Origin: Methanoregula sp.
GTDB taxonomy: Archaea; Halobacteriota; Methanomicrobia; Methanomicrobiales; Methanospirillaceae
Direction of reading: 5' to 3'
Assembly: GCF_003170075.1 (NCBI RefSeq)
Contig: NZ_PMZU01000052.1
Span: forward strand, 1-64,000
Length of the DNA stretch: 64,000 nucleotides
Shown: positions 1 to 64,000 of the stretch, piece after piece
Numbering within the stretch: position 1 is the first letter of the stretch
How the letters are laid out: every line of letters starts with the position of its first letter
Translations under genes and position numbers: made by a program
Notes under the pieces: generated by a model
What the model was told of the DNA's origin: nothing
The model's input: the letters and a program-made list of their open reading frames with translations, nothing else
The model's database searches: none

Positions 1-107
1 CGCAATTCCTTAAAACAATGGTAAAATTTTGGATTTTTACCCGGGATATAATCATAAAAAAAAGATATGCGCGGGAGATTATTAAAATAAAAAAATGTGG
101 CACGCCG

Positions 108-569
108 TTATGATCCGACCATGATAGGGGTCTGCTTTTCAGGGGCTTTCTTCTGGATCGGCGGTTTTTGGGGCGGAGCAGAATGCACATGTTCTTTTGG
201 TTTTTCTTCATGCCCGGTCAGGATCCTGTTCTGGTGTGCAAGTGCCGAAAGGATCTGCCGGCTCACTTCAAGGTTCTCCTTTGTGAGCGCTGCCATCTCG
301 CCCATGATCTTTGTCTGTTCGGCGATCAGTGCCTGGATTTCGCGAGAGGTTATCGTGCCGGTTTCTGCCTGCGGCACGGCCTGCGGCCGTTTCTTTGCGA
401 ACTCGCTCCGGCGTTTCCAGATCTTACTGATACTGTCGAGACCTTTCTTCGTATTCGGGAAGACTTTGAGGTACTGCTCGTAAAATTCGTGACTGTCCCT
501 GCACTTGAGGACGAGGTCGATCTCCGCCTCCTCGACTACCTGGTATTTGCGGCCTTGAGGTTTCTGCAT
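108..569 (-). CDS. Conserved hypothetical protein with coiled coil and Pro/Lys-rich tail
   Basis: I do not recognise this 153-residue protein. Residues 1-65 form a charged, probably helical domain rich in Lys, Glu and aromatic residues. Residues about 75-115 have the heptad-like spacing of a coiled coil, which suggests an oligomer. The last 35 residues are rich in Pro, Lys and Gln and look disordered. There is no signal peptide or membrane segment, so it is probably cytosolic. A GGAAGGGAT stretch just upstream of the ATG supports this start. Composition is normal for the region. No neighbour on the same strand gives a functional clue. Confidence 0.65.
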   Translation of the reverse strand: MQKPQGRKYQVVEEAEIDLVLKCRDSHEFYEQYLKVFPNTKKGLDSISKIWKRRSEFAKKRPQAVPQAETGTITSREIQALIAEQTKIMGEMAALTKENLEVSRQILSALAHQNRILTGHEEKPKEHVHSAPPQKPPIQKKAPEKQTPIMVGS

Positions 570-952
570 AACTATCCCTTCCTAAGTCTACCATGCTTGA
601 AAAAAAGAATTGTGGTTCACGCACCCACATGGCTCACCTAAACAGCGGCGACAGGGACCGGCATGTGGCAAAAAAAAATGGTTCATTTATTGTACGCCTT
701 CCGGGTTTTTCGTCCCGTGGGACATGCCGGAGGGAGGCGAAAGGTAAAATGCGGTGGCTTTTTTGCACCCGGCCCCGTTGTCTTAACAGGAAATACAAAC
801 CGGCTTTCACTGTAAAGGTCAAAGACGGAACCGGTATGCACCAAGCTGGTCTGCAGGTTGTTAATTTTTTGATGCCACGTATGATAATATTACACCGATC
901 ATTTTCACCCTGCACACCGTCCGAATAAAAGGCTGGCGCCGCACTATCCTTT
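570..952. other. Intergenic region, no gene seen
   Basis: This divergent spacer of about 380 bases has no convincing gene; the open frames in it are short and resemble no family. An A/T-rich box near 923-931 (AATAAAAG) lies about 25 bases before the ATG at 953. That fits a leaderless or short-leader transcript for the nuclease-like gene. I see no tRNA or repeat in it. Confidence 0.5.
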
Positions 953-1408
953 ATGGCGTTTGAAGAGATTCTCGTTTATGTTGTCATCGCACTCGTGATC
1001 GGGTTTGCGCTCGGCTGGTTTTTTGTGAAAGCGCAGATCACCGCGATTGAGGCACGGTACCGGGCGGAACTTGAGCGGTGGAAAGTTGAGGCTGCCGGGG
1101 AGATCCGGAAAGATTCGGTGAACCGATCCCGTTCGACCCTGAAAGGAAAGATCGCCGAACAAATGGCACCCCTGCTCCCCTCATTCGGATATCTTTCTGC
1201 CGACGCCCGGTTCATCGGGTCGCCGGTCGATTATATCATCTTCGATGGCCTTTCGGCAGTTGCCGATGAGAAGGGTTCCAGCATTCGGATCGTGTTCATG
1301 GATGTGAAACACGGCAGCGCCACGCTCACCCGGACACAGCGGGTGATAAAAAAGGCCGTAGACGAACGGGCAGTCACGTGGCAAACCCTTCACCTTGCGG
1401 ACGCATGA
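953..1408 (+). CDS. Membrane-anchored endonuclease-like protein related to archaeal Holliday junction resolvase
   Basis: This 151-residue protein starts with a single hydrophobic helix (about residues 5-25). A short charged helical linker follows, then a compact domain with the PD-(D/E)xK layout: a helix with Glu (KIAEQM), GSPVDYIIFDG, and FMDVKHG as the D-x-K strand. This matches the family described as predicted secreted endonucleases distantly related to archaeal Holliday junction resolvases (COG4741 type). The membrane anchor makes a role in chromosomal recombination uncertain. It could instead process DNA at the cell surface. The family call is fairly good; the substrate is unknown. Confidence 0.72.
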   Translation: MAFEEILVYVVIALVIGFALGWFFVKAQITAIEARYRAELERWKVEAAGEIRKDSVNRSRSTLKGKIAEQMAPLLPSFGYLSADARFIGSPVDYIIFDGLSAVADEKGSSIRIVFMDVKHGSATLTRTQRVIKKAVDERAVTWQTLHLADA

Positions 1409-1622
1409 GCTCTGAAAAACCGGTTGGGATCGTGAAGACGGGTAAGCGTTTATTCTCACACCCTGGGTAGGGTATTCTATAAGGGAATGGCGGAGTGCCA
1501 GGGAGACAACCCAAATAGAGCGGGCCTCATCTATTTTCGCGTTTAATATGCGTGAATTTTTGGGTATACGCCGTCTATCCCCCCGGAAACCTTATAGCGG
1601 CAGGGGTTGATCCTGTGATATA

Positions 1623-2368
1623 ATGGAAGATCTTACACTTACCGTCCAGAAACGTGCGTTTCCCAGCCAGGGACGCGCACGCATGAATGCGGCCACCCTT
1701 AAAAAAATCGGGGTTGATGAACGCGAAGACCTTGACGTGGGATCGACCGGAAAAGACCGCTGGATCACTGTTGCGGCATTCAGCGACTCGACGGTCGGCA
1801 AGGACACGATCCGGCTCTCTACTGAAGATATCGAAGCGCTTGGCGTTAAAGAAGGCACCGCTGTCAGCGTGAAAAAGGCGTTGCCGCTCTCCGATCAGGT
1901 TCGGGAGACCGCCCATGCAGCTGCCGGGCAGGTGACAGCTGGGATCGAGGGAATACGGGGCCGGATCTCCCAGACTTTCGAGCCGGTCGCCGCAAAGGCG
2001 CAGGTTGCAGTACAGGACGTATACAACCGGGTCTCAAAGGAACTTCCCACAAAAGACGATATCAGCAAGACGATTGATGCAGCGAAGAAAATGATCGCCC
2101 CGAACTTTGCTCCCGATGATGCAGGGGCGCTCCTTACCATGCTCTACGAGAATGGCGGAGCGATCCGGAGCGTCACAATCTCCCCGGAAAACAAACGACG
2201 GTTACAGCGCTTGGTCTGCCGTCAGGTGTTGCAGTCATTGCGTTCCGGCGCGGTGAAAGCGGGATCGTTGTTCCTGCCAATGACAGTACGGTCATGTCGG
2301 GTGACCAGCTCTTCCTGATCGGGGACGAGAACCTGCTTGACCTGGCCATCCAGAAACTCGGGGAATAA
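1623..2368 (+). CDS. Cdc48-N-like / TrkA-C (RCK_C) domain protein, apparently frameshifted
   Basis: Residues 1-88 resemble the double-psi barrel N domain of Cdc48/VAT ATPases (paired strands ending in GVKEGTAVSV). A long amphipathic helical region (about 90-165) follows. The frame opened at 1623 then becomes non-family-like after Ile186 and stops at 2318. The -1 frame, read from about 2180, continues with a typical RCK_C/TrkA-C ending (LPSGVAVIAFRRGE, then SGDQLFLIGDENL) and stops at 2368. The gene therefore reads as one protein of about 248 residues with a single-base loss near 2178-2186. Either the gene is mutated or the sequence has an indel. A TATA-like ATAG box near 1590 precedes the ATG. 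Confidence 0.7.
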
Positions 2369-2376
2369 CATGGAAT

Positions 2377-2408
2377 GGTCCTTCTTCAGGACCGGTCAGC
2401 TCTTTTTT
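2377..2408 (+). terminator. Stem-loop followed by T run downstream of the TrkA-C gene
   Basis: GGTCCT (2377-2382) pairs with AGGACC (2388-2393) across a five-base loop, and a run of six T follows at 2403-2408. It begins nine bases after the restored stop codon at 2368. That position also supports 2368, not 2318, as the original gene end. Archaea usually terminate at T runs, so the T run may matter more than the stem. Confidence 0.5.
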
Positions 2409-2639
2409 GGATCATCTTGGTCCTGTTTCATGGCGGTCATGGTTGTCGTGATCATTTGTACCTCGGCGATAAACAACCATTCAAGATCAAACTGGGGACT
2501 CTGGCACTAAAAAACGGACACTGATTCAAATCTGCCTGTTTTCACCCTCGACCGGAAAGCCCGGGGGCTATATGTTAAACAGGATCCGGTAAGGAATTCA
2601 AACGGTGTGTTGCCGGATAATCAGGTACACAAAAAAAGG

Positions 2640-3143
2640 TTAGTTGTAGGACCGGAAGGGAACGTACTGGTCGATGATCTTGACCTTGTCTCCCTGCGTG
2701 GTGTAAACCCAGACCTCAGCCCGGTCCTTGTTGCCGGTCGATCCTGCGAGGCTGACGGTTTTACCGACATAGAGTGGCTGTACCATCTTGTCGCTTTCCA
2801 CCGTGCCATCGGATCGTGTGAGAGTAATATCGATTTCAGGGATTACATTCATACCCTTGCCGCCCCGGAAGGTAAGGATCACCTGCGGATTGATCGACTG
2901 CCCGTTGCTCGCAACTTGGACATCGACTGCCTGAGCACTTGGCAGTGTATCAGTCGGGCCGGGTGTGGTGGATGCAAGGGTAGTCGGTGCAGCCGTGGCT
3001 GTTTCCGTGGTTACCGGTACTTCTGTAGTCGGTGCAGCCGTCTGGGTCGGAGTTGCCTGCTGGGCTGCGGGCTGCGTGCAGCCGGCGACAAGGAGCAGAA
3101 ACATCAGGAAAGCGATGCCGCCAAAGACAAATTTCATATTCAT
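2640..3143 (-). CDS. Secreted lipoprotein with Thr/Pro linker and beta-rich C-terminal domain
   Basis: The best start is the ATG at 3143; the longer open frame to 3320 codes for non-protein-like sequence. From this start the protein has a hydrophobic signal ending in a lipobox, with LVAGC placing the lipidated Cys at residue 22. A Thr/Pro/Ala-rich spacer of about 50 residues follows, then a roughly 95-residue beta-rich domain. This is the usual plan of a membrane-anchored surface protein in Methanomicrobiales. A TATA-like box at 3165-3172 sits about 25 bases before the ATG, with no Shine-Dalgarno sequence, so the transcript is probably leaderless. Function unknown. Confidence 0.7.
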   Translation of the reverse strand: MNMKFVFGGIAFLMFLLLVAGCTQPAAQQATPTQTAAPTTEVPVTTETATAAPTTLASTTPGPTDTLPSAQAVDVQVASNGQSINPQVILTFRGGKGMNVIPEIDITLTRSDGTVESDKMVQPLYVGKTVSLAGSTGNKDRAEVWVYTTQGDKVKIIDQYVPFRSYN

Positions 3144-3164
3144 ACAGGAGGTTTCGACCCGCGA

Positions 3165-3172
3165 GATATTTA
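3165..3172 (-). promoter_or_regulatory. TATA-like box of the lipoprotein gene
   Basis: On the minus strand the box reads TAAATATC. Its centre is about 25 bases from the ATG at 3143, the normal archaeal TATA-to-start spacing, so transcription should begin at or near the start codon. No ribosome-binding site is present, consistent with leaderless translation. Confidence 0.45.
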
Positions 3173-3434
3173 GGATTGTGTGTGATACGGGGACCGTACC
3201 GGTTGCTGAATCGTGTTGGCAATAATCACGACGACCATGAGGGAAAGTGCAGAGACGGCAAGAAGCAGTCCGACAATATCCCTTTGGCAGGCTTTTTGTG
3301 TTCTCAAGGTAAAACAGCATGAGAAAGAGCGTGCCGCTGCTCGCGGGCCGGCAGGATGAGGTGACTGCTCATGATATGCGATCTTTTCGGGCTGATAAAT
3401 GGGTTTTTTATTTGTATTTCCTAAAAAGGCAGGT

Positions 3435-5033
3435 TTATTCCCGCCTGCCCTGAGCCGGCTCAATTCCGGTGGGCTGACCCCGGATCGTGCGTTCCTTCAT
3501 GATCGTGTAGACCTCTTCGGCGCAGTCACGCGGGACTTCGACAAAGGAGTAGGTATCGAGGATCCGGATCGCCCCGATGGATTTGCCGGGGATACCGGTC
3601 TCATTTGCGATTGCGCCCACGATATCCTTTGGAGCGACATTGTGGTCGCGGCCAAGGCCCAAGAAGAACCTTACCATGCCGGCCTCTGCCCCGGTATCGC
3701 CGAAATCTGCCATGGGCGCGCGTTCCTTCTTTGCTTCTGCATCCGGCTCCATGCGCAATTTCAGGAGCGCGGCGGCGATCTCAAGTGTCGTAAGTTCCCC
3801 CTCGCTCTCCTGTTCGACCATCCGGGCGTACGGTTCGATGCCGCCCTTCTGGACGATCTCGCGCACCTCTTCGAGGATCGTTTTTGTCTTTGACTCGACA
3901 ACATCATTGGCGGTCGGGAGAGGTTTCCTTGGGATCTGGACTTTTATGTATTTCTGGATCTCGCGGAGCTTGGTAAAGTCCCGGGGCGTGACAAAGGTGA
4001 TCGCCCGGCCGCTTTTCCCTGCCCGTCCTGTCCGGCCGATCCGGTGGACGTAGTACTCGACGTCCTGCGGGACATCGTAGTTGATCACAATGTCCACATC
4101 TTCGACATCTATCCCGCGTGCCGCTACGTCAGTTGCGATCAGGATGTCGATGGAGCCTTTCCGGAATCCGCCCATAACCCGGTCGCGCTGGGACTGTTTC
4201 ATGTCACCGTGGAGTTCCTCGGCGCGGTAGCCCCGTGCCCGGACACGGCCGGCGAGATCTTCTGCACCTCTCTTTGTGTTGCAGAAGATGATCGCAAGAT
4301 GCGGGTCGACGACATCGATCACCCGGCAGAGGGAGTCGAGCTTGTCCCGGTCCCGTACTTCGATATAGGATTGCTCTGTGGCGGGAACGGTAAGTTCCTG
4401 GTACTCGACCCGGACATACTCGGGCTTGTTCTGGAACCGCTTTGAAATTTCAAGAATGGGCTGGGGCATCGTCGCGGAGAAGAGGAGCGTCTGCCTCTTC
4501 TGGGGTACGCGTTTTAAGATGCGCTCAATGTCGTCCCGGAAACCCATGTCGAGCATCTGGTCGCCTTCGTCGAGGACCGCTATTGAGACATTGTCAAGTG
4601 AGAGGGTGCGGCGCTTGAGATGGTCCATCACGCGCCCGGGAGTGCCGATCACGATATGGACACCGTGGGCAAGGGCCCGGAGCTGGCGTTCGATGGGCTG
4701 GCCGCCATAGACCGGGAGGACGGAAATTTTTGGGAGGTAAGCGAGGAGGTGGGAGAATTCCTCGGCGATCTGGATGGCGAGTTCCCGGGTCGGGCACAGG
4801 ACGATGGCCTGCACGACCCGCTGCGATGCGTCGATGCTTTCGATGATGGGGATGCCAAACGCTGATGTCTTGCCGGTGCCGGTCTGTGCCTGTGCGGTCA
4901 CGTCACGGCCGGCCTGAATAAGGGGGATGGCGAGTGCCTGGATGGGAGTGGGCTCTTCAAAGCCCATATTTTCTATGGCTTTCGAGATCTCTTTTGAGAG
5001 TGAGAGATCGGAAAACTGCAACCTTGCGTTCAT
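3435..5033 (-). CDS. deaD: DEAD-box family ATP-dependent RNA helicase with DbpA-type RNA-binding tail
   Basis: This 532-residue protein has the full superfamily 2 helicase core: Q motif near residues 24-32, Walker A AQTGTGKT at 49-56, PTRELA at 81-86, TPGR at 131-134, SAT, TDVAARGID and HRIGRTGRAG. The C-terminal 80 residues look like the DbpA RNA-recognition fold seen in CsdA/DbpA helicases. It probably unwinds structured RNA during ribosome assembly or mRNA decay. Motif II reads DEGD (residues 155-158) where the family has DEAD, so Ala is replaced by Gly; the catalytic Asp and Glu remain. The gene stands alone, divergent from the flavoprotein gene. Confidence 0.93.
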   Translation of the reverse strand: MNARLQFSDLSLSKEISKAIENMGFEEPTPIQALAIPLIQAGRDVTAQAQTGTGKTSAFGIPIIESIDASQRVVQAIVLCPTRELAIQIAEEFSHLLAYLPKISVLPVYGGQPIERQLRALAHGVHIVIGTPGRVMDHLKRRTLSLDNVSIAVLDEGDQMLDMGFRDDIERILKRVPQKRQTLLFSATMPQPILEISKRFQNKPEYVRVEYQELTVPATEQSYIEVRDRDKLDSLCRVIDVVDPHLAIIFCNTKRGAEDLAGRVRARGYRAEELHGDMKQSQRDRVMGGFRKGSIDILIATDVAARGIDVEDVDIVINYDVPQDVEYYVHRIGRTGRAGKSGRAITFVTPRDFTKLREIQKYIKVQIPRKPLPTANDVVESKTKTILEEVREIVQKGGIEPYARMVEQESEGELTTLEIAAALLKLRMEPDAEAKKERAPMADFGDTGAEAGMVRFFLGLGRDHNVAPKDIVGAIANETGIPGKSIGAIRILDTYSFVEVPRDCAEEVYTIMKERTIRGQPTGIEPAQGRRE

Positions 5034-5227
5034 ATCGCACGACTATTTGGCGCGTAGGCTCATAAGATGATTCCCCGGCAACCGACAGAAAACGAAAAAC
5101 CCCTTGCGCTCCCCTTCCCTGCTGTCCTGCCAGACATGATGTGCCCTTCTTTACGGTATCTTCCGGCCTACTGACACTATTATGTACGTGGCGGTGCCAT
5201 AGGGAATTATTACGGGAGTAAAAGACC

Positions 5228-5800
5228 ATGAAAGTCATTGCATTCAACGGAAGCGCACGCAAGGACGGGAATACCGCGATGCTCGTGCAGATCTTGTTTA
5301 AGGAACTCGAAAAAAAAGGGATCAAGACCGAGTTTGTGCAGCTTGCCGGAAAGAAGATGCACGGGTGCACCGCGTGCATGAAATGCATGGAGAAGAAGGA
5401 CCGCCGCTGTGTGATTGACGATTTCGCAAACGTGTGTATCGAAAAGATGGACGGGGCTGACGGTATTATCCTTGCTTCGCCGACGTATTTCTCGGATGTG
5501 ACCGCTGAAATGAAAGCACTGATCGACCGGTCGGGTTTTGTTGCCATGGCAAACGACCACATGTTCCGGCGCAAGGTCGGGGCGGCGGTTGTGGCGGCAC
5601 GCCGGGGCGGGGCGATCCACACGTTCGATACGATTAACCATTTCTTCTTCATCAGCCAGATGGTTGTGCCGGGCTCGAATTACTGGAATGTCGGGATAGG
5701 GCTTGCCCCCGGGGATGTGGAGAAGGATGAGGAGGGCCTTGCCACCATGAAAGTGCTGGGCGAGAACATGGCGTGGGTGATGAAGAAACTTAAGAAATAA
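5228..5800 (+). CDS. Iron-sulfur flavoprotein (NADPH-dependent FMN reductase family)
   Basis: This 190-residue flavodoxin-like protein begins with the FMN phosphate-binding loop (FNGSARKDGNT, residues 6-16). A compact cysteine motif follows (HGCTACMKC, then a fourth Cys after seven residues). This is the spacing of the [4Fe-4S] site in Methanosarcina iron-sulfur flavoproteins (Isf), which are dimers that carry electrons and can reduce oxygen or peroxide. The segment ASPTYFSDVTAEMKALIDR is the usual FMN-binding loop. GGGAG lies nine bases before the ATG. The electron partner here is unknown; ferredoxin is likely by analogy. Confidence 0.85.
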   Translation: MKVIAFNGSARKDGNTAMLVQILFKELEKKGIKTEFVQLAGKKMHGCTACMKCMEKKDRRCVIDDFANVCIEKMDGADGIILASPTYFSDVTAEMKALIDRSGFVAMANDHMFRRKVGAAVVAARRGGAIHTFDTINHFFFISQMVVPGSNYWNVGIGLAPGDVEKDEEGLATMKVLGENMAWVMKKLKK

Positions 5801-5907
5801 TCTATTTCTGTGCTTTTTTGGTTCCGGGGCAGGTACTTCGGAGAAGGCTGATGATCGGAGATGTGCAGGGGTGTGCTCCTGTAAAATCCCGGATAACACC
5901 CAAGTGT

Positions 5908-7908
5908 TCAGGGAGGGACCGGGGGAACACTACCCGTTTCATTCCCGGGGTTTACGCGTTCGAGGGCAAGTGCGGCCTGGTTGGCAAATGCGGTCAGGAT
6001 ACGGGACTGCTCGTATGCAATGACACCGTCTGCTTCTGCCGGTTGCACGCCCATGATTCCAAGTACTCCCAGTGAACTCTGGAGGGGGATGAACCGGAGC
6101 TTCGACCCGTGCAGTGTATCGGTATCGTATCCGGCAATGGTGCCGTGCGCAAAAGCCCAGGTGGCTACGGCAACATCATCTGCATCAAGGATAAGCCCCG
6201 GGCTCTTCGCATGCACCGCCAGACGGCCGTTTTCCGGAAGGAAAAATGCACTCTCCCACTGGAAGATTTCATGTATGTGCTGCGAAACAGCGTTCATAAT
6301 TGTAGCAGCGTCCACAGCACCGGCAAGGTCCTGCGAGAGTGCATAGAGCGTACCTGTCTCCTTCTCGCGGATCTGCGCTGCATCTGCATTCCTGCGTGCC
6401 TGGGCGACAAGCAGGCTTATTACTGCACCAACAATTATCATGCCGATAAAGGTGATGAGATACTCTGTGTTGGAGATGCGGAAGGTAAAGTAAGGCGGCA
6501 CAAAGAAGAAATTGAACGCAAGGACGCCGATAACCGAGGTAAAAATGGCGGGCCTGAGTCCCCGCTTGAATGCGATGACGACAACGGCAAGCAGGTAGAG
6601 CATCGCTACGTTGACCGGGGAAATAAAGGGGTGGATCAGCCAGCTCAGGATAGTGACCGCAACGACAAGAACTAGGCTGTCCACGTAATCCCGTGGCGGT
6701 GTGGCGGGTAGCAAGGGTTCCAGGTTTACCGGTTTTTCCGGCAGATCCTTACCGCTACTGATCACGTACACATCGATAAGCCCGCTGTTATGGATGAGCT
6801 GGTCGACTACCGAGCCAAAGACGAATTCCTGCCACCGGGGGCGCAGGGTTTTCCCTATAATGATCCGGGTCACGTTGTGCTGCCGTGCGTAATCAAGAAC
6901 TGTGTTTGCCACGTTAATCCCGAACAAACTTGCGGTTGTTGCGCCCAGTTTTTCTGCAAGCTGGAGCGAGCGGTCGACCTGCTCTTTTGCTTTCTGCGAG
7001 AGCCGGTGATATGTAGGCGTTTCGACATAGATTGCACACCAGCGTGCATTGATCCGGTCGGCCTGCCGCCGGCCTGACCGTATCAGCCGCTCCGCAAGCG
7101 GGCCCGGACCGATGCAGACCAGCAGGTATTCGCCGACCGGCCAAGGGCCGGGAATCGAGCGTGTCTGCATATATGCAAGCATCTGGTTGTCGACGCGCTC
7201 TGCGGCCCGGCGCAGTGCGAGTTCGCGGAGGGCATAGATATTGCCTTCATTAAAGAACTGCTCGACCGCCCGGGCTGCCATGTCAGGTACGTACACTTTT
7301 CCCTCGCGGAGGCGCTGGAGAAGTTCGGGCGGCGCCAGATCGACAACCTCGATCTCGGAGGCCTCGTCTATCACCCGGTCAGGGATCTTCTCTTTCATGA
7401 TGACGCCGGTGATCCGGGCCACTACATCGTTGAGGCTCTCGATGTGCTGGACGTTGAGCGTAGTATAAACGTCGATTCCCGCCGCGAGCAGTTCTTCTAC
7501 GTCCTGGTACCGTTTCGGGTGCCGGGAACCGGGGGCGTTTGTGTGTGCGAGTTCGTCGACAAGCACAAGCTGCGGATGCGCGGCAAGGATTGCATCGAGA
7601 TCCATCTCTGGAAGTTTTACGCCATGGTACTCGATCTGCCGGATGGGAATGGCAAGGAGTCCCTCCATGAGTGCCTCGGTCTCTCGCCTCCCGTGGTGCT
7701 CGACGTACCCGATCCTGACATCGATCCCCTCGTCTTTTCTGAGATGCGCTGCCATGAGCATCTCGTAGGTCTTCCCGACTCCCGCGATATATCCCAGAAA
7801 AATCTTGAGTTTGCCTCTCTTCTTCTGCAGCTCTTCTTTTTGTACACGTGCAAGAAGTGCATCAGGATCAGGGCGTTCGTCCGGACAACTATTGGGGGAG
7901 ACCGGCAT
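5908..7908 (-). CDS. kdpD: KdpD-like potassium sensor lacking the histidine kinase domain
   Basis: The order of domains follows bacterial KdpD: a KdpD N-terminal ATP-binding domain (Walker A GYIAGVGKT at 39-47, LVDELAHTN) to about residue 240, a universal-stress-protein-like domain (about 250-390), four membrane helices (DUF4118, about 400-510) and a GAF domain (about 530-655). The protein then stops at 666 residues, where bacterial KdpD continues into HisKA and HATPase domains for a total near 890. No phospho-His motif is present, and no KdpE-like gene follows. It starts 9 bases after kdpB ends, so it is in the kdp operon. It probably senses K+ or ATP and acts directly on the pump or on another partner. 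Confidence 0.88.
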   Translation of the reverse strand: MPVSPNSCPDERPDPDALLARVQKEELQKKRGKLKIFLGYIAGVGKTYEMLMAAHLRKDEGIDVRIGYVEHHGRRETEALMEGLLAIPIRQIEYHGVKLPEMDLDAILAAHPQLVLVDELAHTNAPGSRHPKRYQDVEELLAAGIDVYTTLNVQHIESLNDVVARITGVIMKEKIPDRVIDEASEIEVVDLAPPELLQRLREGKVYVPDMAARAVEQFFNEGNIYALRELALRRAAERVDNQMLAYMQTRSIPGPWPVGEYLLVCIGPGPLAERLIRSGRRQADRINARWCAIYVETPTYHRLSQKAKEQVDRSLQLAEKLGATTASLFGINVANTVLDYARQHNVTRIIIGKTLRPRWQEFVFGSVVDQLIHNSGLIDVYVISSGKDLPEKPVNLEPLLPATPPRDYVDSLVLVVAVTILSWLIHPFISPVNVAMLYLLAVVVIAFKRGLRPAIFTSVIGVLAFNFFFVPPYFTFRISNTEYLITFIGMIIVGAVISLLVAQARRNADAAQIREKETGTLYALSQDLAGAVDAATIMNAVSQHIHEIFQWESAFFLPENGRLAVHAKSPGLILDADDVAVATWAFAHGTIAGYDTDTLHGSKLRFIPLQSSLGVLGIMGVQPAEADGVIAYEQSRILTAFANQAALALERVNPGNETGSVPPVPP

Positions 7909-7917
7909 AGGTCAGGT

Positions 7918-10020
7918 TCACACTCCAAGGAAGATAAGTAACATATCGATGATCTTTATTCCGATGAAGGGGGCAATAAGCCCGCCGGCTCCGTAGATCA
8001 GGATGTTGGTTCTCAATGCCTCTTCTGCCGACATCGCACGGTATTTTACTCCCCGCAGGGCAAGCGGGATGAGCGCGACAATAATAAGCGCGTTGAAGAT
8101 CACCGCGGCAAGGATCCCGTTGTGGAGGCCGAGGATATTGAGCGCGGCAAGCGACGGGTACGTGGAGGCAAATGCGACCGGGATAATGGCAAAATACTTG
8201 GCGATATCGTTTGCGATGGAGAACGTGGTCAGCGCCCCCCGGGTCATGAGGAGCTGTTTTCCGATCTCCACGATCTCGATGAGCTTTGTCGGGTTGGAAT
8301 CGAGATCGATCATGTTCGCCGCTTCACGGGCCGGCTGGGTACCGGTATTCATGGCGACCGCAACATCTGCCTGCGCAAGCGCCGGGGCATCGTTGGTCCC
8401 GTCGCCGGTCATCGCCACCATCCGCCCACCGGCCTGGTACTCCCGGATGAGTTTGAGTTTGCTCTCGGGCGTTGCCTCGGCAAGGAAATCATCGACACCG
8501 GCTTCTGCGGCAATCGTTGCAGCGGTGAGTCGGTTATCCCCGGTGATCATGACGGTCTTGATGCCCATTTTTCTGAGCTGGACAAACCGGTCCTTGATTC
8601 CGCCTTTGACGATATCTTTTAAGTGGATGACGCCGAGAGCCTTCCCGTTCTGTGCGACAACAAGCGGAGTTCCTCCGGCCTGCGAGATGGTAGCGACGGC
8701 CTGCCTGAGTTCATCCGATACGGCGTTCCCGCTGCTTTCAATGTACCGGAAAATGGCATCTGCTGCGCCTTTCCGAATATGGAGTTCCCCTTGGTCGACA
8801 CCGCTCATCCGGGTCTGGCTGGAAAACGGGACAAACTGCATCCCTGCTTCAGGCCCTGATGCGCCGACCGTCCGGCCGCGGAGACTGTACTTCTCTTTTG
8901 CGAGAACGACAATGCTGCGGCCTTCGGGGGTTTCATCAGCGAGCGATGCCAGTTGTGCGATCCCCGCAAGTTCCTCGATCGTCGTCCCGTCCACCGGGAT
9001 AAATTCGACCGCCTGCCGGTTCCCGAGTGTGATCGTGCCGGTCTTGTCGAGCAGAAGGACGTCCACGTCCCCGGCAGCCTCGATCGCACGGCCCGATGTC
9101 GTGATCACGTTCCTCTGGATCAGCCGATCCATGCCAGCAATGCCGATCGCAGAGAGGAGCCCACCGATGGTCGTTGGCGCGAGACAGACAAAGAGCGCAA
9201 CGAGCACCGTTATGCTGACCGTTGTCCCGGCCCCGGCGGACTGGACGCTGTACGCGGAGAACGCAGAGAGGGTCGCTGCCACCACGATGAAGATGGAGGT
9301 CAGGCCGAGCAGCAAGATATTGAGTGCGATCTCGTTGGGTGTCTTCTGGCGCTTGGCGCCCTCGATGAGACAGATCATGCGGTCGAGGAACCCTTCCCCG
9401 GGGTTTGCACTCACACAGACGATCAACCAGTCGGAAAGGATGACTGTTCCACCGGTGACTGCACTCCGGTCCCCGCCGGATTCACGAATGACCGGGGCGC
9501 TCTCGCCGGTGATGGCGCTCTCATTGACCGATGCGATGCCTTCGAGTATTTCGCCGTCGACGGGGATCGTGTCGCCGGCCTTTACGTAGAACAGGTCGGA
9601 CTTGTGCAGCACTGATGATGACACCTGCTCGAAGTCAGTGTCCTGTGGCTCGCTGCCCTTTGTAATCTTGTACCGGTCGCGAAGACGTTTTGCGATCGTG
9701 TCCTGCCGCATCTTCCGGAGGGATTCGGCCTGCGCCTTCCCCCGGCCTTCCGCCAGCGCCTCTGCAAAGTTTGCAAAGAGTACGGTGAACCAGAGCCACG
9801 CGGAGATGGCACCGATAAACCCGGCCGGTGCCTCCCCGGCGCCGACGAGCGCCTGGAGATACAGCAGGGTCGTTATCGCGCTGCCGACTTCGACGGTAAA
9901 CATGACCGGGTTATGGATAAGCGTCCGCGGATCGAGTTTGATGAGTGCATCCACTACCGCACGCTTGTAGAGCCCCGGAATGGCCGGGATACCCTTGCGG
10001 GAGTTTTCCACATCAGACAT
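7918..10020 (-). CDS. kdpB: Potassium-transporting P-type ATPase, subunit B
   Basis: KdpB is the ATP-hydrolysing subunit of the high-affinity K+ pump KdpFABC in the cytoplasmic membrane. This 700-residue copy keeps the actuator loop TGES (171-174), the phosphorylation motif DKTGT with Asp325, and [10 protein letters not shown] in the P domain. It also has the family-specific membrane segments, including APTTIGGLL and the C-terminal IPVAF region. The Ser of TGES is the residue whose phosphorylation inhibits the E. coli pump, so that control is possible here. Its ATG overlaps the end of the upstream KdpC-KdpA gene by eight bases, so translation is probably coupled. Confidence 0.96.
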
Positions 10021-12445
10021 GGATCAACCCCCCTGCAGCCATGCCCATGTATTCCGCGATGGGACCAAGCGAGAGCGCCGGGAGGAAACTGAGCGCCCCG
10101 ATAACGATGATGACAAAAACCAGCCATAGGATAAACAGCGGCCGGTGATCAGAGAGTGTTCCTTCACCGGAAGGAACGATCTTTTTTGCAACGAGCGACC
10201 CTGCGAGCGCCAAGGTCAGGACGATAACCGCATAGCGTCCGATAAGCATTGCAATCGCTGTCGTGATATTATAGAACAGGCTGTCAGCTGATAGCCCGGC
10301 AAAGGCGCTGCCATTGTTCTGGGCAGCGGAGGTGTAGGCGTACAGGATCTCGGAGAATCCATGCGGTCCCGGGTTGAAAACGCCTGACTGACCTGCGGTC
10401 GTAAGCACGGCAAGAGATGTGAATGCAAGGATGAGGATGATAGGAATAAGGATGATGATCGTCGCCATCTTCATCTCGTACTGCTCGATCTTCTTGCCGT
10501 AGAGTTCCGGTGTCCGCCCGACCATGAGGCCGGCAATAAACATGGCGATGATGGCAAAGACGAGCATGCCGTAGAGGCCCGAGCCGACGCCGCCAAAGAC
10601 CACCTCGCCAAGCTGCATGTCAAAGAGCATCACACCCCCGGCAAGCGGCATGAAGGAATCATGCATCGCATTGACCGCACCGCATGAGGTGACCGTTGTT
10701 ACGACCGCAAAGAGGGCGGAGGGGACGATCCCGAACCTGACCTCCTTTCCTTCCATGTTGCCACCTGATTGCAGGTGCGAGGGGGTCTGGTCGATTCCAA
10801 GCGGTGCAAGGACCGGGTTGCCAGCCTCTTCTGACCAGATGGCAAGGCCAAGGAGCGGCAAAAAGATCAGGCTCATCGCAAGGATGAGGGCCACACCCTT
10901 CCGGCGCGACCCAATCATGCCCCCGAACATGAGACAGAGTGCAGCCGGGATGATGATGATCGCAAATGTCTCGACAAAGTTCGAGAACGGTGTCGGATTT
11001 TCTAAGGGATGCGCCGAGTTGGCATTATAGAATCCGCCGCCGTTTGTGCCGAGGTGCTTGATGGCGACCTGCGAGGCGACGGGCCCAAGCGGGATCGTCT
11101 GATTTGTGACAAGAGCGCCGGTACTGTCTTTTACCGGGTCAAGGAGCGGGACCGTGACTGCCCCGGAGAATGTCTGGGGCATTCCCTGAGATACAAATAC
11201 AAGCGAGAGCACCAGGCAGATGGGAATCAGGATCAGGGTGCTTTTCACAAGAAGCGACCAGAAGTTTCCGATCGTTGTCCCGGATTTTCGGGTGAACGCG
11301 TAAATGAGCGCGACAAGAACCGCAAGAGCGACCGCGGCCGAGAGGAAATTCTGGACGGCCAGGCCCACCATCTGGGTGAAGTAACTCATGGTGACTTCGG
11401 GGACATAGGCCTGCCAGTTGGTGTTTGTTGCAAAACTTACTGCCGTGTTAAGCGAGAGGTCCCAGGGGACGGCACCAAGGCCGGCCGGGTTAAGGGGCAG
11501 GTGCTGCTGGAGGAGTTCGAGGAAAAAGACGACCGCGATGCAGGGGATGGTAAAGACCATGACTGCTACCGCAAACTGCTTCCAGTCCATCTCCTCCCCG
11601 GAGTCGACGCCGCTTATGGCAAGGATCTTCTGTTCGATCCGGTCGAAAACCGGGGAGAAGAAGTTCGGCTTGCCGGTAAAGACCTTTGCCATCCACGAAC
11701 CCAGCGGTACGCAAAGGAGTGCAACAAGGCCGATGAAGAGGAGAACTTGGATCCAGTCTGCCATCCTCATGCCAAAGACCTGATCGGGGGGACCGTTAAG
11801 GGAATAGGCGTTTGATCCGGTGGATTGCGGCACGGAGATCCTGTGGGCACTCATGTCATCGAGCGCGAGGTTTAAGGAGAGGACGTTTACCCGGGGCTCC
11901 CCGAAAATCCCGAACTGGCGGGGCTCGATCTGCGCTGCGACGAGTGCGGAAACGTCGGATTCCGTCAGGTTGCGTTCCCGGGCGACGCGGGGTACCTGGT
12001 AGTATGCGGCGGCCACCGAGATGTCCGGGTCAAGGCCGCTGCCGGAGGCAGTGACGAGATCGACCGGGATCTCCTGCGTGTTGCCGGGATCAGCCGCGTG
12101 GAGGGCATCCACCCGGAATTTGACCTGCTGCACGAGCGCGGGGTTATTCGGCCCGAGATTGGATCCTGAAGATGCACCGGCATTGTACGGCACTGGTGAT
12201 GTCGCGGACAGACGACCCCAGAAATACTGCGGCGATGAGAACGGTTGTCCGATCTGCGATGATCCGGCCACCGTGCCGTTATGGATAATAAGATCCCCGT
12301 TTGCCTGGACCGGGAAGACGACCTGTGCGATACCGGTGACAACAAGAGGGTAAACAATACCCAAGCAAAGCGTAAGCAGGAAAAAGATCAGTGCCGCAGG
12401 TTTCGCCTGTTTTTTGATCAGGGATCCGATCGATTCGGTAGCCAT
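10013..12445 (-). CDS. kdpA: Fused KdpC-KdpA potassium pump subunit
   Basis: This single 810-residue frame carries two subunits that are normally separate and in the order A-B-C. Residues 1-197 are KdpC: one N-terminal membrane helix, [17 protein letters not shown] (93-101) and [11 protein letters not shown]. After a linker of about 30 residues, residues 228-810 are KdpA, the channel-like K+-binding subunit, with SFATNTNWQ (337-345), GTNGGGF (466-472), [12 protein letters not shown] and AAQNNGSAF in the pore loops. KdpC ends outside the cell and KdpA begins outside, so the topology fits a fusion. Internal ATGs at 11770 and 11764 could start a separate KdpA. KdpF was not found. Confidence 0.92.
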
Positions 12446-12523
12446 GAGATGACCGCCTCACGCGTGTCCCATCAGGATTTTTCCGGCCCGGGAGTTTCGC
12501 ATGTACCAGCGTTCGAGAGTGAT

Positions 12524-12534
12524 AGTATAAATGT
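12524..12534 (-). promoter_or_regulatory. Proximal TATA-like box upstream of kdp
   Basis: On the minus strand an ATTTATACT box lies about 80 bases before the kdpCA start codon and could give a leader near 55-60 bases. It competes with a stronger box at 12632-12644, and I cannot tell which is used. Confidence 0.3.
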
Positions 12535-12611
12535 TCTCTCCGGCAGTATTATTCTACTGGGGACGTCAGATCGTACCATTTGTTTATTATTCACATCGGC
12601 AGGTTTTGTAT

Positions 12612-12631
12612 CATGGAATTCGTGTTCCATG
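12612..12631. promoter_or_regulatory. Candidate operator palindrome of the kdp operon
   Basis: CATGGAA (12612-12618) and TTCCATG (12625-12631) form a perfect inverted repeat with a six-base spacer. The site directly adjoins the A/T-rich box at 12632-12644 on the kdp-coding strand side, so it covers the expected transcription start. Symmetric sites in this position usually bind dimeric repressors in archaea. Its link to K+ control is inference. Confidence 0.45.
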
Positions 12632-12644
12632 TATTTATTATAAA
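12632..12644 (-). promoter_or_regulatory. Distal TATA box of the kdp operon
   Basis: On the minus strand the sequence TTTATAATAAATA is a good archaeal TATA box. It predicts a start near 12612 and an untranslated leader of about 165 bases before kdpCA. The CATGGAA palindrome lies at the predicted start. Confidence 0.4.
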
Positions 12645-12731
12645 AATCAAGCGGGCGCACAGAAACGTGTTTTAGTAGAGTGCCGGCAGTCTTTGAAAGA
12701 ATTAAAAAAGTGCCGGACACAGAGAAGATCG

Positions 12732-13112
12732 CTATCCTTTGTACCGGGTGTACCGGAAGAGCGGCATACCGTTGATGTGCAGCGAATCATCCGAGGAATC
12801 ATAGATCCAGAGCGTGGTATTTCCTGTCCTGGAATCTGCGACATATTGTCCCGGTTCGGTCTTTGTCCAGTTCCCCTGTTCGACCTGCTCCCCGCGTTCA
12901 AGGTAATACGTGGAATAATAGTAGGTCTGGTTCTCAAAGAAGATCATGTGGAAATCGGTCTGGGGCGGCTCACCCCCTACCCACTGGCCGACCACCGGGT
13001 CCGGTGATGACCCTATCCAGTGGAAGCCCGGTATCTGGATACATCCCGCGGCAAGTACTGATGCCAGTACGCACACCAGAATACCTATGGGAAACAGAAG
13101 ACCGGCACGCAT
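12732..13112 (-). CDS. Small secreted lipoprotein
   Basis: This 126-residue protein has a signal peptide with a lipobox (LAAGC, lipidated Cys at residue 24). The remaining 100 residues are rich in Trp, Tyr and Gly with regular polar/aromatic alternation (VGQWVGG, TYYYSTYYL, LWIYDSSDDSLHING), the pattern of a small lipocalin-like or META-like beta barrel. I do not recognise a named family. It lies upstream of the kdp operon on the same strand, but about 290 bases with separate promoter boxes lie between them, so it is probably independent. Confidence 0.68.
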   Translation of the reverse strand: MRAGLLFPIGILVCVLASVLAAGCIQIPGFHWIGSSPDPVVGQWVGGEPPQTDFHMIFFENQTYYYSTYYLERGEQVEQGNWTKTEPGQYVADSRTGNTTLWIYDSSDDSLHINGMPLFRYTRYKG

Positions 13113-13900
13113 AATAGCTGATAATCCCCGGCCGATCTGATGAAATTTTCGCTAGTAAAACAGGTATTTATTCCGGTCATTGTGGCATTCCGGCTGGTTC
13201 ACCTGGGATTTGTCGGTTCTCTGCATCGCCAAGATCTCCCGCATCAGCCAGAGATTGGCAGGAGTCCGGGGTGGTCCTGCCCCTGCCGACCCGGGGGACA
13301 GGGGGATATCCCCCCATCAAAACGGGGAGACCCCCACATCTCCTACCCTTAAACTCAGGAGCCACCCCCCTCCATCAGTCAAAGGGGTGGGGGTACCTCC
13401 TCTCGACTTCACTTGGCCGGCCATCGTTTCCCGAGGAGTTCATGCGGTAACCGCACCACTCGAAATTTTCAGGATGGGGGGTAGTACCCCCTCCCACACC
13501 ACAAGGAGGGGGTACCCCCCAAAGGCCTTTTGGATCGAACCTACCCCCCCTCTTCTGTACAAAATGGGGGGGGTGCCACCCTGATGCTTGGGAGGCCGGT
13601 CCCCCAAATGTGGAACAGGTATTAGTATTGGTCAGGAATGAGGCAACGCGTACGCAATGAACGGGATTTGGGAGGCAAGGGATTCTGATCCGTCCCTGCT
13701 TCCTATTTTTCATTGGTTCGAAAATCTGTTACTGATCCGTGGCGGGGGCGCTCCTTCGGGGCGGCGGCACCATCACTTTTGAGTCTATCGCTTTTGGGGG
13801 CTCCGGCTTTCACCTCCGCCGCTGTGGTATCTCCGGTGATGCGATGGTGTCTCAGATAGTTGAGATGGGGTTTTCTGCAAAGGCATGTTTAATAAATACC
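13113..13900. other. Gene-free region of about 790 bases
   Basis: No credible gene is seen on either strand. The left half (13296-13620) is dominated by runs of five to seven G or C arranged as palindromes (listed separately). The right half (13740-13890) is GC-rich, mixed sequence with short complementary words but no clear tRNA or known RNA fold. The open frames here are rich in Pro, Gly and His and look like by-products of base composition. Confidence 0.6.
13296..13620. repeat. Cluster of G5/C5 palindromes
   Basis: Several hairpin-forming units occur within 325 bases: GGGGGATATCCCCC at 13301-13314 (perfect), GGGGTGGGGGTACC near 13385-13397, GGGGGTAGTACCCCC at 13477-13491, and GGGGGTACCCCC at 13508-13519 (perfect). 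Runs of seven C near 13544 and seven G near 13566 follow. A smaller cluster of the same style lies at 43052-43093. They could form stable hairpins or G-quadruplexes, or be the target of a restriction or binding protein. Confidence 0.6.
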
Positions 13901-14644
13901 TTACACCTCCACTGTCATCCCGTCCTCCGATACTACGAGCCCCGGGCACTCCGCCTCAAACTGTGTTTTTAAGGCCCGGCGTTCCTCAATGGTCTTGTAC
14001 ACCTCCGCCCCGAAATGCATCAGCGCGAGGCGCTTTGCCTTTGCCGTTTTTGCGATGTGGATCGCGTCCTCCGGGTTGAGGTGCGGCCAGCCGGGGCTTT
14101 TCTGCCCGGGTTTCAACCCGCACTCGGTGATAAGAAGATCTGCGCCGCGTGCGAGCGTGATCGCATTGTCGCAGACTCCTGTATCCGTGCAGTAGGTGAT
14201 CACCTTCCCATCAAGCTCGAACCGGAAGCCCCGGCAGGGAACTGGGTGGACGAGCGGCAGGCATGTGACCTTAAAGGGGAGTTCATGGGGGCCGTCCGCA
14301 AGTTCGGTCACGGTCACCGCGAAGGGGACGTGTTCAAGTGGCACAGTGTAGGGCTCGCGGACAAGTCCTGCAAGATCCGCTGTGGTGCCGACCTGTCCGC
14401 AAATGGTCAGGCCCTTCCTGAACCGGAACTTCACCAAAGTGTGAAGCCCTTCGGTGTGGTCGAGGTGGAAATGGCTGAGAAAAAGAAAGACCGGCTTGTC
14501 CTGCGAGATGTACCGGTCGGCCTTGGCGATGCCGTTTCCCGCGTCGAGAATAATATCGTAGTTCCGTGCAGAGATCAGCGCCGAGACCGTGTTTCCCGTG
14601 GTGGAATCGTACCAGCCGTTTGTTCCAAGGAAGGTAACCTGCAT
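13901..14644 (-). CDS. Metallo-beta-lactamase fold hydrolase, RNase Z-like
   Basis: The ATG at 14644 is preferred; the open frame extends ten codons further to a TTG. The 247-residue protein has the MBL metal motif SHFHLDH, then PLVHPVP, CTDTG and LALMHFG as the further His/Asp/His ligands. It therefore binds two metal ions, probably zinc. The overall layout resembles the RNase Z/cyclic phosphodiesterase branch, but the exosite arm of true RNase Z is not obvious. It may hydrolyse a phosphodiester in RNA or a cyclic nucleotide. The gene is divergent from the secreted protein gene at 14774. Confidence 0.75.
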   Translation of the reverse strand: MQVTFLGTNGWYDSTTGNTVSALISARNYDIILDAGNGIAKADRYISQDKPVFLFLSHFHLDHTEGLHTLVKFRFRKGLTICGQVGTTADLAGLVREPYTVPLEHVPFAVTVTELADGPHELPFKVTCLPLVHPVPCRGFRFELDGKVITYCTDTGVCDNAITLARGADLLITECGLKPGQKSPGWPHLNPEDAIHIAKTAKAKRLALMHFGAEVYKTIEERRALKTQFEAECPGLVVSEDGMTVEV

Positions 14645-14773
14645 ACCCGTAAATTGGCCCTCTTCCCTCTTCAAGGTGCAGGAACCCTCTGTCCCGGTAT
14701 ACTCGAATGTGCAGGATTTTTATGATGCCGGGTTGATGAAGCCATGACGATATCTAGATCGGATGCGTGAACC

Positions 14774-15664
14774 ATGAAAAACGTCCTGTGTTTAACTCTG
14801 TGTGCAGCCCTGCTCTTCGTTGCAACCTGTGTGATCCCGGGCAGTGCGGTTGTCCTCCAGGTTACTGTCAAAGGAACAGTGGCAGATGTCTCACTTGCGA
14901 ATAACACCCTGACCATTTCAGATCCTGAGCAGTACGGCTGCGATTACGGATCAGGCATATCTGCCCCGGTCTGTTCATGGACGCCGCTGAACACCTCAAC
15001 GCTCACCGGCACCGTCCCGGACGCAGCGGCGCTCCCGGTGTTTGCCAAAGCTGATCAGGTCGTCGCGGTGAGCCTTGGCGGGACCGGCGGAACCTGGATC
15101 GCGCTTGCAAAACTGTACGGTTCCGGTGCCAGTGCAGATTATGCGATCGATGAAGTCGGCGATATCGGGAGCCTCCCGACCGCGCTCATCGGAGACTATG
15201 CCATTACTGCCACCACGACCCCGGACTGTTCAGCATGCACCGGGACGACCTGCACGGCCACAGGTTCGAATGTGACGATCACCAGCGGCACAATGACCGT
15301 CGCACAAAAGACTCTTGTCTCGGGGGAGTCGCTCTTTTTCAATGGCAGGAATGATGCCTCAAGCGTTAATGTCACTTTTATGAAAGGTGAGGCCTTATCG
15401 GAGTCGTGCCCCGGTTACGCCGGTCTTATCGGTGGGATCCAGCCGGTCTCCGATTATATCGTCCATGTGGTTCCCCCGATTGGCACCAGCGTGACTGCCA
15501 CCCATATAACTGACGAATCGGCCGCCTCCCCGGCATCGACGCCATCGTCCTTATCCGGATCGGCAGCAGTCACAACTACGCCAAAATCCTCCCTGCCTTT
15601 TGCCGGGCTTTGCGTTCTCGGCCTTAGTATTGCCGTCATTGCAGTTCAGCGCCGCAGGGACTAA
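14774..15664 (+). CDS. Surface protein with signal peptide and C-terminal membrane anchor
   Basis: This 296-residue protein starts with a signal peptide (about residues 1-25, cut near GSAVV). A beta-rich extracellular domain with several Cys pairs follows (QYGCDY, PVCSWT, DCSACTGTTC). A Ser/Thr/Pro-rich stalk (about 245-270) leads to one hydrophobic helix and a short Arg-rich tail (QRRRD). That ending is typical of archaeal surface proteins held in the membrane or processed by an archaeosortase. Many N-x-S/T sites suggest N-glycosylation. No enzyme motif is seen. Confidence 0.7.
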   Translation: MKNVLCLTLCAALLFVATCVIPGSAVVLQVTVKGTVADVSLANNTLTISDPEQYGCDYGSGISAPVCSWTPLNTSTLTGTVPDAAALPVFAKADQVVAVSLGGTGGTWIALAKLYGSGASADYAIDEVGDIGSLPTALIGDYAITATTTPDCSACTGTTCTATGSNVTITSGTMTVAQKTLVSGESLFFNGRNDASSVNVTFMKGEALSESCPGYAGLIGGIQPVSDYIVHVVPPIGTSVTATHITDESAASPASTPSSLSGSAAVTTTPKSSLPFAGLCVLGLSIAVIAVQRRRD

Positions 15665-15778
15665 CATACCTCTTAAAAAAATCTCTTGTTTACGGGATCG
15701 ATCACAACCTCCATGTACCCGAACGCCGCAATGGTGATCTGATACAAGAATGATTCCCCTCCCGGAGTGTGGCCACTC

Positions 15779-16624
15779 ATGGCACAGGTAAAAGTCGGTG
15801 TCCATGTCTCGATCGCTGGTTTGCTCGATCTTGCGGTCGACCGGGCAAAGGACGCCGGCTGTGATGTCTTCCAGATGTTTACCCGTAACCCCCGGGGCTG
15901 GGGGTACAAGCCGTTGGCCGATGACGACTGCACCCTTTTCCGGCAGAAAATAAAAACGACCGGTCTTCTCCCGGTCGATCACATGCCCTACCTCCCCAAC
16001 CTTGCCTCGCCCAAACCCGAGGTCTGGGACAAGTCTGTCCAGACTATCGGGGCAGAGCTCGACCGGTGCGGGCGGCTTGGCATCCCCTACCTTGTTACCC
16101 ACCTCGGCCACCATCTCGGCGATGGGATCGCGGGTGGCAGAGCCCGGGTGATAAAAGCAGTGAACATGGCACTCGCAGCGTCCGATAATGACGTGATGCT
16201 GCTCCTTGAAAATACCGCAGGGGAGAAAAACAGCGTGGGCAGTAGTTTCGAGCATATCCACGCAATCATCGAAGGGATCGAAAAACCCAACCAGATCGGC
16301 ATCTGCTTTGATACCTGCCACGCGTTTGCCGCAGGTTATGAGCTGCGGACCGAAGATGGCCTCGCCGCTACCCTTGCACAGCTGGATGAGACAGTTGGCA
16401 TTGATCGGTTAAAGGTGATCCATGTTAACGATACCAAGGGGGATCTTGGAAGCGGCCTTGACCGGCACGAACATATCGGCATGGGGTTCATCGGAGAGGA
16501 CGGGTTCCGGCGCATCTTCCATAACCCGGTCTTTGCACGCCTTCCGCTTATCTGCGAAACACCCGTGGACGAACGGCGGGACGACTGGGGCAATATCAGA
16601 AAAGTCCGCGAACTTGCGGCATAA
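15779..16624 (+). CDS. nfo: Endonuclease IV (AP endonuclease)
   Basis: Endonuclease IV cuts DNA 5' to abasic sites during base excision repair. This 281-residue protein has the TIM-barrel order of metal ligands: THLGHH, LLLENTAGE (Glu), GICFDTCHAFAAGYE (Asp and His), HVNDTKGDLGSGLDRHEHIG (Asp and His) and CETPVDE (Glu). These ligate the three-zinc site. Length matches the family (about 280). A GTG four codons upstream is in frame, but the family N terminus (VGVHVS) favours the ATG at 15779. It stands alone between a surface protein gene and endA. Confidence 0.93.
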   Translation: MAQVKVGVHVSIAGLLDLAVDRAKDAGCDVFQMFTRNPRGWGYKPLADDDCTLFRQKIKTTGLLPVDHMPYLPNLASPKPEVWDKSVQTIGAELDRCGRLGIPYLVTHLGHHLGDGIAGGRARVIKAVNMALAASDNDVMLLLENTAGEKNSVGSSFEHIHAIIEGIEKPNQIGICFDTCHAFAAGYELRTEDGLAATLAQLDETVGIDRLKVIHVNDTKGDLGSGLDRHEHIGMGFIGEDGFRRIFHNPVFARLPLICETPVDERRDDWGNIRKVRELAA

Positions 16625-16927
16625 AAAAATTATCAAAATATGATCCCTAAACGGGAGACCAGTGTATCTCTATTGTAACACTTTCTTCTTCCCGGGAGGG
16701 TAACGGTCCGGGGGACGTGCATGAATGTCATACGTATAGAATACAATATGGCAGGTAATGTTGGATTTTTTGGGCCATATATTTATTGTTCCGGGCAATC
16801 GCAATCTCTTTGAATCACCGAGTCCCAGCCCGGAATTTTACCCGGGCAATCTCTTCTCCGTGAGTCGGTTCGCGCGGCCTGTGATCCTCCCACGCCCTTA
16901 TTATAGTGTACTCCCAATAGTTTCTGC
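16625..16927. other. Intergenic region, no gene seen
   Basis: About 300 bases with no gene. A word CCGGGCAATC occurs twice in direct order (near 16792 and 16842). A TTATTATAG box near 16898-16906 probably serves endA, with a predicted start close to 16928. Confidence 0.45.
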
Positions 16928-17938
16928 ACGAAAGCGATATTTGACGGCACTTCGGTGCTGACCGGGAGGGACGGGAGGACGCTCTACGACCAGAGTGGAT
17001 ACGGACGTCCTGAAGGGGAGGGGATACGGCTTGCGCCGCAGGAAGCCCTGTACCTGCTCCACCGCCAGAAGATCGAGATCCCGGGCTATACGTTCGATAC
17101 GTTGCTTGCCGAATGTGCCGATCAGCGCAATTTCCTGCGCAGTTTCCTTGTCTACCGCGACCTGCGCGAGCGAGGGTATGTTGTCCAGAACGGGCCCCAC
17201 GATTACCGGGTCTTCCGGCGCGGCGAAAAACCGGGCACGGGGGAGTCACTCTACCTTGTCCGGGTCCTTTCGGAGCGTGATCCGATCCGCTTTACAAAAC
17301 TGATCGAAGAAGTGGTCACTTCAAGGAATATGCGCAAGCAATATGTCCTTGCCGTCGTTGATGATGAGGATGAACTCACCTACTACGAGATCAAGCTCCA
17401 GAAACTGGTGGATGCCGGTGTACCACAGCCTGCGATCGCCCCAAAAGAAACGATCCTTGTAGGGAAATCCGCCATGGTCCGGGTGCCGCCGCAGTCCGAT
17501 CTCGAAAAGGCAGGGTTTGGGAAACGTCTCGACGACGAACGGCTCATGATCTCGCCCTTTGAACTCCTCTACCTCATGGATGCCGGCATCCTCCATGTAA
17601 AAAAGGATGGCACCCAAATCACCCCCAAAGAGTATTTTGCGTTTGCCTCGGACTCCGACCCGGAACTTAGTAGTAAGGACAAAGTCTATACCGAACTGCG
17701 CCGGCACGATTTCATTCCCCGGACCGGCTATAAGTTCGGCCACCACTTCCGGGTGTACTGCGGCAAGAACGTGCACTCCGATCTTCTGGTACACGCAATT
17801 GAAAAAGAGGCAGTCATGCCCATGAGTGTCATCTCCCGCTCGGTCAGAATGGCGCACAGTGTCAAAAAGAAGATGTTGTTTGGCTGTGTACATACTACCG
17901 GTATACAGTTCGTCGAATTCGCGCGGATCAAGTTATAA
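16928..17938 (+). CDS. endA: tRNA-splicing endonuclease, start codon unclear
   Basis: EndA removes introns from pre-tRNA at the bulge-helix-bulge. This protein (about 336 residues) is the long two-repeat type. The catalytic triad is visible as Tyr in RTGYKFG, His in VHSDLLVHA and Lys in SVKKKMLFG. The first GTG is at 16955, but the family-like N terminus (KAIFDGTSV) begins upstream in the same frame directly after an ACG at 16928, where an ATG would be expected. A TATA-like box near 16900 predicts transcription from about 16928, so a leaderless start at this ACG is possible. Otherwise GTG 16955 is used. Confidence 0.88.
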   Translation, partial: TKAIFDGTSVLTGRDGRTLYDQSGYGRPEGEGIRLAPQEALYLLHRQKIEIPGYTFDTLLAECADQRNFLRSFLVYRDLRERGYVVQNGPHDYRVFRRGEKPGTGESLYLVRVLSERDPIRFTKLIEEVVTSRNMRKQYVLAVVDDEDELTYYEIKLQKLVDAGVPQPAIAPKETILVGKSAMVRVPPQSDLEKAGFGKRLDDERLMISPFELLYLMDAGILHVKKDGTQITPKEYFAFASDSDPELSSKDKVYTELRRHDFIPRTGYKFGHHFRVYCGKNVHSDLLVHAIEKEAVMPMSVISRSVRMAHSVKKKMLFGCVHTTGIQFVEFARIKL

Positions 17939-17956
17939 CGGTAGAGCGTTTACATC

Positions 17957-19213
17957 ATGACAGAACCGCAGATCAATCCCTGGTCAAGTACACCCTCTCT
18001 CGATGTCGAGAAAACGTTTGCCGAGTTCGGCATCGACCCGATTGCACCGGTGCTTAAGGAACTTCCCGAGATCCCGTACTTCATGCGCCGGGGCATCGTG
18101 GTCGGACAACGTGATTACCTCCCGATCGCCCGTGCGATCCGGAACCACACACCGTTTCATCTTTTAACCGGGTTTATGCCGAGCGGCCACCCGCACCTCG
18201 GGCACCTGATGCTCATGCGTGAAATAGTCTGGCATGTGCAGCAGGGCGCAAACGGGTACGTGACGATCGCAGACCGGGAAGCCTATGCGGTCAGGGGCCT
18301 GTCATGGGAAAAATGCAGGGAGTACGGGAAGGAGTATCTCTCCTGCCTGTTTGCTCTTGGTTTTGAAGGGGAGACGTACTTCCAGAGTAAAAACGAGCGG
18401 CTCAAGGATCTCGCGTTTGAAGCAGCGACGAAGGTCAACTTCTCCGAACTTACGGCGATCTACGGATTTACACCAGAAACAGCGCTCGCCCACGCAGACA
18501 GCGTGATCACGCAGGTGGCAGATATCCTGTACCCGCAGGTCGACCGGGAACCGGCGCCAACGCTTGTCCCGGTGGGGATCGACCAGGACCCCCATATCCG
18601 GCTCACCCGGGGGATCGCCCACAAGTTCCGGATGTTCACAGTCGAGGAACGCGACGGGTATATCAGCGTGCGCTCGAAGAACGCACCAGATGCAGCGCTC
18701 GATGCGGTGAAAAAGGCGTTCCCGCACGCGAAGAAATACGAGGGTCACGTGGATATCAAAGGCGCCGGATGTTTCGATGTGAGTGCACGGGTGCGGGAGA
18801 TCGAGCGTTCCTGCGGCGGCTATGCGTTCTACACGCCCTCGTCTACCTATCACGTTTTCCTCCCGGGACTGACCGGCGGCAAGATGTCGTCAAGCATCCC
18901 GGAAAGCCTGATCTCGTTCTACGAGCCTGAGGCAGCGGTGAGAAAGAAAGTGATGAGCGCCCTTACCGGTGGCAGGATGACGCTTGAAGAGCAGAAACGG
19001 CTTGGCGGCGAACCGGAGAAATGCACGATTTACCTTCTCAACATGTTCCACATGGTAACCGATGATGCGCAACTTGCTGAGATCCACCGTAAGTGCAAAG
19101 CCGGGGAGATCACCTGCGGGCAGTGCAAGAAGGAGACGGCGGAACGGGTCATGGCGTTCTTAAAGGACTTCAAGGAGAAGATGGACGTGGCAGCTGAAAC
19201 GATCGAGGTGTGA
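17957..19213 (+). CDS. trpS: Tryptophanyl-tRNA synthetase
   Basis: This class I synthetase charges tRNA-Trp. The 418-residue protein has the HIGH-type motif as PSGHPHLGH and the KMSKS-type motif as GGKMSSS, both in the archaeal/eukaryotic TrpS arrangement with a longer N-terminal extension than bacterial enzymes. The gene begins 19 bases after endA and is followed after eight bases by pheS. endA, trpS, pheS and pheT therefore probably form one transcription unit for tRNA maturation and charging. Confidence 0.96.
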   Translation: MTEPQINPWSSTPSLDVEKTFAEFGIDPIAPVLKELPEIPYFMRRGIVVGQRDYLPIARAIRNHTPFHLLTGFMPSGHPHLGHLMLMREIVWHVQQGANGYVTIADREAYAVRGLSWEKCREYGKEYLSCLFALGFEGETYFQSKNERLKDLAFEAATKVNFSELTAIYGFTPETALAHADSVITQVADILYPQVDREPAPTLVPVGIDQDPHIRLTRGIAHKFRMFTVEERDGYISVRSKNAPDAALDAVKKAFPHAKKYEGHVDIKGAGCFDVSARVREIERSCGGYAFYTPSSTYHVFLPGLTGGKMSSSIPESLISFYEPEAAVRKKVMSALTGGRMTLEEQKRLGGEPEKCTIYLLNMFHMVTDDAQLAEIHRKCKAGEITCGQCKKETAERVMAFLKDFKEKMDVAAETIEV

Positions 19214-19220
19214 GTGCAAA

Positions 19221-20678
19221 ATGGCGGAATTGACGTTAAACGAGAAGAGGCTGCTTGCCGCGCTGAAAGGAAAGGCCGGGAAGGTTGTTGACGTCCCGCA
19301 ACTTGCGGCGGCAATGGAAGCGACACCCGAGGCGGTCGTGCAGTGGGCGTACCTTGCGATGGACAAGGGACTCGTGCATCTCGATCGCATTGTCGATAAA
19401 GCGTTTGTATATACTGATGAAGGAACCGCGTACCGGACAGCGGGCCTCCCCGAAACCCAGCTGCTTCGGGCAATCGGCGGAGCGGGTACTCCCCTTGCGG
19501 ATCTCCAGAAGCACCCGGCGTTTAAGATCGGATTCGGCCAGCTCAGAAAAAAAGGCTTGATCGCTGTTAAGGATGGTGTTGTCACACCGTCTGCCGGCGC
19601 TTCCACCGCGGACGATGAAGTGGCGCTTGCAAACCCTAGAGCCGCCGGTGCCCGGGCAAAGGAACTCATCAAGCGCAAACTTCTCACAGAAACCGAATCC
19701 GTCCGCCACACGGTTACGCTCACTCCTGCCGGTGCCTCTCTTGCAGCGCAAGGCCTTGACCTCAAAGAAGAGATCGGCACCCTCACCCGCGATCAGATCC
19801 TCTCCGGCGCGTGGAAAAACGCGAACCTGCGCAGATACGACATCCATAAATTGCCAAAGACCGTTTATCCGGGAAAATCCCACCCATACCAACGACTTAT
19901 TGATGAGATGCGACAGATCCTCCTCGAAATGGGATTTGCCGAGATGCACGGAGGGATTGTCCAGAGCGCGTTCTGGAACTTCGACGCTCTCTTCCAGCCT
20001 CAGGACCACCCGGCCCGGGAGATGCAGGACACATTCTATCTCAAAGAGGAGGCGCCGCTGCCGGAGGGATGGGAACGTCTCCGCGACATGCACGAACACG
20101 GCGGGGAAACATCCTCAACCGGCTGGGGCGGGAAGTGGAATCCCGATAAGGCAAAACAGTGCGTGCTCCGGACCCACACGACCAGTCTCTCTATCCAGTA
20201 TCTTGTCAACCACCCGGAGCCACCGGTCAAGGCGTTCTGCATCGGCAGAGTGTACCGCCGTGAAGCAATCGATCCCACTCACACGCCAGAGTTCGAGCAG
20301 CTCGAAGGAATCGTGATGGATGAGGGCGTGACGTTCCGCCACCTGCTCGGGTTCTTAAAAGAATTCTACCAGCGGATGGGCTTTGAGGATGTGCGGTTCC
20401 GTCCCGGATTTTTTCCATACACGGAACCTTCTGTCGAGCCCGAGATCTATGTCAACGGCCTTGGCTGGGTTGAGATGGGCGGGGCCGGTGTTTTCCGTCA
20501 GGAAGTCACCGCACCCTGGGGTGTTACGTATCCTGTGCTCGCGTGGGGTCTTGGCGTGAGCCGGGTCGCGATGTTCAGGCTCGGCCTAAAGGATCTCCGC
20601 CAGTTATACCAGAGCGATCTCGAATGGATAAGAAACAGCCCTGTCCATGCCCCGGCAAAAGTCGGGCGGAGGGCGTAA
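19221..20678 (+). CDS. pheS: Phenylalanyl-tRNA synthetase, alpha subunit
   Basis: The 485-residue archaeal-type alpha subunit has N-terminal winged-helix domains that contact tRNA (about residues 1-170). The class II catalytic core follows, including the motif 2 region [19 protein letters not shown] and motif 3 near the end ([21 protein letters not shown]). The subunit works as an alpha2-beta2 tetramer with PheT, encoded immediately downstream. The start ATG lies eight bases after the trpS stop codon. Confidence 0.97.
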
Positions 20679-20679
20679 C

Positions 20680-22308
20680 ATGGCGATTGTCAGCCTTTCC
20701 TACAAGTACCTCGAATGGCTCACCGGAACCGACAAGGAGACGATCCTCAAACGTATCCCGATGATTGGCTCCGAAATCGAACGCATCGAGGAGGACCACG
20801 TGGACGTCGAGTTCTTCCCCAACCGCCCCGATCTCTTTTCAGTCGAAGGCGCGGCGCGGGCGATGCGGGGATTTCTCGGTATTGAGACCGGCCTCCCGAA
20901 ATATTCGGTAAAACCATCAGGCATAAAATTCACCATCGACCCGAAGCTGGCTGACATCCGGCCCTGCCTTGGCTCTGCGATCATCAGGAACGTTTCCTTC
21001 GATGACGAATCGATCCTCTCTATCATGGCGCTCCAGGAAGCGCTGCACTGGGCCGTGGGAAGGGGCCGGAGCAAGGTGGCAATCGGCATCCATGACCTCG
21101 ATACCGTAATACCACCGTTCCATTATACAGCTTCCCCAAGGAGCAGGATGTTTGTCCCGCTCGATTTCACCAAGGAACTCACCCTTGATGGCATCCTTGC
21201 CGAGCATCCGAAGGGCAGGGACTACGCGAAAATTGTGAAAGACTTCTCGCTCTACCCCCTGATCACCGATGATGAGGATCACGTCTGCTCGTTCCCCCCA
21301 ATCATCAACGGCGAACGGACCCGGGTGACGACAAAAACCAGGAACATCCTCCTTGATGTAACCGGTACCGATCAGCGTGCGGTCAATGTCGCGGCAAACA
21401 TCATCTGTACCGCGATGGCTGAAGCCGGCGCGACCATCGAGAGCGTTGAGATAAACGGCGTCGCGACTCCCAGCCTCACTCCCACGGAACGCACGGTGAG
21501 TGTCCGCGAGTGCTGCGACCTTGTCGGTGTCGAACTGACCGCCCGGCAGATGGCAGAACTGCTCGAAAAGATGCGGTTTGGTGCAAAGCCGGTCGGGACG
21601 GACCGGGTACGGGTGCAGGTGCCCTGCTACCGGGCCGATATCATGCACGACTGGGACCTCTTTGAGGATGTCGCAATCGCCTACGGGTACGATAATTTCG
21701 ACGTCCAGATCCCTCCGACGTTCTCCATCGGGAAGGAACACATGGCAACCATGGTCTCCGGCCAGGTCCGCACGATCCTCTCGGGGCTCGGGTACCTGGA
21801 GATGATGCCCTTTACGCTGACAAACGAGCGGGTGCTCTACGATTACCTGCAACGCCCCCGCTCGCCGCACGTGCTGCACCTCATGCACCCGATCAGCGAG
21901 GAGTATACAGTGGTGAGAACGGAGATCCTGCCACTCCTGTTAGAGATGCTCCAGGTCAACCGGCACCGCGAACTCCCGCAGCGGATCTTTGCGACCGGCG
22001 ATGTTGTGGCCGATCTCCTGACCATGCAGCATCTTGCCACTGCAAGCACCCATCCGGCAGCAGACTTCTCTGAGGCATACGCCCATGCGGATGCAGTGCT
22101 CCGCGAGCTTGGCATCACCTATACCGTTCGTGAATCAAACGATGATGCGTTTATCGATGGCAGGAGGGCCGATATTATCGTCTCGGGAAAAAAGGTCGGT
22201 ATATTTGGCGAGGTTCATCCCGCCGTGCTTGCCGCATTTGGACTGGAACACCCGGTCGTAGCATTCGAGCTCGATATCAGAGCCGCACCGGGATACCCCT
22301 CCCATTAA
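20680..22308 (+). CDS. pheT: Phenylalanyl-tRNA synthetase, beta subunit
   Basis: The 542-residue beta subunit has the archaeal length (about 550; bacterial forms are near 800 and carry an extra tRNA-binding domain). Features include [13 protein letters not shown] near the N terminus, the B5 domain (about 270-345) and a catalytic-like fold at the end. The start ATG at 20680 lies one base after the pheS stop, with GGAGGG just upstream. The 3' end overlaps the convergent hisF by 32 bases. Confidence 0.96.
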
Positions 22309-23083
22309 GATACTCTTTTACGTCGTGAACGGTGAACTCGCCGTAATGAAAGACGCTTGCCGCCAGGCAGGCGTCCGCTTTTCCATGGGTAAACCCGTCG
22401 TAGAAATGTTCGAGCGTCCCGACACCACCGCTTGCGATCACCGGGATGTTTGCTGATTCCGAGATCGCCCGGGTGATTGCAATGTCAAAACCGTTTTTTG
22501 TCCCGTCGGTTTCCATGCTGGTGAGGAGGATCTCCCCGGCGCCGCGTTCCTCGGCTTCCTTTGCCCAGCGCACTGCGTCGATCCCGGTCGGCTTGCTCCC
22601 GCCGTAGATCACCACCTCGTACCAGCAGGTCCGGCCATCCGCGAGTCTGACCGGGACCGCCGCCGCATTTTCGGTGAAATTCCGGCGGACATCCATGGCA
22701 ACCACAATGCATTGCGTCCCGAATGACTCTGCCCCTTTCGTGATCAGTGACGGGTCGTGCACGGCAGCCGTGTTCAGGCTCACCTTGTCGGCGCCGGCCC
22801 TGAGGATCTGCTGGATATCGTCAAGCGACCGCAGGCCTCCCCCGACCGTGAGCGGCAGGAAGAGCCGGTCGGCCGCACGCTGGATCAGGTCGACGATGAT
22901 GCCGCGTTTCTCTTTTGAGGCGGTGATGTCAAGGAACACCACTTCGTCGGCACCCTGTTCGTTGTAGCGCTCGGCCAGTTCCACCGGGTCGCCGGCGTCC
23001 CGGAGGCCCAGGAAATTTGTCCCTTTTACGACCCTGCCGTCCTTTAAGTCCAGACAGGGGATGATCCGTCTCGTGAGCACCAT
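22277..23083 (-). CDS. hisF: Imidazole glycerol phosphate synthase, cyclase subunit
   Basis: HisF joins with the glutaminase HisH to convert PRFAR plus ammonia into IGP and AICAR in histidine biosynthesis. The 268-residue TIM barrel carries both catalytic Asp residues, in [13 protein letters not shown] (near residue 11) and VVAMDVRRN (near residue 130). Phosphate-binding loops are present at TVGGGLRS and IASGGVG. Length is slightly above the usual 250-255. It is not in a his cluster here, and no hisH is adjacent. The end overlaps the convergent pheT. Confidence 0.95.
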
Positions 23084-23253
23084 TTCATTCTTGTTTTCTC
23101 CTGCAAGGGCTATTTACCTATCTCAAAATCCGCCCTCCAGTCATCATTGTGCGGGGATTGTGCGGCGAAGTTTATTGTGCATTGGTCGCCCTAATGAATG
23201 GGTACGTAATGAACCGGCGCCTGCCATTTGCGGGAGCCCTAAAGGAGTTTTTT

Positions 23254-24480
23254 ATGAGTACCGGGAAACTAAAAATTGACTGGGCGGCACAGTACATGCC
23301 AGTGCTTGCCTCGATTAGAAAACAGTTCGAGATGGACAAGCCTTTCAAGGGTATGACCATCGGCATGGCCCTCCATGTAGAAGCAAAGACAGCAAACCTT
23401 GTCCAGACCCTTGCCGCCGGAGGCGCAAAGGTCTACATCACCGGCTGCAACCCGCTCTCCACGCAGGATGATGTGGCAGAGGCCTTGAACGATGTAAAAA
23501 ACGTCCACTGCTTCGCAAAGCGCGGGTGCACAGTCGAAGAGTATTACGCGGCAATCGAGCAGGTGCTCGACGCGGCGCCGTCCATTACCATCGATGACGG
23601 TATGGATCTCATCCACTACCTCCACACAAAACGCCGTGAACTGCTCAAGAAGGTGATCGGTGGCTGCGAAGAGACGACGACTGGTATCCACCGGCTCCGG
23701 GCAATGGCGGCGGATAAAAAACTCGAGTTCCCGGTCGTCGCGGTCAACGATACGCCGATGAAGCGGTTCTTTGACAACGTGCACGGGACCGGGGAGAGCG
23801 TGCTCGCATCGATCATGATCACAACGAACGCGCTTATTGCCGGCAAGTATTTCGTCGTTGCCGGGTACGGGTTCTGTGGACGGGGCCTTGCACGGAAAGC
23901 CCATGGGCTTGGCGCCAAGGTTGTGGTCACCGAGGTCGATCCGCGGAGGGCACTTGAGGCGCACATGGATGGCTACCATGTCATGACCATGGACCAGGCC
24001 GCGGAGATCGGCGACATCTTTGTCACGACCACCGGGAACATGAGCGTAATCGGGAAGAACCAGTTCGGGAAACTTAAACCCGGCGCGATCCTCGCAAATG
24101 CCGGCCACTTCAACGTGGAGATTGATATTGCGTGGCTTGCAAAACACGCGGACTCGACGGTCGAGCGTGACGGGATCATCACCTATTTCCTCAAAGGAAA
24201 ACCGGTCCACATGCTCGCCGAGGGCCGGCTTGTCAACCTCGCGACACCAAAAGGCATGGGCCATCCCATTGAGGTCATGGACTTAAGCTTCGCGCTCCAG
24301 GCGCTCTGCACCCGGTACATCGCGGAGAACGGGGCGTCTCTCAAGGGAGGAGTCTATGAAGTCCCGCAGGAGATCGACGAGCAGGTCGCACAGCTCAAAC
24401 TTGCATCGCTCGGGGTCTCCATCGACGAGCTGAGCGCGGCCCAGAAAAAATACCAGTGCAGCTGGGATATCGGGACCTGA
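23254..24480 (+). CDS. ahcY: S-adenosylhomocysteine hydrolase family enzyme
   Basis: This enzyme splits S-adenosylhomocysteine, the by-product of methylation, into adenosine and homocysteine with bound NAD+. The ATG at 23254 has AAAGGAG seven bases upstream, and family homology begins there (408 residues). Typical segments are ALHVEAKTANL, GYGFCGRGLARKA (NAD+ loop) and GHFNVEID. In Methanocaldococcus the homologue prefers S-inosylhomocysteine after deamination, so the true substrate here may be that nucleoside. The gene is monocistronic and divergent from hisF. Confidence 0.93.
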   Translation: MSTGKLKIDWAAQYMPVLASIRKQFEMDKPFKGMTIGMALHVEAKTANLVQTLAAGGAKVYITGCNPLSTQDDVAEALNDVKNVHCFAKRGCTVEEYYAAIEQVLDAAPSITIDDGMDLIHYLHTKRRELLKKVIGGCEETTTGIHRLRAMAADKKLEFPVVAVNDTPMKRFFDNVHGTGESVLASIMITTNALIAGKYFVVAGYGFCGRGLARKAHGLGAKVVVTEVDPRRALEAHMDGYHVMTMDQAAEIGDIFVTTTGNMSVIGKNQFGKLKPGAILANAGHFNVEIDIAWLAKHADSTVERDGIITYFLKGKPVHMLAEGRLVNLATPKGMGHPIEVMDLSFALQALCTRYIAENGASLKGGVYEVPQEIDEQVAQLKLASLGVSIDELSAAQKKYQCSWDIGT

Positions 24481-24577
24481 AAAATCCTCCTTTTCAATCT
24501 GCTTTTTACGTCCGTTTTGGTGCAGCGTCGGGATTGTCGATACACCGACCCTATTCCCCCTGAAATTCGAGAGGTGG

Positions 24578-25495
24578 TCATGTCCCCGGTTTTTTGGGAC
24601 ACTCCTGGCTCCATTGTTCGCGGATAACGATCAATGCACCTGCGACAAAGAGAGGAACGGCAAGCCAGAATTGGCTGCCGAGAGGATCGGAAAAGACGAA
24701 AAGCGAGGCGATGCAGCCGATGAACGGCGCTGCCGCGTAAATGGCTCCCGCCCGTGCTGCACCCATGTCGCGCAGGGCTACAATAAACAGGATAAGCCCA
24801 AGGCCGTAGGAAAAGAACCCGGTGAGGAGGGCAAGTACGATCAGATCTGCACCCGGCAGGGGCTCCCCGAGCGCGATCACGAGCACCGCCGCGACGCTCC
24901 CCCCAAAGAGCACCTTGCACAGGGCGATCAGCCCGGGAGGGTACGCGGAGATATGCGCCATGCAGTTGTTGTCTATCCCCCAGAAAAATCCGGAGATAAT
25001 GATACCGAGAGCCCCGAGGGAAAAACCAAGGATGCTCTCCCCGTTCCAGCCAAGAAGGATACTGCCGGCGAAGATGAGCATGAGGGCAAGACCGGTCTTT
25101 TTGTCTGCCGGTTCATGAAAGACCAGGAATGCGAGCAGCACGGTTGCGACGATCTCGAAATTCAGGAGAAGCGATGCCGTCGCAGCCGGGGTGACGGTGA
25201 GGGCGACGCACTGCACGACGGGTGCCACAAAACCTCCGACAACGACCGTTCCTGCCAGCAGGTACTTCTCCCTTCTGCCGGCACAGGGTTGCCCTGTCGT
25301 AAAACGAGGTCCGCTTACGGCCCGCCAGCACAGAACCCCGGCACCTGACCCTATCGCAAGGAGAGCGATGAGGAGCAGGGGTGGCATCCCGTCGACCAGA
25401 ATCTTCAGCAGCGGTGTCGCAGTTCCGAAGAGTACAGTCGCGCACGCAAGGGCGATAATCGGTTTTGGCAGTTTACTGAGGTGCATATCGTACAT
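24578..25495 (-). CDS. EamA/DMT-family transporter
   Basis: This 305-residue integral membrane protein has about ten hydrophobic helices in two repeats of five, the pattern of the drug/metabolite transporter superfamily. The repeats begin near LACATVLFGTATPLLK and LGALGIIISGFFWGIDNN, with the conserved small residues of the EamA domain. Substrates in this family include amino acids, nucleotide sugars and drugs; none can be chosen from sequence. It is convergent with ahcY, and no partner gene is nearby. Confidence 0.85.
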   Translation of the reverse strand: MYDMHLSKLPKPIIALACATVLFGTATPLLKILVDGMPPLLLIALLAIGSGAGVLCWRAVSGPRFTTGQPCAGRREKYLLAGTVVVGGFVAPVVQCVALTVTPAATASLLLNFEIVATVLLAFLVFHEPADKKTGLALMLIFAGSILLGWNGESILGFSLGALGIIISGFFWGIDNNCMAHISAYPPGLIALCKVLFGGSVAAVLVIALGEPLPGADLIVLALLTGFFSYGLGLILFIVALRDMGAARAGAIYAAAPFIGCIASLFVFSDPLGSQFWLAVPLFVAGALIVIREQWSQECPKKPGT

Positions 25496-25563
25496 AAATA
25501 TCAGATTCGCACGGAAAACGTGCAGGGAGGGGGTCGGTTCATATACGTGGAGGCCCGGGCAGT

Positions 25564-26415
25564 TCAGCCTTCCCGGGCTGCGTAGAGATATTCCTGCGCG
25601 TACCCGCAGTATTCACTGAAGTGCTGCCGGGCAAACCTTCGTATTGTGTCGTACTCCCAGCCGGTCAGGGCGGAATCGTTTGAAAGTGTCGTGATGTAGT
25701 GTTCCCGCAGGATCCGTCGGATCCAGACGTCAACCGGGAACGCCTCGTACTTCTGGAACGCAAAGAGCAGGACGCAGTCAGCTGCTTTTGGACCAATACC
25801 GGAGAACTTCATCATCTGCCGGCGTGCCTCCTCGTATGGCAGTGCCGCAATGGTTTTTGCCCAGTCTTTTTCGGCCGCAACTTCGCAGGCCGTGTTAAAC
25901 ACGTACGGCGTGCGGTAGCCAAGTTTACAACCGGCCAGCATCGCTTCTTTTCCTGTGCAGGACAGTTTTGCCGGCTCGGGAAACGAGAAACGGACCGTGT
26001 CCTCACACCGGATCTCGTTCCCGAACTGCTGCGCGATGGTTGCGATCCGGCGCCGGATCATGGGGATGTTGGAGTTTGTGGCGCAGATATACGAGCAGAG
26101 GCACTCCCACGCGGGCTGCCGCACGAGGCGCAGGCCCCGGCACCGTTCGATTGCTTTGTGGATGAACGGGTCTCGGTCGATCGCTGCAAGAATTACTCCA
26201 AGATCGAGGTCAAGGGAGAAATAGTGCCGGATGAAGGTCTCGTCTGCGCCCTCGTACATGAGAGTTGCACCCTCCTGTCGGCACCGGATCACCCGGCTTC
26301 CTACAACCCCACACCACCAGCCGTCTGCGGCGCGATCCCAGCGGAAGACCTGTCCGCACCCGAGTGTCTGGTCAAGAGAGAACGGCTGGTCCTTATCGAG
26401 AGTAATCTGTGGCAT
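25564..26415 (-). CDS. ogg: 8-oxoguanine DNA glycosylase (OGG1 type)
   Basis: This base excision repair enzyme removes 8-oxoguanine and nicks the strand. The ATG at 26415 gives 283 residues; the open frame runs further to 26574, but that part is not family-like. The HhH-GPD hallmark is FSGIGPKAADC with catalytic Lys210, and PVDVW with Asp229. The N-terminal TBP-like domain (LGCGQVFRW) matches OGG1 rather than the short archaeal AGOG. A TATA-like ATATTTTATTA lies about 25-30 bases upstream, suggesting a short leader. Confidence 0.9.
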   Translation of the reverse strand: MPQITLDKDQPFSLDQTLGCGQVFRWDRAADGWWCGVVGSRVIRCRQEGATLMYEGADETFIRHYFSLDLDLGVILAAIDRDPFIHKAIERCRGLRLVRQPAWECLCSYICATNSNIPMIRRRIATIAQQFGNEIRCEDTVRFSFPEPAKLSCTGKEAMLAGCKLGYRTPYVFNTACEVAAEKDWAKTIAALPYEEARRQMMKFSGIGPKAADCVLLFAFQKYEAFPVDVWIRRILREHYITTLSNDSALTGWEYDTIRRFARQHFSEYCGYAQEYLYAAREG

Positions 26416-26585
26416 GAGTACGATCCCGTAATAAAATATCTCCCTGCATCCCTTTGAGGATATCTTCGTTCGCGTACGGGCTTGGATCACCGGCTGGCGC
26501 GTTTGTATTTTGGGAAACAGGGAGTTGCATCGAAAAGCAAAACGGAACGGATAGTCTTTTAATATATCGATCAATAGTTCTTTTC

Positions 26586-26915
26586 ATGGAATTAACAGAA
26601 ACCCTTAGGAAATTTATCGAGGAAGGCGGGGACTGGGAGCGCAAACAGACGACGGTCGCCGGCGTCTCTATCATCCGGCTTCCTGCCATGAAAAACCGGC
26701 CTGCCTCCCTTGCGATCGATATCAACCCCGTCGGAGAGAACGGGCTTCCCATGAAAAAGAAGGGCATCATGGTGATGAATGCCACAGAGCTTGCGGCATT
26801 CCGGGCGGTCTTCAATAGTGACAAGATGGACGGCCTCATCGTGGCGCTCGAAGAGGTTCTTCCTGAACGCAAAACCTCGGCAAAATCCAAAAAAACGGAT
26901 GTCGTGCAGTTATAA
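26586..26915 (+). CDS. Conserved hypothetical protein, 109 residues
   Basis: I do not recognise a named family. From the ATG at 26586 the protein is small, soluble and mixed alpha/beta: an N-terminal helix (ELTETLRKFIEEGG), a likely beta sheet around residues 20-70 (VAGVSIIRLP, LAIDINPVG, KKKGIMVMN), a helix near 80-95 and a Lys-rich tail. The longer open frame from 26454 is not protein-like. A TTTTAATATATCG box about 30 bases upstream of the ATG looks like a good TATA element. No functional context. Confidence 0.68.
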   Translation: MELTETLRKFIEEGGDWERKQTTVAGVSIIRLPAMKNRPASLAIDINPVGENGLPMKKKGIMVMNATELAAFRAVFNSDKMDGLIVALEEVLPERKTSAKSKKTDVVQL

Positions 26916-26959
26916 TATAATCAGAAGAGCAGTCGAGATGACGGGTATCATTCTGAGTG

Positions 26960-27445
26960 ATGAACATTAAATTACGTCCGATACTTCCTGTGGTTATTCT
27001 TATCTTTGTACTGGCCGGTGCCGGGTGCCTTGGCACCGGAACCCCGGCCGTCAATACGATGGCGCCTCCCGCGATGTTTGTCGATTATCACCGGTCCGGG
27101 GGCATTGACGGTGTTGATGACCGGCTGGTGATCTTTGACAACGGGGTGGCAGTCGTCTCCGGGAGATCCACCCGTAATGAACTATCCCTGAATGCAACCG
27201 ATATTGCGCTCATCTCTGCGTTGTTTAACCAGTCTGATTTCTCGCAGCTCCAGGCTAACTATTCGGCGCCTCATGGATCTGCAGACGTGGTGACGTATAC
27301 GATCAGTTATCATGGCAAGACGGTGACTGCCGCGGAAACTGCCATGCCACCCTCGCTCAAGACGGTAGTTGAAGAATTGGACCGGATCCTCCAGAGCGTC
27401 AGTACGCAGAAGTCCGCATATCCGACGCTGGGGATCACACGGTAA
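26960..27445 (+). CDS. Secreted lipoprotein, 161 residues
   Basis: A signal peptide (about residues 1-22) ends in a lipobox, LAGAGC, so the protein should be lipid-anchored outside the cell. The mature part has about 130 residues with repeated beta-strand-like segments (RLVIFDNGVAVVSG, VVTYTISYHGKTVT) and a helix near the C terminus (LKTVVEELDRILQSV). This resembles the small inhibitor-like lipoproteins common in Methanomicrobiales, but I cannot name a family. A GTG one codon upstream could also serve. The gene lies 44 bases after the 109-residue hypothetical gene and may share its transcript. Confidence 0.68.
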   Translation: MNIKLRPILPVVILIFVLAGAGCLGTGTPAVNTMAPPAMFVDYHRSGGIDGVDDRLVIFDNGVAVVSGRSTRNELSLNATDIALISALFNQSDFSQLQANYSAPHGSADVVTYTISYHGKTVTAAETAMPPSLKTVVEELDRILQSVSTQKSAYPTLGITR

Positions 27446-27634
27446 TACCCGGCGGATCCGTTGATTTATGATTTATCCGAAAAAATTTTCTTTTGAGGAC
27501 ATCCTGAAGGGAGACCTCCGTTAATATACCTCCCGTAAGTCCGGCCAAAACCCGGGCAATCGTGTCTTCGCCCGGCGACTTTTATTCAGGGCGGTTCCAG
27601 CCGTCCCGACCTTATGCTGATTTTAAAAAAGAGA

Positions 27635-28528
27635 TTATTCGTGTTTATACATGCATGACTGTACATCCTGTCCGAGTTTCCCGATTGCATCGGCGCGGCA
27701 GCGCTGGCAATGCCGCATCTGTTTGACATACTTTGAACAGGCGTCCTGCATCTTTCGTTTCATTTCGGGTGTAGGCGGGGTGATGTCGGCGAACTTGTAC
27801 TGGGCAATCAGCGGGATGAGGTTGAAGGTATAGACTCCCATTTCACCGACTTTTTTTGCGATATCTACGATATGAGTGTCGTTGATGCCCGGGATATAGA
27901 CCGTATTTACCTTGACGATCATGTGCCGTTCCACGGCCATCTCGATGCCCTTTAACTGCTGCGAGAGGAGCAGTTTTGCCGCCTCGATTCCTGTGTACCG
28001 TTTGCCCTTGTAATCGACAAACTGGTAGATCTTTGCCCCAATCTCCGGGTCGATTGCGTTGAGTGTGACCGTGATATTGCCGACATCGTACTTCTGGAGC
28101 AGATCGATCTTGTCCGGCAGGAGGAGGCCGTTTGTACTGATGCATTTGATAACTCCCGGGTACTCCTCATGGAGACGGCGGAGTGTCTCGAAGGTCTCCT
28201 CGTTTGCCAGCGGCTCACCGGGCCCGGCAATGCCGACGACCTTGATATAATCATATTTCTGGACGACTTTTTTTACCATGTCCATCGCTTCGTCAGGATT
28301 CAGTATCCGGGTGGTCACCCCGGGCCTGCTCTCGTTGACGCAGTCAAAATCCCGGATACAGTAGTTACACTGGATATTGCACTTCGGCGCCACGGGGATG
28401 TGACACCGCCCGAAGGCATGGCATGCCTTCTCTGAAAAACAAGGATGTTCCTGTATTTTTCGCATCTGTGCAGGGTCCCACTGGACTTTTTTCCCTGCCA
28501 CCACTGCGGTCTGTATTTCGTCGGACAT
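27635..28528 (-). CDS. nifB: NifB-type radical SAM protein
   Basis: NifB builds NifB-co, the 8Fe-9S-C core of the nitrogenase cofactor. The protein (about 297 residues) is the short archaeal form without the NifX-like tail. It has FSEKACHAFGRCHIPVAP, the radical SAM motif CNIQCNYC (three Cys), GIAGPGEPL and the C-terminal HCQRCRADAIG Cys pair that helps bind the K1/K2 clusters. ATG at 28528 is preferred over a GTG two codons upstream. No nifHDK is in the window, so nitrogenase genes must be elsewhere if this copy serves it. A related radical SAM role is possible but less likely. Confidence 0.88.
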   Translation of the reverse strand: MSDEIQTAVVAGKKVQWDPAQMRKIQEHPCFSEKACHAFGRCHIPVAPKCNIQCNYCIRDFDCVNESRPGVTTRILNPDEAMDMVKKVVQKYDYIKVVGIAGPGEPLANEETFETLRRLHEEYPGVIKCISTNGLLLPDKIDLLQKYDVGNITVTLNAIDPEIGAKIYQFVDYKGKRYTGIEAAKLLLSQQLKGIEMAVERHMIVKVNTVYIPGINDTHIVDIAKKVGEMGVYTFNLIPLIAQYKFADITPPTPEMKRKMQDACSKYVKQMRHCQRCRADAIGKLGQDVQSCMYKHE

Positions 28529-28642
28529 AGGCACTACTCTTTAAATGCGTTCTTCAGGTATAAATAAAGTTCAATCGGGGTAGTTTTTCATACCCGGCCG
28601 GTCCCGGTTCAGGATAAATACCGCCGGCCCGCTGAGGAGAAA

Positions 28643-29734
28643 TCACCGTTGAGAGGTATCCTTCTCCTGAGGCAACTTCTGGAGAACTACCTGGGAAAAA
28701 TCAGGATTTACAATATAGACCGGAAAAGCTCCGAAGATGGTCTTTTTTTCGACCTGATAAATCTGTGCTTCGAGCAGGAGTTCGGCGGCCCTGCACAGGG
28801 CGGACACCCCGGGAGCAGCCGCAGGCCGGCCGCTGTCCCCGGTAATCTCGATCTGGTGAAAGAGGCAATCAGTCTTGTCACGGGAGAACCGTGTGAGCAG
28901 GTCGCGGCTGGTGATGCCGTGGATATAGCGCATAATGAAGTAGAGGGTGACGATGACCACACCGATAGCAAGGAAAAAGTGGCCGAGTTCCCGGAACGCC
29001 GAGACCGAGAGGACATTGTTGAAGGTCATGCCCGGGAGAAGGATAATGGTCGAGACAATCCCGATGAGGGCAAGCGCCGCACCCAGAAGGAAAAGTAATG
29101 AGACCACGGATTCAGGGATCTTCTTGTTGATAAGGTGTTCCTTCATGCCAGAGACCTCGGAAAAGAACTCTATGGTGTAGGGTTCCAGTCTCCAGACAAG
29201 GAAATAGAAGAGGATAATGGCAGCCGACTGGAAGAGGATGATCCAAGTGTGGGACGGAGTGAGCATACCAGTCAATGCCATCTTGATCGCAAGGGCAATG
29301 TCGATAGTAAAGATGAGGGCAAACCCGTAAAAGAGCGGGCGGCAGTTGATAAAAAATGCATTGAGGAAGACCCGCGTGAACCGTTTTGTGCTCACGATGA
29401 TGCCGGTCTCGCGGAGCCCGGCGAGGTACCGGGAGATATCGGTCTGTGGCAGGGGTGACTGCCGCAGGTTGTGGGGAATAAGGAGGGTGATAAAATAGAT
29501 CATAAACAGGAAGAAACTGGCGGAAATAAAGAGCAGGGGATACATGGGGTTGTCGAAGAAAAAAAAGATATTAACGAGGATTGCCACGCCAAGGATGATG
29601 AGGGTGACCCTTCCCGGGGTGCCCGATGCGTAGAGGCGCCGGTGCCGCTCCCGCTCCTTATGAATCTCTGCCCAGAGCGTTTTGTGCAGGGTAGAAATTG
29701 TTCCTGAAGCTGTTGAGGGGTCCTTCTGTTCCAC
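28643..29734 (-). CDS. Multi-pass membrane protein of unknown function
   Basis: The 363-residue protein begins with a GTG preceded by GGAGGATCACC, a strong ribosome-binding site. A short charged N-terminal helix (about 35 residues) is followed by six to seven hydrophobic helices spread between residues about 40 and 280. A soluble C-terminal segment of about 80 residues carries mixed charges. No transporter or enzyme motif is recognised. It is divergent from the FKBP-type isomerase gene, with about 110 bases between them. Confidence 0.68.
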   Translation of the reverse strand: MEQKDPSTASGTISTLHKTLWAEIHKERERHRRLYASGTPGRVTLIILGVAILVNIFFFFDNPMYPLLFISASFFLFMIYFITLLIPHNLRQSPLPQTDISRYLAGLRETGIIVSTKRFTRVFLNAFFINCRPLFYGFALIFTIDIALAIKMALTGMLTPSHTWIILFQSAAIILFYFLVWRLEPYTIEFFSEVSGMKEHLINKKIPESVVSLLFLLGAALALIGIVSTIILLPGMTFNNVLSVSAFRELGHFFLAIGVVIVTLYFIMRYIHGITSRDLLTRFSRDKTDCLFHQIEITGDSGRPAAAPGVSALCRAAELLLEAQIYQVEKKTIFGAFPVYIVNPDFSQVVLQKLPQEKDTSQR

Positions 29735-29847
29735 GGTGATCCTCCGGAGAGGCCGGATCAGGCCGTACTTCCCGGTGCGTTCCTTTATACTACCTATCAG
29801 AAAGGCAAGGGTATATTGTTTACCGGCGCATCCTAGATAAGAGCACC

Positions 29848-30450
29848 ATGAAGAAATCAGAGAAACTCAAAGGCAAGGAGAAAGTGGCTGCACACAAGCG
29901 GCAGTACAAACTGGTGGGTGTTGTGGCGGTGGTCATTATTATCGCCATATGTGCGGTCGTATATGTCACAGTCTTCAATCCTTTTGTTGTTGCAGAAGTC
30001 GGGGATACGGTGAATGTCACCTACACCGGAATGTTCGAGAACAAGACGGTTTTTGATACGAATGTCAATAAGTCTCCGCTCACGTTTACGATAGGGTCGG
30101 GTAAACTGATCCCCGGTTTTGATGCCGCGGTGCGCGGGATGAAAAAGAATGAAGAAAAGACCGTGACGATCCCTTACGATCAGGCTTACGGTGCCTATAA
30201 CCCGGCGCTCGTACAGATCATCCCCCAGAGCAAGTTCCCGGCAAACCAGACCATAGTCCCCGGTGAAAAATTCTATTTCCAGAGCTCGGTGGATGGCAGC
30301 GTGACCCAGGTAACCGTTGTCAATGTCACCAGTTTGGGAGTAACCGTGGATGCGAATTCCCCGCTTGCCGGTCAGAACCTCACATTTGACATTAAGATTG
30401 ATTCCATCCAGAAGGGAAGTTCCGGCAGTACTGCGACAGGAACCTCCTGA
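29848..30450 (+). CDS. Membrane-anchored FKBP-type peptidyl-prolyl isomerase
   Basis: One hydrophobic helix (about residues 25-47) anchors a C-terminal FKBP domain outside the cell. The domain includes GDTVNVTYTGMFEN, FTIGSGKLIPGFDAAVRGM and KTVTIPYDQAYG, the usual FKBP core. An extended insert (about 110-185) matches the IF-type flap of the SlyD-like/archaeal long FKBPs. It should assist folding of secreted proteins by isomerising X-Pro bonds. The N-terminal 25 residues are Lys-rich and cytosolic, with a Ser/Thr tail at the end. Confidence 0.9.
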   Translation: MKKSEKLKGKEKVAAHKRQYKLVGVVAVVIIIAICAVVYVTVFNPFVVAEVGDTVNVTYTGMFENKTVFDTNVNKSPLTFTIGSGKLIPGFDAAVRGMKKNEEKTVTIPYDQAYGAYNPALVQIIPQSKFPANQTIVPGEKFYFQSSVDGSVTQVTVVNVTSLGVTVDANSPLAGQNLTFDIKIDSIQKGSSGSTATGTS

Positions 30451-30492
30451 AACTTTTTTTCATTCATTCTCAGTAACCCGCTCGGTTTTTTT

Positions 30493-30570
30493 TCCGGAAT
30501 CTTCAGCTTGTGATCCATTCTTTTTTGAAAATCATCAGCAGCTGAGCCGGACATTTTCCGGAAAAGCCGG
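30493..30570 (+). repeat. Left arm of long inverted repeat
   Basis: This arm of about 76 bases runs CCGGAATCTTCAGC... to ...TTTTCCGGAAAAGCCGG. The last 34 bases, from AGCAGCTGAGCCGG to the end, are identical to the reverse complement of the right arm; the outer 40 bases match with a few changes. It contains the 12-base palindrome TTTTCCGGAAAA. Confidence 0.75.
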
Positions 30571-31197
30571 AAAATCTTTGTTAGTGTTTTAAAGCGGGCA
30601 ACGGGTGGAAAGGGATGCCTTCCCCATCTCATCTGCGTGCAGGCATAGTACATACCCACCCTAATCCGGGCCCAAAATGGCCCCCGATCACCCTTTCCCG
30701 TTCCCAAAAGAAGCCCATTTCGGGCTCCGATTAAAATAACCCCAAATTGGGCTTATTTTTGAAATCGGACGAATTAAAACGGACCCGATAATGCGGTTCT
30801 TTTGGCAGATCTCATATGAAATTGCCACTTGGACGATCCGGAAAATGACCGCTGCCAGAACGCGAATACGGGGCACTAATGGGCATTATATGGGGTCCAA
30901 TTTGGGCTTATTTTGGCTAATGGGGGCATATTTGAGCACGAAATTTTGAACAGGGGAATCGGGCGATATTACGTGCCCGGATTTACCAATGGGTGGGCAT
31001 TCGGGGAGGATATTCTACGACGGTGAAAATTCAGGTGAGGTGGCATCCCTTCGCAGTTGAAAATCCACGCGAAGCACCGGTCGAAAAACTGGAATAATGA
31101 TGGCACCCCCTTCACTTTGGGCTCAGGGGGTCCGGCTTTATTTTTTGCGGAGCGTGAAGTGGGGGGCGGGTGATCATGATGAGAGGCGGGGGCGATC

Positions 31198-31242
31198 TTT
31201 TTTGAAAATTGTCGGGTCGTTTTTTTTTCCGGAAAAAGCCGG
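31198..31242 (+). repeat. Partial extra copy of the inverted-repeat arm
   Basis: The stretch TTTTTTGAAAAT ... TTTTCCGGAAAAAGCCGG follows the order of the left arm but lacks its middle part (the GCAGCTGAGCCGGAC core). It lies inside the block, about 40 bases before the right arm, in the same orientation as the left arm. Confidence 0.5.
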
Positions 31243-31284
31243 GCACGGTTACTGAAATTTCTCAAAAAAGTTTAATGGCGTTAC

Positions 31285-31362
31285 CGGCTTTTCCGGAAAA
31301 TGTCCGGCTCAGCTGCTAAAGATTTTCAAAAATGAACGGATCGTGAACTGAAAATTCCGTAA
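31285..31362 (-). repeat. Right arm of long inverted repeat
   Basis: Read on the minus strand, this arm matches the left arm at 30493-30570, perfectly in the inner 34 bases. A third, shorter echo of the outer part (CGTAATCTTCAGCTCATGA, near 31356-31376) follows on the plus strand. The arms are separated by about 715 bases. Confidence 0.75.
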
Positions 31363-31441
31363 TCTTCAGCTCATGACCCGGACTTTTACGGAAATATTTG
31401 GCAAGGGCCGAGGGCTGCCGCACAAACCTGCCAGAAAACGA

Positions 31442-31513
<72 letters not shown>

Positions 31514-31685
31514 GACAACCTACTAATGTCAGATTGGAACCTATTAAAATTGTCGTGATGGCTTGCCGTGGGTGAGTGTGCCGAGATATCAGGAACACAG
31601 GATTGTTTTACACTATGAATCTGACTTACAAATAAAACTCAGTAATGCAACAGAAAAATAAAAAAGAGGTAAAAATTGGAGGTTT

Positions 31686-32582
31686 TTATTCCTTCTTGAG
31701 TTTGATATCGATGCCAAACTTTTCGGCGTTTTTATCTGCAATCGCCTGGATGGCTGCAAGCTCGGCATCCTGCCTCTTGGGCTTGAAGAGATGCCGGAAC
31801 CGCTTCTGGGTCTTTAAGTATTCCTCAACAGGCTTCCTGACAACCTTTTTGACCTTGGTGACCGTGCCATCTACCATCTCGTAGTTGACCCAGAGACCGG
31901 TCTCGATGGCAAGTTTGGCGATGGCCATCGTCTGGTCGCCTTCAAATCCCCAGCCGGTGCAGCAGGGTGCATGGATCTGGACATAGGTCGGGCCGACCGT
32001 GTTTACCGCCTTTTCGATCTTCTGGATGAGATCGTTCGGGTAGGCAATAGAGGCTGTTGCCACGTACGGGGCACCGTGCGCCGCGAGGATCCGGGGCATG
32101 TCCTTTTTCGGGCGCTTGTTGCCGAAGGACTGCGAACCGGCAGGGCTTGTTGTTGTGCTGGCATCGTACGGGGTCGCGCCGGACCGCTGGATACCGGTGT
32201 TCATGTAGGCCTCGTTATCGTAGCAGATGTAGGTGATGTCGTGGCCGCGTTCGAACGCACCGCTGATGCAGAGCATCCCGATATCGAACGTCGCGCCGTC
32301 ACCGGCGATCACGATGACCTTCTCTTTCCGGCCCTGTTTTTTGAGCGAGGACTCGATACCGGACGCGACTGCTGATGCGTTCTCGAAAAGCGAGTGGATC
32401 CACGGGACTTTCCAGGCGGTCTCGGGATATGGCGTTGAGAAGACTTCCATGCAGCCGGTCGATGAGACTACGATGGAATTCGTGCCCGCCGCCTTGAGCA
32501 TGAGCCGGGCCGCAAGCGCCGCCCCGCATCCCCCGCAGGCCCGGTGCCCGCAGTCAAAGAGCTCGCAGGTTTTGTCTGCCAT
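31686..32582 (-). CDS. porB: Pyruvate:ferredoxin oxidoreductase, beta subunit
   Basis: PorB binds thiamine pyrophosphate and a proximal [4Fe-4S] cluster. The 298-residue protein has [17 protein letters not shown] near the N terminus (cluster Cys), [10 protein letters not shown] (TPP-Mg2+ motif GDG...), and [11 protein letters not shown]. It is the last gene of the porG-porD-porA-porB operon, starting three bases after porA ends. In methanogens the enzyme mainly runs in the synthetic direction, making pyruvate from acetyl-CoA, CO2 and reduced ferredoxin. Confidence 0.96.
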
Positions 32583-32585
32583 GAT

Positions 32586-33740
32586 TTAGAGCACCTCCTT
32601 GCGCAGGCCGATAAACTGGTCGCCTTTGCCCTTCTCGGCAAGTGCGACAACTTCCCGGATATCCTTCTTCTGCACATCTCGTCCGCCGAGGCCGATAATG
32701 TAATCGTACACCGGGATACCGGACCCGTAGAGGGCGTCCTTGACCTCGAGCGCCACGGCACCTTTTGCGCCAAGCGAGATGTTCTTGTCGAGCACCGCGA
32801 CATGCTTTGCGCCTTTGAGCGCCTTTGCCAGGTCTTCTGACGGGAATGGGCGGAAGACACGGATTTTAAGGAGGCCCACTTTCTTTCCTTCTTTCCGCAG
32901 TTCGTCTATCGTATCCTTGACCGTGCCGCAGATCGAACCCATCGCGACGATGACGGTCTCCGCATCCTCAAGCTGGTATCCCTCGACCATCGCGCTGTAG
33001 TCCCGGCCAAACATCTCTCCGAACTCTTTTCCTGCGGCATGGATCGCGGATTTTGCTTCTTTGAGTGCCTTATCGGTCTCGTACCGGAACTCGAGGTAGT
33101 ACTCGGGTGTCGCGTACATGCCGAAGCTGATCGGATCGGCCGCATCAAGCCGCTCCGTTGGCGCATACTTCGGCAGGTACCGGTCAGCATCGGCCTGCGA
33201 GAGCATGTCCACCGGCTCGTAGGTGTGGGAGAGGATGAACCCGTCAAAGCAGACAAACGCGGGGAGCTGGACAGCGGGATTTTCTGCCACCCGGTAGGCG
33301 ATATAGTGGAGATCGGTCGCCTCCTGGTTGTCCTCCGCGTAGAACTGGAGCCAGCCGGAGTCCCGCAGGGAGATCGAGTCCTGCTGGTCGTTCCAGATGG
33401 AGAGCGGTGCCCCGAGCGCACGGTTGGCGATCGTCATGATAATGGGCAGGCGCATCCCGGCGACGTTGAAGCAGACCTCGAACATCAGGGCAAGCCCCTG
33501 CGACGTGGTTGCGGAATACGTTCGGGACCCCGCTGCGCTTGCCCCGAGGCAGGCGGAGAGTGCGGAGAACTCGCTTTCGACCGTGATGTAGTCCGCGTCG
33601 AGTTTCCCGTTTGCCACCATCTCGGCGAGCGCCTCGACAATGTGCGTCTGGGGCGTGATCGGGTACGCGGCAACGACCTGCGGACGGCAGAGCCGGACCG
33701 CATCGGCAACAGCCATTGAGCCTTCGGTAATTTCAAGCAT
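32586..33740 (-). CDS. porA: Pyruvate:ferredoxin oxidoreductase, alpha subunit
   Basis: PorA contributes the pyrimidine-binding side of the TPP site. The 384-residue protein shows the family start VADAVRLCRPQVVAAYPITPQTHIVE and SRTYSATTSQGLALMFE, then a transketolase C-terminal-like domain (about 250-370). The ATG follows the porD stop directly (TAG ATG), with a GGAG motif inside the porD end, so translation is coupled. Confidence 0.96.
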   Translation of the reverse strand: MLEITEGSMAVADAVRLCRPQVVAAYPITPQTHIVEALAEMVANGKLDADYITVESEFSALSACLGASAAGSRTYSATTSQGLALMFEVCFNVAGMRLPIIMTIANRALGAPLSIWNDQQDSISLRDSGWLQFYAEDNQEATDLHYIAYRVAENPAVQLPAFVCFDGFILSHTYEPVDMLSQADADRYLPKYAPTERLDAADPISFGMYATPEYYLEFRYETDKALKEAKSAIHAAGKEFGEMFGRDYSAMVEGYQLEDAETVIVAMGSICGTVKDTIDELRKEGKKVGLLKIRVFRPFPSEDLAKALKGAKHVAVLDKNISLGAKGAVALEVKDALYGSGIPVYDYIIGLGGRDVQKKDIREVVALAEKGKGDQFIGLRKEVL

Positions 33741-33992
33741 CTACTTCTCCTCCTGTTTCATTGCGATCGCATCCTTGGGGCACTCTTCTGCACACAGCCC
33801 GCATCCCTTGCAGTATGCATAATCAGGATCAAAGAAGCCCTCGGTGATACAGCCCTCGGGGCAGATGGTCTGGCACGTCCCGCACTTGGAGCACTGTTCG
33901 TGATCAAAGATCGGCTTGAAGACCCGCCACGACCCGGTCTTGTTGTCCCGGCCCTTTCCCGGGCGGGCACGGCACCCGACAGCAAGCGCCAT
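33741..33992 (-). CDS. porD: Pyruvate:ferredoxin oxidoreductase, delta (ferredoxin-like) subunit
   Basis: This 83-residue protein has two [4Fe-4S] ferredoxin motifs, CSKCGTCQTICPEGC and CKGCGLCAEECPKD, after a short N-terminal segment of about 35 residues. It passes electrons between the TPP site and ferredoxin. Its ATG overlaps the porG stop codon (TAATG), with GGAGGTGG upstream as a strong ribosome-binding site. Confidence 0.96.
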   Translation of the reverse strand: MALAVGCRARPGKGRDNKTGSWRVFKPIFDHEQCSKCGTCQTICPEGCITEGFFDPDYAYCKGCGLCAEECPKDAIAMKQEEK

Positions 33993-34537
33993 TATGCCAC
34001 CTCCGCCTTGACGTATTCAAATGCCTGGCGGGCCGCTTCGATATTTTTCTCAGCCAGTTCTTTTGGGAACCGGTGCATGAGCGCATTCTTGAGCGCATCG
34101 AACTTGATCTCGCCGGTCGCCGCGGCAAACGCACCCATAAGCGAGGTGTTGGTGATGGGAAGGCCGATCACCTTAAGAGCGATGGATGTCGCGTTGATGG
34201 TGATCAGTCTGACACCGTCAGGCACCTTGTAGTCCGGTGCCTTCTCGGTATTGACGATGACGATCCCGCCCTTTTTTACACCTGAAAAAACATTCACGTC
34301 CTTGATGAGCGTGCTGTCCTGCACGATGATATAGTCCGGCTCGTAGACCTGGCTGCGGAGTCTGACCTTACGGTCGTCAAACCGTACGAATGCCTGGACC
34401 GGAGCACCGCGCCGCTCGACCCCAAATGCCGGAAACGCCTGTGAAAAAACGCCTCCTTTAAATGCAGCAACAGCAATTAGTTCCGCAGCGGTGACCGATC
34501 CCTGGCCGCCCCTGCCGTGGATGCGTAGTTCTCTCAA
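33992..34537 (-). CDS. porG: Pyruvate:ferredoxin oxidoreductase, gamma subunit
   Basis: The 181-residue gamma subunit begins LRIHGRGGQGSVTAAELIAVAAF, the signature of the POR gamma domain. The start codon is TTG at 34537, with GGGAGAT about 13 bases upstream; no ATG lies near the conserved N terminus. It is the first gene of the por operon. A TATA-like box at 34573-34581 gives the operon its own promoter, although the upstream mmp12 gene is on the same strand only 44 bases away. Confidence 0.95.
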   Translation of the reverse strand: MRELRIHGRGGQGSVTAAELIAVAAFKGGVFSQAFPAFGVERRGAPVQAFVRFDDRKVRLRSQVYEPDYIIVQDSTLIKDVNVFSGVKKGGIVIVNTEKAPDYKVPDGVRLITINATSIALKVIGLPITNTSLMGAFAAATGEIKFDALKNALMHRFPKELAEKNIEAARQAFEYVKAEVA

Positions 34538-34572
34538 AGGAAAAATCTCCCAATAATCTTACATGATAAATC

Positions 34573-34581
34573 GATATAAAT
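34573..34581 (-). promoter_or_regulatory. TATA box of the porGDAB operon
   Basis: On the minus strand the box reads ATTTATATC and lies about 38-45 bases before the porG TTG, overlapping the end of the mmp12 gene. It is a close match to the archaeal consensus. A leader of about 15 bases would include the GGGAGAT ribosome-binding site. Confidence 0.5.
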
Positions 34582-35460
34582 CTAGAGATCCACACCGAGC
34601 CCAAGGATCTCGTGTGTCCCGGAAAAAACGTCGCAGGCAATTTCTGCAAGCCCGTGGGATGCACACCATTCGTCATATACAGCCACATCCGCGCCCAGAA
34701 GTAATTCGACTTCAGGTGCAATGAGGGGCGCAAGCGAGCCGGCAAGAGCGACCCGCGCGCGTGAGTTCAGCAAGAGGAGCGCGGCGCACTCCATGGCCGA
34801 GAACATGGCCACCGTCCTTATGCGGAGGTTATTGTCTTCAGGCAGGGTATACTCCACCCCGGCCCGCTGGAAGGCCTCGTTTGCGGTGCACTCCCCGGCG
34901 TCCACCCGGCGGATGGCGTCGACATCGAGAGCACCGTGCCGGGTGCCCGGTGCAAAGATGCAGGCATCAAAGGCCCCGACCAGTCTTCCTGCAGTGACGA
35001 GGAGGGTGACCGTGTTGGAACTCGCGTCCGAGACCACGACGTCATCCCCGAGATCGTGACAGACTGCGTAAGCGATCCCGATCTTTTCGGGGCTTGACTG
35101 GTGGGAATATGCCTTGAACCGTGGATCGGTCGGCGAACCGCGGTGCAGGCCGGGGATTACTATAGTGGGTATTTCACTCTTTTTGATCTCGTCAAAGACC
35201 TTTGTACCCCCACCAATGTGCTTCCCCGCGCCCTCGCGGCTGACAACACCCCGGTTTTTTATCTTTTTTATATCCGTGATCTTTGAAAAGTTGTCACCCA
35301 TCGAATAGCAGAGTGCGATCCCCTCGATCTCATCGGGAGGGCAGAGCCGGCCAAGGTCTGCGGCAGTAAATCCCGTTGCCTCTTCGCGAGTCAGTTTGAA
35401 ACGGCCCGTTTCAGATGCAAACCGCATGGCGGTTGTGCCGTGGTCAATCCCGATGAACAT
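34582..35460 (-). CDS. Methanogenesis marker protein 12
   Basis: This 292-residue protein is of the acetate-kinase/Hsp70-like ASKHA fold, with GIDHGTTAMRFA as the phosphate-1 loop, VSDASSNTV, and VALAGSLAP near the C terminus. It matches the methanogenesis marker 12 family, found in methanogens and relatives and of unknown biochemical role. A kinase-like or ATP-dependent regulatory activity is likely from the fold. It lies directly upstream of por on the same strand and is divergent from the epimerase gene at 35500. Confidence 0.88.
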   Translation of the reverse strand: MFIGIDHGTTAMRFASETGRFKLTREEATGFTAADLGRLCPPDEIEGIALCYSMGDNFSKITDIKKIKNRGVVSREGAGKHIGGGTKVFDEIKKSEIPTIVIPGLHRGSPTDPRFKAYSHQSSPEKIGIAYAVCHDLGDDVVVSDASSNTVTLLVTAGRLVGAFDACIFAPGTRHGALDVDAIRRVDAGECTANEAFQRAGVEYTLPEDNNLRIRTVAMFSAMECAALLLLNSRARVALAGSLAPLIAPEVELLLGADVAVYDEWCASHGLAEIACDVFSGTHEILGLGVDL

Positions 35461-35499
35461 AGCAGTAATCCTATAGCATTGGTTACATAATAGGTATTG

Positions 35500-36435
35500 A
35501 TGTTCGATGTCGTAACGGGTGGTGCCGGTTTCATCGGCTCACATCTGGTTGATACTCTCGTTGCCCAGGGTAACGAGGTTGTGGTTATTGACTCGCTTTG
35601 TGCCGGGCAAAAGGGTAACATTGCCCGGCACATCGATTCATGCGATATCCGGTTCGTGCAGGCCGACCTGATCAGCGACGAGTGGAAGGATACCATAAAC
35701 GGTGCCGATCGGTTCTTTCATCTTGCAGCGGACCCTGATGTCCGCCAGAGTGCGGTAAACCCGGATCCGACGATGCAGAACAATATCATGGCAACATACC
35801 GGGTATTGGAAGCGATGCGCCACCACAATATTCCCGAACTGGTGTTCACCTCGACATCAACGGTTTATGGCGATGCCACCGTTATTCCGACACCCGAGAG
35901 TTACACACCGCTCGAACCGATTTCCGTCTACGGGGCGAGCAAACTCGCCTGCGAGGCACTGATCTCCGCGTACTGCCACTCGTTTGGCATGAGCGCATGG
36001 ATGTTCCGGTTTGCCAATATCATCGGTTCACGGAGCGGTCACGGTGTAATTACTGATTTTATCCATAAACTTGAAAAGAACCCTGCCGAGCTTGAGATCC
36101 TTGGCGACGGACAACAGACAAAATCCTACCTTGAAGTGCACGAGTGCGTGGCGGCAATGCTCTTTGCCGTCGGGCATGCCCGGGGCAGGGTTAACACGTT
36201 CAATATCGGATCTGAGGATTGGATTGATGTAAAGAGCATTGCGGAGATCGTCACGGAGGAGATGCACCTTACCAATACAAAATTCAGGTTCACCGGTGGC
36301 GAACGCGGGTGGGTCGGGGATGTGCCAAAAATGCAGCTTGCAATTGATAAGATTAAGGCGCTGCGCTGGAAACCTCAGGTTGGTTCACGGGAAAGCGTGC
36401 GGATCGCCGTCCGGGCGATACTTGACGGCGCATAA
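35500..36435 (+). CDS. NAD-dependent sugar-nucleotide epimerase/dehydratase
   Basis: The 311-residue extended short-chain dehydrogenase has the NAD+ motif TGGAGFIGSHL near the N terminus and the catalytic SxnYxxxK as STSTVYGD with YGASKLACE. The family includes UDP-glucose 4-epimerases and dTDP-glucose dehydratases; the layout is nearest to UDP-glucose/UDP-GlcNAc 4-epimerases of archaea. It probably supplies a sugar for surface glycans such as those made by the 48-58 kb genes. A TTG one codon upstream could also start translation. apgM follows after 21 bases. Confidence 0.88.
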   Translation: MFDVVTGGAGFIGSHLVDTLVAQGNEVVVIDSLCAGQKGNIARHIDSCDIRFVQADLISDEWKDTINGADRFFHLAADPDVRQSAVNPDPTMQNNIMATYRVLEAMRHHNIPELVFTSTSTVYGDATVIPTPESYTPLEPISVYGASKLACEALISAYCHSFGMSAWMFRFANIIGSRSGHGVITDFIHKLEKNPAELEILGDGQQTKSYLEVHECVAAMLFAVGHARGRVNTFNIGSEDWIDVKSIAEIVTEEMHLTNTKFRFTGGERGWVGDVPKMQLAIDKIKALRWKPQVGSRESVRIAVRAILDGA

Positions 36436-36456
36436 GGGTTTTTTGGATACGATATC

Positions 36457-37608
36457 ATGAAATGTATTCTTATTCTCGGGGACGGCATGGCGGATGAGCC
36501 GATCCCGCAACTGGGACAAAAGACCCCTCTCGAATACGCACAGACACCTAATATGGATCGGATGGCGCAGGAAGGTGCCTGCGGACTGCTTCACACGATT
36601 CCTGACGGTTTCGAGGCGGGAAGCGATATCGCGAACATGTCCATCCTCGGGTACTCACCGGAGAAGTACTATACCGGCCGGGGGCCGCTAGAAGCGCTGA
36701 GTATGGGGATCGATCTGGCCCCCACTGATGTCGCATACCGGTGCAATATCGTAACGATCAGAGATGAGACAATGGCGGATTTTTCCGCCGGCCATATCAC
36801 GAGTGCCGAAGGCGCGGCGCTCTTTGCCTCGCTTACTCCTCATGTACCCGGGGTCACCGTAAAGGCAGGCGTCAGCTACCGCAACCTCCTTGTTGTCCCG
36901 AATGGTTCGGCTGCCGATTCAACCGCCCCCCATGATATCGTGGGTAAATCCATCCCGGATTACCTGCCACGGAACGGGGATGCGCCGCTTCTTCTTTCCT
37001 GCATGGCAAAGAGCCGCGAGGTGTTCTGCGATCATCCGGTGAATGTGGCACGGGTGAAGGCAGGCAAGCCCCCGGCCACGCAGATCTGGCCGTGGAGCGG
37101 GGGCCGGCGCCCGGCGTTTCCCCCGTTCTCCGAAAAATACCACCGTAAGGGCGGGATGATCTCTGCGGTGGATCTCTTAAACGGCATCGCCCGTTGTGCA
37201 GGGATGGAAATTATCACAGTCCCCGGCGCTACGGGATATTTCGATACTGATTACATGGCAAAGGCACGGTATGCTCTTGATGCGATCAAACATCTCGACT
37301 TTGTCTACGTCCACATTGAGGCTCCGGATGAGGCCGGGCACTTAGGGAGTATCGAGGAGAAGGTGCGGGCGATCGAGAACGTGGACCGTGTGGTGGGTGC
37401 AATAAGGAAAGAGTTTGACGGAATTGTCGCCGTCCTGCCCGATCACCCGACGCCGATCCGGACGAAGACACATTCCTGGGAGCCGGTGCCGTTCGTGGTG
37501 ACAGGGAAGGGCACGGATAAACTCACGCATTTCTCCGAGAAAGAAGCACGGTCGGGAATGTTCGGGACAAAAGAGGCAACCGATTTCCTGTCGTTCTTAT
37601 TCAACTGA
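36457..37608 (+). CDS. apgM: 2,3-bisphosphoglycerate-independent phosphoglycerate mutase (archaeal type)
   Basis: This enzyme interconverts 3- and 2-phosphoglycerate in glycolysis/gluconeogenesis. The 383-residue protein belongs to the alkaline-phosphatase-like superfamily: GDGMADEP near the N terminus binds metal, AGSDIANMSILGY holds the catalytic Ser, and VHIEAPDEAGH and LPDHPTP supply further metal ligands. Length fits the archaeal branch (about 400), shorter than bacterial GpmI. It probably shares a transcript with the epimerase gene. Confidence 0.95.
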   Translation: MKCILILGDGMADEPIPQLGQKTPLEYAQTPNMDRMAQEGACGLLHTIPDGFEAGSDIANMSILGYSPEKYYTGRGPLEALSMGIDLAPTDVAYRCNIVTIRDETMADFSAGHITSAEGAALFASLTPHVPGVTVKAGVSYRNLLVVPNGSAADSTAPHDIVGKSIPDYLPRNGDAPLLLSCMAKSREVFCDHPVNVARVKAGKPPATQIWPWSGGRRPAFPPFSEKYHRKGGMISAVDLLNGIARCAGMEIITVPGATGYFDTDYMAKARYALDAIKHLDFVYVHIEAPDEAGHLGSIEEKVRAIENVDRVVGAIRKEFDGIVAVLPDHPTPIRTKTHSWEPVPFVVTGKGTDKLTHFSEKEARSGMFGTKEATDFLSFLFN

Positions 37609-37879
37609 ATTTTTTTAGAAGAATGATGCGGCATCAGTCCCCTGCATCATCACCGTTTCAGTGGGGGTAACTTTCATCATCTGCCGCATCCTGCACATCC
37701 GTTTCACTTACGGGGATATATATCTGGCGTGACGGAGCGCAGGTTTCGGGTATCCCTGTCCTTCCTGTCAAGAAGATAACCCCGGGTTTGGTAAAGATTT
37801 TGGCAGGATTTAAGCCCGATAACCTCCAATTCTCCCATCGGAGCTGTTATCAATTTTAACGTTGATGGTGTAGTATACG

Positions 37880-39004
37880 ATGAAGAAGAACCTGCTGATG
37901 TGGGACGAATCACTCTTCCGCGACCCCGAAGTGTTCGAGATCGATTATGTTCCCGAACAGTTCGAGTTCCGTGACGCGCAGATGCGGGAACTCGCATTCC
38001 AGATCCGGCCCGGGCTCCGGGGCGGCCGGCCGCTCAATACGATCTGCAAGGGCCTGCCGGGCTCGGGAAAAACCACCAGTATCAAAAAACTCTTCCAGGA
38101 AGTCGAAGAGACAACAAAAAAACTGGTGCCGGTCCACATCAACTGCCAGATCGACAATACCAAGTTTGCGATCCTCTCCCAAATCTACAGGAAACTCTCC
38201 GGCCACCTGCCGCCTTCTTCGGGAACCTCGTTCAAGCAGGTCTTCGATGCGGTGGCCCGTCACCTCCAGAAAGAGGAGTGCGTGTTGCTCGTCGCACTCG
38301 ACGATGCCAATTACCTCCTCTACGAAAACGAGCTCAATAAGGTGCTCTACACGCTTTTGCGGGCACACGAGTCCTATGAGGGGGTCCGTATCGGCGTCAT
38401 CGTGATCATCAGCGACCCTGATGTCGATCTATCGCGTGCAGTGGACGCCCGGGTCGCATCAGTCTTCCGGCCAACTGAGATCTACTTCCCGCCATACGGG
38501 AATGAGGAAGTACAGGAAATTATGAAGGCCCGGGTGATGCAGGGGTTCTTTAACGGTGTCATCAGTGACGCGATGCTGGCACTCGTGGTTGAGCAGACGC
38601 AGAAAAGCGGCGATCTGAGGGTTGGTATCGACCTCCTGAAACGGGCCGCCCTCAATGCGGAGCGTGCCGCACGGCGCAGCATCGACCGCGAGGATATCTG
38701 CGGGGCATACGAGGTTTCGAAATACCTGCACCTTCAATACACCATAAAGACGCTCAAGGACGAGGAGCGTAAGATCCTCACGGGACTTGCCACGGCGAGT
38801 GCATCGGGAGCCGGGATGAACGCCGGCGATGTGTACAAAACAATAAAGGAACAGGTGCCGGTCGGGTACACCCGGTTCTATGAGATTGTCAAAAAAATGG
38901 ACGCGATGCGTCTTGTCAACCTCCAGTACCGGGAAGGGAAAGGCAGAACCCGGGTGATCACCCTTCGGTACGAACCGGCAAAGGTGCTGGAGTACCTTTC
39001 ATAA
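37880..39004 (+). CDS. cdc6: Orc1/Cdc6-family replication initiator
   Basis: Orc1/Cdc6 proteins bind origin repeats and help load the MCM helicase. This 374-residue AAA+ ATPase has Walker A GLPGSGKTT, a Walker B of the LDDANYLL type (second acidic residue Asp rather than the usual Glu), sensor 1 near VIIISDPDVD and a C-terminal winged helix (about 290-370). The DD-type Walker B suggests one of the divergent paralogues. A TATA-like box (CAATTTTAAC) sits about 30 bases before the ATG. The upstream 270 bases hold repeated words that could be origin elements. Confidence 0.93.
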   Translation: MKKNLLMWDESLFRDPEVFEIDYVPEQFEFRDAQMRELAFQIRPGLRGGRPLNTICKGLPGSGKTTSIKKLFQEVEETTKKLVPVHINCQIDNTKFAILSQIYRKLSGHLPPSSGTSFKQVFDAVARHLQKEECVLLVALDDANYLLYENELNKVLYTLLRAHESYEGVRIGVIVIISDPDVDLSRAVDARVASVFRPTEIYFPPYGNEEVQEIMKARVMQGFFNGVISDAMLALVVEQTQKSGDLRVGIDLLKRAALNAERAARRSIDREDICGAYEVSKYLHLQYTIKTLKDEERKILTGLATASASGAGMNAGDVYKTIKEQVPVGYTRFYEIVKKMDAMRLVNLQYREGKGRTRVITLRYEPAKVLEYLS

Positions 39005-39073
39005 GCCAGATAGAATATTTTCAAAAATCTTATCTATTTGTGAACCCTCTTCTTATGCGACAGGGGTTTTTCT

Positions 39074-40018
39074 ATGTTAAGTGTTAACGAACTGGCACTT
39101 GAAATATTCGACAATCTTGCCGATCTTGCTGAGGAGTTTAATGCTGCGTACCATGAACTGGATAACGGTGCACGCATTGTTGATTGTGGTGTGAGTACCC
39201 GGGGCGGGTATGCGGCAGGGAGGGCATTTACCGAGATCTGCATGGGCGGTCTTGGCGAGGTCAACTTCAGGATGGGACAGATAAAGGAATTCCCGCAGCC
39301 GTTCATCGATGTGAACACAGATTTCCCGTCGATTGCCTGTCTCGGGGCCCAGAAGGCCGGCTGGACGGTAAAAGTTGGGAACTACTTTGCAATGGGCAGC
39401 GGCCCGGCCCGGGCGCTCTCGCTCAAGCCCAAACACACCTACGAAGTGATCGACTACGAAGATGACTATGACTGCGCCGTGATGTGCCTTGAATCCGATC
39501 ACCTGCCAAACGGTGAGGTTATGGAGAAGATCGCAGAGGAATGCCATGTCGATGTGGCAAATACCTGTGCGGTGGTCGCGCCGACATCATCGATTGTCGG
39601 ATCGATCCAAGTCTCGGGGCGCTGCGTGGAGACGGCGATCTACAAGTTAAACGAACTCGGGTTTGACACAAGGAAGATCACGTCAGCGATCGGCACGGCA
39701 CCGATCCCGCCGGTACGGGGGGCGAAGCGTGCGATGGGCGTGACAAACGACGCGACCATCTATCACGGCCAGATCCTGCTCACCATGAACGCTCCGGAGA
39801 TCAAGGACTACCTGGAGAAGATCCCGAGCAACAAGTCCAAGGGATACGGCAAACCGTTCAACGACATCTTCAAGGACGCAGGGTACGACTTCTACAAGAT
39901 CGATACTTCGCTCTTCTCACCCGCAGAGGTTGTAATCAACGAGCTCTCTGACGGGAGTATCTACCATGTCGGCGCCGTCAACAACGATGTGACCCTGAAG
40001 TCGTTTGGGTTACAGTAA
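39074..40018 (+). CDS. mch: Methenyltetrahydromethanopterin cyclohydrolase
   Basis: Mch converts formyl-H4MPT to methenyl-H4MPT plus water, the third step of CO2 reduction to methane. The 314-residue soluble protein has the family segments CGVSTRGGYAAGRAFTEICMGGLGEV, GSGPARALS and SAIGTAPIPP. Length is as expected (about 315-320). The gene appears monocistronic, about 70 bases after cdc6, with GACAGGGG upstream of the ATG. It is strong evidence for a methanogen host. Confidence 0.97.
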   Translation: MLSVNELALEIFDNLADLAEEFNAAYHELDNGARIVDCGVSTRGGYAAGRAFTEICMGGLGEVNFRMGQIKEFPQPFIDVNTDFPSIACLGAQKAGWTVKVGNYFAMGSGPARALSLKPKHTYEVIDYEDDYDCAVMCLESDHLPNGEVMEKIAEECHVDVANTCAVVAPTSSIVGSIQVSGRCVETAIYKLNELGFDTRKITSAIGTAPIPPVRGAKRAMGVTNDATIYHGQILLTMNAPEIKDYLEKIPSNKSKGYGKPFNDIFKDAGYDFYKIDTSLFSPAEVVINELSDGSIYHVGAVNNDVTLKSFGLQ

Positions 40019-40239
40019 CTCTTTTTTTATCGTTTTTTATCCCGGCTCTATTACAATACCAAAAGGCCCGGGCCGTTATGTGCAGTTGCCCGGCAGGTTG
40101 GGTCCTCCCGCCCCTAACAAAAAATTTTCAAACCGGAAAAAATGTCCGTGACCCATGAACCAAATTCCCTGTTGAGCCGGACCGGGGATCGGGCGGGGGG
40201 AATCATACCATGTTAATCATGAAAATGGGTGAAGAGGAA

Positions 40240-41202
40240 TTACCGGGGCTCCTCTGCGAGCCGGATCAGGTTTTCCCGCCCTTTTTTTACCTTTATGATG
40301 ATCTGTCTCTGGTGAAGATCGTTGAGGGTTGAACTCAGGGTGGATTTCGGGATACCAAGGACTTTTACCAGATCAGATTGGAACTGTTCCCCCCCATTTG
40401 CCCGGAGCTGCTGGAGGATCCGGTCCTCAACACCGATCCTGTCCGCTTCGGATAAGGGCGGTGAAGGATCATCCGGCTCTTCGGGTGAATATGCGGACGC
40501 GGAAGGGAGGGGATCGTGTTTTTTTCGCCGGTACATAATCAGACCCGCCACGGCTATAACAATGATAACAAATCCTGCGACAACAGGTACGGGCGGGAAC
40601 GCTGTTTTTTCAAGCACGATGTTTGGCTCGCCGGCTCCAAAGGATCTCATCCCATACCAGACCAGCGCATTGCTTCCCTGCTGATCCGGTGCCGGTTCCG
40701 TGGCTGATACTATGTATCCTGAAGGATACTGGATGATAAGAGTATTATCCTTTGAAAGGTACAACCCGCCGACAAAGGCATCTCCCACGGTCAGGCCGTC
40801 ATCCGGCACGGCAAAGTGCGTCCAGTAAAATGAGATAGTGACCACACCGAATTTTCCGGTGGGGTTTGTCTGGACCGCTGCGTTACCGGTGAAATTTTCA
40901 ACGGTCATCTGGCGTGCAGTGCCGGCCGCTGCCTGTGCCGCGGAATTTTTCATGAGACTTTCGATCTCGGGAAGGTAGATGGAATCCAGGTCCCGGGTGT
41001 AATTTTCAAAGGTACTGATATCACTATCGTTAGCGAGAGGCGTCCGGTACTCCACGTTCCAGAGTGCTGTACCGTCATCCTTAAGGGTGATCGTATAGGT
41101 CGTGGTGTAATCCAGTGTCCCTGCGGCCCATGTCGCCGGAATAATGCAGAGTACAACCAGGATGAAGAGTGCGAGGATCCTGTATCCGCGGGTCTTATTC
41201 AT
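40240..41202 (-). CDS. Membrane-bound winged-helix regulator with extracellular sensor domain
   Basis: A signal-anchor (residues 1-27) leads into an extracellular beta-rich domain of about 185 residues (LDYTTTYTITLKDDGTALWNVEY ...). One membrane helix follows (about 213-233), then a charged linker and a cytosolic winged helix-turn-helix (about 250-320; VLGIPKSTLSSTLNDLHQR as the recognition part). This is a one-component regulator: it senses something outside the cell and binds DNA inside. Similar proteins (DUF7345/DUF7343-like) are common in archaea. The secreted DUF5667-like gene 97 bases upstream on the same strand may be a partner. Confidence 0.78.
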   Translation of the reverse strand: MNKTRGYRILALFILVVLCIIPATWAAGTLDYTTTYTITLKDDGTALWNVEYRTPLANDSDISTFENYTRDLDSIYLPEIESLMKNSAAQAAAGTARQMTVENFTGNAAVQTNPTGKFGVVTISFYWTHFAVPDDGLTVGDAFVGGLYLSKDNTLIIQYPSGYIVSATEPAPDQQGSNALVWYGMRSFGAGEPNIVLEKTAFPPVPVVAGFVIIVIAVAGLIMYRRKKHDPLPSASAYSPEEPDDPSPPLSEADRIGVEDRILQQLRANGGEQFQSDLVKVLGIPKSTLSSTLNDLHQRQIIIKVKKGRENLIRLAEEPR

Positions 41203-41299
41203 GAGACACCTTGTTCCTGATCATGATTGTATCCTCTATAAAAAATACCTGATCGCAGCTGGTGAAACGAATCCGGGCTGCGGATCAAAAAACGGGGGG

Positions 41300-42355
41300 T
41301 TACCGGGCAAACTGCCTGGAGTTCCCGTTATTGTTCCCATTCCCATTTGTATTTCCGTTCCTTGAACTACTATCCGCGCCACTGTTATCCCGGTTCCCTT
41401 GGTTATCTGCCGTGTTTGAGTTGCCATTTCCAGTTACCTGATGATCAGAGGACTGGCCCTGACCTCGCTGCATTCCGGGGTTTTCCTGCTGTCGCTGATC
41501 CTGGTTATGTGCGCTCTGGTTTGTGCTGTCAGGCATGTGCGGAGTTATATTTGCGGTACCACCTATCTGCTCCCAGCTCTGGTTTGCACCCTGCGGGAAA
41601 GTACTGTTTCCGAAGCGGCCGGATTGCCCCATGTCATCCGGAGATGCGGTTATGTTCCCGTTTTCTGCCTGATTCAGGTTTCTGAAATCCTGATGATCTG
41701 ATGGCACAAACATGCTGTTGTCCGCTGTTCCCGTATGATCTTTATTACCGTTATCCTTGCCAAACCGGCTGCGTTCCTGAATTTTCTCTTTAAATTTCTG
41801 TCCCTGTTCGAGGCTGTTGTTGTATGCCCGGGCTAGGCCCCGGTTGTCAGGATACTTCTGCGTGAGATTCTGGAATATTTCCTGGTGCCGGTTGAACATG
41901 TCCAGCGCGTTTTCAAGACCCGTGTCATTTGGGCCCAGCATGGGTTTGGTCCCGTTTGGCGTAGTCATATTGAGTGTATCGTTGAACGCCAGTTGTCCGA
42001 TAGAATCTTCAGTCTGGTTAAATTTCTGCCAGTAGAGGTCCAAGGTCCGGTTTATGGCATCGGTGTTATTGGCAGCCAGTGCGCTTTGCAGATCGGAAAG
42101 CCGGAGATCAGTATGATTGATCTCTTTTTCGAGCCGCTCGCTCTGGTTCAAGGTGAAGGATTCATCGAAGTTTTCCAGTGCGATCCTGAATCCGTAAAGG
42201 GGGTTCTCGGGGCCGATTCCTCCGATATCCTGCGGGTTATTCGATGCCTGCGCTGCGTGCGTACCGCTGGCAGAGTCTGCTGCGACAGGAGTTCCTGCAA
42301 TACAGAAAAATCCCAGTGCTACCAGTAAAAGGAGCACGCCAAATCTGGTTCTCAT
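41300..42355 (-). CDS. Secreted DUF5667-like protein with Asn/Gly/Gln-rich tail
   Basis: After a signal peptide (about 1-26), residues 45-190 form a helical domain beginning NPLYGFRIALENFDESFTL, the hallmark of the DUF5667 family. The second half (about 195-351) is low-complexity, rich in Asn, Gly, Gln and Ser, and certainly disordered. Many N-x-S/T sites suggest heavy glycosylation. There is no C-terminal anchor, so it is probably released or bound to the surface layer. Its role is unknown. The membrane winged-helix regulator gene lies just downstream. Confidence 0.72.
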   Translation of the reverse strand: MRTRFGVLLLLVALGFFCIAGTPVAADSASGTHAAQASNNPQDIGGIGPENPLYGFRIALENFDESFTLNQSERLEKEINHTDLRLSDLQSALAANNTDAINRTLDLYWQKFNQTEDSIGQLAFNDTLNMTTPNGTKPMLGPNDTGLENALDMFNRHQEIFQNLTQKYPDNRGLARAYNNSLEQGQKFKEKIQERSRFGKDNGNKDHTGTADNSMFVPSDHQDFRNLNQAENGNITASPDDMGQSGRFGNSTFPQGANQSWEQIGGTANITPHMPDSTNQSAHNQDQRQQENPGMQRGQGQSSDHQVTGNGNSNTADNQGNRDNSGADSSSRNGNTNGNGNNNGNSRQFAR

Positions 42356-42356
42356 A

Positions 42357-42680
42357 TTTTTTCACTCCTTTGTTCGGCTGTGGGCCGCTGATCAATGAGT
42401 CTTCTTTGGGGTGGTTTAAGGCTCGTTACGGTTCGGGGAAATTCCGTTTGTCCGTGTCATCTCCCTTTGGCGCGGAATTGTTCAGGATTGTTCAGCCAGC
42501 CAATCGGGGCGATTTCTGGCAGGGAATAGATCCAAGGGTTTTTGTGGGGATTTTATTGTCAGAATGTGGCCGTCTCGGGAGTACGCGCGGGGAAACTGCA
42601 GAGATACCCGGTGTGGGGTGGAGCCGCACCCGCCCGCATGAGATCCGCTTTGGAGGGGTTAACAAGCGCTGTTTTCTCCA
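42357..42680. other. Intergenic region, no gene seen
   Basis: This spacer of about 320 bases between the acylphosphatase end and the DUF5667-like start has no credible gene, tRNA or repeat. Confidence 0.4.
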
Positions 42681-42956
42681 TCACCACTTCACCCAGAATC
42701 CCTTGAACTCTCCTGTAGCCTCACCCGGGGTGATCTGTAACCCATCAACCCGAATTTCCGGCTCCCCGTGAGCCCACACAAGCCGGATAAACTCCTCCAG
42801 TGCCGCAAGCGACCCCTCCGCAATTATTTGCACCGAACCATCCGGCATATTCTGTACCGTGCCATGCAACCCGAGATGGTGAGCGCAGGCCGAGACAAAC
42901 TGCCGGTACCCGACACCCTGCACCTTTCCGGTTGCCACTGCGGTAGCCCTCATCAT
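42681..42956 (-). CDS. acyP: Acylphosphatase
   Basis: Acylphosphatases hydrolyse carboxyl-phosphate bonds such as acetyl phosphate. The small protein (91 residues) begins at the double ATG at 42956/42953; the upstream open frame is not family-like. The active-site loop GKVQGVGYRQFV carries the catalytic Arg, and the conserved Asn lies in HGTVQNMPDGSVQI. Length and fold order match the family. It appears monocistronic. Confidence 0.93.
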   Translation of the reverse strand: MMRATAVATGKVQGVGYRQFVSACAHHLGLHGTVQNMPDGSVQIIAEGSLAALEEFIRLVWAHGEPEIRVDGLQITPGEATGEFKGFWVKW

Positions 42957-43051
42957 TACTCCTGAGCTGGGGAAGCATCGTTTTAAATCTTGCCGTTTTG
43001 TACAGGGCGACGGAAGCCTTTTTTTGGTCGTTGTGAGCAGGAGAAAGCCTT

Positions 43052-43093
43052 GGGGGTTTCCCCCATGTACCCTCATGGTGGGGATACCCCACC
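43052..43093. repeat. Second, smaller group of G/C palindromes
   Basis: GGGGGTTTCCCCC (43052-43064) is followed by GGTGGGGATACCCCACC (43077-43093). Both are hairpins of the style seen at 13296-13620 and lie in a 250-base spacer with no gene, upstream of acyP. Confidence 0.55.
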
Positions 43094-43209
43094 GGCCCAC
43101 GCGGGGCTCTGGGACAGTTTTCCCCCTCTCGCAGACGGTACCGGCAGACTTGTGGAGGCAGAGATACTCTGCAATAAAAAAGAACCGGACCCGGTTCACC
43201 GGGACGGTT

Positions 43210-43848
43210 TTATACCTGAGGCGGTTTTCTCATCAACAAAAACGGCATCAGCAGGATTACTGCGAGGATGATCATGAACTCAGCGAACATGTAGAGCAGG
43301 TCTTCCCGGCCCTGATCGTAAAACCGGAGATCGAACGACGTCGTTTTGTTCCACGTAACCTGCGTGGAGTTGTCCGGAAACCGGGTCACATTTGCACCCA
43401 GACTTAACCCGGCAAGGAGCGGGTTCCGCACATCATACTCATCAGGCAGGGTCACATTCACGTTGTATGGCGTGAGGTAATTGCCCTGGAGATGATTGTC
43501 ACGCAGGGGTGCAATATAGGCGACTGTGTAGTTCCCTTTTGGGAATGTGATCAATGAGGGGGCACTCCACTGTTTTGTCCAGTTGAAGTCCACCGGCGTG
43601 CCGTTGTCTGCAACCAAGGTTACGTTTGTAACAGTAATTGGTACATTCTCACCGAGTATGCCCGTATCGGCAAACATGTAATTTGACGCATCCGCGAGGT
43701 CGACCGATGCGGCATACGAAGTACCGTTGGGCAGCACCAGATATGTGGCGTTGAGTGCCGCTGCAGAAGGGACTGCCACCGCAATTATAAGTGCAGCGCA
43801 GAGAGCAGCGAGGGCAAATCTGCGTCGATCTCTGTCGGGGGTTCGCAT
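43210..43848 (-). CDS. Membrane-anchored extracellular protein (DUF5803-like)
   Basis: The 212-residue protein has a signal peptide (about 8-30). An extracellular domain of about 150 residues with several N-x-T sites follows (NATYLVLPNGTSYAASVDLAD to TQVTWNKTTSFDLRFYDQGRE). One C-terminal membrane helix (about 185-207) is followed by RKPPQV. It resembles the DUF5803 family of archaeal surface proteins, though I cannot confirm this. Its start overlaps the end of thrC by 64 bases in another frame, so the two genes must be co-transcribed. Confidence 0.72.
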   Translation of the reverse strand: MRTPDRDRRRFALAALCAALIIAVAVPSAAALNATYLVLPNGTSYAASVDLADASNYMFADTGILGENVPITVTNVTLVADNGTPVDFNWTKQWSAPSLITFPKGNYTVAYIAPLRDNHLQGNYLTPYNVNVTLPDEYDVRNPLLAGLSLGANVTRFPDNSTQVTWNKTTSFDLRFYDQGREDLLYMFAEFMIILAVILLMPFLLMRKPPQV

Positions 43849-45017
43849 TGTTTGATCACCGTGTCCGGGTCTTTCAGGAGATGGCCGGTCACAACGCAGA
43901 CAATCTTTTCGTCGCGGTCGATCGCTCCCATCTCTACGAGTTTGCGGATGCCGGCCACTGATGCGGCAGATGCGGGCTCGACACCGATACCCTCTTTCCG
44001 CGCAAGGTCGCGCTGCATCGCAAGGATCTCATCGTCCGTTACCGATTCGGCCGTTCCACCGGTCTTACGGATCGCAACAAGCGCCTTCTCCGCGTTCACG
44101 GGTGCACCGATCCGGATCGCCGATGCAAGGGTCTCGGGGTTCAGGTCGGGTACGACCTCGGGCAGGTTGCCCTTGATCGCCCGGACCACCGGGCTCGATC
44201 CGGCGGCCTGGATACCGGTCATCTTTGGCAGCCGGTCGATGAAGTCGAGGGCTTCGAGTTCGAGCAGGCCTTTGTAGACAGCGGAGATGTTGCCGGCGTT
44301 CCCTACCGGGAGCACGAACCGGTCGGGCACACCACCCAGCTGGTCGACCGCCTCAAATCCGATCGTCTTCTGGCCTTCCAGCCGGTAGGGGTTGATCGAG
44401 TTCAGGAGGTACAGCCCGTGGGTGAGGCAGAGCTCGTGAACCATCTCGAGCGCACGGTCGAAATTACCCCGGACGGAAATGACCTTTGCGCCGTGCATCA
44501 GTGCCTGTGCAATCTTACCGACTGCCACGTGCCCCGCCGGCAGGAGCACGACTGCCGGGATCCCGGCCTTTGCCGCGTACACCGCGAGACTCGCCGAGGT
44601 GTTTCCCGTACTCGCGCAGGCAACGCTCTTCTTTTTGAGCTGGAGCGCCATCGAGACGCCCACCGTCATCCCCCGGTCCTTGAACGAGCCCGAGGGGTTC
44701 ATGCCTTCATGCTTGGCGTAGAGGTATTTGAGGCCCATCTCGTCCCCGAGGCGTTGTAAGTGATAGAGAGGAGTACCCCCCTCCTGGAGGGAGACAGGCT
44801 CGATATGCACCGGCAGCAGTTCCTTATAGCGCCAGACCGAGAGCGTGCGTGCGTTCCAGGTTGCCCGCTTTACGGTGATCTCATCGAGCGGATAGTTTAC
44901 CGCCAGCAGGTGACCGCATTTTTTACAGTTATAGATGATCTCGTCAGCGGGATATGTGGCACCGCAGTGAACGCACACGAGATGGTACATGGACAAGTAT
45001 TGGTTTTCCGGGTACAT
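43785..45017 (-). CDS. thrC: Threonine synthase
   Basis: ThrC converts O-phosphohomoserine to threonine with PLP. The 410-residue protein has an N-terminal zinc-ribbon-like segment (CVHCG ... CKKCG), then NPSGSFKDRGMTVG with the PLP Lys, the phosphate loop LPVGNAGNISA, and ACASTGNTSASLA. The archaeal clade is expected. ATG at 44990 is an alternative start nine codons in. Upstream on the same strand are the nitrilase-like amidase and marC, suggesting a common transcript. Confidence 0.94.
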   Translation of the reverse strand: MYPENQYLSMYHLVCVHCGATYPADEIIYNCKKCGHLLAVNYPLDEITVKRATWNARTLSVWRYKELLPVHIEPVSLQEGGTPLYHLQRLGDEMGLKYLYAKHEGMNPSGSFKDRGMTVGVSMALQLKKKSVACASTGNTSASLAVYAAKAGIPAVVLLPAGHVAVGKIAQALMHGAKVISVRGNFDRALEMVHELCLTHGLYLLNSINPYRLEGQKTIGFEAVDQLGGVPDRFVLPVGNAGNISAVYKGLLELEALDFIDRLPKMTGIQAAGSSPVVRAIKGNLPEVVPDLNPETLASAIRIGAPVNAEKALVAIRKTGGTAESVTDDEILAMQRDLARKEGIGVEPASAASVAGIRKLVEMGAIDRDEKIVCVVTGHLLKDPDTVIKQCEPPTEIDADLPSLLSALHL

Positions 45018-45044
45018 ATAGGCAAGCGTTAAAATACGAGGCAG

Positions 45045-45842
45045 TTACTTTGGTTGTTCTCTCATAAGAGAGACATACAACGCGTCTTTTCGGTCGTTTT
45101 CTACGGGAAAGTCCCGACGGGTTTGTTCCGCCAGCAGAGGATCAATCTCATAGTACAATAGTTCGTTTCCCTCGCCGGCCCGGGCGATAATAGTCCCGTA
45201 GGGATCGGCGGTCATGGATGCACCGGAATATATGTCGACAGGATTCGTGCCGGTCGTATTCACTCCTGCGACATACATCTGGTTCTCCGCCGCCCGGGAC
45301 TGGATGAAGAGTTCCCAGTACCGGAGCCGGCTTTTTGGCCATGCTGCGGGGACAACGACCGCATGTACCCCTTCGCGCCGGTACAACCGGAAAAGTTCCG
45401 GAAAACGTAGGTCATAGCAGATTGCGAGACCGAAATGCACCCCCTCAATAGTGAATACTGCAAGCCCGGCGCCCGGGGTAAACGCAAGATCTTCGTGGCC
45501 GGGCGTAAAAAGATGGATCTTTGAGTACGTCGCAAGGATCTCACCGTCGTTCCCGATAGCGATTGACGTGTTCCTCGGTTTTGGGGAGAACGCTTCACGG
45601 AACGATCCGACAACGGCGATCGAGTATTTCTTTGCCAGTTTCCGAAGGCCGGTCACCGTGATGCCGGTGATATCCTCGATATTTTTATTCGATGCAGGAT
45701 CCCAGCCGGTTGCAAACTGCTCGGGAAACGATATAAGTGCCGCCTTGGCCCGGGCAGCATCACAAAAAACCTGCTCTGCTTTTTCAAGCGTCTGTTCCGG
45801 CGATTCCCAGACTCCGTCGATCTGGGCGCTGCAGCATCGCAT
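45045..45842 (-). CDS. Nitrilase-superfamily carbon-nitrogen hydrolase (omega-amidase-like)
   Basis: The 265-residue protein has the Glu-Lys-Cys catalytic triad: Glu41 in SFPEQFATGWD, Lys108 in TYSKIHLFTPG and Cys142 in GLAICYDLRFPELF. The ICYDLRFPE form is typical of Nit2/omega-amidase-like enzymes, which hydrolyse alpha-ketoglutaramate or related amides. It may repair metabolites or recycle methylthio-derived amides. The gene follows the small membrane gene by about 25 bases and precedes thrC by 27. Confidence 0.87.
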   Translation of the reverse strand: MRCCSAQIDGVWESPEQTLEKAEQVFCDAARAKAALISFPEQFATGWDPASNKNIEDITGITVTGLRKLAKKYSIAVVGSFREAFSPKPRNTSIAIGNDGEILATYSKIHLFTPGHEDLAFTPGAGLAVFTIEGVHFGLAICYDLRFPELFRLYRREGVHAVVVPAAWPKSRLRYWELFIQSRAAENQMYVAGVNTTGTNPVDIYSGASMTADPYGTIIARAGEGNELLYYEIDPLLAEQTRRDFPVENDRKDALYVSLMREQPK

Positions 45843-45867
45843 CGGCTGGCCCCCTCAAAACTCAGAA

Positions 45868-46069
45868 TCAGGCATCCTGCCTGCATTTCCGGTCAACATA
45901 CAGGATCACGGCGGCACCCATTATGACAAGCACGATCGCAGTGAGCAACAGGAACGGGATAAATGAATGGAGAAAACAAAGGACCATGGCAGCCAAGATG
46001 AATCCCTGCAGCAATGATACTGCACCCGACAAGAATCAGACCCGCCGTTGTAATGTCCCAGTCAGACAT
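45868..46069 (-). pseudogene. Small two-helix membrane protein, frameshifted
   Basis: The ATG at 46069 overlaps the marC stop codon (TAATG) and opens MSDWDITTAGLILVGCSIIAAG. The reading frame then becomes polar and non-protein-like. One frame over, from the GGG at about 46004-46006, a good hydrophobic helix continues (FILAAMVLCFLHSF, IPFLLLTAIVLVIMGAAVILY) and ends CRQDA at a TGA at 45868-45870. Removing one G restores an open frame of 66 residues with two membrane helices. The gene is translationally coupled to marC. Family unknown; mutation or sequence error is possible. Confidence 0.6.
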
Positions 46070-46719
46070 TATGATCCACCCATCAGCGGAAACGCTGTCT
46101 TTATCCCCGTGATCACAAATTGCACGGCAATGGCCATAAGCAGCATACCAAGCATTCGGTTGATCACCCGGTACTGCCGCTGGCCGACCTTGCGTATGAT
46201 GTAGTCTGCGTGCCGCATCATAAAATAGGTGATCCCGATCGCAATTCCGATCGACGCAAAGATCACAAGCCACGCAAGAGTGGACATGCCCGTGGCTTCG
46301 TTGGCAAGCACAATGGTGGTGGTGATCGCCCCGGGGCCGGCGATCATGGGGATAGCAAGTGGCATCACGGCGACATCCTCGTTGTCCCGCGATTCATATT
46401 TTTCTGTTGCCGTGAGTTTGGTCCGGGAGGTCTTTGCGTAAACCATTTCCATACCGATACCAAAAAGCAGGATGCCTCCGGCGATCCGGAATGCTTCAAG
46501 AGAGATCCCGAAGACCTGGAGGATCACAGTCCCTGCGAGACCCACAACGATGAGGATTATAAGGGCAATTGTGCATGCATCCCGAATGATCTGCACCTTT
46601 ACCGGCTTTTCGAGGTTTGTTGTCAGGGAAACGTAGATTAACGTCGCACCCAGCGGGTTGACGATAATGATAATGGAAGAGAGGCACAGCAGGGAGAAAC
46701 TGAGCAGATCGCCGGCCAT
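46069..46719 (-). CDS. MarC-family integral membrane protein
   Basis: The 216-residue protein has six hydrophobic helices and the MarC/UPF0056 pattern: FSLLCLSSIIIIVNPLGATLIY near the N terminus, GGILLFGIGMEM, and PLAIPMIAGPGAITTTIVLA. Some members were reported as neutral amino-acid transporters (SnatA); in E. coli MarC has no confirmed transport role. The short downstream membrane gene overlaps its stop codon and may form a complex with it. Confidence 0.88.
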   Translation of the reverse strand: MAGDLLSFSLLCLSSIIIIVNPLGATLIYVSLTTNLEKPVKVQIIRDACTIALIILIVVGLAGTVILQVFGISLEAFRIAGGILLFGIGMEMVYAKTSRTKLTATEKYESRDNEDVAVMPLAIPMIAGPGAITTTIVLANEATGMSTLAWLVIFASIGIAIGITYFMMRHADYIIRKVGQRQYRVINRMLGMLLMAIAVQFVITGIKTAFPLMGGS

Positions 46720-46769
46720 GAAGAAGAGACTGTTCTTATGGATAATAGAGGTTATGGTAAAAAAAGAAC

Positions 46770-47222
46770 TTAGTATTCGTATAACACGGATTCATCGATC
46801 CGGGTGTATGTGAATACTTCTGCGGGTTTAAAATGAATGCCGATCTCGCGGGTGGCACTCTCGGGAGAATCGGAAGCATGGATAACGTTCCTGCCGATAT
46901 CAATCCCGAAATCGCCCCGGATGGTGCCCGGTGCCGCTTCCTGCGGATTCGTAGCCCCGATCACTTTGCGGACGATCGCAACCACGTTCCTGCCTTCCCA
47001 CACCATCAGGAAGCATGGGCCTCCCATGATATAGGTTTTCAGGGACGGGAAAAATGGCTTTGAGAGATGCTCCCGATACTGCTCAGTGACCCGGGCTTCG
47101 GGCAGCTTCTCGAACCGGGCTGCCACGAGTTTGAGGCCTTTTGCCTCAAGCCGGGAGACGATCTCACCGACAAGTCCGCGCTGGACGCCGTCCGGCTTGA
47201 CCATCACAAAGGTGCGATCCAT
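46770..47222 (-). CDS. ndk: Nucleoside diphosphate kinase
   Basis: Ndk transfers phosphate between nucleoside tri- and diphosphates through a phospho-His. The 150-residue protein has [18 protein letters not shown] and the active-site segment [13 protein letters not shown], with the catalytic His. It is the last gene of the archaeal rpl7ae-rps28e-rpl24e-ndk operon and starts six bases after rpl24e. infB, often next in other archaea, is not present here. Confidence 0.97.
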
Positions 47223-47228
47223 GAGAGA

Positions 47229-47420
47229 TCACTCCTTGTTTGCACCCTTCTGTCCTGAAGCTGTCCACTCAACCCGGCGGGGAACCCTGCCCAGTTTGTG
47301 ATTGTTCTGGCACTTGGTGCTGCAGAAATAGTAGATCGTGCCGTCTTTTTTAATGAACATCTTGCCGGTGCCCGGCTCAAGCTGTGCACCGCAGAAACTG
47401 CAGATATGCTGTTCGACCAT
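47229..47420 (-). CDS. rpl24e: Ribosomal protein L24e
   Basis: This 63-residue large-subunit protein has the zinc-binding layout CSFCG ... CSTKC (four Cys) and the RRVEWT ending typical of L24e. It is in the L7Ae-S28e-L24e-Ndk operon, five bases after rps28e. Confidence 0.96.
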
Positions 47421-47425
47421 GCTCT

Positions 47426-47635
47426 TTACCGCCTCGACAGTTTCTTTGCCTCACGTTCAGTCTCAAGGAGCATGATAACGTCTCCTTCCCGGATAGGGCC
47501 GACCGTGTTGCGGGTGATTATACGCCCCTTGTTGTTGCCATCAAGGATCCGGCATTTGACCTGCATCGCTTCCCCGTGCATACCGGTGGAACCGACGACC
47601 TCTATGACTTCAGCGGGCGTTGCGTCGTCTGCCAT
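47426..47635 (-). CDS. rps28e: Ribosomal protein S28e
   Basis: This 69-residue small-subunit protein has the S28e OB-like segments [23 protein letters not shown] and the conserved [27 protein letters not shown] ending. It binds at the mRNA exit region of the 30S subunit. It lies nine bases after rpl7ae in the same operon. Confidence 0.97.
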
Positions 47636-47644
47636 GATTGCACC

Positions 47645-48013
47645 TTATGCCTTTAAGGCAACCAGCTGTTTGGCGAGATCCTCGATCACTTCTTTCGCCT
47701 TGCCGGGCTTGACGATCGCTGCGGCGGCAGAGCCGACGTCAAGGCCGCTGGCGGCACCAATATCGTTCTGTTTGTTGATGAAGATATAGGGGATCTTCTT
47801 CTCATCACACAGCGGAGCCAGATGCATGACAATCTCTGCGGGTTCGACGTCAGCGCCGATTAAAACAAGCAGCGCAGCGCTGCGTTCGATGGCTTTTGTT
47901 GCCTCGTTTGAACCCTTCTTGATTTTTCCGGTGTCTCTTGCAACTTCAAGGGCTTCAAGCGCCTTGTTCTGGAGCTCTTCAGGAGCCTCGGTTTTTACGT
48001 ATCCTTTTGCCAT
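47645..48013 (-). CDS. rpl7ae: Ribosomal protein L7Ae
   Basis: L7Ae binds kink-turns in rRNA, in C/D and H/ACA guide RNAs and in RNase P. The 122-residue protein has [33 protein letters not shown], the family core for K-turn recognition. A strong ribosome-binding site (GAGGTGA) precedes the ATG at 48013. It is the first gene of the operon. L7Ae often represses its own mRNA through a K-turn, but I did not see a clear one in the short leader. Confidence 0.97.
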
Positions 48014-48163
48014 AACTCACCTCATTCAGGAGCCTGATTGCCCCTTCATTACTCATCAGTAGCAGTGATGCAGCCATATCATTTCATCAGGAGGAGAAAT
48101 AAAGGTTTGTGAACGATGGAGGCGCTCCCGTCCCGGCATCTCTCATACCCGGGCTGGTGCGCA

Positions 48164-50110
48164 TCACCCGGCAAGACGGTAGATGTCAGTGCCATGGTCA
48201 GAGTATACCAGTTCAAGCCCGGAGGTTGGGAGGTTTACGGTGTATTTTTCCCGCTCCAAGTCCCCGACATAGAGCAGGGTTGCGTTGTATTTTTTCATTA
48301 AGACAACCGTCTGGTCCGGCTCTTCATAGATTGACTTGATATCGACAGGCCGGGTGCTGTACCAGCCCGTAGTATCCCCGCGCCACATAAACTCGTGGAA
48401 CGGCTGGCCGATGATCGCAGGGATACCGGTGAACGATGAGATCCGGGAATAATAGGTGTAGTCGCCGCCTTCCGCCTCGATTATGCACTCGTCCCCGGTC
48501 AGGTTCCTGAGGTATGCAACACCTCCCGCATCGCCCGGGTGCGCTGTATCGAGGTAAGCAAGCCCGTCAAGTGTCCGGCTCCCATAATTGAGATCGAGAG
48601 GGATCACAAAAGGCGTGATAAACAGGATGCCAATTACCACTATGGCTAATACTGCACTTTTTTTTGCAGGTATAAATGGTACGCGCCCGGGCCGGGCGAG
48701 CCATGCGCCCGCCATCGCGAACGCACTGATGCCAAGGATGATCCACGCGGGCAGGTAGCACTTAAAGACAGTGTTCATCCGGAAATAGGTATCTCCCATA
48801 TTGTCCCTGAGATAGAACAATTCAACGATAATGAGAAGCAAAAGCCCAAAAATGGCAAGTATATCCGGGAGGCTGTGCTCCTTTTTTGCAATAAAATAGA
48901 TGAGGGGAATAGCAGCAATTGCTGCAGCAGTATAACCGGCAAGGATAAACGGTACTGCGATAAGCACAAGGTACGGCCGCTCCCGTATGTCTTTTATGAG
49001 GAGCAGCAGGAAGATGACGATAAACCAGCCGTTCACGAGCAGAAACTGGAAGGGATCTGATGGTGTCTTTACGATTGCAATCCCACCGGCACTCGTTTTA
49101 AGCATCAGGTAAAAAGGAAGGTAAACGAGAATGGCAAGGGGAGGGATCGCGATCAGATGGCCCCACGATGAGATCCCCAGTCCCTGTTCCCTGCCCCGCA
49201 GGATGATCAGCACAGCAAAGATGACCGTAATTGGCGCGTAGATGAGTACATCCCATGTGTTGATCAGGGGCATGGAGCCAAGGCTGAGTGCGGCAAGGCT
49301 GCACATTATCCATTTACTCTTTGATTCGAGTGAGTCCCAATATTTGTACAGGTAAAGCAGCAAGAAGATCAAAAAGGCCTGGTTAAATATCGAGATAACA
49401 TGGGCGTGGAGATCCCCCCAGGTAAACGAGAAAACGGGGTACTCGTTGATGGTGTTGGTGATCGTCCGGGTGCTGTCCCAGAGCGCAGAACTGATACTGC
49501 TTCCTGTGAAGAGCTGGTAAAAGAGCGAAGGATTGGGAATGAAGAAGATGAGCAGCGGCAACCAGCGGAACCGGTCGAGCAGGAGCGTGCCAATCGCATA
49601 GACGGTTACAGCAGCGACACCAAGTACTGTTGGCAGGGAGAGGTTGAATGCAATGTTCGAGGGAACGCCACTTACAATGCCAAGGCAGCCAAAAATCCAG
49701 TAGCCCAAATAATAATACACGTCCAGCGTGCCCCCGGTAAACCAGGGGTCGAGAGGAGGTACGACCGGGCTTCGCATGATGGATGCGAGGAAAGCATGGT
49801 CCATGAACTTCTCTGCATAGGAGATGGTGGGATTGACAAATCTCACCGTGAGCATCAAAAAGAAGAAGAGGAGGAAAATGAATTCCCAGTGCCACTCTTT
49901 TTTGAGTTCGCTCCATGCATAATCACGCCGGTAAAGGTGATTTATAAAGAGCAGAACAAAAGGCACAAGCGCAAGCTGTACCGGGAAACGGGCAAGGCCA
50001 CAGTACCATGTGAGAATTGTGAAAATAAGGAGCGATGCGGCAAATGCAGCAGGGAATGCGTACTGCCGGAAGCATTTTTTGAGGGTTGGATAGATCGCTA
50101 ACTGCAACAA
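48164..50110 (-). CDS. DUF2298 (YYY-type) polytopic membrane protein
   Basis: This protein of about 648 residues has some ten to twelve membrane helices and ends with an extracellular domain of roughly 110 residues. The family mark is YYYLGYWIFGCLG in a luminal loop, with SNIAFNLSLPT after it. DUF2298 proteins are thought to be GT-C-type glycosyltransferases that use lipid-linked sugars. The start is unclear: the frame begins at TTG 50110, but a hydrophobic in-frame stretch (ILSVVSWLLVTSLLQ) runs upstream to the end of the flippase-like gene without ATG or GTG. It is the last gene of the four-gene operon that begins at 53052. Confidence 0.85.
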   Translation of the reverse strand: MLQLAIYPTLKKCFRQYAFPAAFAASLLIFTILTWYCGLARFPVQLALVPFVLLFINHLYRRDYAWSELKKEWHWEFIFLLFFFLMLTVRFVNPTISYAEKFMDHAFLASIMRSPVVPPLDPWFTGGTLDVYYYLGYWIFGCLGIVSGVPSNIAFNLSLPTVLGVAAVTVYAIGTLLLDRFRWLPLLIFFIPNPSLFYQLFTGSSISSALWDSTRTITNTINEYPVFSFTWGDLHAHVISIFNQAFLIFLLLYLYKYWDSLESKSKWIMCSLAALSLGSMPLINTWDVLIYAPITVIFAVLIILRGREQGLGISSWGHLIAIPPLAILVYLPFYLMLKTSAGGIAIVKTPSDPFQFLLVNGWFIVIFLLLLIKDIRERPYLVLIAVPFILAGYTAAAIAAIPLIYFIAKKEHSLPDILAIFGLLLLIIVELFYLRDNMGDTYFRMNTVFKCYLPAWIILGISAFAMAGAWLARPGRVPFIPAKKSAVLAIVVIGILFITPFVIPLDLNYGSRTLDGLAYLDTAHPGDAGGVAYLRNLTGDECIIEAEGGDYTYYSRISSFTGIPAIIGQPFHEFMWRGDTTGWYSTRPVDIKSIYEEPDQTVVLMKKYNATLLYVGDLEREKYTVNLPTSGLELVYSDHGTDIYRLAG

Positions 50111-50153
50111 ACTCGTGACCAGCAGCCAGCTTACAACCGATAGGATCTGGAAA

Positions 50154-51125
50154 TCAGGGGTCAGATGTCTTTCCCCCGTTCAGTTTTGCATTGAGGGCCG
50201 ATTTGATCGTCGGGATCACCCAATCGCCGAGATAGTATATGGAAACAATGCCGCCGGCAAGAGTGATCAGGTTTTTGATGAGATGATCGATCACTGCGAT
50301 CAGGAAAGCCACGGCCGGGGCAATTCCTGCGATCTCAAAGGTTGCCGCGACCGCCAGTTCGTAGGTTCCAATTCCCCCGGGGGTAATCGGCACTGCCTTC
50401 ACAAGGTTCCCGATCACGATGGCGAGCACGATAACAGCAAACGGGATCTGTTGCTCAAACATCGTTACTACCGAGTAACAAACAAGGATGTCAAGCATCC
50501 AGATTACAATCGAAGATGCTCCGAGAATCACAATAGAGCGCAGGGTGAGCGAAGCCCTCCTGATCTCTTCGAGCATGGTCAGGATGTACCGGACGTACTT
50601 GTTTGTGGTGGTCAGTTTTCCGACAATTATCAGGAAGAGAAAAAATGCAAATCCGATCGCAAGGGGGACAATGATGTATAGATAGATCCAACCCGGGACA
50701 TTGGGGATAAAGAAGAAAGAGACCGCCCCGAGCAAGGCGACAGTGATGATATCAAAGATCCGTTCGACCACAATCGAAGAGATGCCTTCCGAGTATGTCG
50801 TTTTGTAATCATGTTTCAGGATAAAGATCCTGATGAAATCACCAAGTCTGGCAGGTACGATCAGGTTGACGGTCTGGCTGACAAACACACAGGCCGTGGT
50901 CACGGCAACCTTGATCCGGTAATTGAGGCTAAGAAGAATCCGGTGATACCTCCACCCACGCAGCCACCATGCGGCCAGGCAGATAATAATTGCGATTCCC
51001 AGATAGGCGGGAACAATGTGCTGGAGAGCGGTCAGCAGGTCATCCCAGACCCGGTAGAGCATATACACAATGATCCCGACGGCGATCAGGGTCGGGATCA
51101 GGATTGCACTAATCTTTCGATACAT
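50154..51125 (-). CDS. Lysylphosphatidylglycerol-synthase-like membrane protein (flippase-type, AglD C-terminal-like)
   Basis: From ATG 51125 the protein has 323 residues and eight or nine membrane helices. The UPF0104/LPG-synthase-like signature is visible as TPGGIGTYELAVAATF. In Haloferax AglD this domain is fused behind a GT2 glycosyltransferase; here the GT2 gene is separate and its end overlaps this start by 17 bases. The protein probably helps pass lipid-linked sugars across the membrane. That role is inferred from family and context. Confidence 0.85.
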   Translation of the reverse strand: MYRKISAILIPTLIAVGIIVYMLYRVWDDLLTALQHIVPAYLGIAIIICLAAWWLRGWRYHRILLSLNYRIKVAVTTACVFVSQTVNLIVPARLGDFIRIFILKHDYKTTYSEGISSIVVERIFDIITVALLGAVSFFFIPNVPGWIYLYIIVPLAIGFAFFLFLIIVGKLTTTNKYVRYILTMLEEIRRASLTLRSIVILGASSIVIWMLDILVCYSVVTMFEQQIPFAVIVLAIVIGNLVKAVPITPGGIGTYELAVAATFEIAGIAPAVAFLIAVIDHLIKNLITLAGGIVSIYYLGDWVIPTIKSALNAKLNGGKTSDP

Positions 51126-51825
51126 GGATCTGCCACCAGAGACGCAGGATGGATGAACCCATCCCAAATACGTCCTTTACCTGGACGGTTGTTCCTTTCC
51201 CCGCACGCCAGCGGACGGGAAACTCCGTGACCGTATACCCTTTTCGTTGTGCCCTCACCAGGAGTTCGGTGTCCCAGAACCAGTGGTTCGATCGTATAGT
51301 GGAGAGGATCGGGAGAATTTTTGCCTTGTTAAATGCCTTGAACCCGCACTGGTGATCGAAAAGCCGGCTGCCCAAAATGCACCGGACAAGGAAGTTGTAC
51401 GATCTGCTTGCGATCTCGCGGCCTTCCGTACGTCGTATGTCACTCTCCGGGAGAAGCCGGGAGCCGGTTGCGATATCAGCACCCGATCGTATCGCCCCAA
51501 TCAGTTCGGGAAGGTGTTGCATGTCGGTCGCGAGATCGACATCATAGTAACAGACAATCGATCCCTGGGCCTCCCGGATCGCACGGTTGAGTGCTGTTCC
51601 GCGTCCAAGGCGCTCGTCATTGTGCAGCAACCGGACCCGGGATGAAATCTTCTCAAACTCCCGCACAAAGGCTGTGCTTCCGTCAGAACTCCCGTCCTCG
51701 GCGACTATAACCTCGAATTCGTCCGTGATCTGAGAAAGTACCTCAATGGATACGGGTATCGCACGTTCGAGCGCAGGCCGGTCATTGAAGACCGGAATGA
51801 TAGCAGTGACTTCTGGCGCGACCAT
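51109..51825 (-). CDS. GT2 glycosyltransferase, dolichyl-phosphate sugar synthase-like
   Basis: The 238-residue cytosolic GT-A protein has EVTAIIPVFNDRPALERAI, EVIVAEDGSSDGS, and CYYDVDLATDM carrying the DxD-like metal site, followed by TGSRL. It resembles dolichyl-phosphate glucose/mannose synthases and the GT domain of AglD. It should transfer a sugar from a nucleotide donor to a polyprenyl phosphate on the inner face of the membrane. Its ATG follows the FAD-enzyme stop directly (TAA ATG), and its end overlaps the flippase-like gene. Confidence 0.9.
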   Translation of the reverse strand: MVAPEVTAIIPVFNDRPALERAIPVSIEVLSQITDEFEVIVAEDGSSDGSTAFVREFEKISSRVRLLHNDERLGRGTALNRAIREAQGSIVCYYDVDLATDMQHLPELIGAIRSGADIATGSRLLPESDIRRTEGREIASRSYNFLVRCILGSRLFDHQCGFKAFNKAKILPILSTIRSNHWFWDTELLVRAQRKGYTVTEFPVRWRAGKGTTVQVKDVFGMGSSILRLWWQIHVSKD

Positions 51826-53052
51826 TTAGTGTTCCTTCTTCTGAATGCACGTGGCAATCCGGTAGCCCGCACTGATCGAGCCTTCCATACTTCGCTCGGG
51901 GTAGTTCTCCTCGGAAAACATCCCGGCGATATAAATGCCGTGTTTTTCGTATGCAGGGATAAGGGAGCGGTAACCGGTTGTGTAGACCGGCCCGGCCCAA
52001 GGGTCGACCGCCATCCGGCTCCAGTGGATCTCCCGTTCCTCGAGTCCAAACCGGGTACAGAAGTCTTCCCGCATTTTCTGGTCGAGCCGTGCGGGAACGG
52101 TACCGCTGAAATACGAAGCGAGGTAGGCGATGTGCTCCCCGTAGCGTTCCCGCGGGACTAAATTAGTATGTGCCACAACCGCCCCGTACGGCCCTTCATC
52201 TTTCATGTTGATCCAGTATATCCCCTCACTGACGTCACGCTCCATTCCCAAGGTCATGCAGGCAGCGCCCTGGTATGGGATCTCCGGCATCATAAGGCCT
52301 GTAATATTCCCGAGTTCCTGTGGGGGGAGGGTGGACATGACTGTATCAACGCTTTCCCCATTGATCTCCCAGCAGCCATCTTTTCTGGAGAGAGATGTGA
52401 CCGGGGTTTGCAGGTTAATTTTCCCACCTTTACCCAGGATCGATTTTTCAAGACCGTCAATAATCTGGTGAAACCCTCCGTTCAGGTATCCAAGGTGTTC
52501 ACCGGAAATGCCCCGGTCTGACCGGATGGCGATACGGCTGATCAGCCAGGCAGCGGATACCTTGCTCCGGTTCTTCCCGAACTTGCTCTTGAGCAGAGGT
52601 TCAAAGAATGAGGAGTATATCCGGGGGCCGAGATGTTCGAGGATGTAGGTTTCGGCCGGGATGTCATCCAGGGAAAGGAGATCTGTTTTTTTTGCCTTCA
52701 ACGTAAGCCACGCAAGTTTTGCCTTATCGGTGAGCGAAAGTTCCGGCCAGCGCAGGATCTGTGAAGGGGTCGTAAGGGGGTATAGAGTATCCCGGGAAAA
52801 ATAACCGGTGCTCCCCGCATGCCATTCAAGTCGGTCCCACAACCCGAGCTCGCGGATGAGGGAAAAAAGCTGCCTGTCACCAGAGAAACAGTGATGGTAA
52901 TACCGCTCGATCCAGTAATCGTCAATATGGTATGACGAGAGACACCCTCCCAGAAATGGCATCTTCTCGAACAGCACAACCTCGTGCTCCCCGGCCAGCG
53001 TATGGGCAGCAACAAGCCCACACAACCCCCCCCCGAGTATTCCGATTTTCAT
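51826..53052 (-). CDS. FAD-dependent amine-oxidase/phytoene-desaturase-like oxidoreductase
   Basis: The 408-residue protein starts with the FAD motif GILGGGLCGLVAAHTLAG, then EKMPFLGGCLSSY and a C-terminal GMFSEENYPERSMEGSISAGYRIA, all typical of the flavin amine oxidase / protoporphyrinogen-oxidase-like clan. The HWSRMAVDPWAGPVYTTG segment resembles the substrate-side region of HpnE-like and UDP-galactopyranose-mutase-like relatives. It is the first gene of an operon with GT2, flippase-like and DUF2298 genes. It therefore may reduce or oxidise a polyprenyl lipid or an attached sugar. The exact reaction is unknown. Confidence 0.8.
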   Translation of the reverse strand: MKIGILGGGLCGLVAAHTLAGEHEVVLFEKMPFLGGCLSSYHIDDYWIERYYHHCFSGDRQLFSLIRELGLWDRLEWHAGSTGYFSRDTLYPLTTPSQILRWPELSLTDKAKLAWLTLKAKKTDLLSLDDIPAETYILEHLGPRIYSSFFEPLLKSKFGKNRSKVSAAWLISRIAIRSDRGISGEHLGYLNGGFHQIIDGLEKSILGKGGKINLQTPVTSLSRKDGCWEINGESVDTVMSTLPPQELGNITGLMMPEIPYQGAACMTLGMERDVSEGIYWINMKDEGPYGAVVAHTNLVPRERYGEHIAYLASYFSGTVPARLDQKMREDFCTRFGLEEREIHWSRMAVDPWAGPVYTTGYRSLIPAYEKHGIYIAGMFSEENYPERSMEGSISAGYRIATCIQKKEH

Positions 53053-53138
53053 GGTGCGTTACCGGTATTATTTGTTCAGAATCAAATGAAAAAGGCTCCG
53101 GAACCCACTTGGGAAATATGCGACGGAACATGACGAGA

Positions 53139-53147
53139 GTTTATAAG
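53139..53147 (-). promoter_or_regulatory. TATA box of the glycan operon
   Basis: On the minus strand CTTATAAAC fits the archaeal consensus. It predicts a start near 53118 and a leader of about 65 bases before the FAD-enzyme ATG at 53052. Confidence 0.45.
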
Positions 53148-53171
53148 AAAGTTTTTGTATTGTCGAATGTA

Positions 53172-53193
53172 AAGTTCTTAAAACAAAGAACTT
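53172..53193. promoter_or_regulatory. Perfect palindrome between the glycan operon and cetZ
   Basis: AAGTTCTT (53172-53179) and AAGAACTT (53186-53193) form a perfect inverted repeat of eight-base arms with spacer AAAACA. The right arm touches the A-rich box (CTTAAAAG, 53191-53198) that could be the cetZ TATA element. A dimeric repressor bound here would block cetZ and might influence the divergent operon. Confidence 0.55.
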
Positions 53194-53246
53194 AAAAGAA
53201 TTAAAAGGAAATACTTATTCGTTAGCCCATTGGAGGGTGTAACCAG

Positions 53247-54437
53247 ATGCGGGTCTTTTTCATTGGTTTTGGTCAGGCAGGGGGCAAAATTGTCGACATG
53301 TTCATTGAACAGGACAAGAAGCTCGGGACCAACAGTTTCCGGGGTATTGCTGTTAATACCGCACGGACCGATCTGATGGGCCTCAAAAATATTGAGATGA
53401 AAGATCGCATCCTCATCGGGCAGACGCTGGTGAAAGGTCATGGCGTGGGTACCGACAACGTGACCGGAGCCCGGGTTACGGCTGATGAGATCGACAGCAT
53501 TATCAATGCGGTCGACACCCGCGGAACGCATGACGTTGATGCGTTCGTCATTGTCGCCGGCCTTGGAGGGGGTACCGGGTCCGGTGGTTCGCCGGTGCTT
53601 GCACGTCACCTGAAAAGGATCTACCGGGAGCCGGTGTATGCACTGGGCATTATTCCTGCTCCCGAAGAAGGGCGGCTCTATTCATACAATGCAGCCCGCA
53701 GTCTTACTACTCTGGTAAATGAAGCGGACAATACCTTCATTTTTGATAATAGTGCATGGAAGAATGAGGGAGAGAGCGTCAAGAGTGCATTCCAGCGCCT
53801 CAATAACGAAGTGGTGCGGAGGTTTGCAATTCTCTTCCGCGCAGGTGAAGTGAGTCGGATGGGTGTTGGTGAGATGGTGGTGGACTCAAGTGAGATCATC
53901 AACACTCTCCGCGGAGGTGGCATCACTTCTGTCGGTTATGCCATCAGTGATGTGATCAGTACACGCACCAAGCAGCAGAGGGGAATCTTCGGTGGTCTCA
54001 AGGAGAACATTAAGGATAAATTCGGCGGTAAAAAAGAGGCAAATGAGCAAGTGCTCATGGGGGAGGACAGGTCGGCAAAGATTGTCGGCCTTGTCCGCCG
54101 TGCCATGCTGGGCCGTCTTACGCTTCCCTGTGATTATTCCACTGCAGAACGTGCGCTGGTTCTTGTGGCAGGACCCCCGGACGAGATGGACCGGAAAGGT
54201 GTCGAAAAAGCCAAGAGCTGGGTGGAAGAAAATATTGCCGGTGTTGAGGTGAGAGGGGGAGATTACCCGGTAAACAGCGAGTATGTCGCGGCAGTTGTGA
54301 TGCTGGCAACCGTTGGCAATGCCCCCCGGATCAAGGAACTCCTTGATATAGCAAAGGAAACAAAAGAAGAGGTTATTAAATCCAAGGAGAAGAAATCCAC
54401 TATGTTTGAGGAAGGTATCGAACCGTTGTTTGAGTGA
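53247..54437 (+). CDS. cetZ: CetZ-family tubulin/FtsZ homologue
   Basis: CetZ proteins are archaeal tubulin-superfamily GTPases that polymerise under the membrane and control cell shape in haloarchaea. The 396-residue protein has FIGFGQAGGKIVD, the tubulin signature GGGTGSG (107-113), NTARTDLMGL and the C-terminal activation domain. It lacks the FtsZ-typical C-terminal conserved tail and ends KKSTMFEEGIEPLFE. GGAGGGTGT precedes the ATG by six bases. The next gene starts within or just after its stop codon, so the two are probably translated together. Confidence 0.92.
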   Translation: MRVFFIGFGQAGGKIVDMFIEQDKKLGTNSFRGIAVNTARTDLMGLKNIEMKDRILIGQTLVKGHGVGTDNVTGARVTADEIDSIINAVDTRGTHDVDAFVIVAGLGGGTGSGGSPVLARHLKRIYREPVYALGIIPAPEEGRLYSYNAARSLTTLVNEADNTFIFDNSAWKNEGESVKSAFQRLNNEVVRRFAILFRAGEVSRMGVGEMVVDSSEIINTLRGGGITSVGYAISDVISTRTKQQRGIFGGLKENIKDKFGGKKEANEQVLMGEDRSAKIVGLVRRAMLGRLTLPCDYSTAERALVLVAGPPDEMDRKGVEKAKSWVEENIAGVEVRGGDYPVNSEYVAAVVMLATVGNAPRIKELLDIAKETKEEVIKSKEKKSTMFEEGIEPLFE

Positions 54438-54442
54438 GGTTG

Positions 54443-55570
54443 ATGATGAAGGGATTGACACGATTGATTTGGATTACGGCCCTGTTTTTAATTATAGTAC
54501 CGGCAGCATCCTTGGCATATACGGTGAACTCCATGTCGGTAAGCCCGAATGGTACCCTGACGCCGGGAACTACTGTGGATATATCCTTCACGGTACAGGA
54601 GCCCAGCGGGTCAACAACAACAAACTCTCTCCAAATGTATACTCAATTGGATAAACCAGCATGGTCTTATGTCGTTAATGTGAACAGTGTCGCGAACGGC
54701 CTTACTGAAGCATCGGGAAAGACAATAACTATTAATGGTTTTTTACTGACCTATAAATCCAGTGACGACGTATCAGTAGCAGTAACACTGGAAGGGACTG
54801 CCCCCACGGTAACGCAGACCGCAAAGCAGACATTAATCCAGATTAATGAGGTGGATTCAAATGGTAATCTGGGTAGTACGCCGTATACACTGAGCACCTT
54901 GGTCGTCAATACCAATGATGTTACGACCGCTATTGCAAATGCAAATTCCCAGCTCAGCCAGTTCAGGACTGAGATCGATGAAAAAGCAGCACTGGATATC
55001 GATACCTCTGCGGCTGAAGCAAAATACAACGATGCCCAAACCCAGATTACCACGGCCCAGGGATTACCCTCCACGTCATACACTGATGCCTTAAATGATA
55101 TTAATACGGCAATATCCACGATCTCTGATGGCGAGACCCTCATTGATAAAGCCTGGGCAGAAAAAGAAATCTCTGATGCACAGGGGCCTGTCAATAATGT
55201 CGATGTACTGATCACTAATTTCCAAGCCAACTCAAGTACGTCAAGTGATGCCCGGTTGTCAACGATTATCACTGAACGGGAAATTGCAGTGAGTTATATC
55301 TCAGCAGCAAACGATGCGGTAACATCTGGTAATTTTGCACAGGCCCGTGCAAAAGCTGAGCAGGCATTTACAGAAGGAAATCAATCCTACAACGATGCAC
55401 TTACGTTCAAAGCAGCGGTAGAAGCCAATCCCTTTGCGGCGCTTGGTTCACTTGGTTCAATATTCAGTTCCAGTGTCCTCCTTATTATTGTAGGCGTGAT
55501 AGCAGTTGTGTTAATTATTGTCGGTGTCATCATTTACCGTAAACGCTCGCACTGGGACGAATTGGGATAG
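54443..55570 (+). CDS. Secreted helical protein with C-terminal membrane anchor
   Basis: The protein (about 375 residues) has a signal peptide (about 1-28) and a beta-rich domain (about 30-165, with VTVDISFTVQEPSG-like strands). A long alpha-helical part follows (about 165-335; periodic Ala, Gln, Asp with short repeats such as AEAKYNDAQTQITTA and ARAKAEQAFTEGN). One C-terminal membrane helix (about 345-368) is followed by KRSHWDELG. It should form a membrane-tethered, rod-like structure outside the cell. It overlaps or adjoins cetZ; a GTG at 54434 inside the cetZ stop region is an alternative start. Family unknown. Confidence 0.72.
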   Translation: MMKGLTRLIWITALFLIIVPAASLAYTVNSMSVSPNGTLTPGTTVDISFTVQEPSGSTTTNSLQMYTQLDKPAWSYVVNVNSVANGLTEASGKTITINGFLLTYKSSDDVSVAVTLEGTAPTVTQTAKQTLIQINEVDSNGNLGSTPYTLSTLVVNTNDVTTAIANANSQLSQFRTEIDEKAALDIDTSAAEAKYNDAQTQITTAQGLPSTSYTDALNDINTAISTISDGETLIDKAWAEKEISDAQGPVNNVDVLITNFQANSSTSSDARLSTIITEREIAVSYISAANDAVTSGNFAQARAKAEQAFTEGNQSYNDALTFKAAVEANPFAALGSLGSIFSSSVLLIIVGVIAVVLIIVGVIIYRKRSHWDELG

Positions 55571-56103
55571 GTACTTCTTATCTTGTTTCTTTTTTAAAGA
55601 AAGGCCAGGTACCTCCATACAGAATAGGAGTCCCGATTATCATGCTGGACTCCACTGCCCCACAAGAAGGTGCCCCTCAGATGGGTTCGCATCAGGATCC
55701 TTTTCACTATATTATGGGAGCGGTGAATTGTATACAGATCGCTCACTGCCCGCCACGAGAATGTTTTAAATAATCGGTTAGCATCAAAAACTGCACAGTG
55801 ATCGGGGGGGTTCTCTGATCCCTTTACAGGTTCCATTAAGGGGGGGAATTATTAATCTCTCTGCTGCAAAGGATCGGGCCACGGGAAGTCTCAGCATGAG
55901 GCTTGATGTGGGAGATCTCTATTTAGAAACCTGATAAATTCTCATTAAATATCTACCACATCGGACCCCCAAAATACTAATGTGACAATAAGCACTGTGT
56001 TTATGTATTTATATACTGAATGAAAGACTTCTTGCATGGATAATCCCCACATACATAGTCAAATTAACCATAAAGCACAGAATCGCTCAAAAAACGAGGT
56101 CTC
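55571..56103. other. Intergenic region of about 530 bases, no gene seen
   Basis: No family-like frame occurs on either strand. The only notable element is a strong TATA-like box at 56006-56017 on the plus strand, which points toward the 3' end of the convergent Agl23-like gene. I see no transposase fragment. Confidence 0.45.
56006..56017 (+). promoter_or_regulatory. Orphan TATA-like box
   Basis: TATTTATATACT is a near-ideal archaeal TATA box, but no gene begins downstream; a 41-codon frame at 56037 is probably chance. A transcript from here would run antisense into the end of the Agl23-like gene. Confidence 0.3.
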
Positions 56104-57750
56104 TTACTGTTGCGGTGTAAAAACATCGATATTTATACTTCCCATCTTCCCGTCACGGTGAATGTAATAATCAAAGAGCCGGTTATCATTATCATAGAAT
56201 GAGAACCAGTAACTGAGTTTGTAGGTCTTTTTATCATATCCCGACAGGGAGGGATAACTCTCTGTATCGTGAAGAATGATCACTCCGGGGTGGTTCTCAG
56301 TCAGGGTCTTTTCATCCTCTGTCTGGCCATAGAATGTGATCTTATTCCACCGATCGCCCCGGTAATACCAGGGTAACGGCCAGTAATCCGTCGATGCGAC
56401 GACCACATGATCGGAAGCATCGATCAGCGTCATAACCTCCCGCAGGTCTTCGGAATTCTGAACCTGGATAATGGGTTCATTGATATCCACCGGGACAAAA
56501 GCAACGTGCCATGTCATCAGGATCAGGAAGATGCATCCTATGAGGGCAAATACAATCTTCTGCCAGTTCAGTTTGTATGTGGCAACAAAGCACATGGGGA
56601 GCAGCTGGTGGATCAAAAGCCAAGGGACTTTCTCGCCAACATATGCATAAAACGCCATGGTCAGAATCATCCAGTAGATGCAAAGCTGGAAGAAAAAATC
56701 TGATTTTTCCGTGGTTGCTAAGGGTGTCCTGATTTGGGCAAGGCTTGTTGTGGCAAGGTCCGCTGTTGAGAGTTCAAAGCGGCGGGATTTCAGCCAGTTT
56801 TTTATACGCCTGCCGGTAAGGGCCAGGTTAGTGCCTTTGAATACAAACTGGAGAGTTCCCAGTATTGCAAGAAGGAATATCGGCAATTCATACAGGAGAT
56901 ACAAGGGAATATAGAAATAGAACGGGCCTCCAAGACGCTGCTCTTCATGCATGGCCAACCAGTGGTCAGCAGCCTGATACCATCCAGTGGTATTGATCTG
57001 GAAATTCTGACCGACCAGCGTCTCCGGATGCATCCCGAATGCGGAATAGAGGGCAACAAGAATCCCGATAATGATAAACAATCCGATAAGGAGATCATGT
57101 TTCCATTGGGGTGGCAGATGGATGCGTTTTTTCCAGATTGAATACCCAAAAAACGAGATGAAGATCAACAATATGATCGGCATCTCTTCTTTACAGCAAA
57201 GCGCTCCCCCAGTTGCTATTGCAGCGACAATGACGTATCGTAGTTGTCCCCGCTCAAAATAATAAAGCAGGGCAACAAGGAGGAGCAGGGTGAAAAAAAG
57301 CATGAAAATATCATGACGGAGGAACCGGGAGAAATAGACCATGTCCGGGGATATGGCAATGAACAGCGCGACAATGAGTGTCTGCGCCTTTGTGATATAC
57401 CCGAGCCGGTAAATAAAGTAGACCAGAGGTACAAGCAGCGTTCCGAATAATGCCGGAAGTAATCGTGCAACAAGATCTGATGCACCAAAAAGCGAGAACA
57501 TCCCGGCTGTGACATAATAGAGGAAAGGACCGTGGTAACTGGGGTCGTAGACCCAGGTTCCTTTTGTCAGGAGATTAAAGGAAAACCATGAATGGATGGC
57601 TTCATCATGGTGGAATAATTTGAGATCCAGATGCCAGAATCTCAGGATGATGGTAAGCAGTAAAATTAAAAGAAAAACCCGCTCAAAAGTAAAGATGTGT
57701 TTTATCTTATCGGAAAAAGAAGCGGCTTTTTCCACGTGCCGCACCTTCAA
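56104..57750 (-). CDS. TIGR03663/Agl23-like GT-C membrane protein
   Basis: The 548-residue protein has about eleven to thirteen membrane helices. Its first outer loop carries [21 protein letters not shown], the acidic (DE) motif of GT-C glycosyltransferases, followed by [12 protein letters not shown]. This matches the TIGR03663 family, named a flippase-activity-associated protein (Agl23), which acts in archaeal lipid-linked glycan work. The start is a TTG that overlaps the rps10 stop (TTGA), so this surface-glycan gene is in the tef1a-rps10 transcript. Confidence 0.87.
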
Positions 57751-58055
57751 CTCTCTAAAACAATCTCAATACCGATATCTTTTGGCACCTGAATCCGCAT
57801 CAACTGGCGGAGTGCACGCTCATCTGCGTCGATATCAATGAGTCTCTTATGTATACGCATCTGCCAGCGATCGAAGGTTGCGGTTCCTTCCCCATCGGGG
57901 CTTTTACGGATTGGTACAACGAGTCTTTTTGTCGGGAGTGGGATGGGCCCAGCCAGATTCACCCCTGTGCGTTCGGCAATCTCGCGGATCCTGTCACAGA
58001 CCGTCTCTACTTTATTGAAATCTGTTCCTGTCAGGCGAATTCTGGCTTTTTGCAT
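57747..58055 (-). CDS. rps10: Ribosomal protein S10
   Basis: S10 is a small-subunit protein of the head region. The 102-residue frame from ATG 58055 has the archaeal pattern [36 protein letters not shown] and [29 protein letters not shown] upstream is a good ribosome-binding site; the GTG at 58064 is an alternative start. It follows tef1a by about 18 bases, the standard archaeal order. Confidence 0.97.
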
Positions 58056-58073
58056 TATGATCACACCAAAAAT

Positions 58074-59354
58074 TTATTTAATCATTTGTTTTGCTTGAAC
58101 GGCGATACACATACCGGCTGCGATGGTTGAACCCATATCACGGACGGCGAACCTGCCCAGCTGCGGGAGGTCCTTGACATTCTCGATGACCATGGGCTTT
58201 GTCGGCTTGATCTGGACAATGGCCGCATCACCGGTCTTTAAGAATGTGGGGTTCTCTTCCTTGGTCTCGCCAGTGCGCGGGTCGAGTTTCTTCCTGAGCT
58301 CGATAAACGTACAGGCTGTCTGGGCTGTGTGGCAGTGGAAGACCGGCGTGTAACCGACCGTGATTGCACTGGGGTGCTGGAGCACAACAACCTGTGCAGT
58401 GAATTCCTCTGCCACGGTTGGGGGCTGCTCGGCAGGGCCGCAGACATCGCCACGGCGAATGTCACCCTTTGCAATACCACGGACGTTAAACCCAACGTTG
58501 TCACCGGGTAACGCCTGGGGGATTTCCTCGTGGTGCATCTCGATGGACTTGATTTCTCCATCTTTGTTCGCCGGCATGAATGAAACCTTCATGCCTTTCT
58601 TCATGATACCGGTTTCGACACGGCCGACCGGCACCGTACCGATACCGCTGATGCTGTAGACATCCTGAATTGGCAGGCGGAGTGGTTTGTCGGTTGGTTT
58701 TGACGGCTCCTTGAAAGTATCCAGTGCCGCAATCAACGGGAGCCCTTTGTACCACGGGGTTTCTGGGCTGTTGACTTTAATGTTGACTCCCTGGAGCGAG
58801 CTGACCGGGATGAAAAGAGTCTCGTCAGGTTTGTAACCTACAATCTTGATGAGATCCGAGAGATCCTTTTTGACTTCGTTGAAGCGCTTCTCATCATATT
58901 TTACTGCGTCCATCTTATTGATGGCAATGATGATTTGCGAGATCCCAAGAGTACGGGCAAGGAATACGTGTTCCTTGGTCTGTTCCATGACACCATCGGG
59001 AGCTGCGACAACAAGGATCGCAGCGTCAGCCTGTGATGCGCCGGTGATCATGTTCTTGACGAAATCTCTGTGTCCGGGGCAGTCGACGACCGTGAAATAG
59101 TACTTCGGGGTGTCGAACCGCTTGTGGGCGATATCGATCGTGATACCTCTTTCACGCTCTTCCTTGAGGTTATCCATGACCCATGCGAATTCAAAAGTCG
59201 CCTTACCCTTCGATTCAGCCTCCTTTCGGTAGGCCTCAATAATGTGTGCAGGTACTGCACCTGTCTCGAACATCATCCGCCCGACGGTGGTTGACTTTCC
59301 GTGGTCGATGTGTCCGATAACAGCCAGATTCATGTGGGGCTTATTAGCTGCCAT
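58074..59354 (-). CDS. tef1a: Translation elongation factor 1-alpha
   Basis: EF-1alpha delivers aminoacyl-tRNA to the ribosome with GTP. The 426-residue protein has all G motifs: GHIDHGKS (14-21), the effector loop [21 protein letters not shown], and NKMD. Three-domain length is normal for archaea. A GGGAGGAAC site precedes the ATG. A TATA box at 59428-59436 is about 75 bases upstream. Confidence 0.98.
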
Positions 59355-59427
59355 TCAATGTTCCTCCCATGTTGTAATTGTCCGCATACCGTCTGTCTAT
59401 GCGAGTATTACATATATGAGACGCATC

Positions 59428-59436
59428 TATTTAAAG
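59428..59436 (-). promoter_or_regulatory. TATA box of the tef1a-rps10 operon
   Basis: On the minus strand CTTTAAATA matches the archaeal TATA consensus well. It predicts a start near 59405-59410 and a leader of about 50 bases containing the GGGAGGAAC ribosome-binding site. Confidence 0.55.
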
Positions 59437-59470
59437 TATTTCGATTCCTTTTACCCTTTTTCAGGTGAAA

Positions 59471-59478
59471 ATTTATAT
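59471..59478 (+). promoter_or_regulatory. TATA-like box upstream of the 98-residue Cys protein gene
   Basis: ATTTATAT lies 40 bases before the ATG at 59518 and diverges from the tef1a promoter. A leader of about 15 bases is expected. Confidence 0.4.
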
Positions 59479-59517
59479 CGATATTCTCATATCTTTTGTT
59501 TGAATACTCTCTTAGGT

Positions 59518-59814
59518 ATGAAGACACTACCATTCCAACGGGACACCACCAAAAACCGGGTGACTGTTGAATGTGCCGGGCGCAATGTATCGGTGTACAG
59601 TTCATGTGCGTACTGCAGGCACTGTCAGGGTATCCGTGTAGGAACCCGTCTGGCTCCATCCCCCCAGGTAAAAGCGCTCAACGACATACGTCAGCGGGGC
59701 GCTGCCGATGAAACGCTCATGAATGCCGCAATGATGTTCAACACGCTGGTACAGGACGGATCTGCTGTCGAATGTGATGATGACAAAAACGAGGGTTTTT
59801 TAAAATTATATTAA
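59518..59814 (+). CDS. Small Cys-containing hypothetical protein, 98 residues
   Basis: I do not recognise this family. The ATG at 59518 gives a small soluble protein; upstream frame in the leader is not protein-like. It has an N-terminal beta-rich part (TLPFQRDTTKNRVTVECAGRNVSVY) and a CAYCRHC cluster around residues 35-41, which could bind zinc or iron-sulfur. A helical C-terminal half follows. It ends four bases before the end of the convergent Dsr-like gene, so the two may share regulation or overlap in their transcripts. Confidence 0.62.
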   Translation: MKTLPFQRDTTKNRVTVECAGRNVSVYSSCAYCRHCQGIRVGTRLAPSPQVKALNDIRQRGAADETLMNAAMMFNTLVQDGSAVECDDDKNEGFLKLY

Positions 59815-59818
59815 AACA

Positions 59819-60694
59819 CTACGTCTGAACGGTTGGTGTGGAAAGCTCTTTTTTTATATAGTCTCTGAATGTTTCGAATTGCAGATCGTTCAGCTGATCC
59901 GACAACATCCTTCCGCTCCATGCCCGGCGGTAAACCCAATCAACGATCTTCTCTACTGCCCTGACGACGGTCTCTTCATCCGGTACTGTGACGAGCTCCC
60001 TTCCGAGATGCGGGTGCCGCCCCCGCCTTCCACCGACAAGGATCAGGAAATGACGGTCTTCTGCTTTTAAAAGATCGAACGGGCAGGACTGGACGCACAC
60101 TCCGCACTGGACGCATTTGTCTTCATTGAGTTCGGATAATCCGTTCCGGATAATGATTGCGTTTTCCTTACAGTATTCAACACAGGTTCCACAGCCCGTG
60201 CACTGGCCTTTGATGCGAAGGGGGCGCACCCGGCCCATGATCCCGATCTCATTGAGCTGGGGACTTGTACATCCATTCGGGCAGCCTGATACTGCAATAC
60301 GCATTTTAACCGGCATGACTTTCCCAAACAACTTCTGATCGATTTTTTTTGCAAGGCTCGCCGTATCGATATTGGCAAATTTGCAGCGTTCGGTGCCCGG
60401 GCAGGCAATCACGTTGACAATCTCATCACGTTCAGATCCAATCGGCGTGCCATTCTTCATCAGCGCTTTTCCCAGTGCCCGTAGTCTTTTTGGATCGACA
60501 TGGGGAATTTCCACGGTCTGCCGTGCGGTACAATGGACAAAACCTTTTCCATACCGTTTTGCGATGGTGGCAATTCCGCGCATCTGCTCTACTGAAAATA
60601 TGCCGGCGGGCAGACGTATACGGACGGTACAGTACTGCGGGTCCCGCTCGGTGATGACGCCCCCTTTCATGTGAACGCTTAGATCCTTAAACAT
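59819..60694 (-). CDS. Dissimilatory sulfite reductase-like protein (siroheme/Fe-S)
   Basis: This 291-residue protein is of the small Dsr-like type (Dsr-LP) found in methanogens. The siroheme-[4Fe-4S] motif C-x5-C...C-x3-C is present as CPGTERC (Cys98, Cys104) and CPNGC (Cys138, Cys142). Two ferredoxin motifs are inserted (CTGCGTCVEYC at 165-175, CVQCGVCVQSC at 194-204). In some methanogens the F420-dependent sulfite reductase Fsr has this core, but Fsr's F420H2-oxidising half is absent here. The substrate may be sulfite, nitrite or another siroheme reaction. Confidence 0.87.
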   Translation of the reverse strand: MFKDLSVHMKGGVITERDPQYCTVRIRLPAGIFSVEQMRGIATIAKRYGKGFVHCTARQTVEIPHVDPKRLRALGKALMKNGTPIGSERDEIVNVIACPGTERCKFANIDTASLAKKIDQKLFGKVMPVKMRIAVSGCPNGCTSPQLNEIGIMGRVRPLRIKGQCTGCGTCVEYCKENAIIIRNGLSELNEDKCVQCGVCVQSCPFDLLKAEDRHFLILVGGRRGRHPHLGRELVTVPDEETVVRAVEKIVDWVYRRAWSGRMLSDQLNDLQFETFRDYIKKELSTPTVQT

Positions 60695-60759
60695 CGATCA
60701 AGAGTGCGAGCAGGACAAATATTAAGGATGGTGTTGTGGCACGAAAGAACATGAATGGT

Positions 60760-61470
60760 TCAGGCCAGTGCCAGCGCAACAATAACGAGAGCCCGGGTGA
60801 TTTCGTTTGCCGCCCCGACCACATCGCCGTTGATTCCACCGAACAGTTTTTCAGATACTTTGAGGAGGAGGATGGGGCACAGGATCATGACTATCGCTGC
60901 GGTTACCAGTTGGAACGGAGTGACCGGAAGGAAAATGAGGGGGAGGCATAGAAGAATCGACAGGAAAGGGAAATAGGGCCGGGCAAACTGGTGGAGGTAA
61001 CTATGCATCCCCTCTTTGAACGGTGTCCCATACGCTGTAAGGAATGCCATGGAAAATTTTGCACAGACCTCCCCTATGATGAGTGCGGAAATAATGGATG
61101 CTGCTGCATGGAGGCCGGCAAAGAGCAGAAGGGTGACAAGCAGTCCTGCGGCGATACCCCCCGCGCCGACGTACCTGTCAGTGAGTGCCCGGGTCCTTTT
61201 CTCGTGACCCCCATGCGCCATCAGTCCGTCGCCGAAATCAAGAAGGCCGTCAAAGTGATGGGCACCTGAAAGGATGATCACTCCTGCAACGGCGACAGCT
61301 GCTGCAAGCGTTCGATCGGTAATAAAAAATACCGGCACCGCAACCAGAAACGCAATTACATATCCTGCAACCGGGTAAAGCCATGAATAACGTGCAAAAT
61401 GATCAAACTCCTGTGGTTTTCCCAGAGGAAGTATGGTGGTGAACTGTAAGAGTGACAGAAACGGTCTCAT
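60760..61470 (-). CDS. cobS: Adenosylcobinamide-GDP ribazoletransferase (cobalamin synthase)
   Basis: CobS joins adenosylcobinamide-GDP with alpha-ribazole (or its phosphate) in the last steps of B12 synthesis. The protein (about 236 residues) has six to seven membrane helices and the family signature HHFDGLLDFGDGLMAHGGHEKRTRALTDR, an acidic metal-binding loop. ATG 61470 begins MRPFLSLLQF; a second ATG two codons upstream (61476) is possible. The start overlaps the end of cobZ by four bases. Confidence 0.93.
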   Translation of the reverse strand: MRPFLSLLQFTTILPLGKPQEFDHFARYSWLYPVAGYVIAFLVAVPVFFITDRTLAAAVAVAGVIILSGAHHFDGLLDFGDGLMAHGGHEKRTRALTDRYVGAGGIAAGLLVTLLLFAGLHAAASIISALIIGEVCAKFSMAFLTAYGTPFKEGMHSYLHQFARPYFPFLSILLCLPLIFLPVTPFQLVTAAIVMILCPILLLKVSEKLFGGINGDVVGAANEITRALVIVALALA

Positions 61471-61901
61471 ACACATTCACTGTAAAGGCGGGAGGTGCAA
61501 CCTGCGATCAGGCCTGCCACGGCATCGTCAAGGAAGGGTCCCAGGGTGGCAAGAATGCCGGGCTTTTTCTGGTCATACCGGGTGAACTCGAACCGGGCAT
61601 ACGTCCCGCCGATGCATTCAGCAATGGCCATCCCGATGATCTCGTCGCTCAATAAAAAGACCGGGTCTTCGGCAATCTCCGAATTTTTGCGCTTTTCATA
61701 GAGCTCCTCTTCGAGCAACACCGCACCAAGGAGCAGGGAGGAGACATTAGGGTCCTGGAGGTATTTCTGTATTTTTGCTTTTATATTCATGGAAGCCTGC
61801 TCTTCCGGTATTCCATGGGAGACGTAGAGCCCCATAGCCGCCTCGACTATGGCATCGAGTGTGATTCCCTTATTTTCCAGCCGTTCTTCGATCTCAAACA
61901 T
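61467..61901 (-). CDS. cobZ: Alpha-ribazole phosphatase (CobZ type)
   Basis: CobZ removes phosphate from alpha-ribazole phosphate (or the phosphate of adenosylcobalamin) in archaeal B12 synthesis. It is unrelated to bacterial CobC. The 144-residue protein has a helical N-terminal part and a C-terminal part related to phosphatidylglycerophosphatase A, with LSDEIIGMAIAE and GPFLDDAVAGLIAG as acidic metal-binding segments. It precedes and overlaps cobS, and cobT is divergent nearby. Confidence 0.88.
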   Translation of the reverse strand: MFEIEERLENKGITLDAIVEAAMGLYVSHGIPEEQASMNIKAKIQKYLQDPNVSSLLLGAVLLEEELYEKRKNSEIAEDPVFLLSDEIIGMAIAECIGGTYARFEFTRYDQKKPGILATLGPFLDDAVAGLIAGCTSRLYSECV

Positions 61902-61999
61902 TTTAGAAAGGTAATGGGGTTACCCTCCTATTATAGGGTTATGACACGATGTGCCGATATGTTCAAACACAATGGATAAAAATAATCATCTGAATACTT

Positions 62000-63010
62000 A
62001 TGCCATTTCTTTCTGGTACTCCCTGTGTCCCTTGTAAAAAACCCTTGTTTTGTGTAATCCTCGGAAATACCCTGATCTCAACTATCCCGGGCTTTTCCGG
62101 AGCTGGCCCGACGCCGGAAAAAACCCTTCTGACACCCAACCTTGATGCCGAACTGGTAACGACCGGCCGGATCACCAGTCTCCCCCTCAAACCAAACACT
62201 CCAACCGGGTGCCCTACCCCGGCCTCAATTACGCGTGCGATGATAGAATTGACCGGTGTTCCCCCGCTCTTTATCAATGCGGGATTGAAATATCCGTTGA
62301 CCGTTTCGTATCTTGATGCGCTGGGTGGGATCGGGGAGGATCCGAGAAGCAGTAATGCAGTACCTTTGGCAAAGAACCTTTTTCTCCATGGACAAGAGAT
62401 CGGCAAATTTCTTTCGTGGTCAAGTGATCTGCTCGTACTGGGTGAATGTATACCGGGCGGGACAACGACCGCGCTCTGTGTTCTCCGCGCTCTTGGATAT
62501 CCTGCCACGGTCAGCAGTAGTTTGGTCCAGAATCCGGTAAATCAGAAAGAAGCATTCTGCCGTCAGGTTCTGACAGGAATTGCTGCCAACAATATTACGG
62601 ATCCCATCGAGATAATCAAACGTGTCGGAGACCCGATGATCCCGGTTGCTGCAGGAATTGCCAACACCTATACCGGCACGCTGGTGCTTGCTGGGGGAAC
62701 CCAGATGCTTGCGGTCTGCGGTGTGATCAAGGCAATGAACGATTCCGTGCCAGCGATCGCAACGACCGTATATGTCCGCGATGACCGTACCGCAAACGTG
62801 CAGGAACTTGCGGAGATGATGGGGATATCCATATACTATGTCGACCCCGGGTTTGGCGAGCTCGGGCATGATGGTCTTGCCCGTTATTGTCATGGTGAGG
62901 TCAAGGAAGGTACAGGTGCCGGGGGAGCGATGTTTATGGCCTGCATGATGGGTTTTACACCGGATCAGATCCAGAAGAAGATCTTTGAGACGGTTCAGGC
63001 ATACAGCTGA
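62000..63010 (+). CDS. cobT: Nicotinate-nucleotide:dimethylbenzimidazole phosphoribosyltransferase, archaeal type
   Basis: CobT activates the lower-ligand base of B12 to alpha-ribazole phosphate. The 336-residue protein is the archaeal CobT clade (TIGR00303-like) with SGAGPTPEKTLLTPNLDAELV, ECIPGGTTTAL and VDPGFGELGHDGLARYCHGEVKEGTGAGGA. It is divergent from cobZ/cobS, with a spacer of about 100 bases, so a shared promoter region, perhaps corrinoid-controlled, is likely. The lower ligand in methanogens is often 5-hydroxybenzimidazole. Confidence 0.92.
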   Translation: MPFLSGTPCVPCKKPLFCVILGNTLISTIPGFSGAGPTPEKTLLTPNLDAELVTTGRITSLPLKPNTPTGCPTPASITRAMIELTGVPPLFINAGLKYPLTVSYLDALGGIGEDPRSSNAVPLAKNLFLHGQEIGKFLSWSSDLLVLGECIPGGTTTALCVLRALGYPATVSSSLVQNPVNQKEAFCRQVLTGIAANNITDPIEIIKRVGDPMIPVAAGIANTYTGTLVLAGGTQMLAVCGVIKAMNDSVPAIATTVYVRDDRTANVQELAEMMGISIYYVDPGFGELGHDGLARYCHGEVKEGTGAGGAMFMACMMGFTPDQIQKKIFETVQAYS

Positions 63011-63050
63011 ACAGGCTTAATACTTCTTTTATCCTAAATATATCAGGACA

Positions 63051-63605
63051 ATGCTTCCCATCTGTGTGGTCAACAATTATGGGCAGTTCAACCATCTGAT
63101 ACACCGTGCCCTCAGAGATCTGGATATCGAAGTAGCGTTGATTCCCAATACGACCCCGAAAGGAGAAGTCGAAGCAGGGTACCGGGGGATTATTCTCGGT
63201 GGCGGCCCCGCGATCGAGCGTGCCGGAAAGTGTGCCGAATATCTGGATCTGGGACTTCCTGTTCTTGGGATCTGCTTGGGGCTTCATATTATCGCAAAAA
63301 AATTCGGTGGTGATGTTCATCCGGGAAAATCCGGGGGGTACGGATCGGTCGAAGTCAGCATCGGTGTACATGATGATATTCTTGCAGGTTATCCTGAAAA
63401 AATTCCAGTCTGGGCATCGCATGCGGATGAGGTCTGCAGGGTACCGGAAGGTTTTACACTCCTTGCCAGTTCAGGTATCTGCAAGATAGAGGCCATTGCG
63501 TGTCCCCAAAAAAAGATTTACGGGCTCCAGTGGCATCCTGAGGTAAGCCACACGCTGGACGGGAAAAGAGTATACGAGAATTTCGATACGATCTGTAGGA
63601 ACTGA
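63051..63605 (+). CDS. guaAA: GMP synthase, glutamine amidotransferase subunit
   Basis: In archaea GMP synthase is split into a glutaminase subunit (this gene) and an ATP-pyrophosphatase subunit. The 184-residue class I amidotransferase has the nucleophile Cys75 in GICLGLHI, the oxyanion segment LGGGPAIE and the catalytic His/Glu in LQWHPEVSHT. It supplies ammonia for XMP amination. guaAB is not next to it; the downstream gene is YkgJ-like. The gene begins 40 bases after cobT. Confidence 0.94.
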   Translation: MLPICVVNNYGQFNHLIHRALRDLDIEVALIPNTTPKGEVEAGYRGIILGGGPAIERAGKCAEYLDLGLPVLGICLGLHIIAKKFGGDVHPGKSGGYGSVEVSIGVHDDILAGYPEKIPVWASHADEVCRVPEGFTLLASSGICKIEAIACPQKKIYGLQWHPEVSHTLDGKRVYENFDTICRN

Positions 63606-63634
63606 TATCGGTAATAAGTGATGTCTTTTGATGC

Positions 63635-64000
63635 ATGATCTCACCGGATCTTCTTGCGGCAAAAATGCGCGCTGTCGGTTTTTGTTGTACCCGTTGTGGT
63701 TCCTGTTGCAGGGCTGAGTCTGATGAACCGGTTCTTGTTATGGTTGGCCCTGATGAGATTCGGGCCATCATTTCCCGGTATGGGTATTCGTGGGAAGATA
63801 TCGCAGCACCATACCCGGAAACCATTCACGGGATTCATGGGGAAAAATATACTTTTGAATGGGTTATACGACGGGCGTGTGATCATTGCGAATTTCTTCA
63901 TGCAGATCAATGTAAAATCTGTGCGGCACGCCCGTTGATATGTCGTACGTTCCCTTTTATGCTTGACAGGGAGGATCTTGTGGTTTCCCGATGCCCGGGT
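63635..64000 (+). CDS. YkgJ-type Cys-cluster metal-binding protein, partial (runs off window)
   Basis: The frame opens at ATG 63635 and is still open at the window end after 122 codons. It has FCCTRCGSCCRAE near the N terminus, then CDHCEFL, QCKICAARPLICRTFPF and SRC. This is the Cys-rich CxxCxxCC...RPxxCRxFPF pattern of the YkgJ/UPF0153 family, which is thought to bind zinc or an iron-sulfur cluster. Members often act as putative Fe-S or metal-handling proteins of unknown partner. It is 29 bases after guaAA, so it may be co-transcribed. Confidence 0.82.
   Translation, partial: MISPDLLAAKMRAVGFCCTRCGSCCRAESDEPVLVMVGPDEIRAIISRYGYSWEDIAAPYPETIHGIHGEKYTFEWVIRRACDHCEFLHADQCKICAARPLICRTFPFMLDREDLVVSRCPG

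Follow-up and report, generated by a model that had tools for sequence, protein, structure and literature searches.

Four adjacent genes of a Methanoregula sp. genome, together with a fifth gene nearby, probably constitute a module for glycosylation from polyprenyl-phosphate (dolichyl-phosphate) sugars that includes an extra redox step. They lie in a window of 64,000 nucleotides (contig NZ_PMZU01000052.1, positions 1 to 64,000, the whole stretch analyzed here), and three of the encoded families, DUF2298, the flavoenzyme family PRK07233 and Agl23, behave as one inherited unit. AglD, the Agl22/Agl23 and Gtr systems and the pairing of TIGR03662 with TIGR03663 are already known; the link to the flavoenzyme, the GT-C model of DUF2298 and the cross-domain module are new here. 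The features concerned are as follows:

51826–53052, minus strand: PRK07233-family FAD-dependent oxidoreductase (NF005560, PF01593) of 408 aa with an amine-oxidase/phytoene-desaturase-like fold, opening the operon
51109–51825, minus strand: GT2 glycosyltransferase of 238 aa (PF00535), resembling the AglD N-domain and DPM1 and predicted to be a dolichyl-phosphate sugar synthase
50154–51125, minus strand: flippase-like membrane protein (LPG_synthase_TM/TIGR00374), 323 aa, counterpart of the AglD C-terminal domain (PF03706, TIGR00374)
48164–50164, minus strand: DUF2298/TIGR03662 polytopic membrane protein, 666 aa, predicted GT-C glycosyltransferase (PF10060, TIGR03662)
56104–57750, minus strand: TIGR03663 "flippase activity-associated protein Agl23", PMT_2-like, 548 aa (TIGR03663)
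53053–53246, no strand assigned: intergenic region from which the FAD gene and CetZ diverge, with a candidate TATA-like TTCTTATAAA at 53149–53140 of the minus strand (spotted by eye, from the sequence only)

The operon runs on the minus strand from 53052 to 48164 in the order FAD enzyme, GT2, flippase-like protein, DUF2298, and all four open reading frames were recovered. The TAA stop of the FAD gene directly abuts the ATG of the GT2 gene, which in turn overlaps the flippase-like gene by 17 bases; for the latter we took the ATG at 51125 as the start (the mechanical reading frame extends to a TTG at 51167). Open reading frames and family profiles thus bear out the genes, families and junctions described in an earlier sequence-only reading. 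The DUF2298 gene most likely starts at CTG 50164 and not at TTG 50110, because the frame between these positions encodes an N-terminal helix present in relatives, the resulting 666 aa is a length common to many of them, and the equivalent codon in the nearest genera is likewise CTG, with GTG in L054. This start gives an 11-base overlap with the flippase-like gene. A nearby fifth member, part of the inherited unit, had been overlooked: the product of 56104–57750 scores 401 bits against TIGR03663 (Agl23; cut-off 126). The gene lies about 3 kb from the operon and outside it; the intervening DNA carries a CetZ gene and a gene for a secreted protein on the opposite strand.

The FAD and DUF2298 genes are 1.8 kb apart, with the GT2 and flippase-like genes between them, in 25 of 25 Methanomicrobiales genomes sampled, and since this spacing is kept throughout the order the gene order is not due to chance. 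Across the phylum, DUF2298, PRK07233 and Agl23 are all present in 66 of 148 genomes and at least one of them in 71, with phi coefficients of 0.946 for DUF2298 and PRK07233 and 0.973 for DUF2298 and Agl23, against 0.57 for the neighboring CetZ gene as a control; all 67 DUF2298 genomes in this sample encode Agl23. Within families that are split for presence, the three move together. Chance linkage was rejected on the basis of this conservation and the CetZ control. Failure of the four families to co-occur had been named as the outcome that would speak against a shared pathway; the survey instead found very strong co-occurrence, both in the phylum and across domains.

The collection was scanned for DUF2298 with a 6-row alignment. 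PRK07233 exceeded its cut-off in 32 of 34 DUF2298 genomes (archaea and bacteria). Among 101 Chloroflexota genomes, 64 encode both DUF2298 and the FAD enzyme, 29 neither, seven the FAD enzyme alone and one DUF2298 alone. The two genes are linked within 15 kb in 12 Chloroflexota genomes; in archaea outside Methanomicrobiales the FAD gene is this close to DUF2298 in only three of 41. The module set recurs in Chloroflexota as differently arranged operons (DUF2298-Agl23-TIGR00374-PRK07233), all members above curated cut-offs; Patescibacteria and Bacillota have parts of it. In Chloroflexota, as in several archaeal loci, Agl23 adjoins DUF2298 and the FAD gene. TIGRFAMs reportedly describes TIGR03662 and TIGR03663 as sharing genomes and often lying nearby; to our knowledge, these descriptions give no GT-C fold and no link to a flavoenzyme or to GT2/flippase genes.

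The DUF2298 protein matches PF10060 (416 bits) and TIGR03662 (514 bits; cut-off 300) and is predicted to be a GT-C glycosyltransferase. Its AF2 model (pLDDT 90) retrieved 11 PDB matches with Foldseek (E ≤ 0.001), all of them GT-C enzymes or complexes containing one: AftA, the best, as well as AglB/STT3, AftD, PglB and PMT. TM-scores against known GT-C enzymes reach 0.45–0.49 at best. A sequence-profile search against solved GT-C proteins gave no meaningful match, and a comparison of the model with viral structures gave nothing significant. Among 41 sequences, the acidic residues E118 and D139 are invariant and D122 is nearly so. The fold match thus supports the earlier suggestion that DUF2298 would act as the outer glycosyltransferase.

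The GT2 and flippase-like genes were proposed to be a split version of AglD, and the architecture agrees. The GT2 product matches PF00535, and its relatives in the PDB include dolichol-phosphate-mannose and undecaprenyl-phosphate-sugar synthases. The motifs D95-V-D97, GSR, DHQCGFK and W-D185-x-E187 are conserved among 56 sequences, of which 25 carry a fused flippase domain, and the DXD motif D95-V-D97 is conserved in at least 55. The flippase-like protein scores 182 bits against PF03706 and 98 bits against TIGR00374 (cut-off 43), which places it in the UPF0104/arCOG00899 domain family; an HMM of its own family gives most fused AglD-like proteins about 166–213 bits. Fused GT2-flippase proteins adjoin DUF2298 in Methanosarcina and Archaeoglobi, that is, at the same kind of locus. 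At the locus studied here the two domains are encoded by two overlapping genes, the one-polypeptide architecture being found only in relatives, and we therefore use the name "split AglD-like" and not AglD. The GT2 tree groups the protein in a close family with fused AglD-like GT2 domains; its deep forks are either open or weak, with long branches leading to the paralogs. In two families split for the module (f23 and f8), carriers have the fused protein (E ≤ 1e-123) and six non-carriers in each lack a close GT2; in families f16 and f10, some genomes that lack the module encode the GT2 as well. The best NCBIfam model for the GT2 is dolichyl-phosphate hexose transferase, an assignment that was rejected (67.6 bits against a cut-off of 375).

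Haloferax volcanii AglD combines the same two domains (GT2 fused to UPF0104/arCOG00899), a likeness at the domain level. Similar fused proteins also occur in haloarchaea-like genomes carrying DUF2298. Unlike AglD, the Methanoregula domains occupy separate genes accompanied by DUF2298 and the flavoenzyme. The Agl23 member and the best model of the GT2 recall the Agl22/Agl23 system that Lu 2020 (cited in PMC11182771) described in Haloarcula hispanica; DUF2298 and the flavoenzyme are absent from that description as relayed in PMC11182771. The archaeal neighborhood around MJ1079–MJ1080 has stand-alone arCOG00899 genes, predicted flippases, beside an AglD-like glycosyltransferase and a PMT/STT3-like protein (Makarova 2015, PMC5898192); neither DUF2298 nor PRK07233 is named in the relevant passages. 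Bacterial Gtr systems (GtrB, GtrA and a GT-C) and the mycobacterial DPA/AftA route likewise pair a lipid-phosphate sugar synthase with a flippase and a GT-C transferase, and the mycobacterial one includes a redox epimerase acting on the lipid-linked sugar (PMC11127046). The resemblance to Gtr is one of working only, as the flippase-like protein belongs to PF03706 and not to the SMR-like GtrA family. No sequence relation between DUF2298 and AftA could be detected, and the flavoenzyme family differs from that of DprE1. The pathway had been called uncharacterized, which is partly true: AglD- and Agl23-type proteins have already been studied in haloarchaea.

Family membership, the conserved operon, joint inheritance and the modeled folds are the data from which we infer computationally the activities, the sugar, the acceptor and the substrate of the redox step. 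The GT2 would use a nucleotide sugar to load dolichyl phosphate with a hexose at the cytoplasmic side, and the flippase-like protein, either by itself or together with Agl23, would bring the loaded carrier to the external side of the membrane. DUF2298 would then move the sugar to an extracytoplasmic acceptor, which could be an S-layer glycoprotein, archaellin or a surface glycan. It is uncertain how the flippase-like protein, Agl23 and DUF2298 share these roles, because Agl23 is PMT-like in sequence yet reported as a flippase (PMC11182771). The flavoenzyme would add a redox step needed by DUF2298 and Agl23, most likely a reduction, desaturation or isomerization of the isoprenoid chain of the carrier.

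The FAD enzyme matches PF01593 and, with 455.5 bits, NF005560/PRK07233 (cut-off 252). Foldseek matches its AF2 model (pLDDT 92) best to protoporphyrinogen oxidase and phytoene desaturase (TMq 0.82), with UDP-galactopyranose mutases among the weaker matches. Membership was rejected for phytoene desaturase (33.1 against 569 bits), protoporphyrinogen oxidase (31.5 against 98) and HpnE (59.4 against 283), which share a similar fold only, and for UDP-galactopyranose mutase (TIGR00031, 15 against 303.75 bits, with a fold rank below protoporphyrinogen oxidase and phytoene desaturase). Three related Patescibacteria-type loci place an undecaprenyl-diphosphate synthase within 31–48 bases of the FAD gene and, roughly 1 kb away from DUF2298, a polyprenyl synthetase; in one archaeal locus (L093) a prenyl-diphosphate synthase lies 43 bases from DUF2298. 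The phytoene-desaturase-like fold and these neighbors, from three related loci and one archaeal locus, favor a polyprenyl lipid as substrate. The earlier suggestion of a polyprenyl or sugar substrate would thus be narrowed towards the lipid, by modeling and gene context.

Alternatively, the flavoenzyme might edit the lipid-borne sugar by oxidation/epimerization or a ring change, as DprE1 does on decaprenyl-phospho-ribose, leaving DUF2298 and Agl23 to transfer the edited sugar. We consider this unlikely, although AftA, the best DUF2298 fold match, uses a DprE1/DprE2-edited lipid-linked sugar (PMC11127046), the mutases appear among the fold matches, and the many invariant polar residues of the FAD enzyme (including Y52, H53, R177, H295 and N297) could equally be compatible with sugar-phosphate binding. 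The AftA match reflects general GT-C resemblance, the enzyme resembles the mutase less than it does phytoene desaturase and protoporphyrinogen oxidase, and the neighboring prenyl synthases point to lipid. DprE1, moreover, is a member of a different flavoprotein family. That the flavoenzyme is functionally unrelated (e.g., acting in heme or carotenoid pathways) and only happens to lie in a glycosylation cluster would fit its closest named relatives, protoporphyrinogen oxidases and carotene desaturases; that it almost always accompanies DUF2298 and Agl23 in both archaea and bacteria, even when unlinked, and the different arrangement of the Chloroflexota operons make this highly improbable.

The acceptor may also lie elsewhere, with the operon glycosylating membrane lipids or polysaccharide and the set having no connection to protein N- or O-glycosylation. 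Such a target would suit Chloroflexota and Patescibacteria, where archaeal-type S-layer N-glycosylation is not expected, and polysaccharides are also substrates of GT-C enzymes (PMC11127046). Against this, Haloferax AglD functions as an enzyme of protein N-glycosylation (PMC2877612), and Agl23 of H. hispanica is described as taking part in the synthesis of N- and O-glycans (PMC11182771), so we regard a purely non-protein role as rather doubtful.

As the flavoenzyme and DUF2298 are inherited almost only together in archaea and several bacterial phyla, an unrecognized redox step is indicated. We tentatively propose that PRK07233, DUF2298 and Agl23 may be the core of an unrecognized cross-domain system of lipid-linked glycosylation, in which the flavoenzyme alters the polyprenyl-phosphate carrier (or its sugar) as a required step enabling a dedicated GT-C-like pair. 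If so, archaea, Chloroflexota, Patescibacteria and others would have in common a redox step new to lipid-linked glycosylation. Our literature search found no function for DUF2298 or PRK07233, and placing both in one pathway with Agl23 makes the system testable. Should the pathway hold, it would add a new GT-C family and a redox enzyme acting on the carrier lipid or the sugar it bears, and offer a way to decide whether Agl23, which reportedly flips lipid-linked sugars, is a flippase or works as the partner of one. It would also bear on surface decoration in archaea and poorly known bacterial phyla. Separately, we observed a KaiC-like ATPase gene adjoining DUF2298 in ANME-2/Methanosarcinales loci.

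The ORF list and the sequence bear out the four-gene operon proposed by the sequence-only reading, which runs on the minus strand from a flavoenzyme through GT2 and a flippase-like protein to DUF2298; a fifth relevant gene encodes Agl23.

51826-53052, minus strand, flavoenzyme (NF005560/PRK07233, over the curated cut-off)
51109-51825, minus strand, GT2 (PF00535, over the curated cut-off)
50154-51125, minus strand, flippase-like protein (PF03706/TIGR00374, over the curated cut-offs)
48164-50164, minus strand, DUF2298 (PF10060/TIGR03662, over the curated cut-offs)
56104-57750, Agl23 (TIGR03663, 401 bits vs. a cut-off of 126)

The tight junctions described in that reading are likewise present: the GT2 ATG directly follows the flavoenzyme TAA, and 17 bases overlap between the GT2 stop and the flippase-like ATG at 51125. 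The genome carrying the operon is 1.92 Mb in size. Between the operon and Agl23, at 53247-55570, lie a divergent CetZ tubulin-like gene and a divergent gene for a secreted protein (378 aa, with a C-terminal membrane anchor and no confident family), a layout seen again in much of Methanomicrobiales.

Upstream of 50110, the DUF2298 open frame lacks ATG, GTG and TTG, and its translation there resembles the N-terminal helix of DUF2298 relatives. Started from the CTG at 50164, the protein would have 666 aa, as many relatives do; this position is also CTG in the nearest genera (loci L033 and L034) and GTG in another genus (L054). Translation appears to begin at CTG 50164.

We searched for DUF2298 and PRK07233 in 148 genomes of the phylum. 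Both occur in 24/24 other genomes of Methanomicrobiales, where they share a strand and are separated by 1.8 kb. Gene calling and our own HMMs placed GT2 and flippase-like genes within this gap in most genomes of the order; in the rest the caller chose overlapping frames, leaving the two middle genes not individually confirmed, and the gap is equal in length. The same four genes are found at Methanomicrobiales loci L169, L170 and L173, which come from named genomes. A second flavoenzyme-GT2-flippase-like set occurs on a short contig (L058, G033:C26), where the fetched stretch has no DUF2298. Several genomes of the order carry second, unlinked DUF2298 copies (L060-L063), of which L060, L062 and L063 form their own clade, whereas L061 falls among family f9 sequences.

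DUF2298, PRK07233 and Agl23 co-occur strongly across the phylum. Full-length DUF2298 is encoded in 67/148 genomes, PRK07233 (over cut-off) in 69 and both in 66; outside Methanomicrobiales, 38 of the 41 genomes with both do not have them within 15 kb. Agl23 scores over cut-off in 69 genomes, with all three families in 66 and at least one in 71. Phi with DUF2298, computed from genome counts uncorrected for kinship, is 0.946 for PRK07233 and 0.973 for Agl23, and 0.57 for the control CetZ, whose gene in the window diverges from that of the flavoenzyme. Such counts ignore relatedness, so co-occurrence p-values need to be read with caution; within-family splits and a second domain of life make the stronger argument for co-inheritance. 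Three families are patchy for the module (carriers up to 3/18, 4/10 and 1/5 genomes), and there DUF2298, PRK07233 and Agl23 move together, with one DUF2298 gap. Among 101 genomes of the phylum of a Chloroflexota locus, 64 have both DUF2298 and the flavoenzyme, 1 has DUF2298 alone, 7 the flavoenzyme alone and 29 neither; the two genes lie within 15 kb in 12.

Scanning a single genome for each species turned up at least 501 places encoding a DUF2298 relative, from which 79 loci were retained. PRK07233 is over cut-off in 32/34 genomes chosen from DUF2298 loci, and the bacterial flavoenzymes tested also exceed it. Gene orders include Agl23-PRK07233-(other genes)-DUF2298-[GT2+flippase fused] in Methanosarcina, [GT2+flippase fused]-DUF2298 in Archaeoglobi, Agl23-PRK07233-GT2-DUF2298-DUF2298-flippase-like in one Methanocellales genome (similar in Methanoperedenaceae), PRK07233-PMT_2-DUF2298 (Pfam) in Patescibacteria and DUF2298-Agl23-(flippase-like)-PRK07233 in Chloroflexota, with genes overlapping in several regions. 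PRK07233 adjoins or is near DUF2298 in one Bacillota, one Clostridiaceae and one Deltaproteobacterium genome. Patescibacteria-type loci L161, L163 and L178 each bring together genes for undecaprenyl-PP synthase, PRK07233, DUF2298 and polyprenyl synthetase, and in L161 and L178 a PMT_2-like gene lies in between as well.

AglD is already known, with its Haloferax domain layout covered in PMC5898192 and PMC2877612, and it is by this layout that the window genes are likened to it. In line with the "split AglD" description, the window GT2 shares its motif residues with relatives of both kinds, 25 fused and 30 separate. A fused Methanosarcina query found one close fused relative in each of ten haloarchaea-like DUF2298 carriers (open frames of about 610-770 aa, 41-45% identity). 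Where DUF2298 is missing, the query's best match is to the flippase half only in six f23 genomes (E about 1e-46 to 1e-51), and six f8 genomes gave no close match. GT2 is less strictly tied to the module, since families f16 and f10 have it without the full module.

Sequence profiles found no solved relative of DUF2298. Its predicted structure (pLDDT 90) matches AftA (E 2e-7) and AglB and STT3 complexes, followed by AftD, PglB and PMT, giving the suggested outer glycosyltransferase role fold support as a predicted GT-C enzyme; across 41 sequences, E118, D139 and Y150-Y151 do not vary, and D122 is almost invariant. TIGR03662 and TIGR03663 are paired in TIGRFAMs, and PF10060 may belong to a GT-C clan in Pfam.

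Among structures matching the flavoenzyme model (pLDDT 92), protoporphyrinogen oxidase has the top E-value and phytoene desaturase the highest TM-score (0.82), and UDP-galactopyranose mutase appears from rank 29 on; phytoene desaturase also tops the profile search (E 2e-22, full length). In three Patescibacteria-type loci, 31-48 bases separate the flavoenzyme gene from an undecaprenyl-PP synthase, and DUF2298 is about 1 kb away from a polyprenyl synthetase. One archaeal locus has DUF2298 at 43 bases from a prenyl-diphosphate synthase. These neighbours and the phytoene-desaturase-like fold favour the carrier lipid as substrate. With the prenyl-synthase loci few and partly related, the enzyme might instead edit the lipid-linked sugar, as happens in the mycobacterial DprE1/DprE2 pathway (PMC11127046).

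The flippase prediction and the neighbourhood of AglD-like GT, flippase-like and PMT genes were previously described (PMC5898192), and Agl22/Agl23 are known, Agl23 being reported in PMC11182771 to translocate lipid-linked oligosaccharide in vitro. As far as could be found, the link of PRK07233 to a glycosylation system in archaea and bacteria, the model-based fold support for DUF2298 as a putative GT-C and the joining of the five genes as one module are new; every functional statement on the module is a prediction.

Chloroflexota also encode DUF2298 proteins of great length (about 1500-1850 aa), in many cases immediately preceding a shorter copy (L146, L149, L151, L152, L160, L165, L167, L177, L179-L181, L186, L188, L191). 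In ANME-2/Methanosarcinales loci (L118, L119, L121, L124-L126, L128, L129, L131), the gene for a KaiC-like ATPase of about 247 aa adjoins DUF2298 at a mean distance of ~60 bases.
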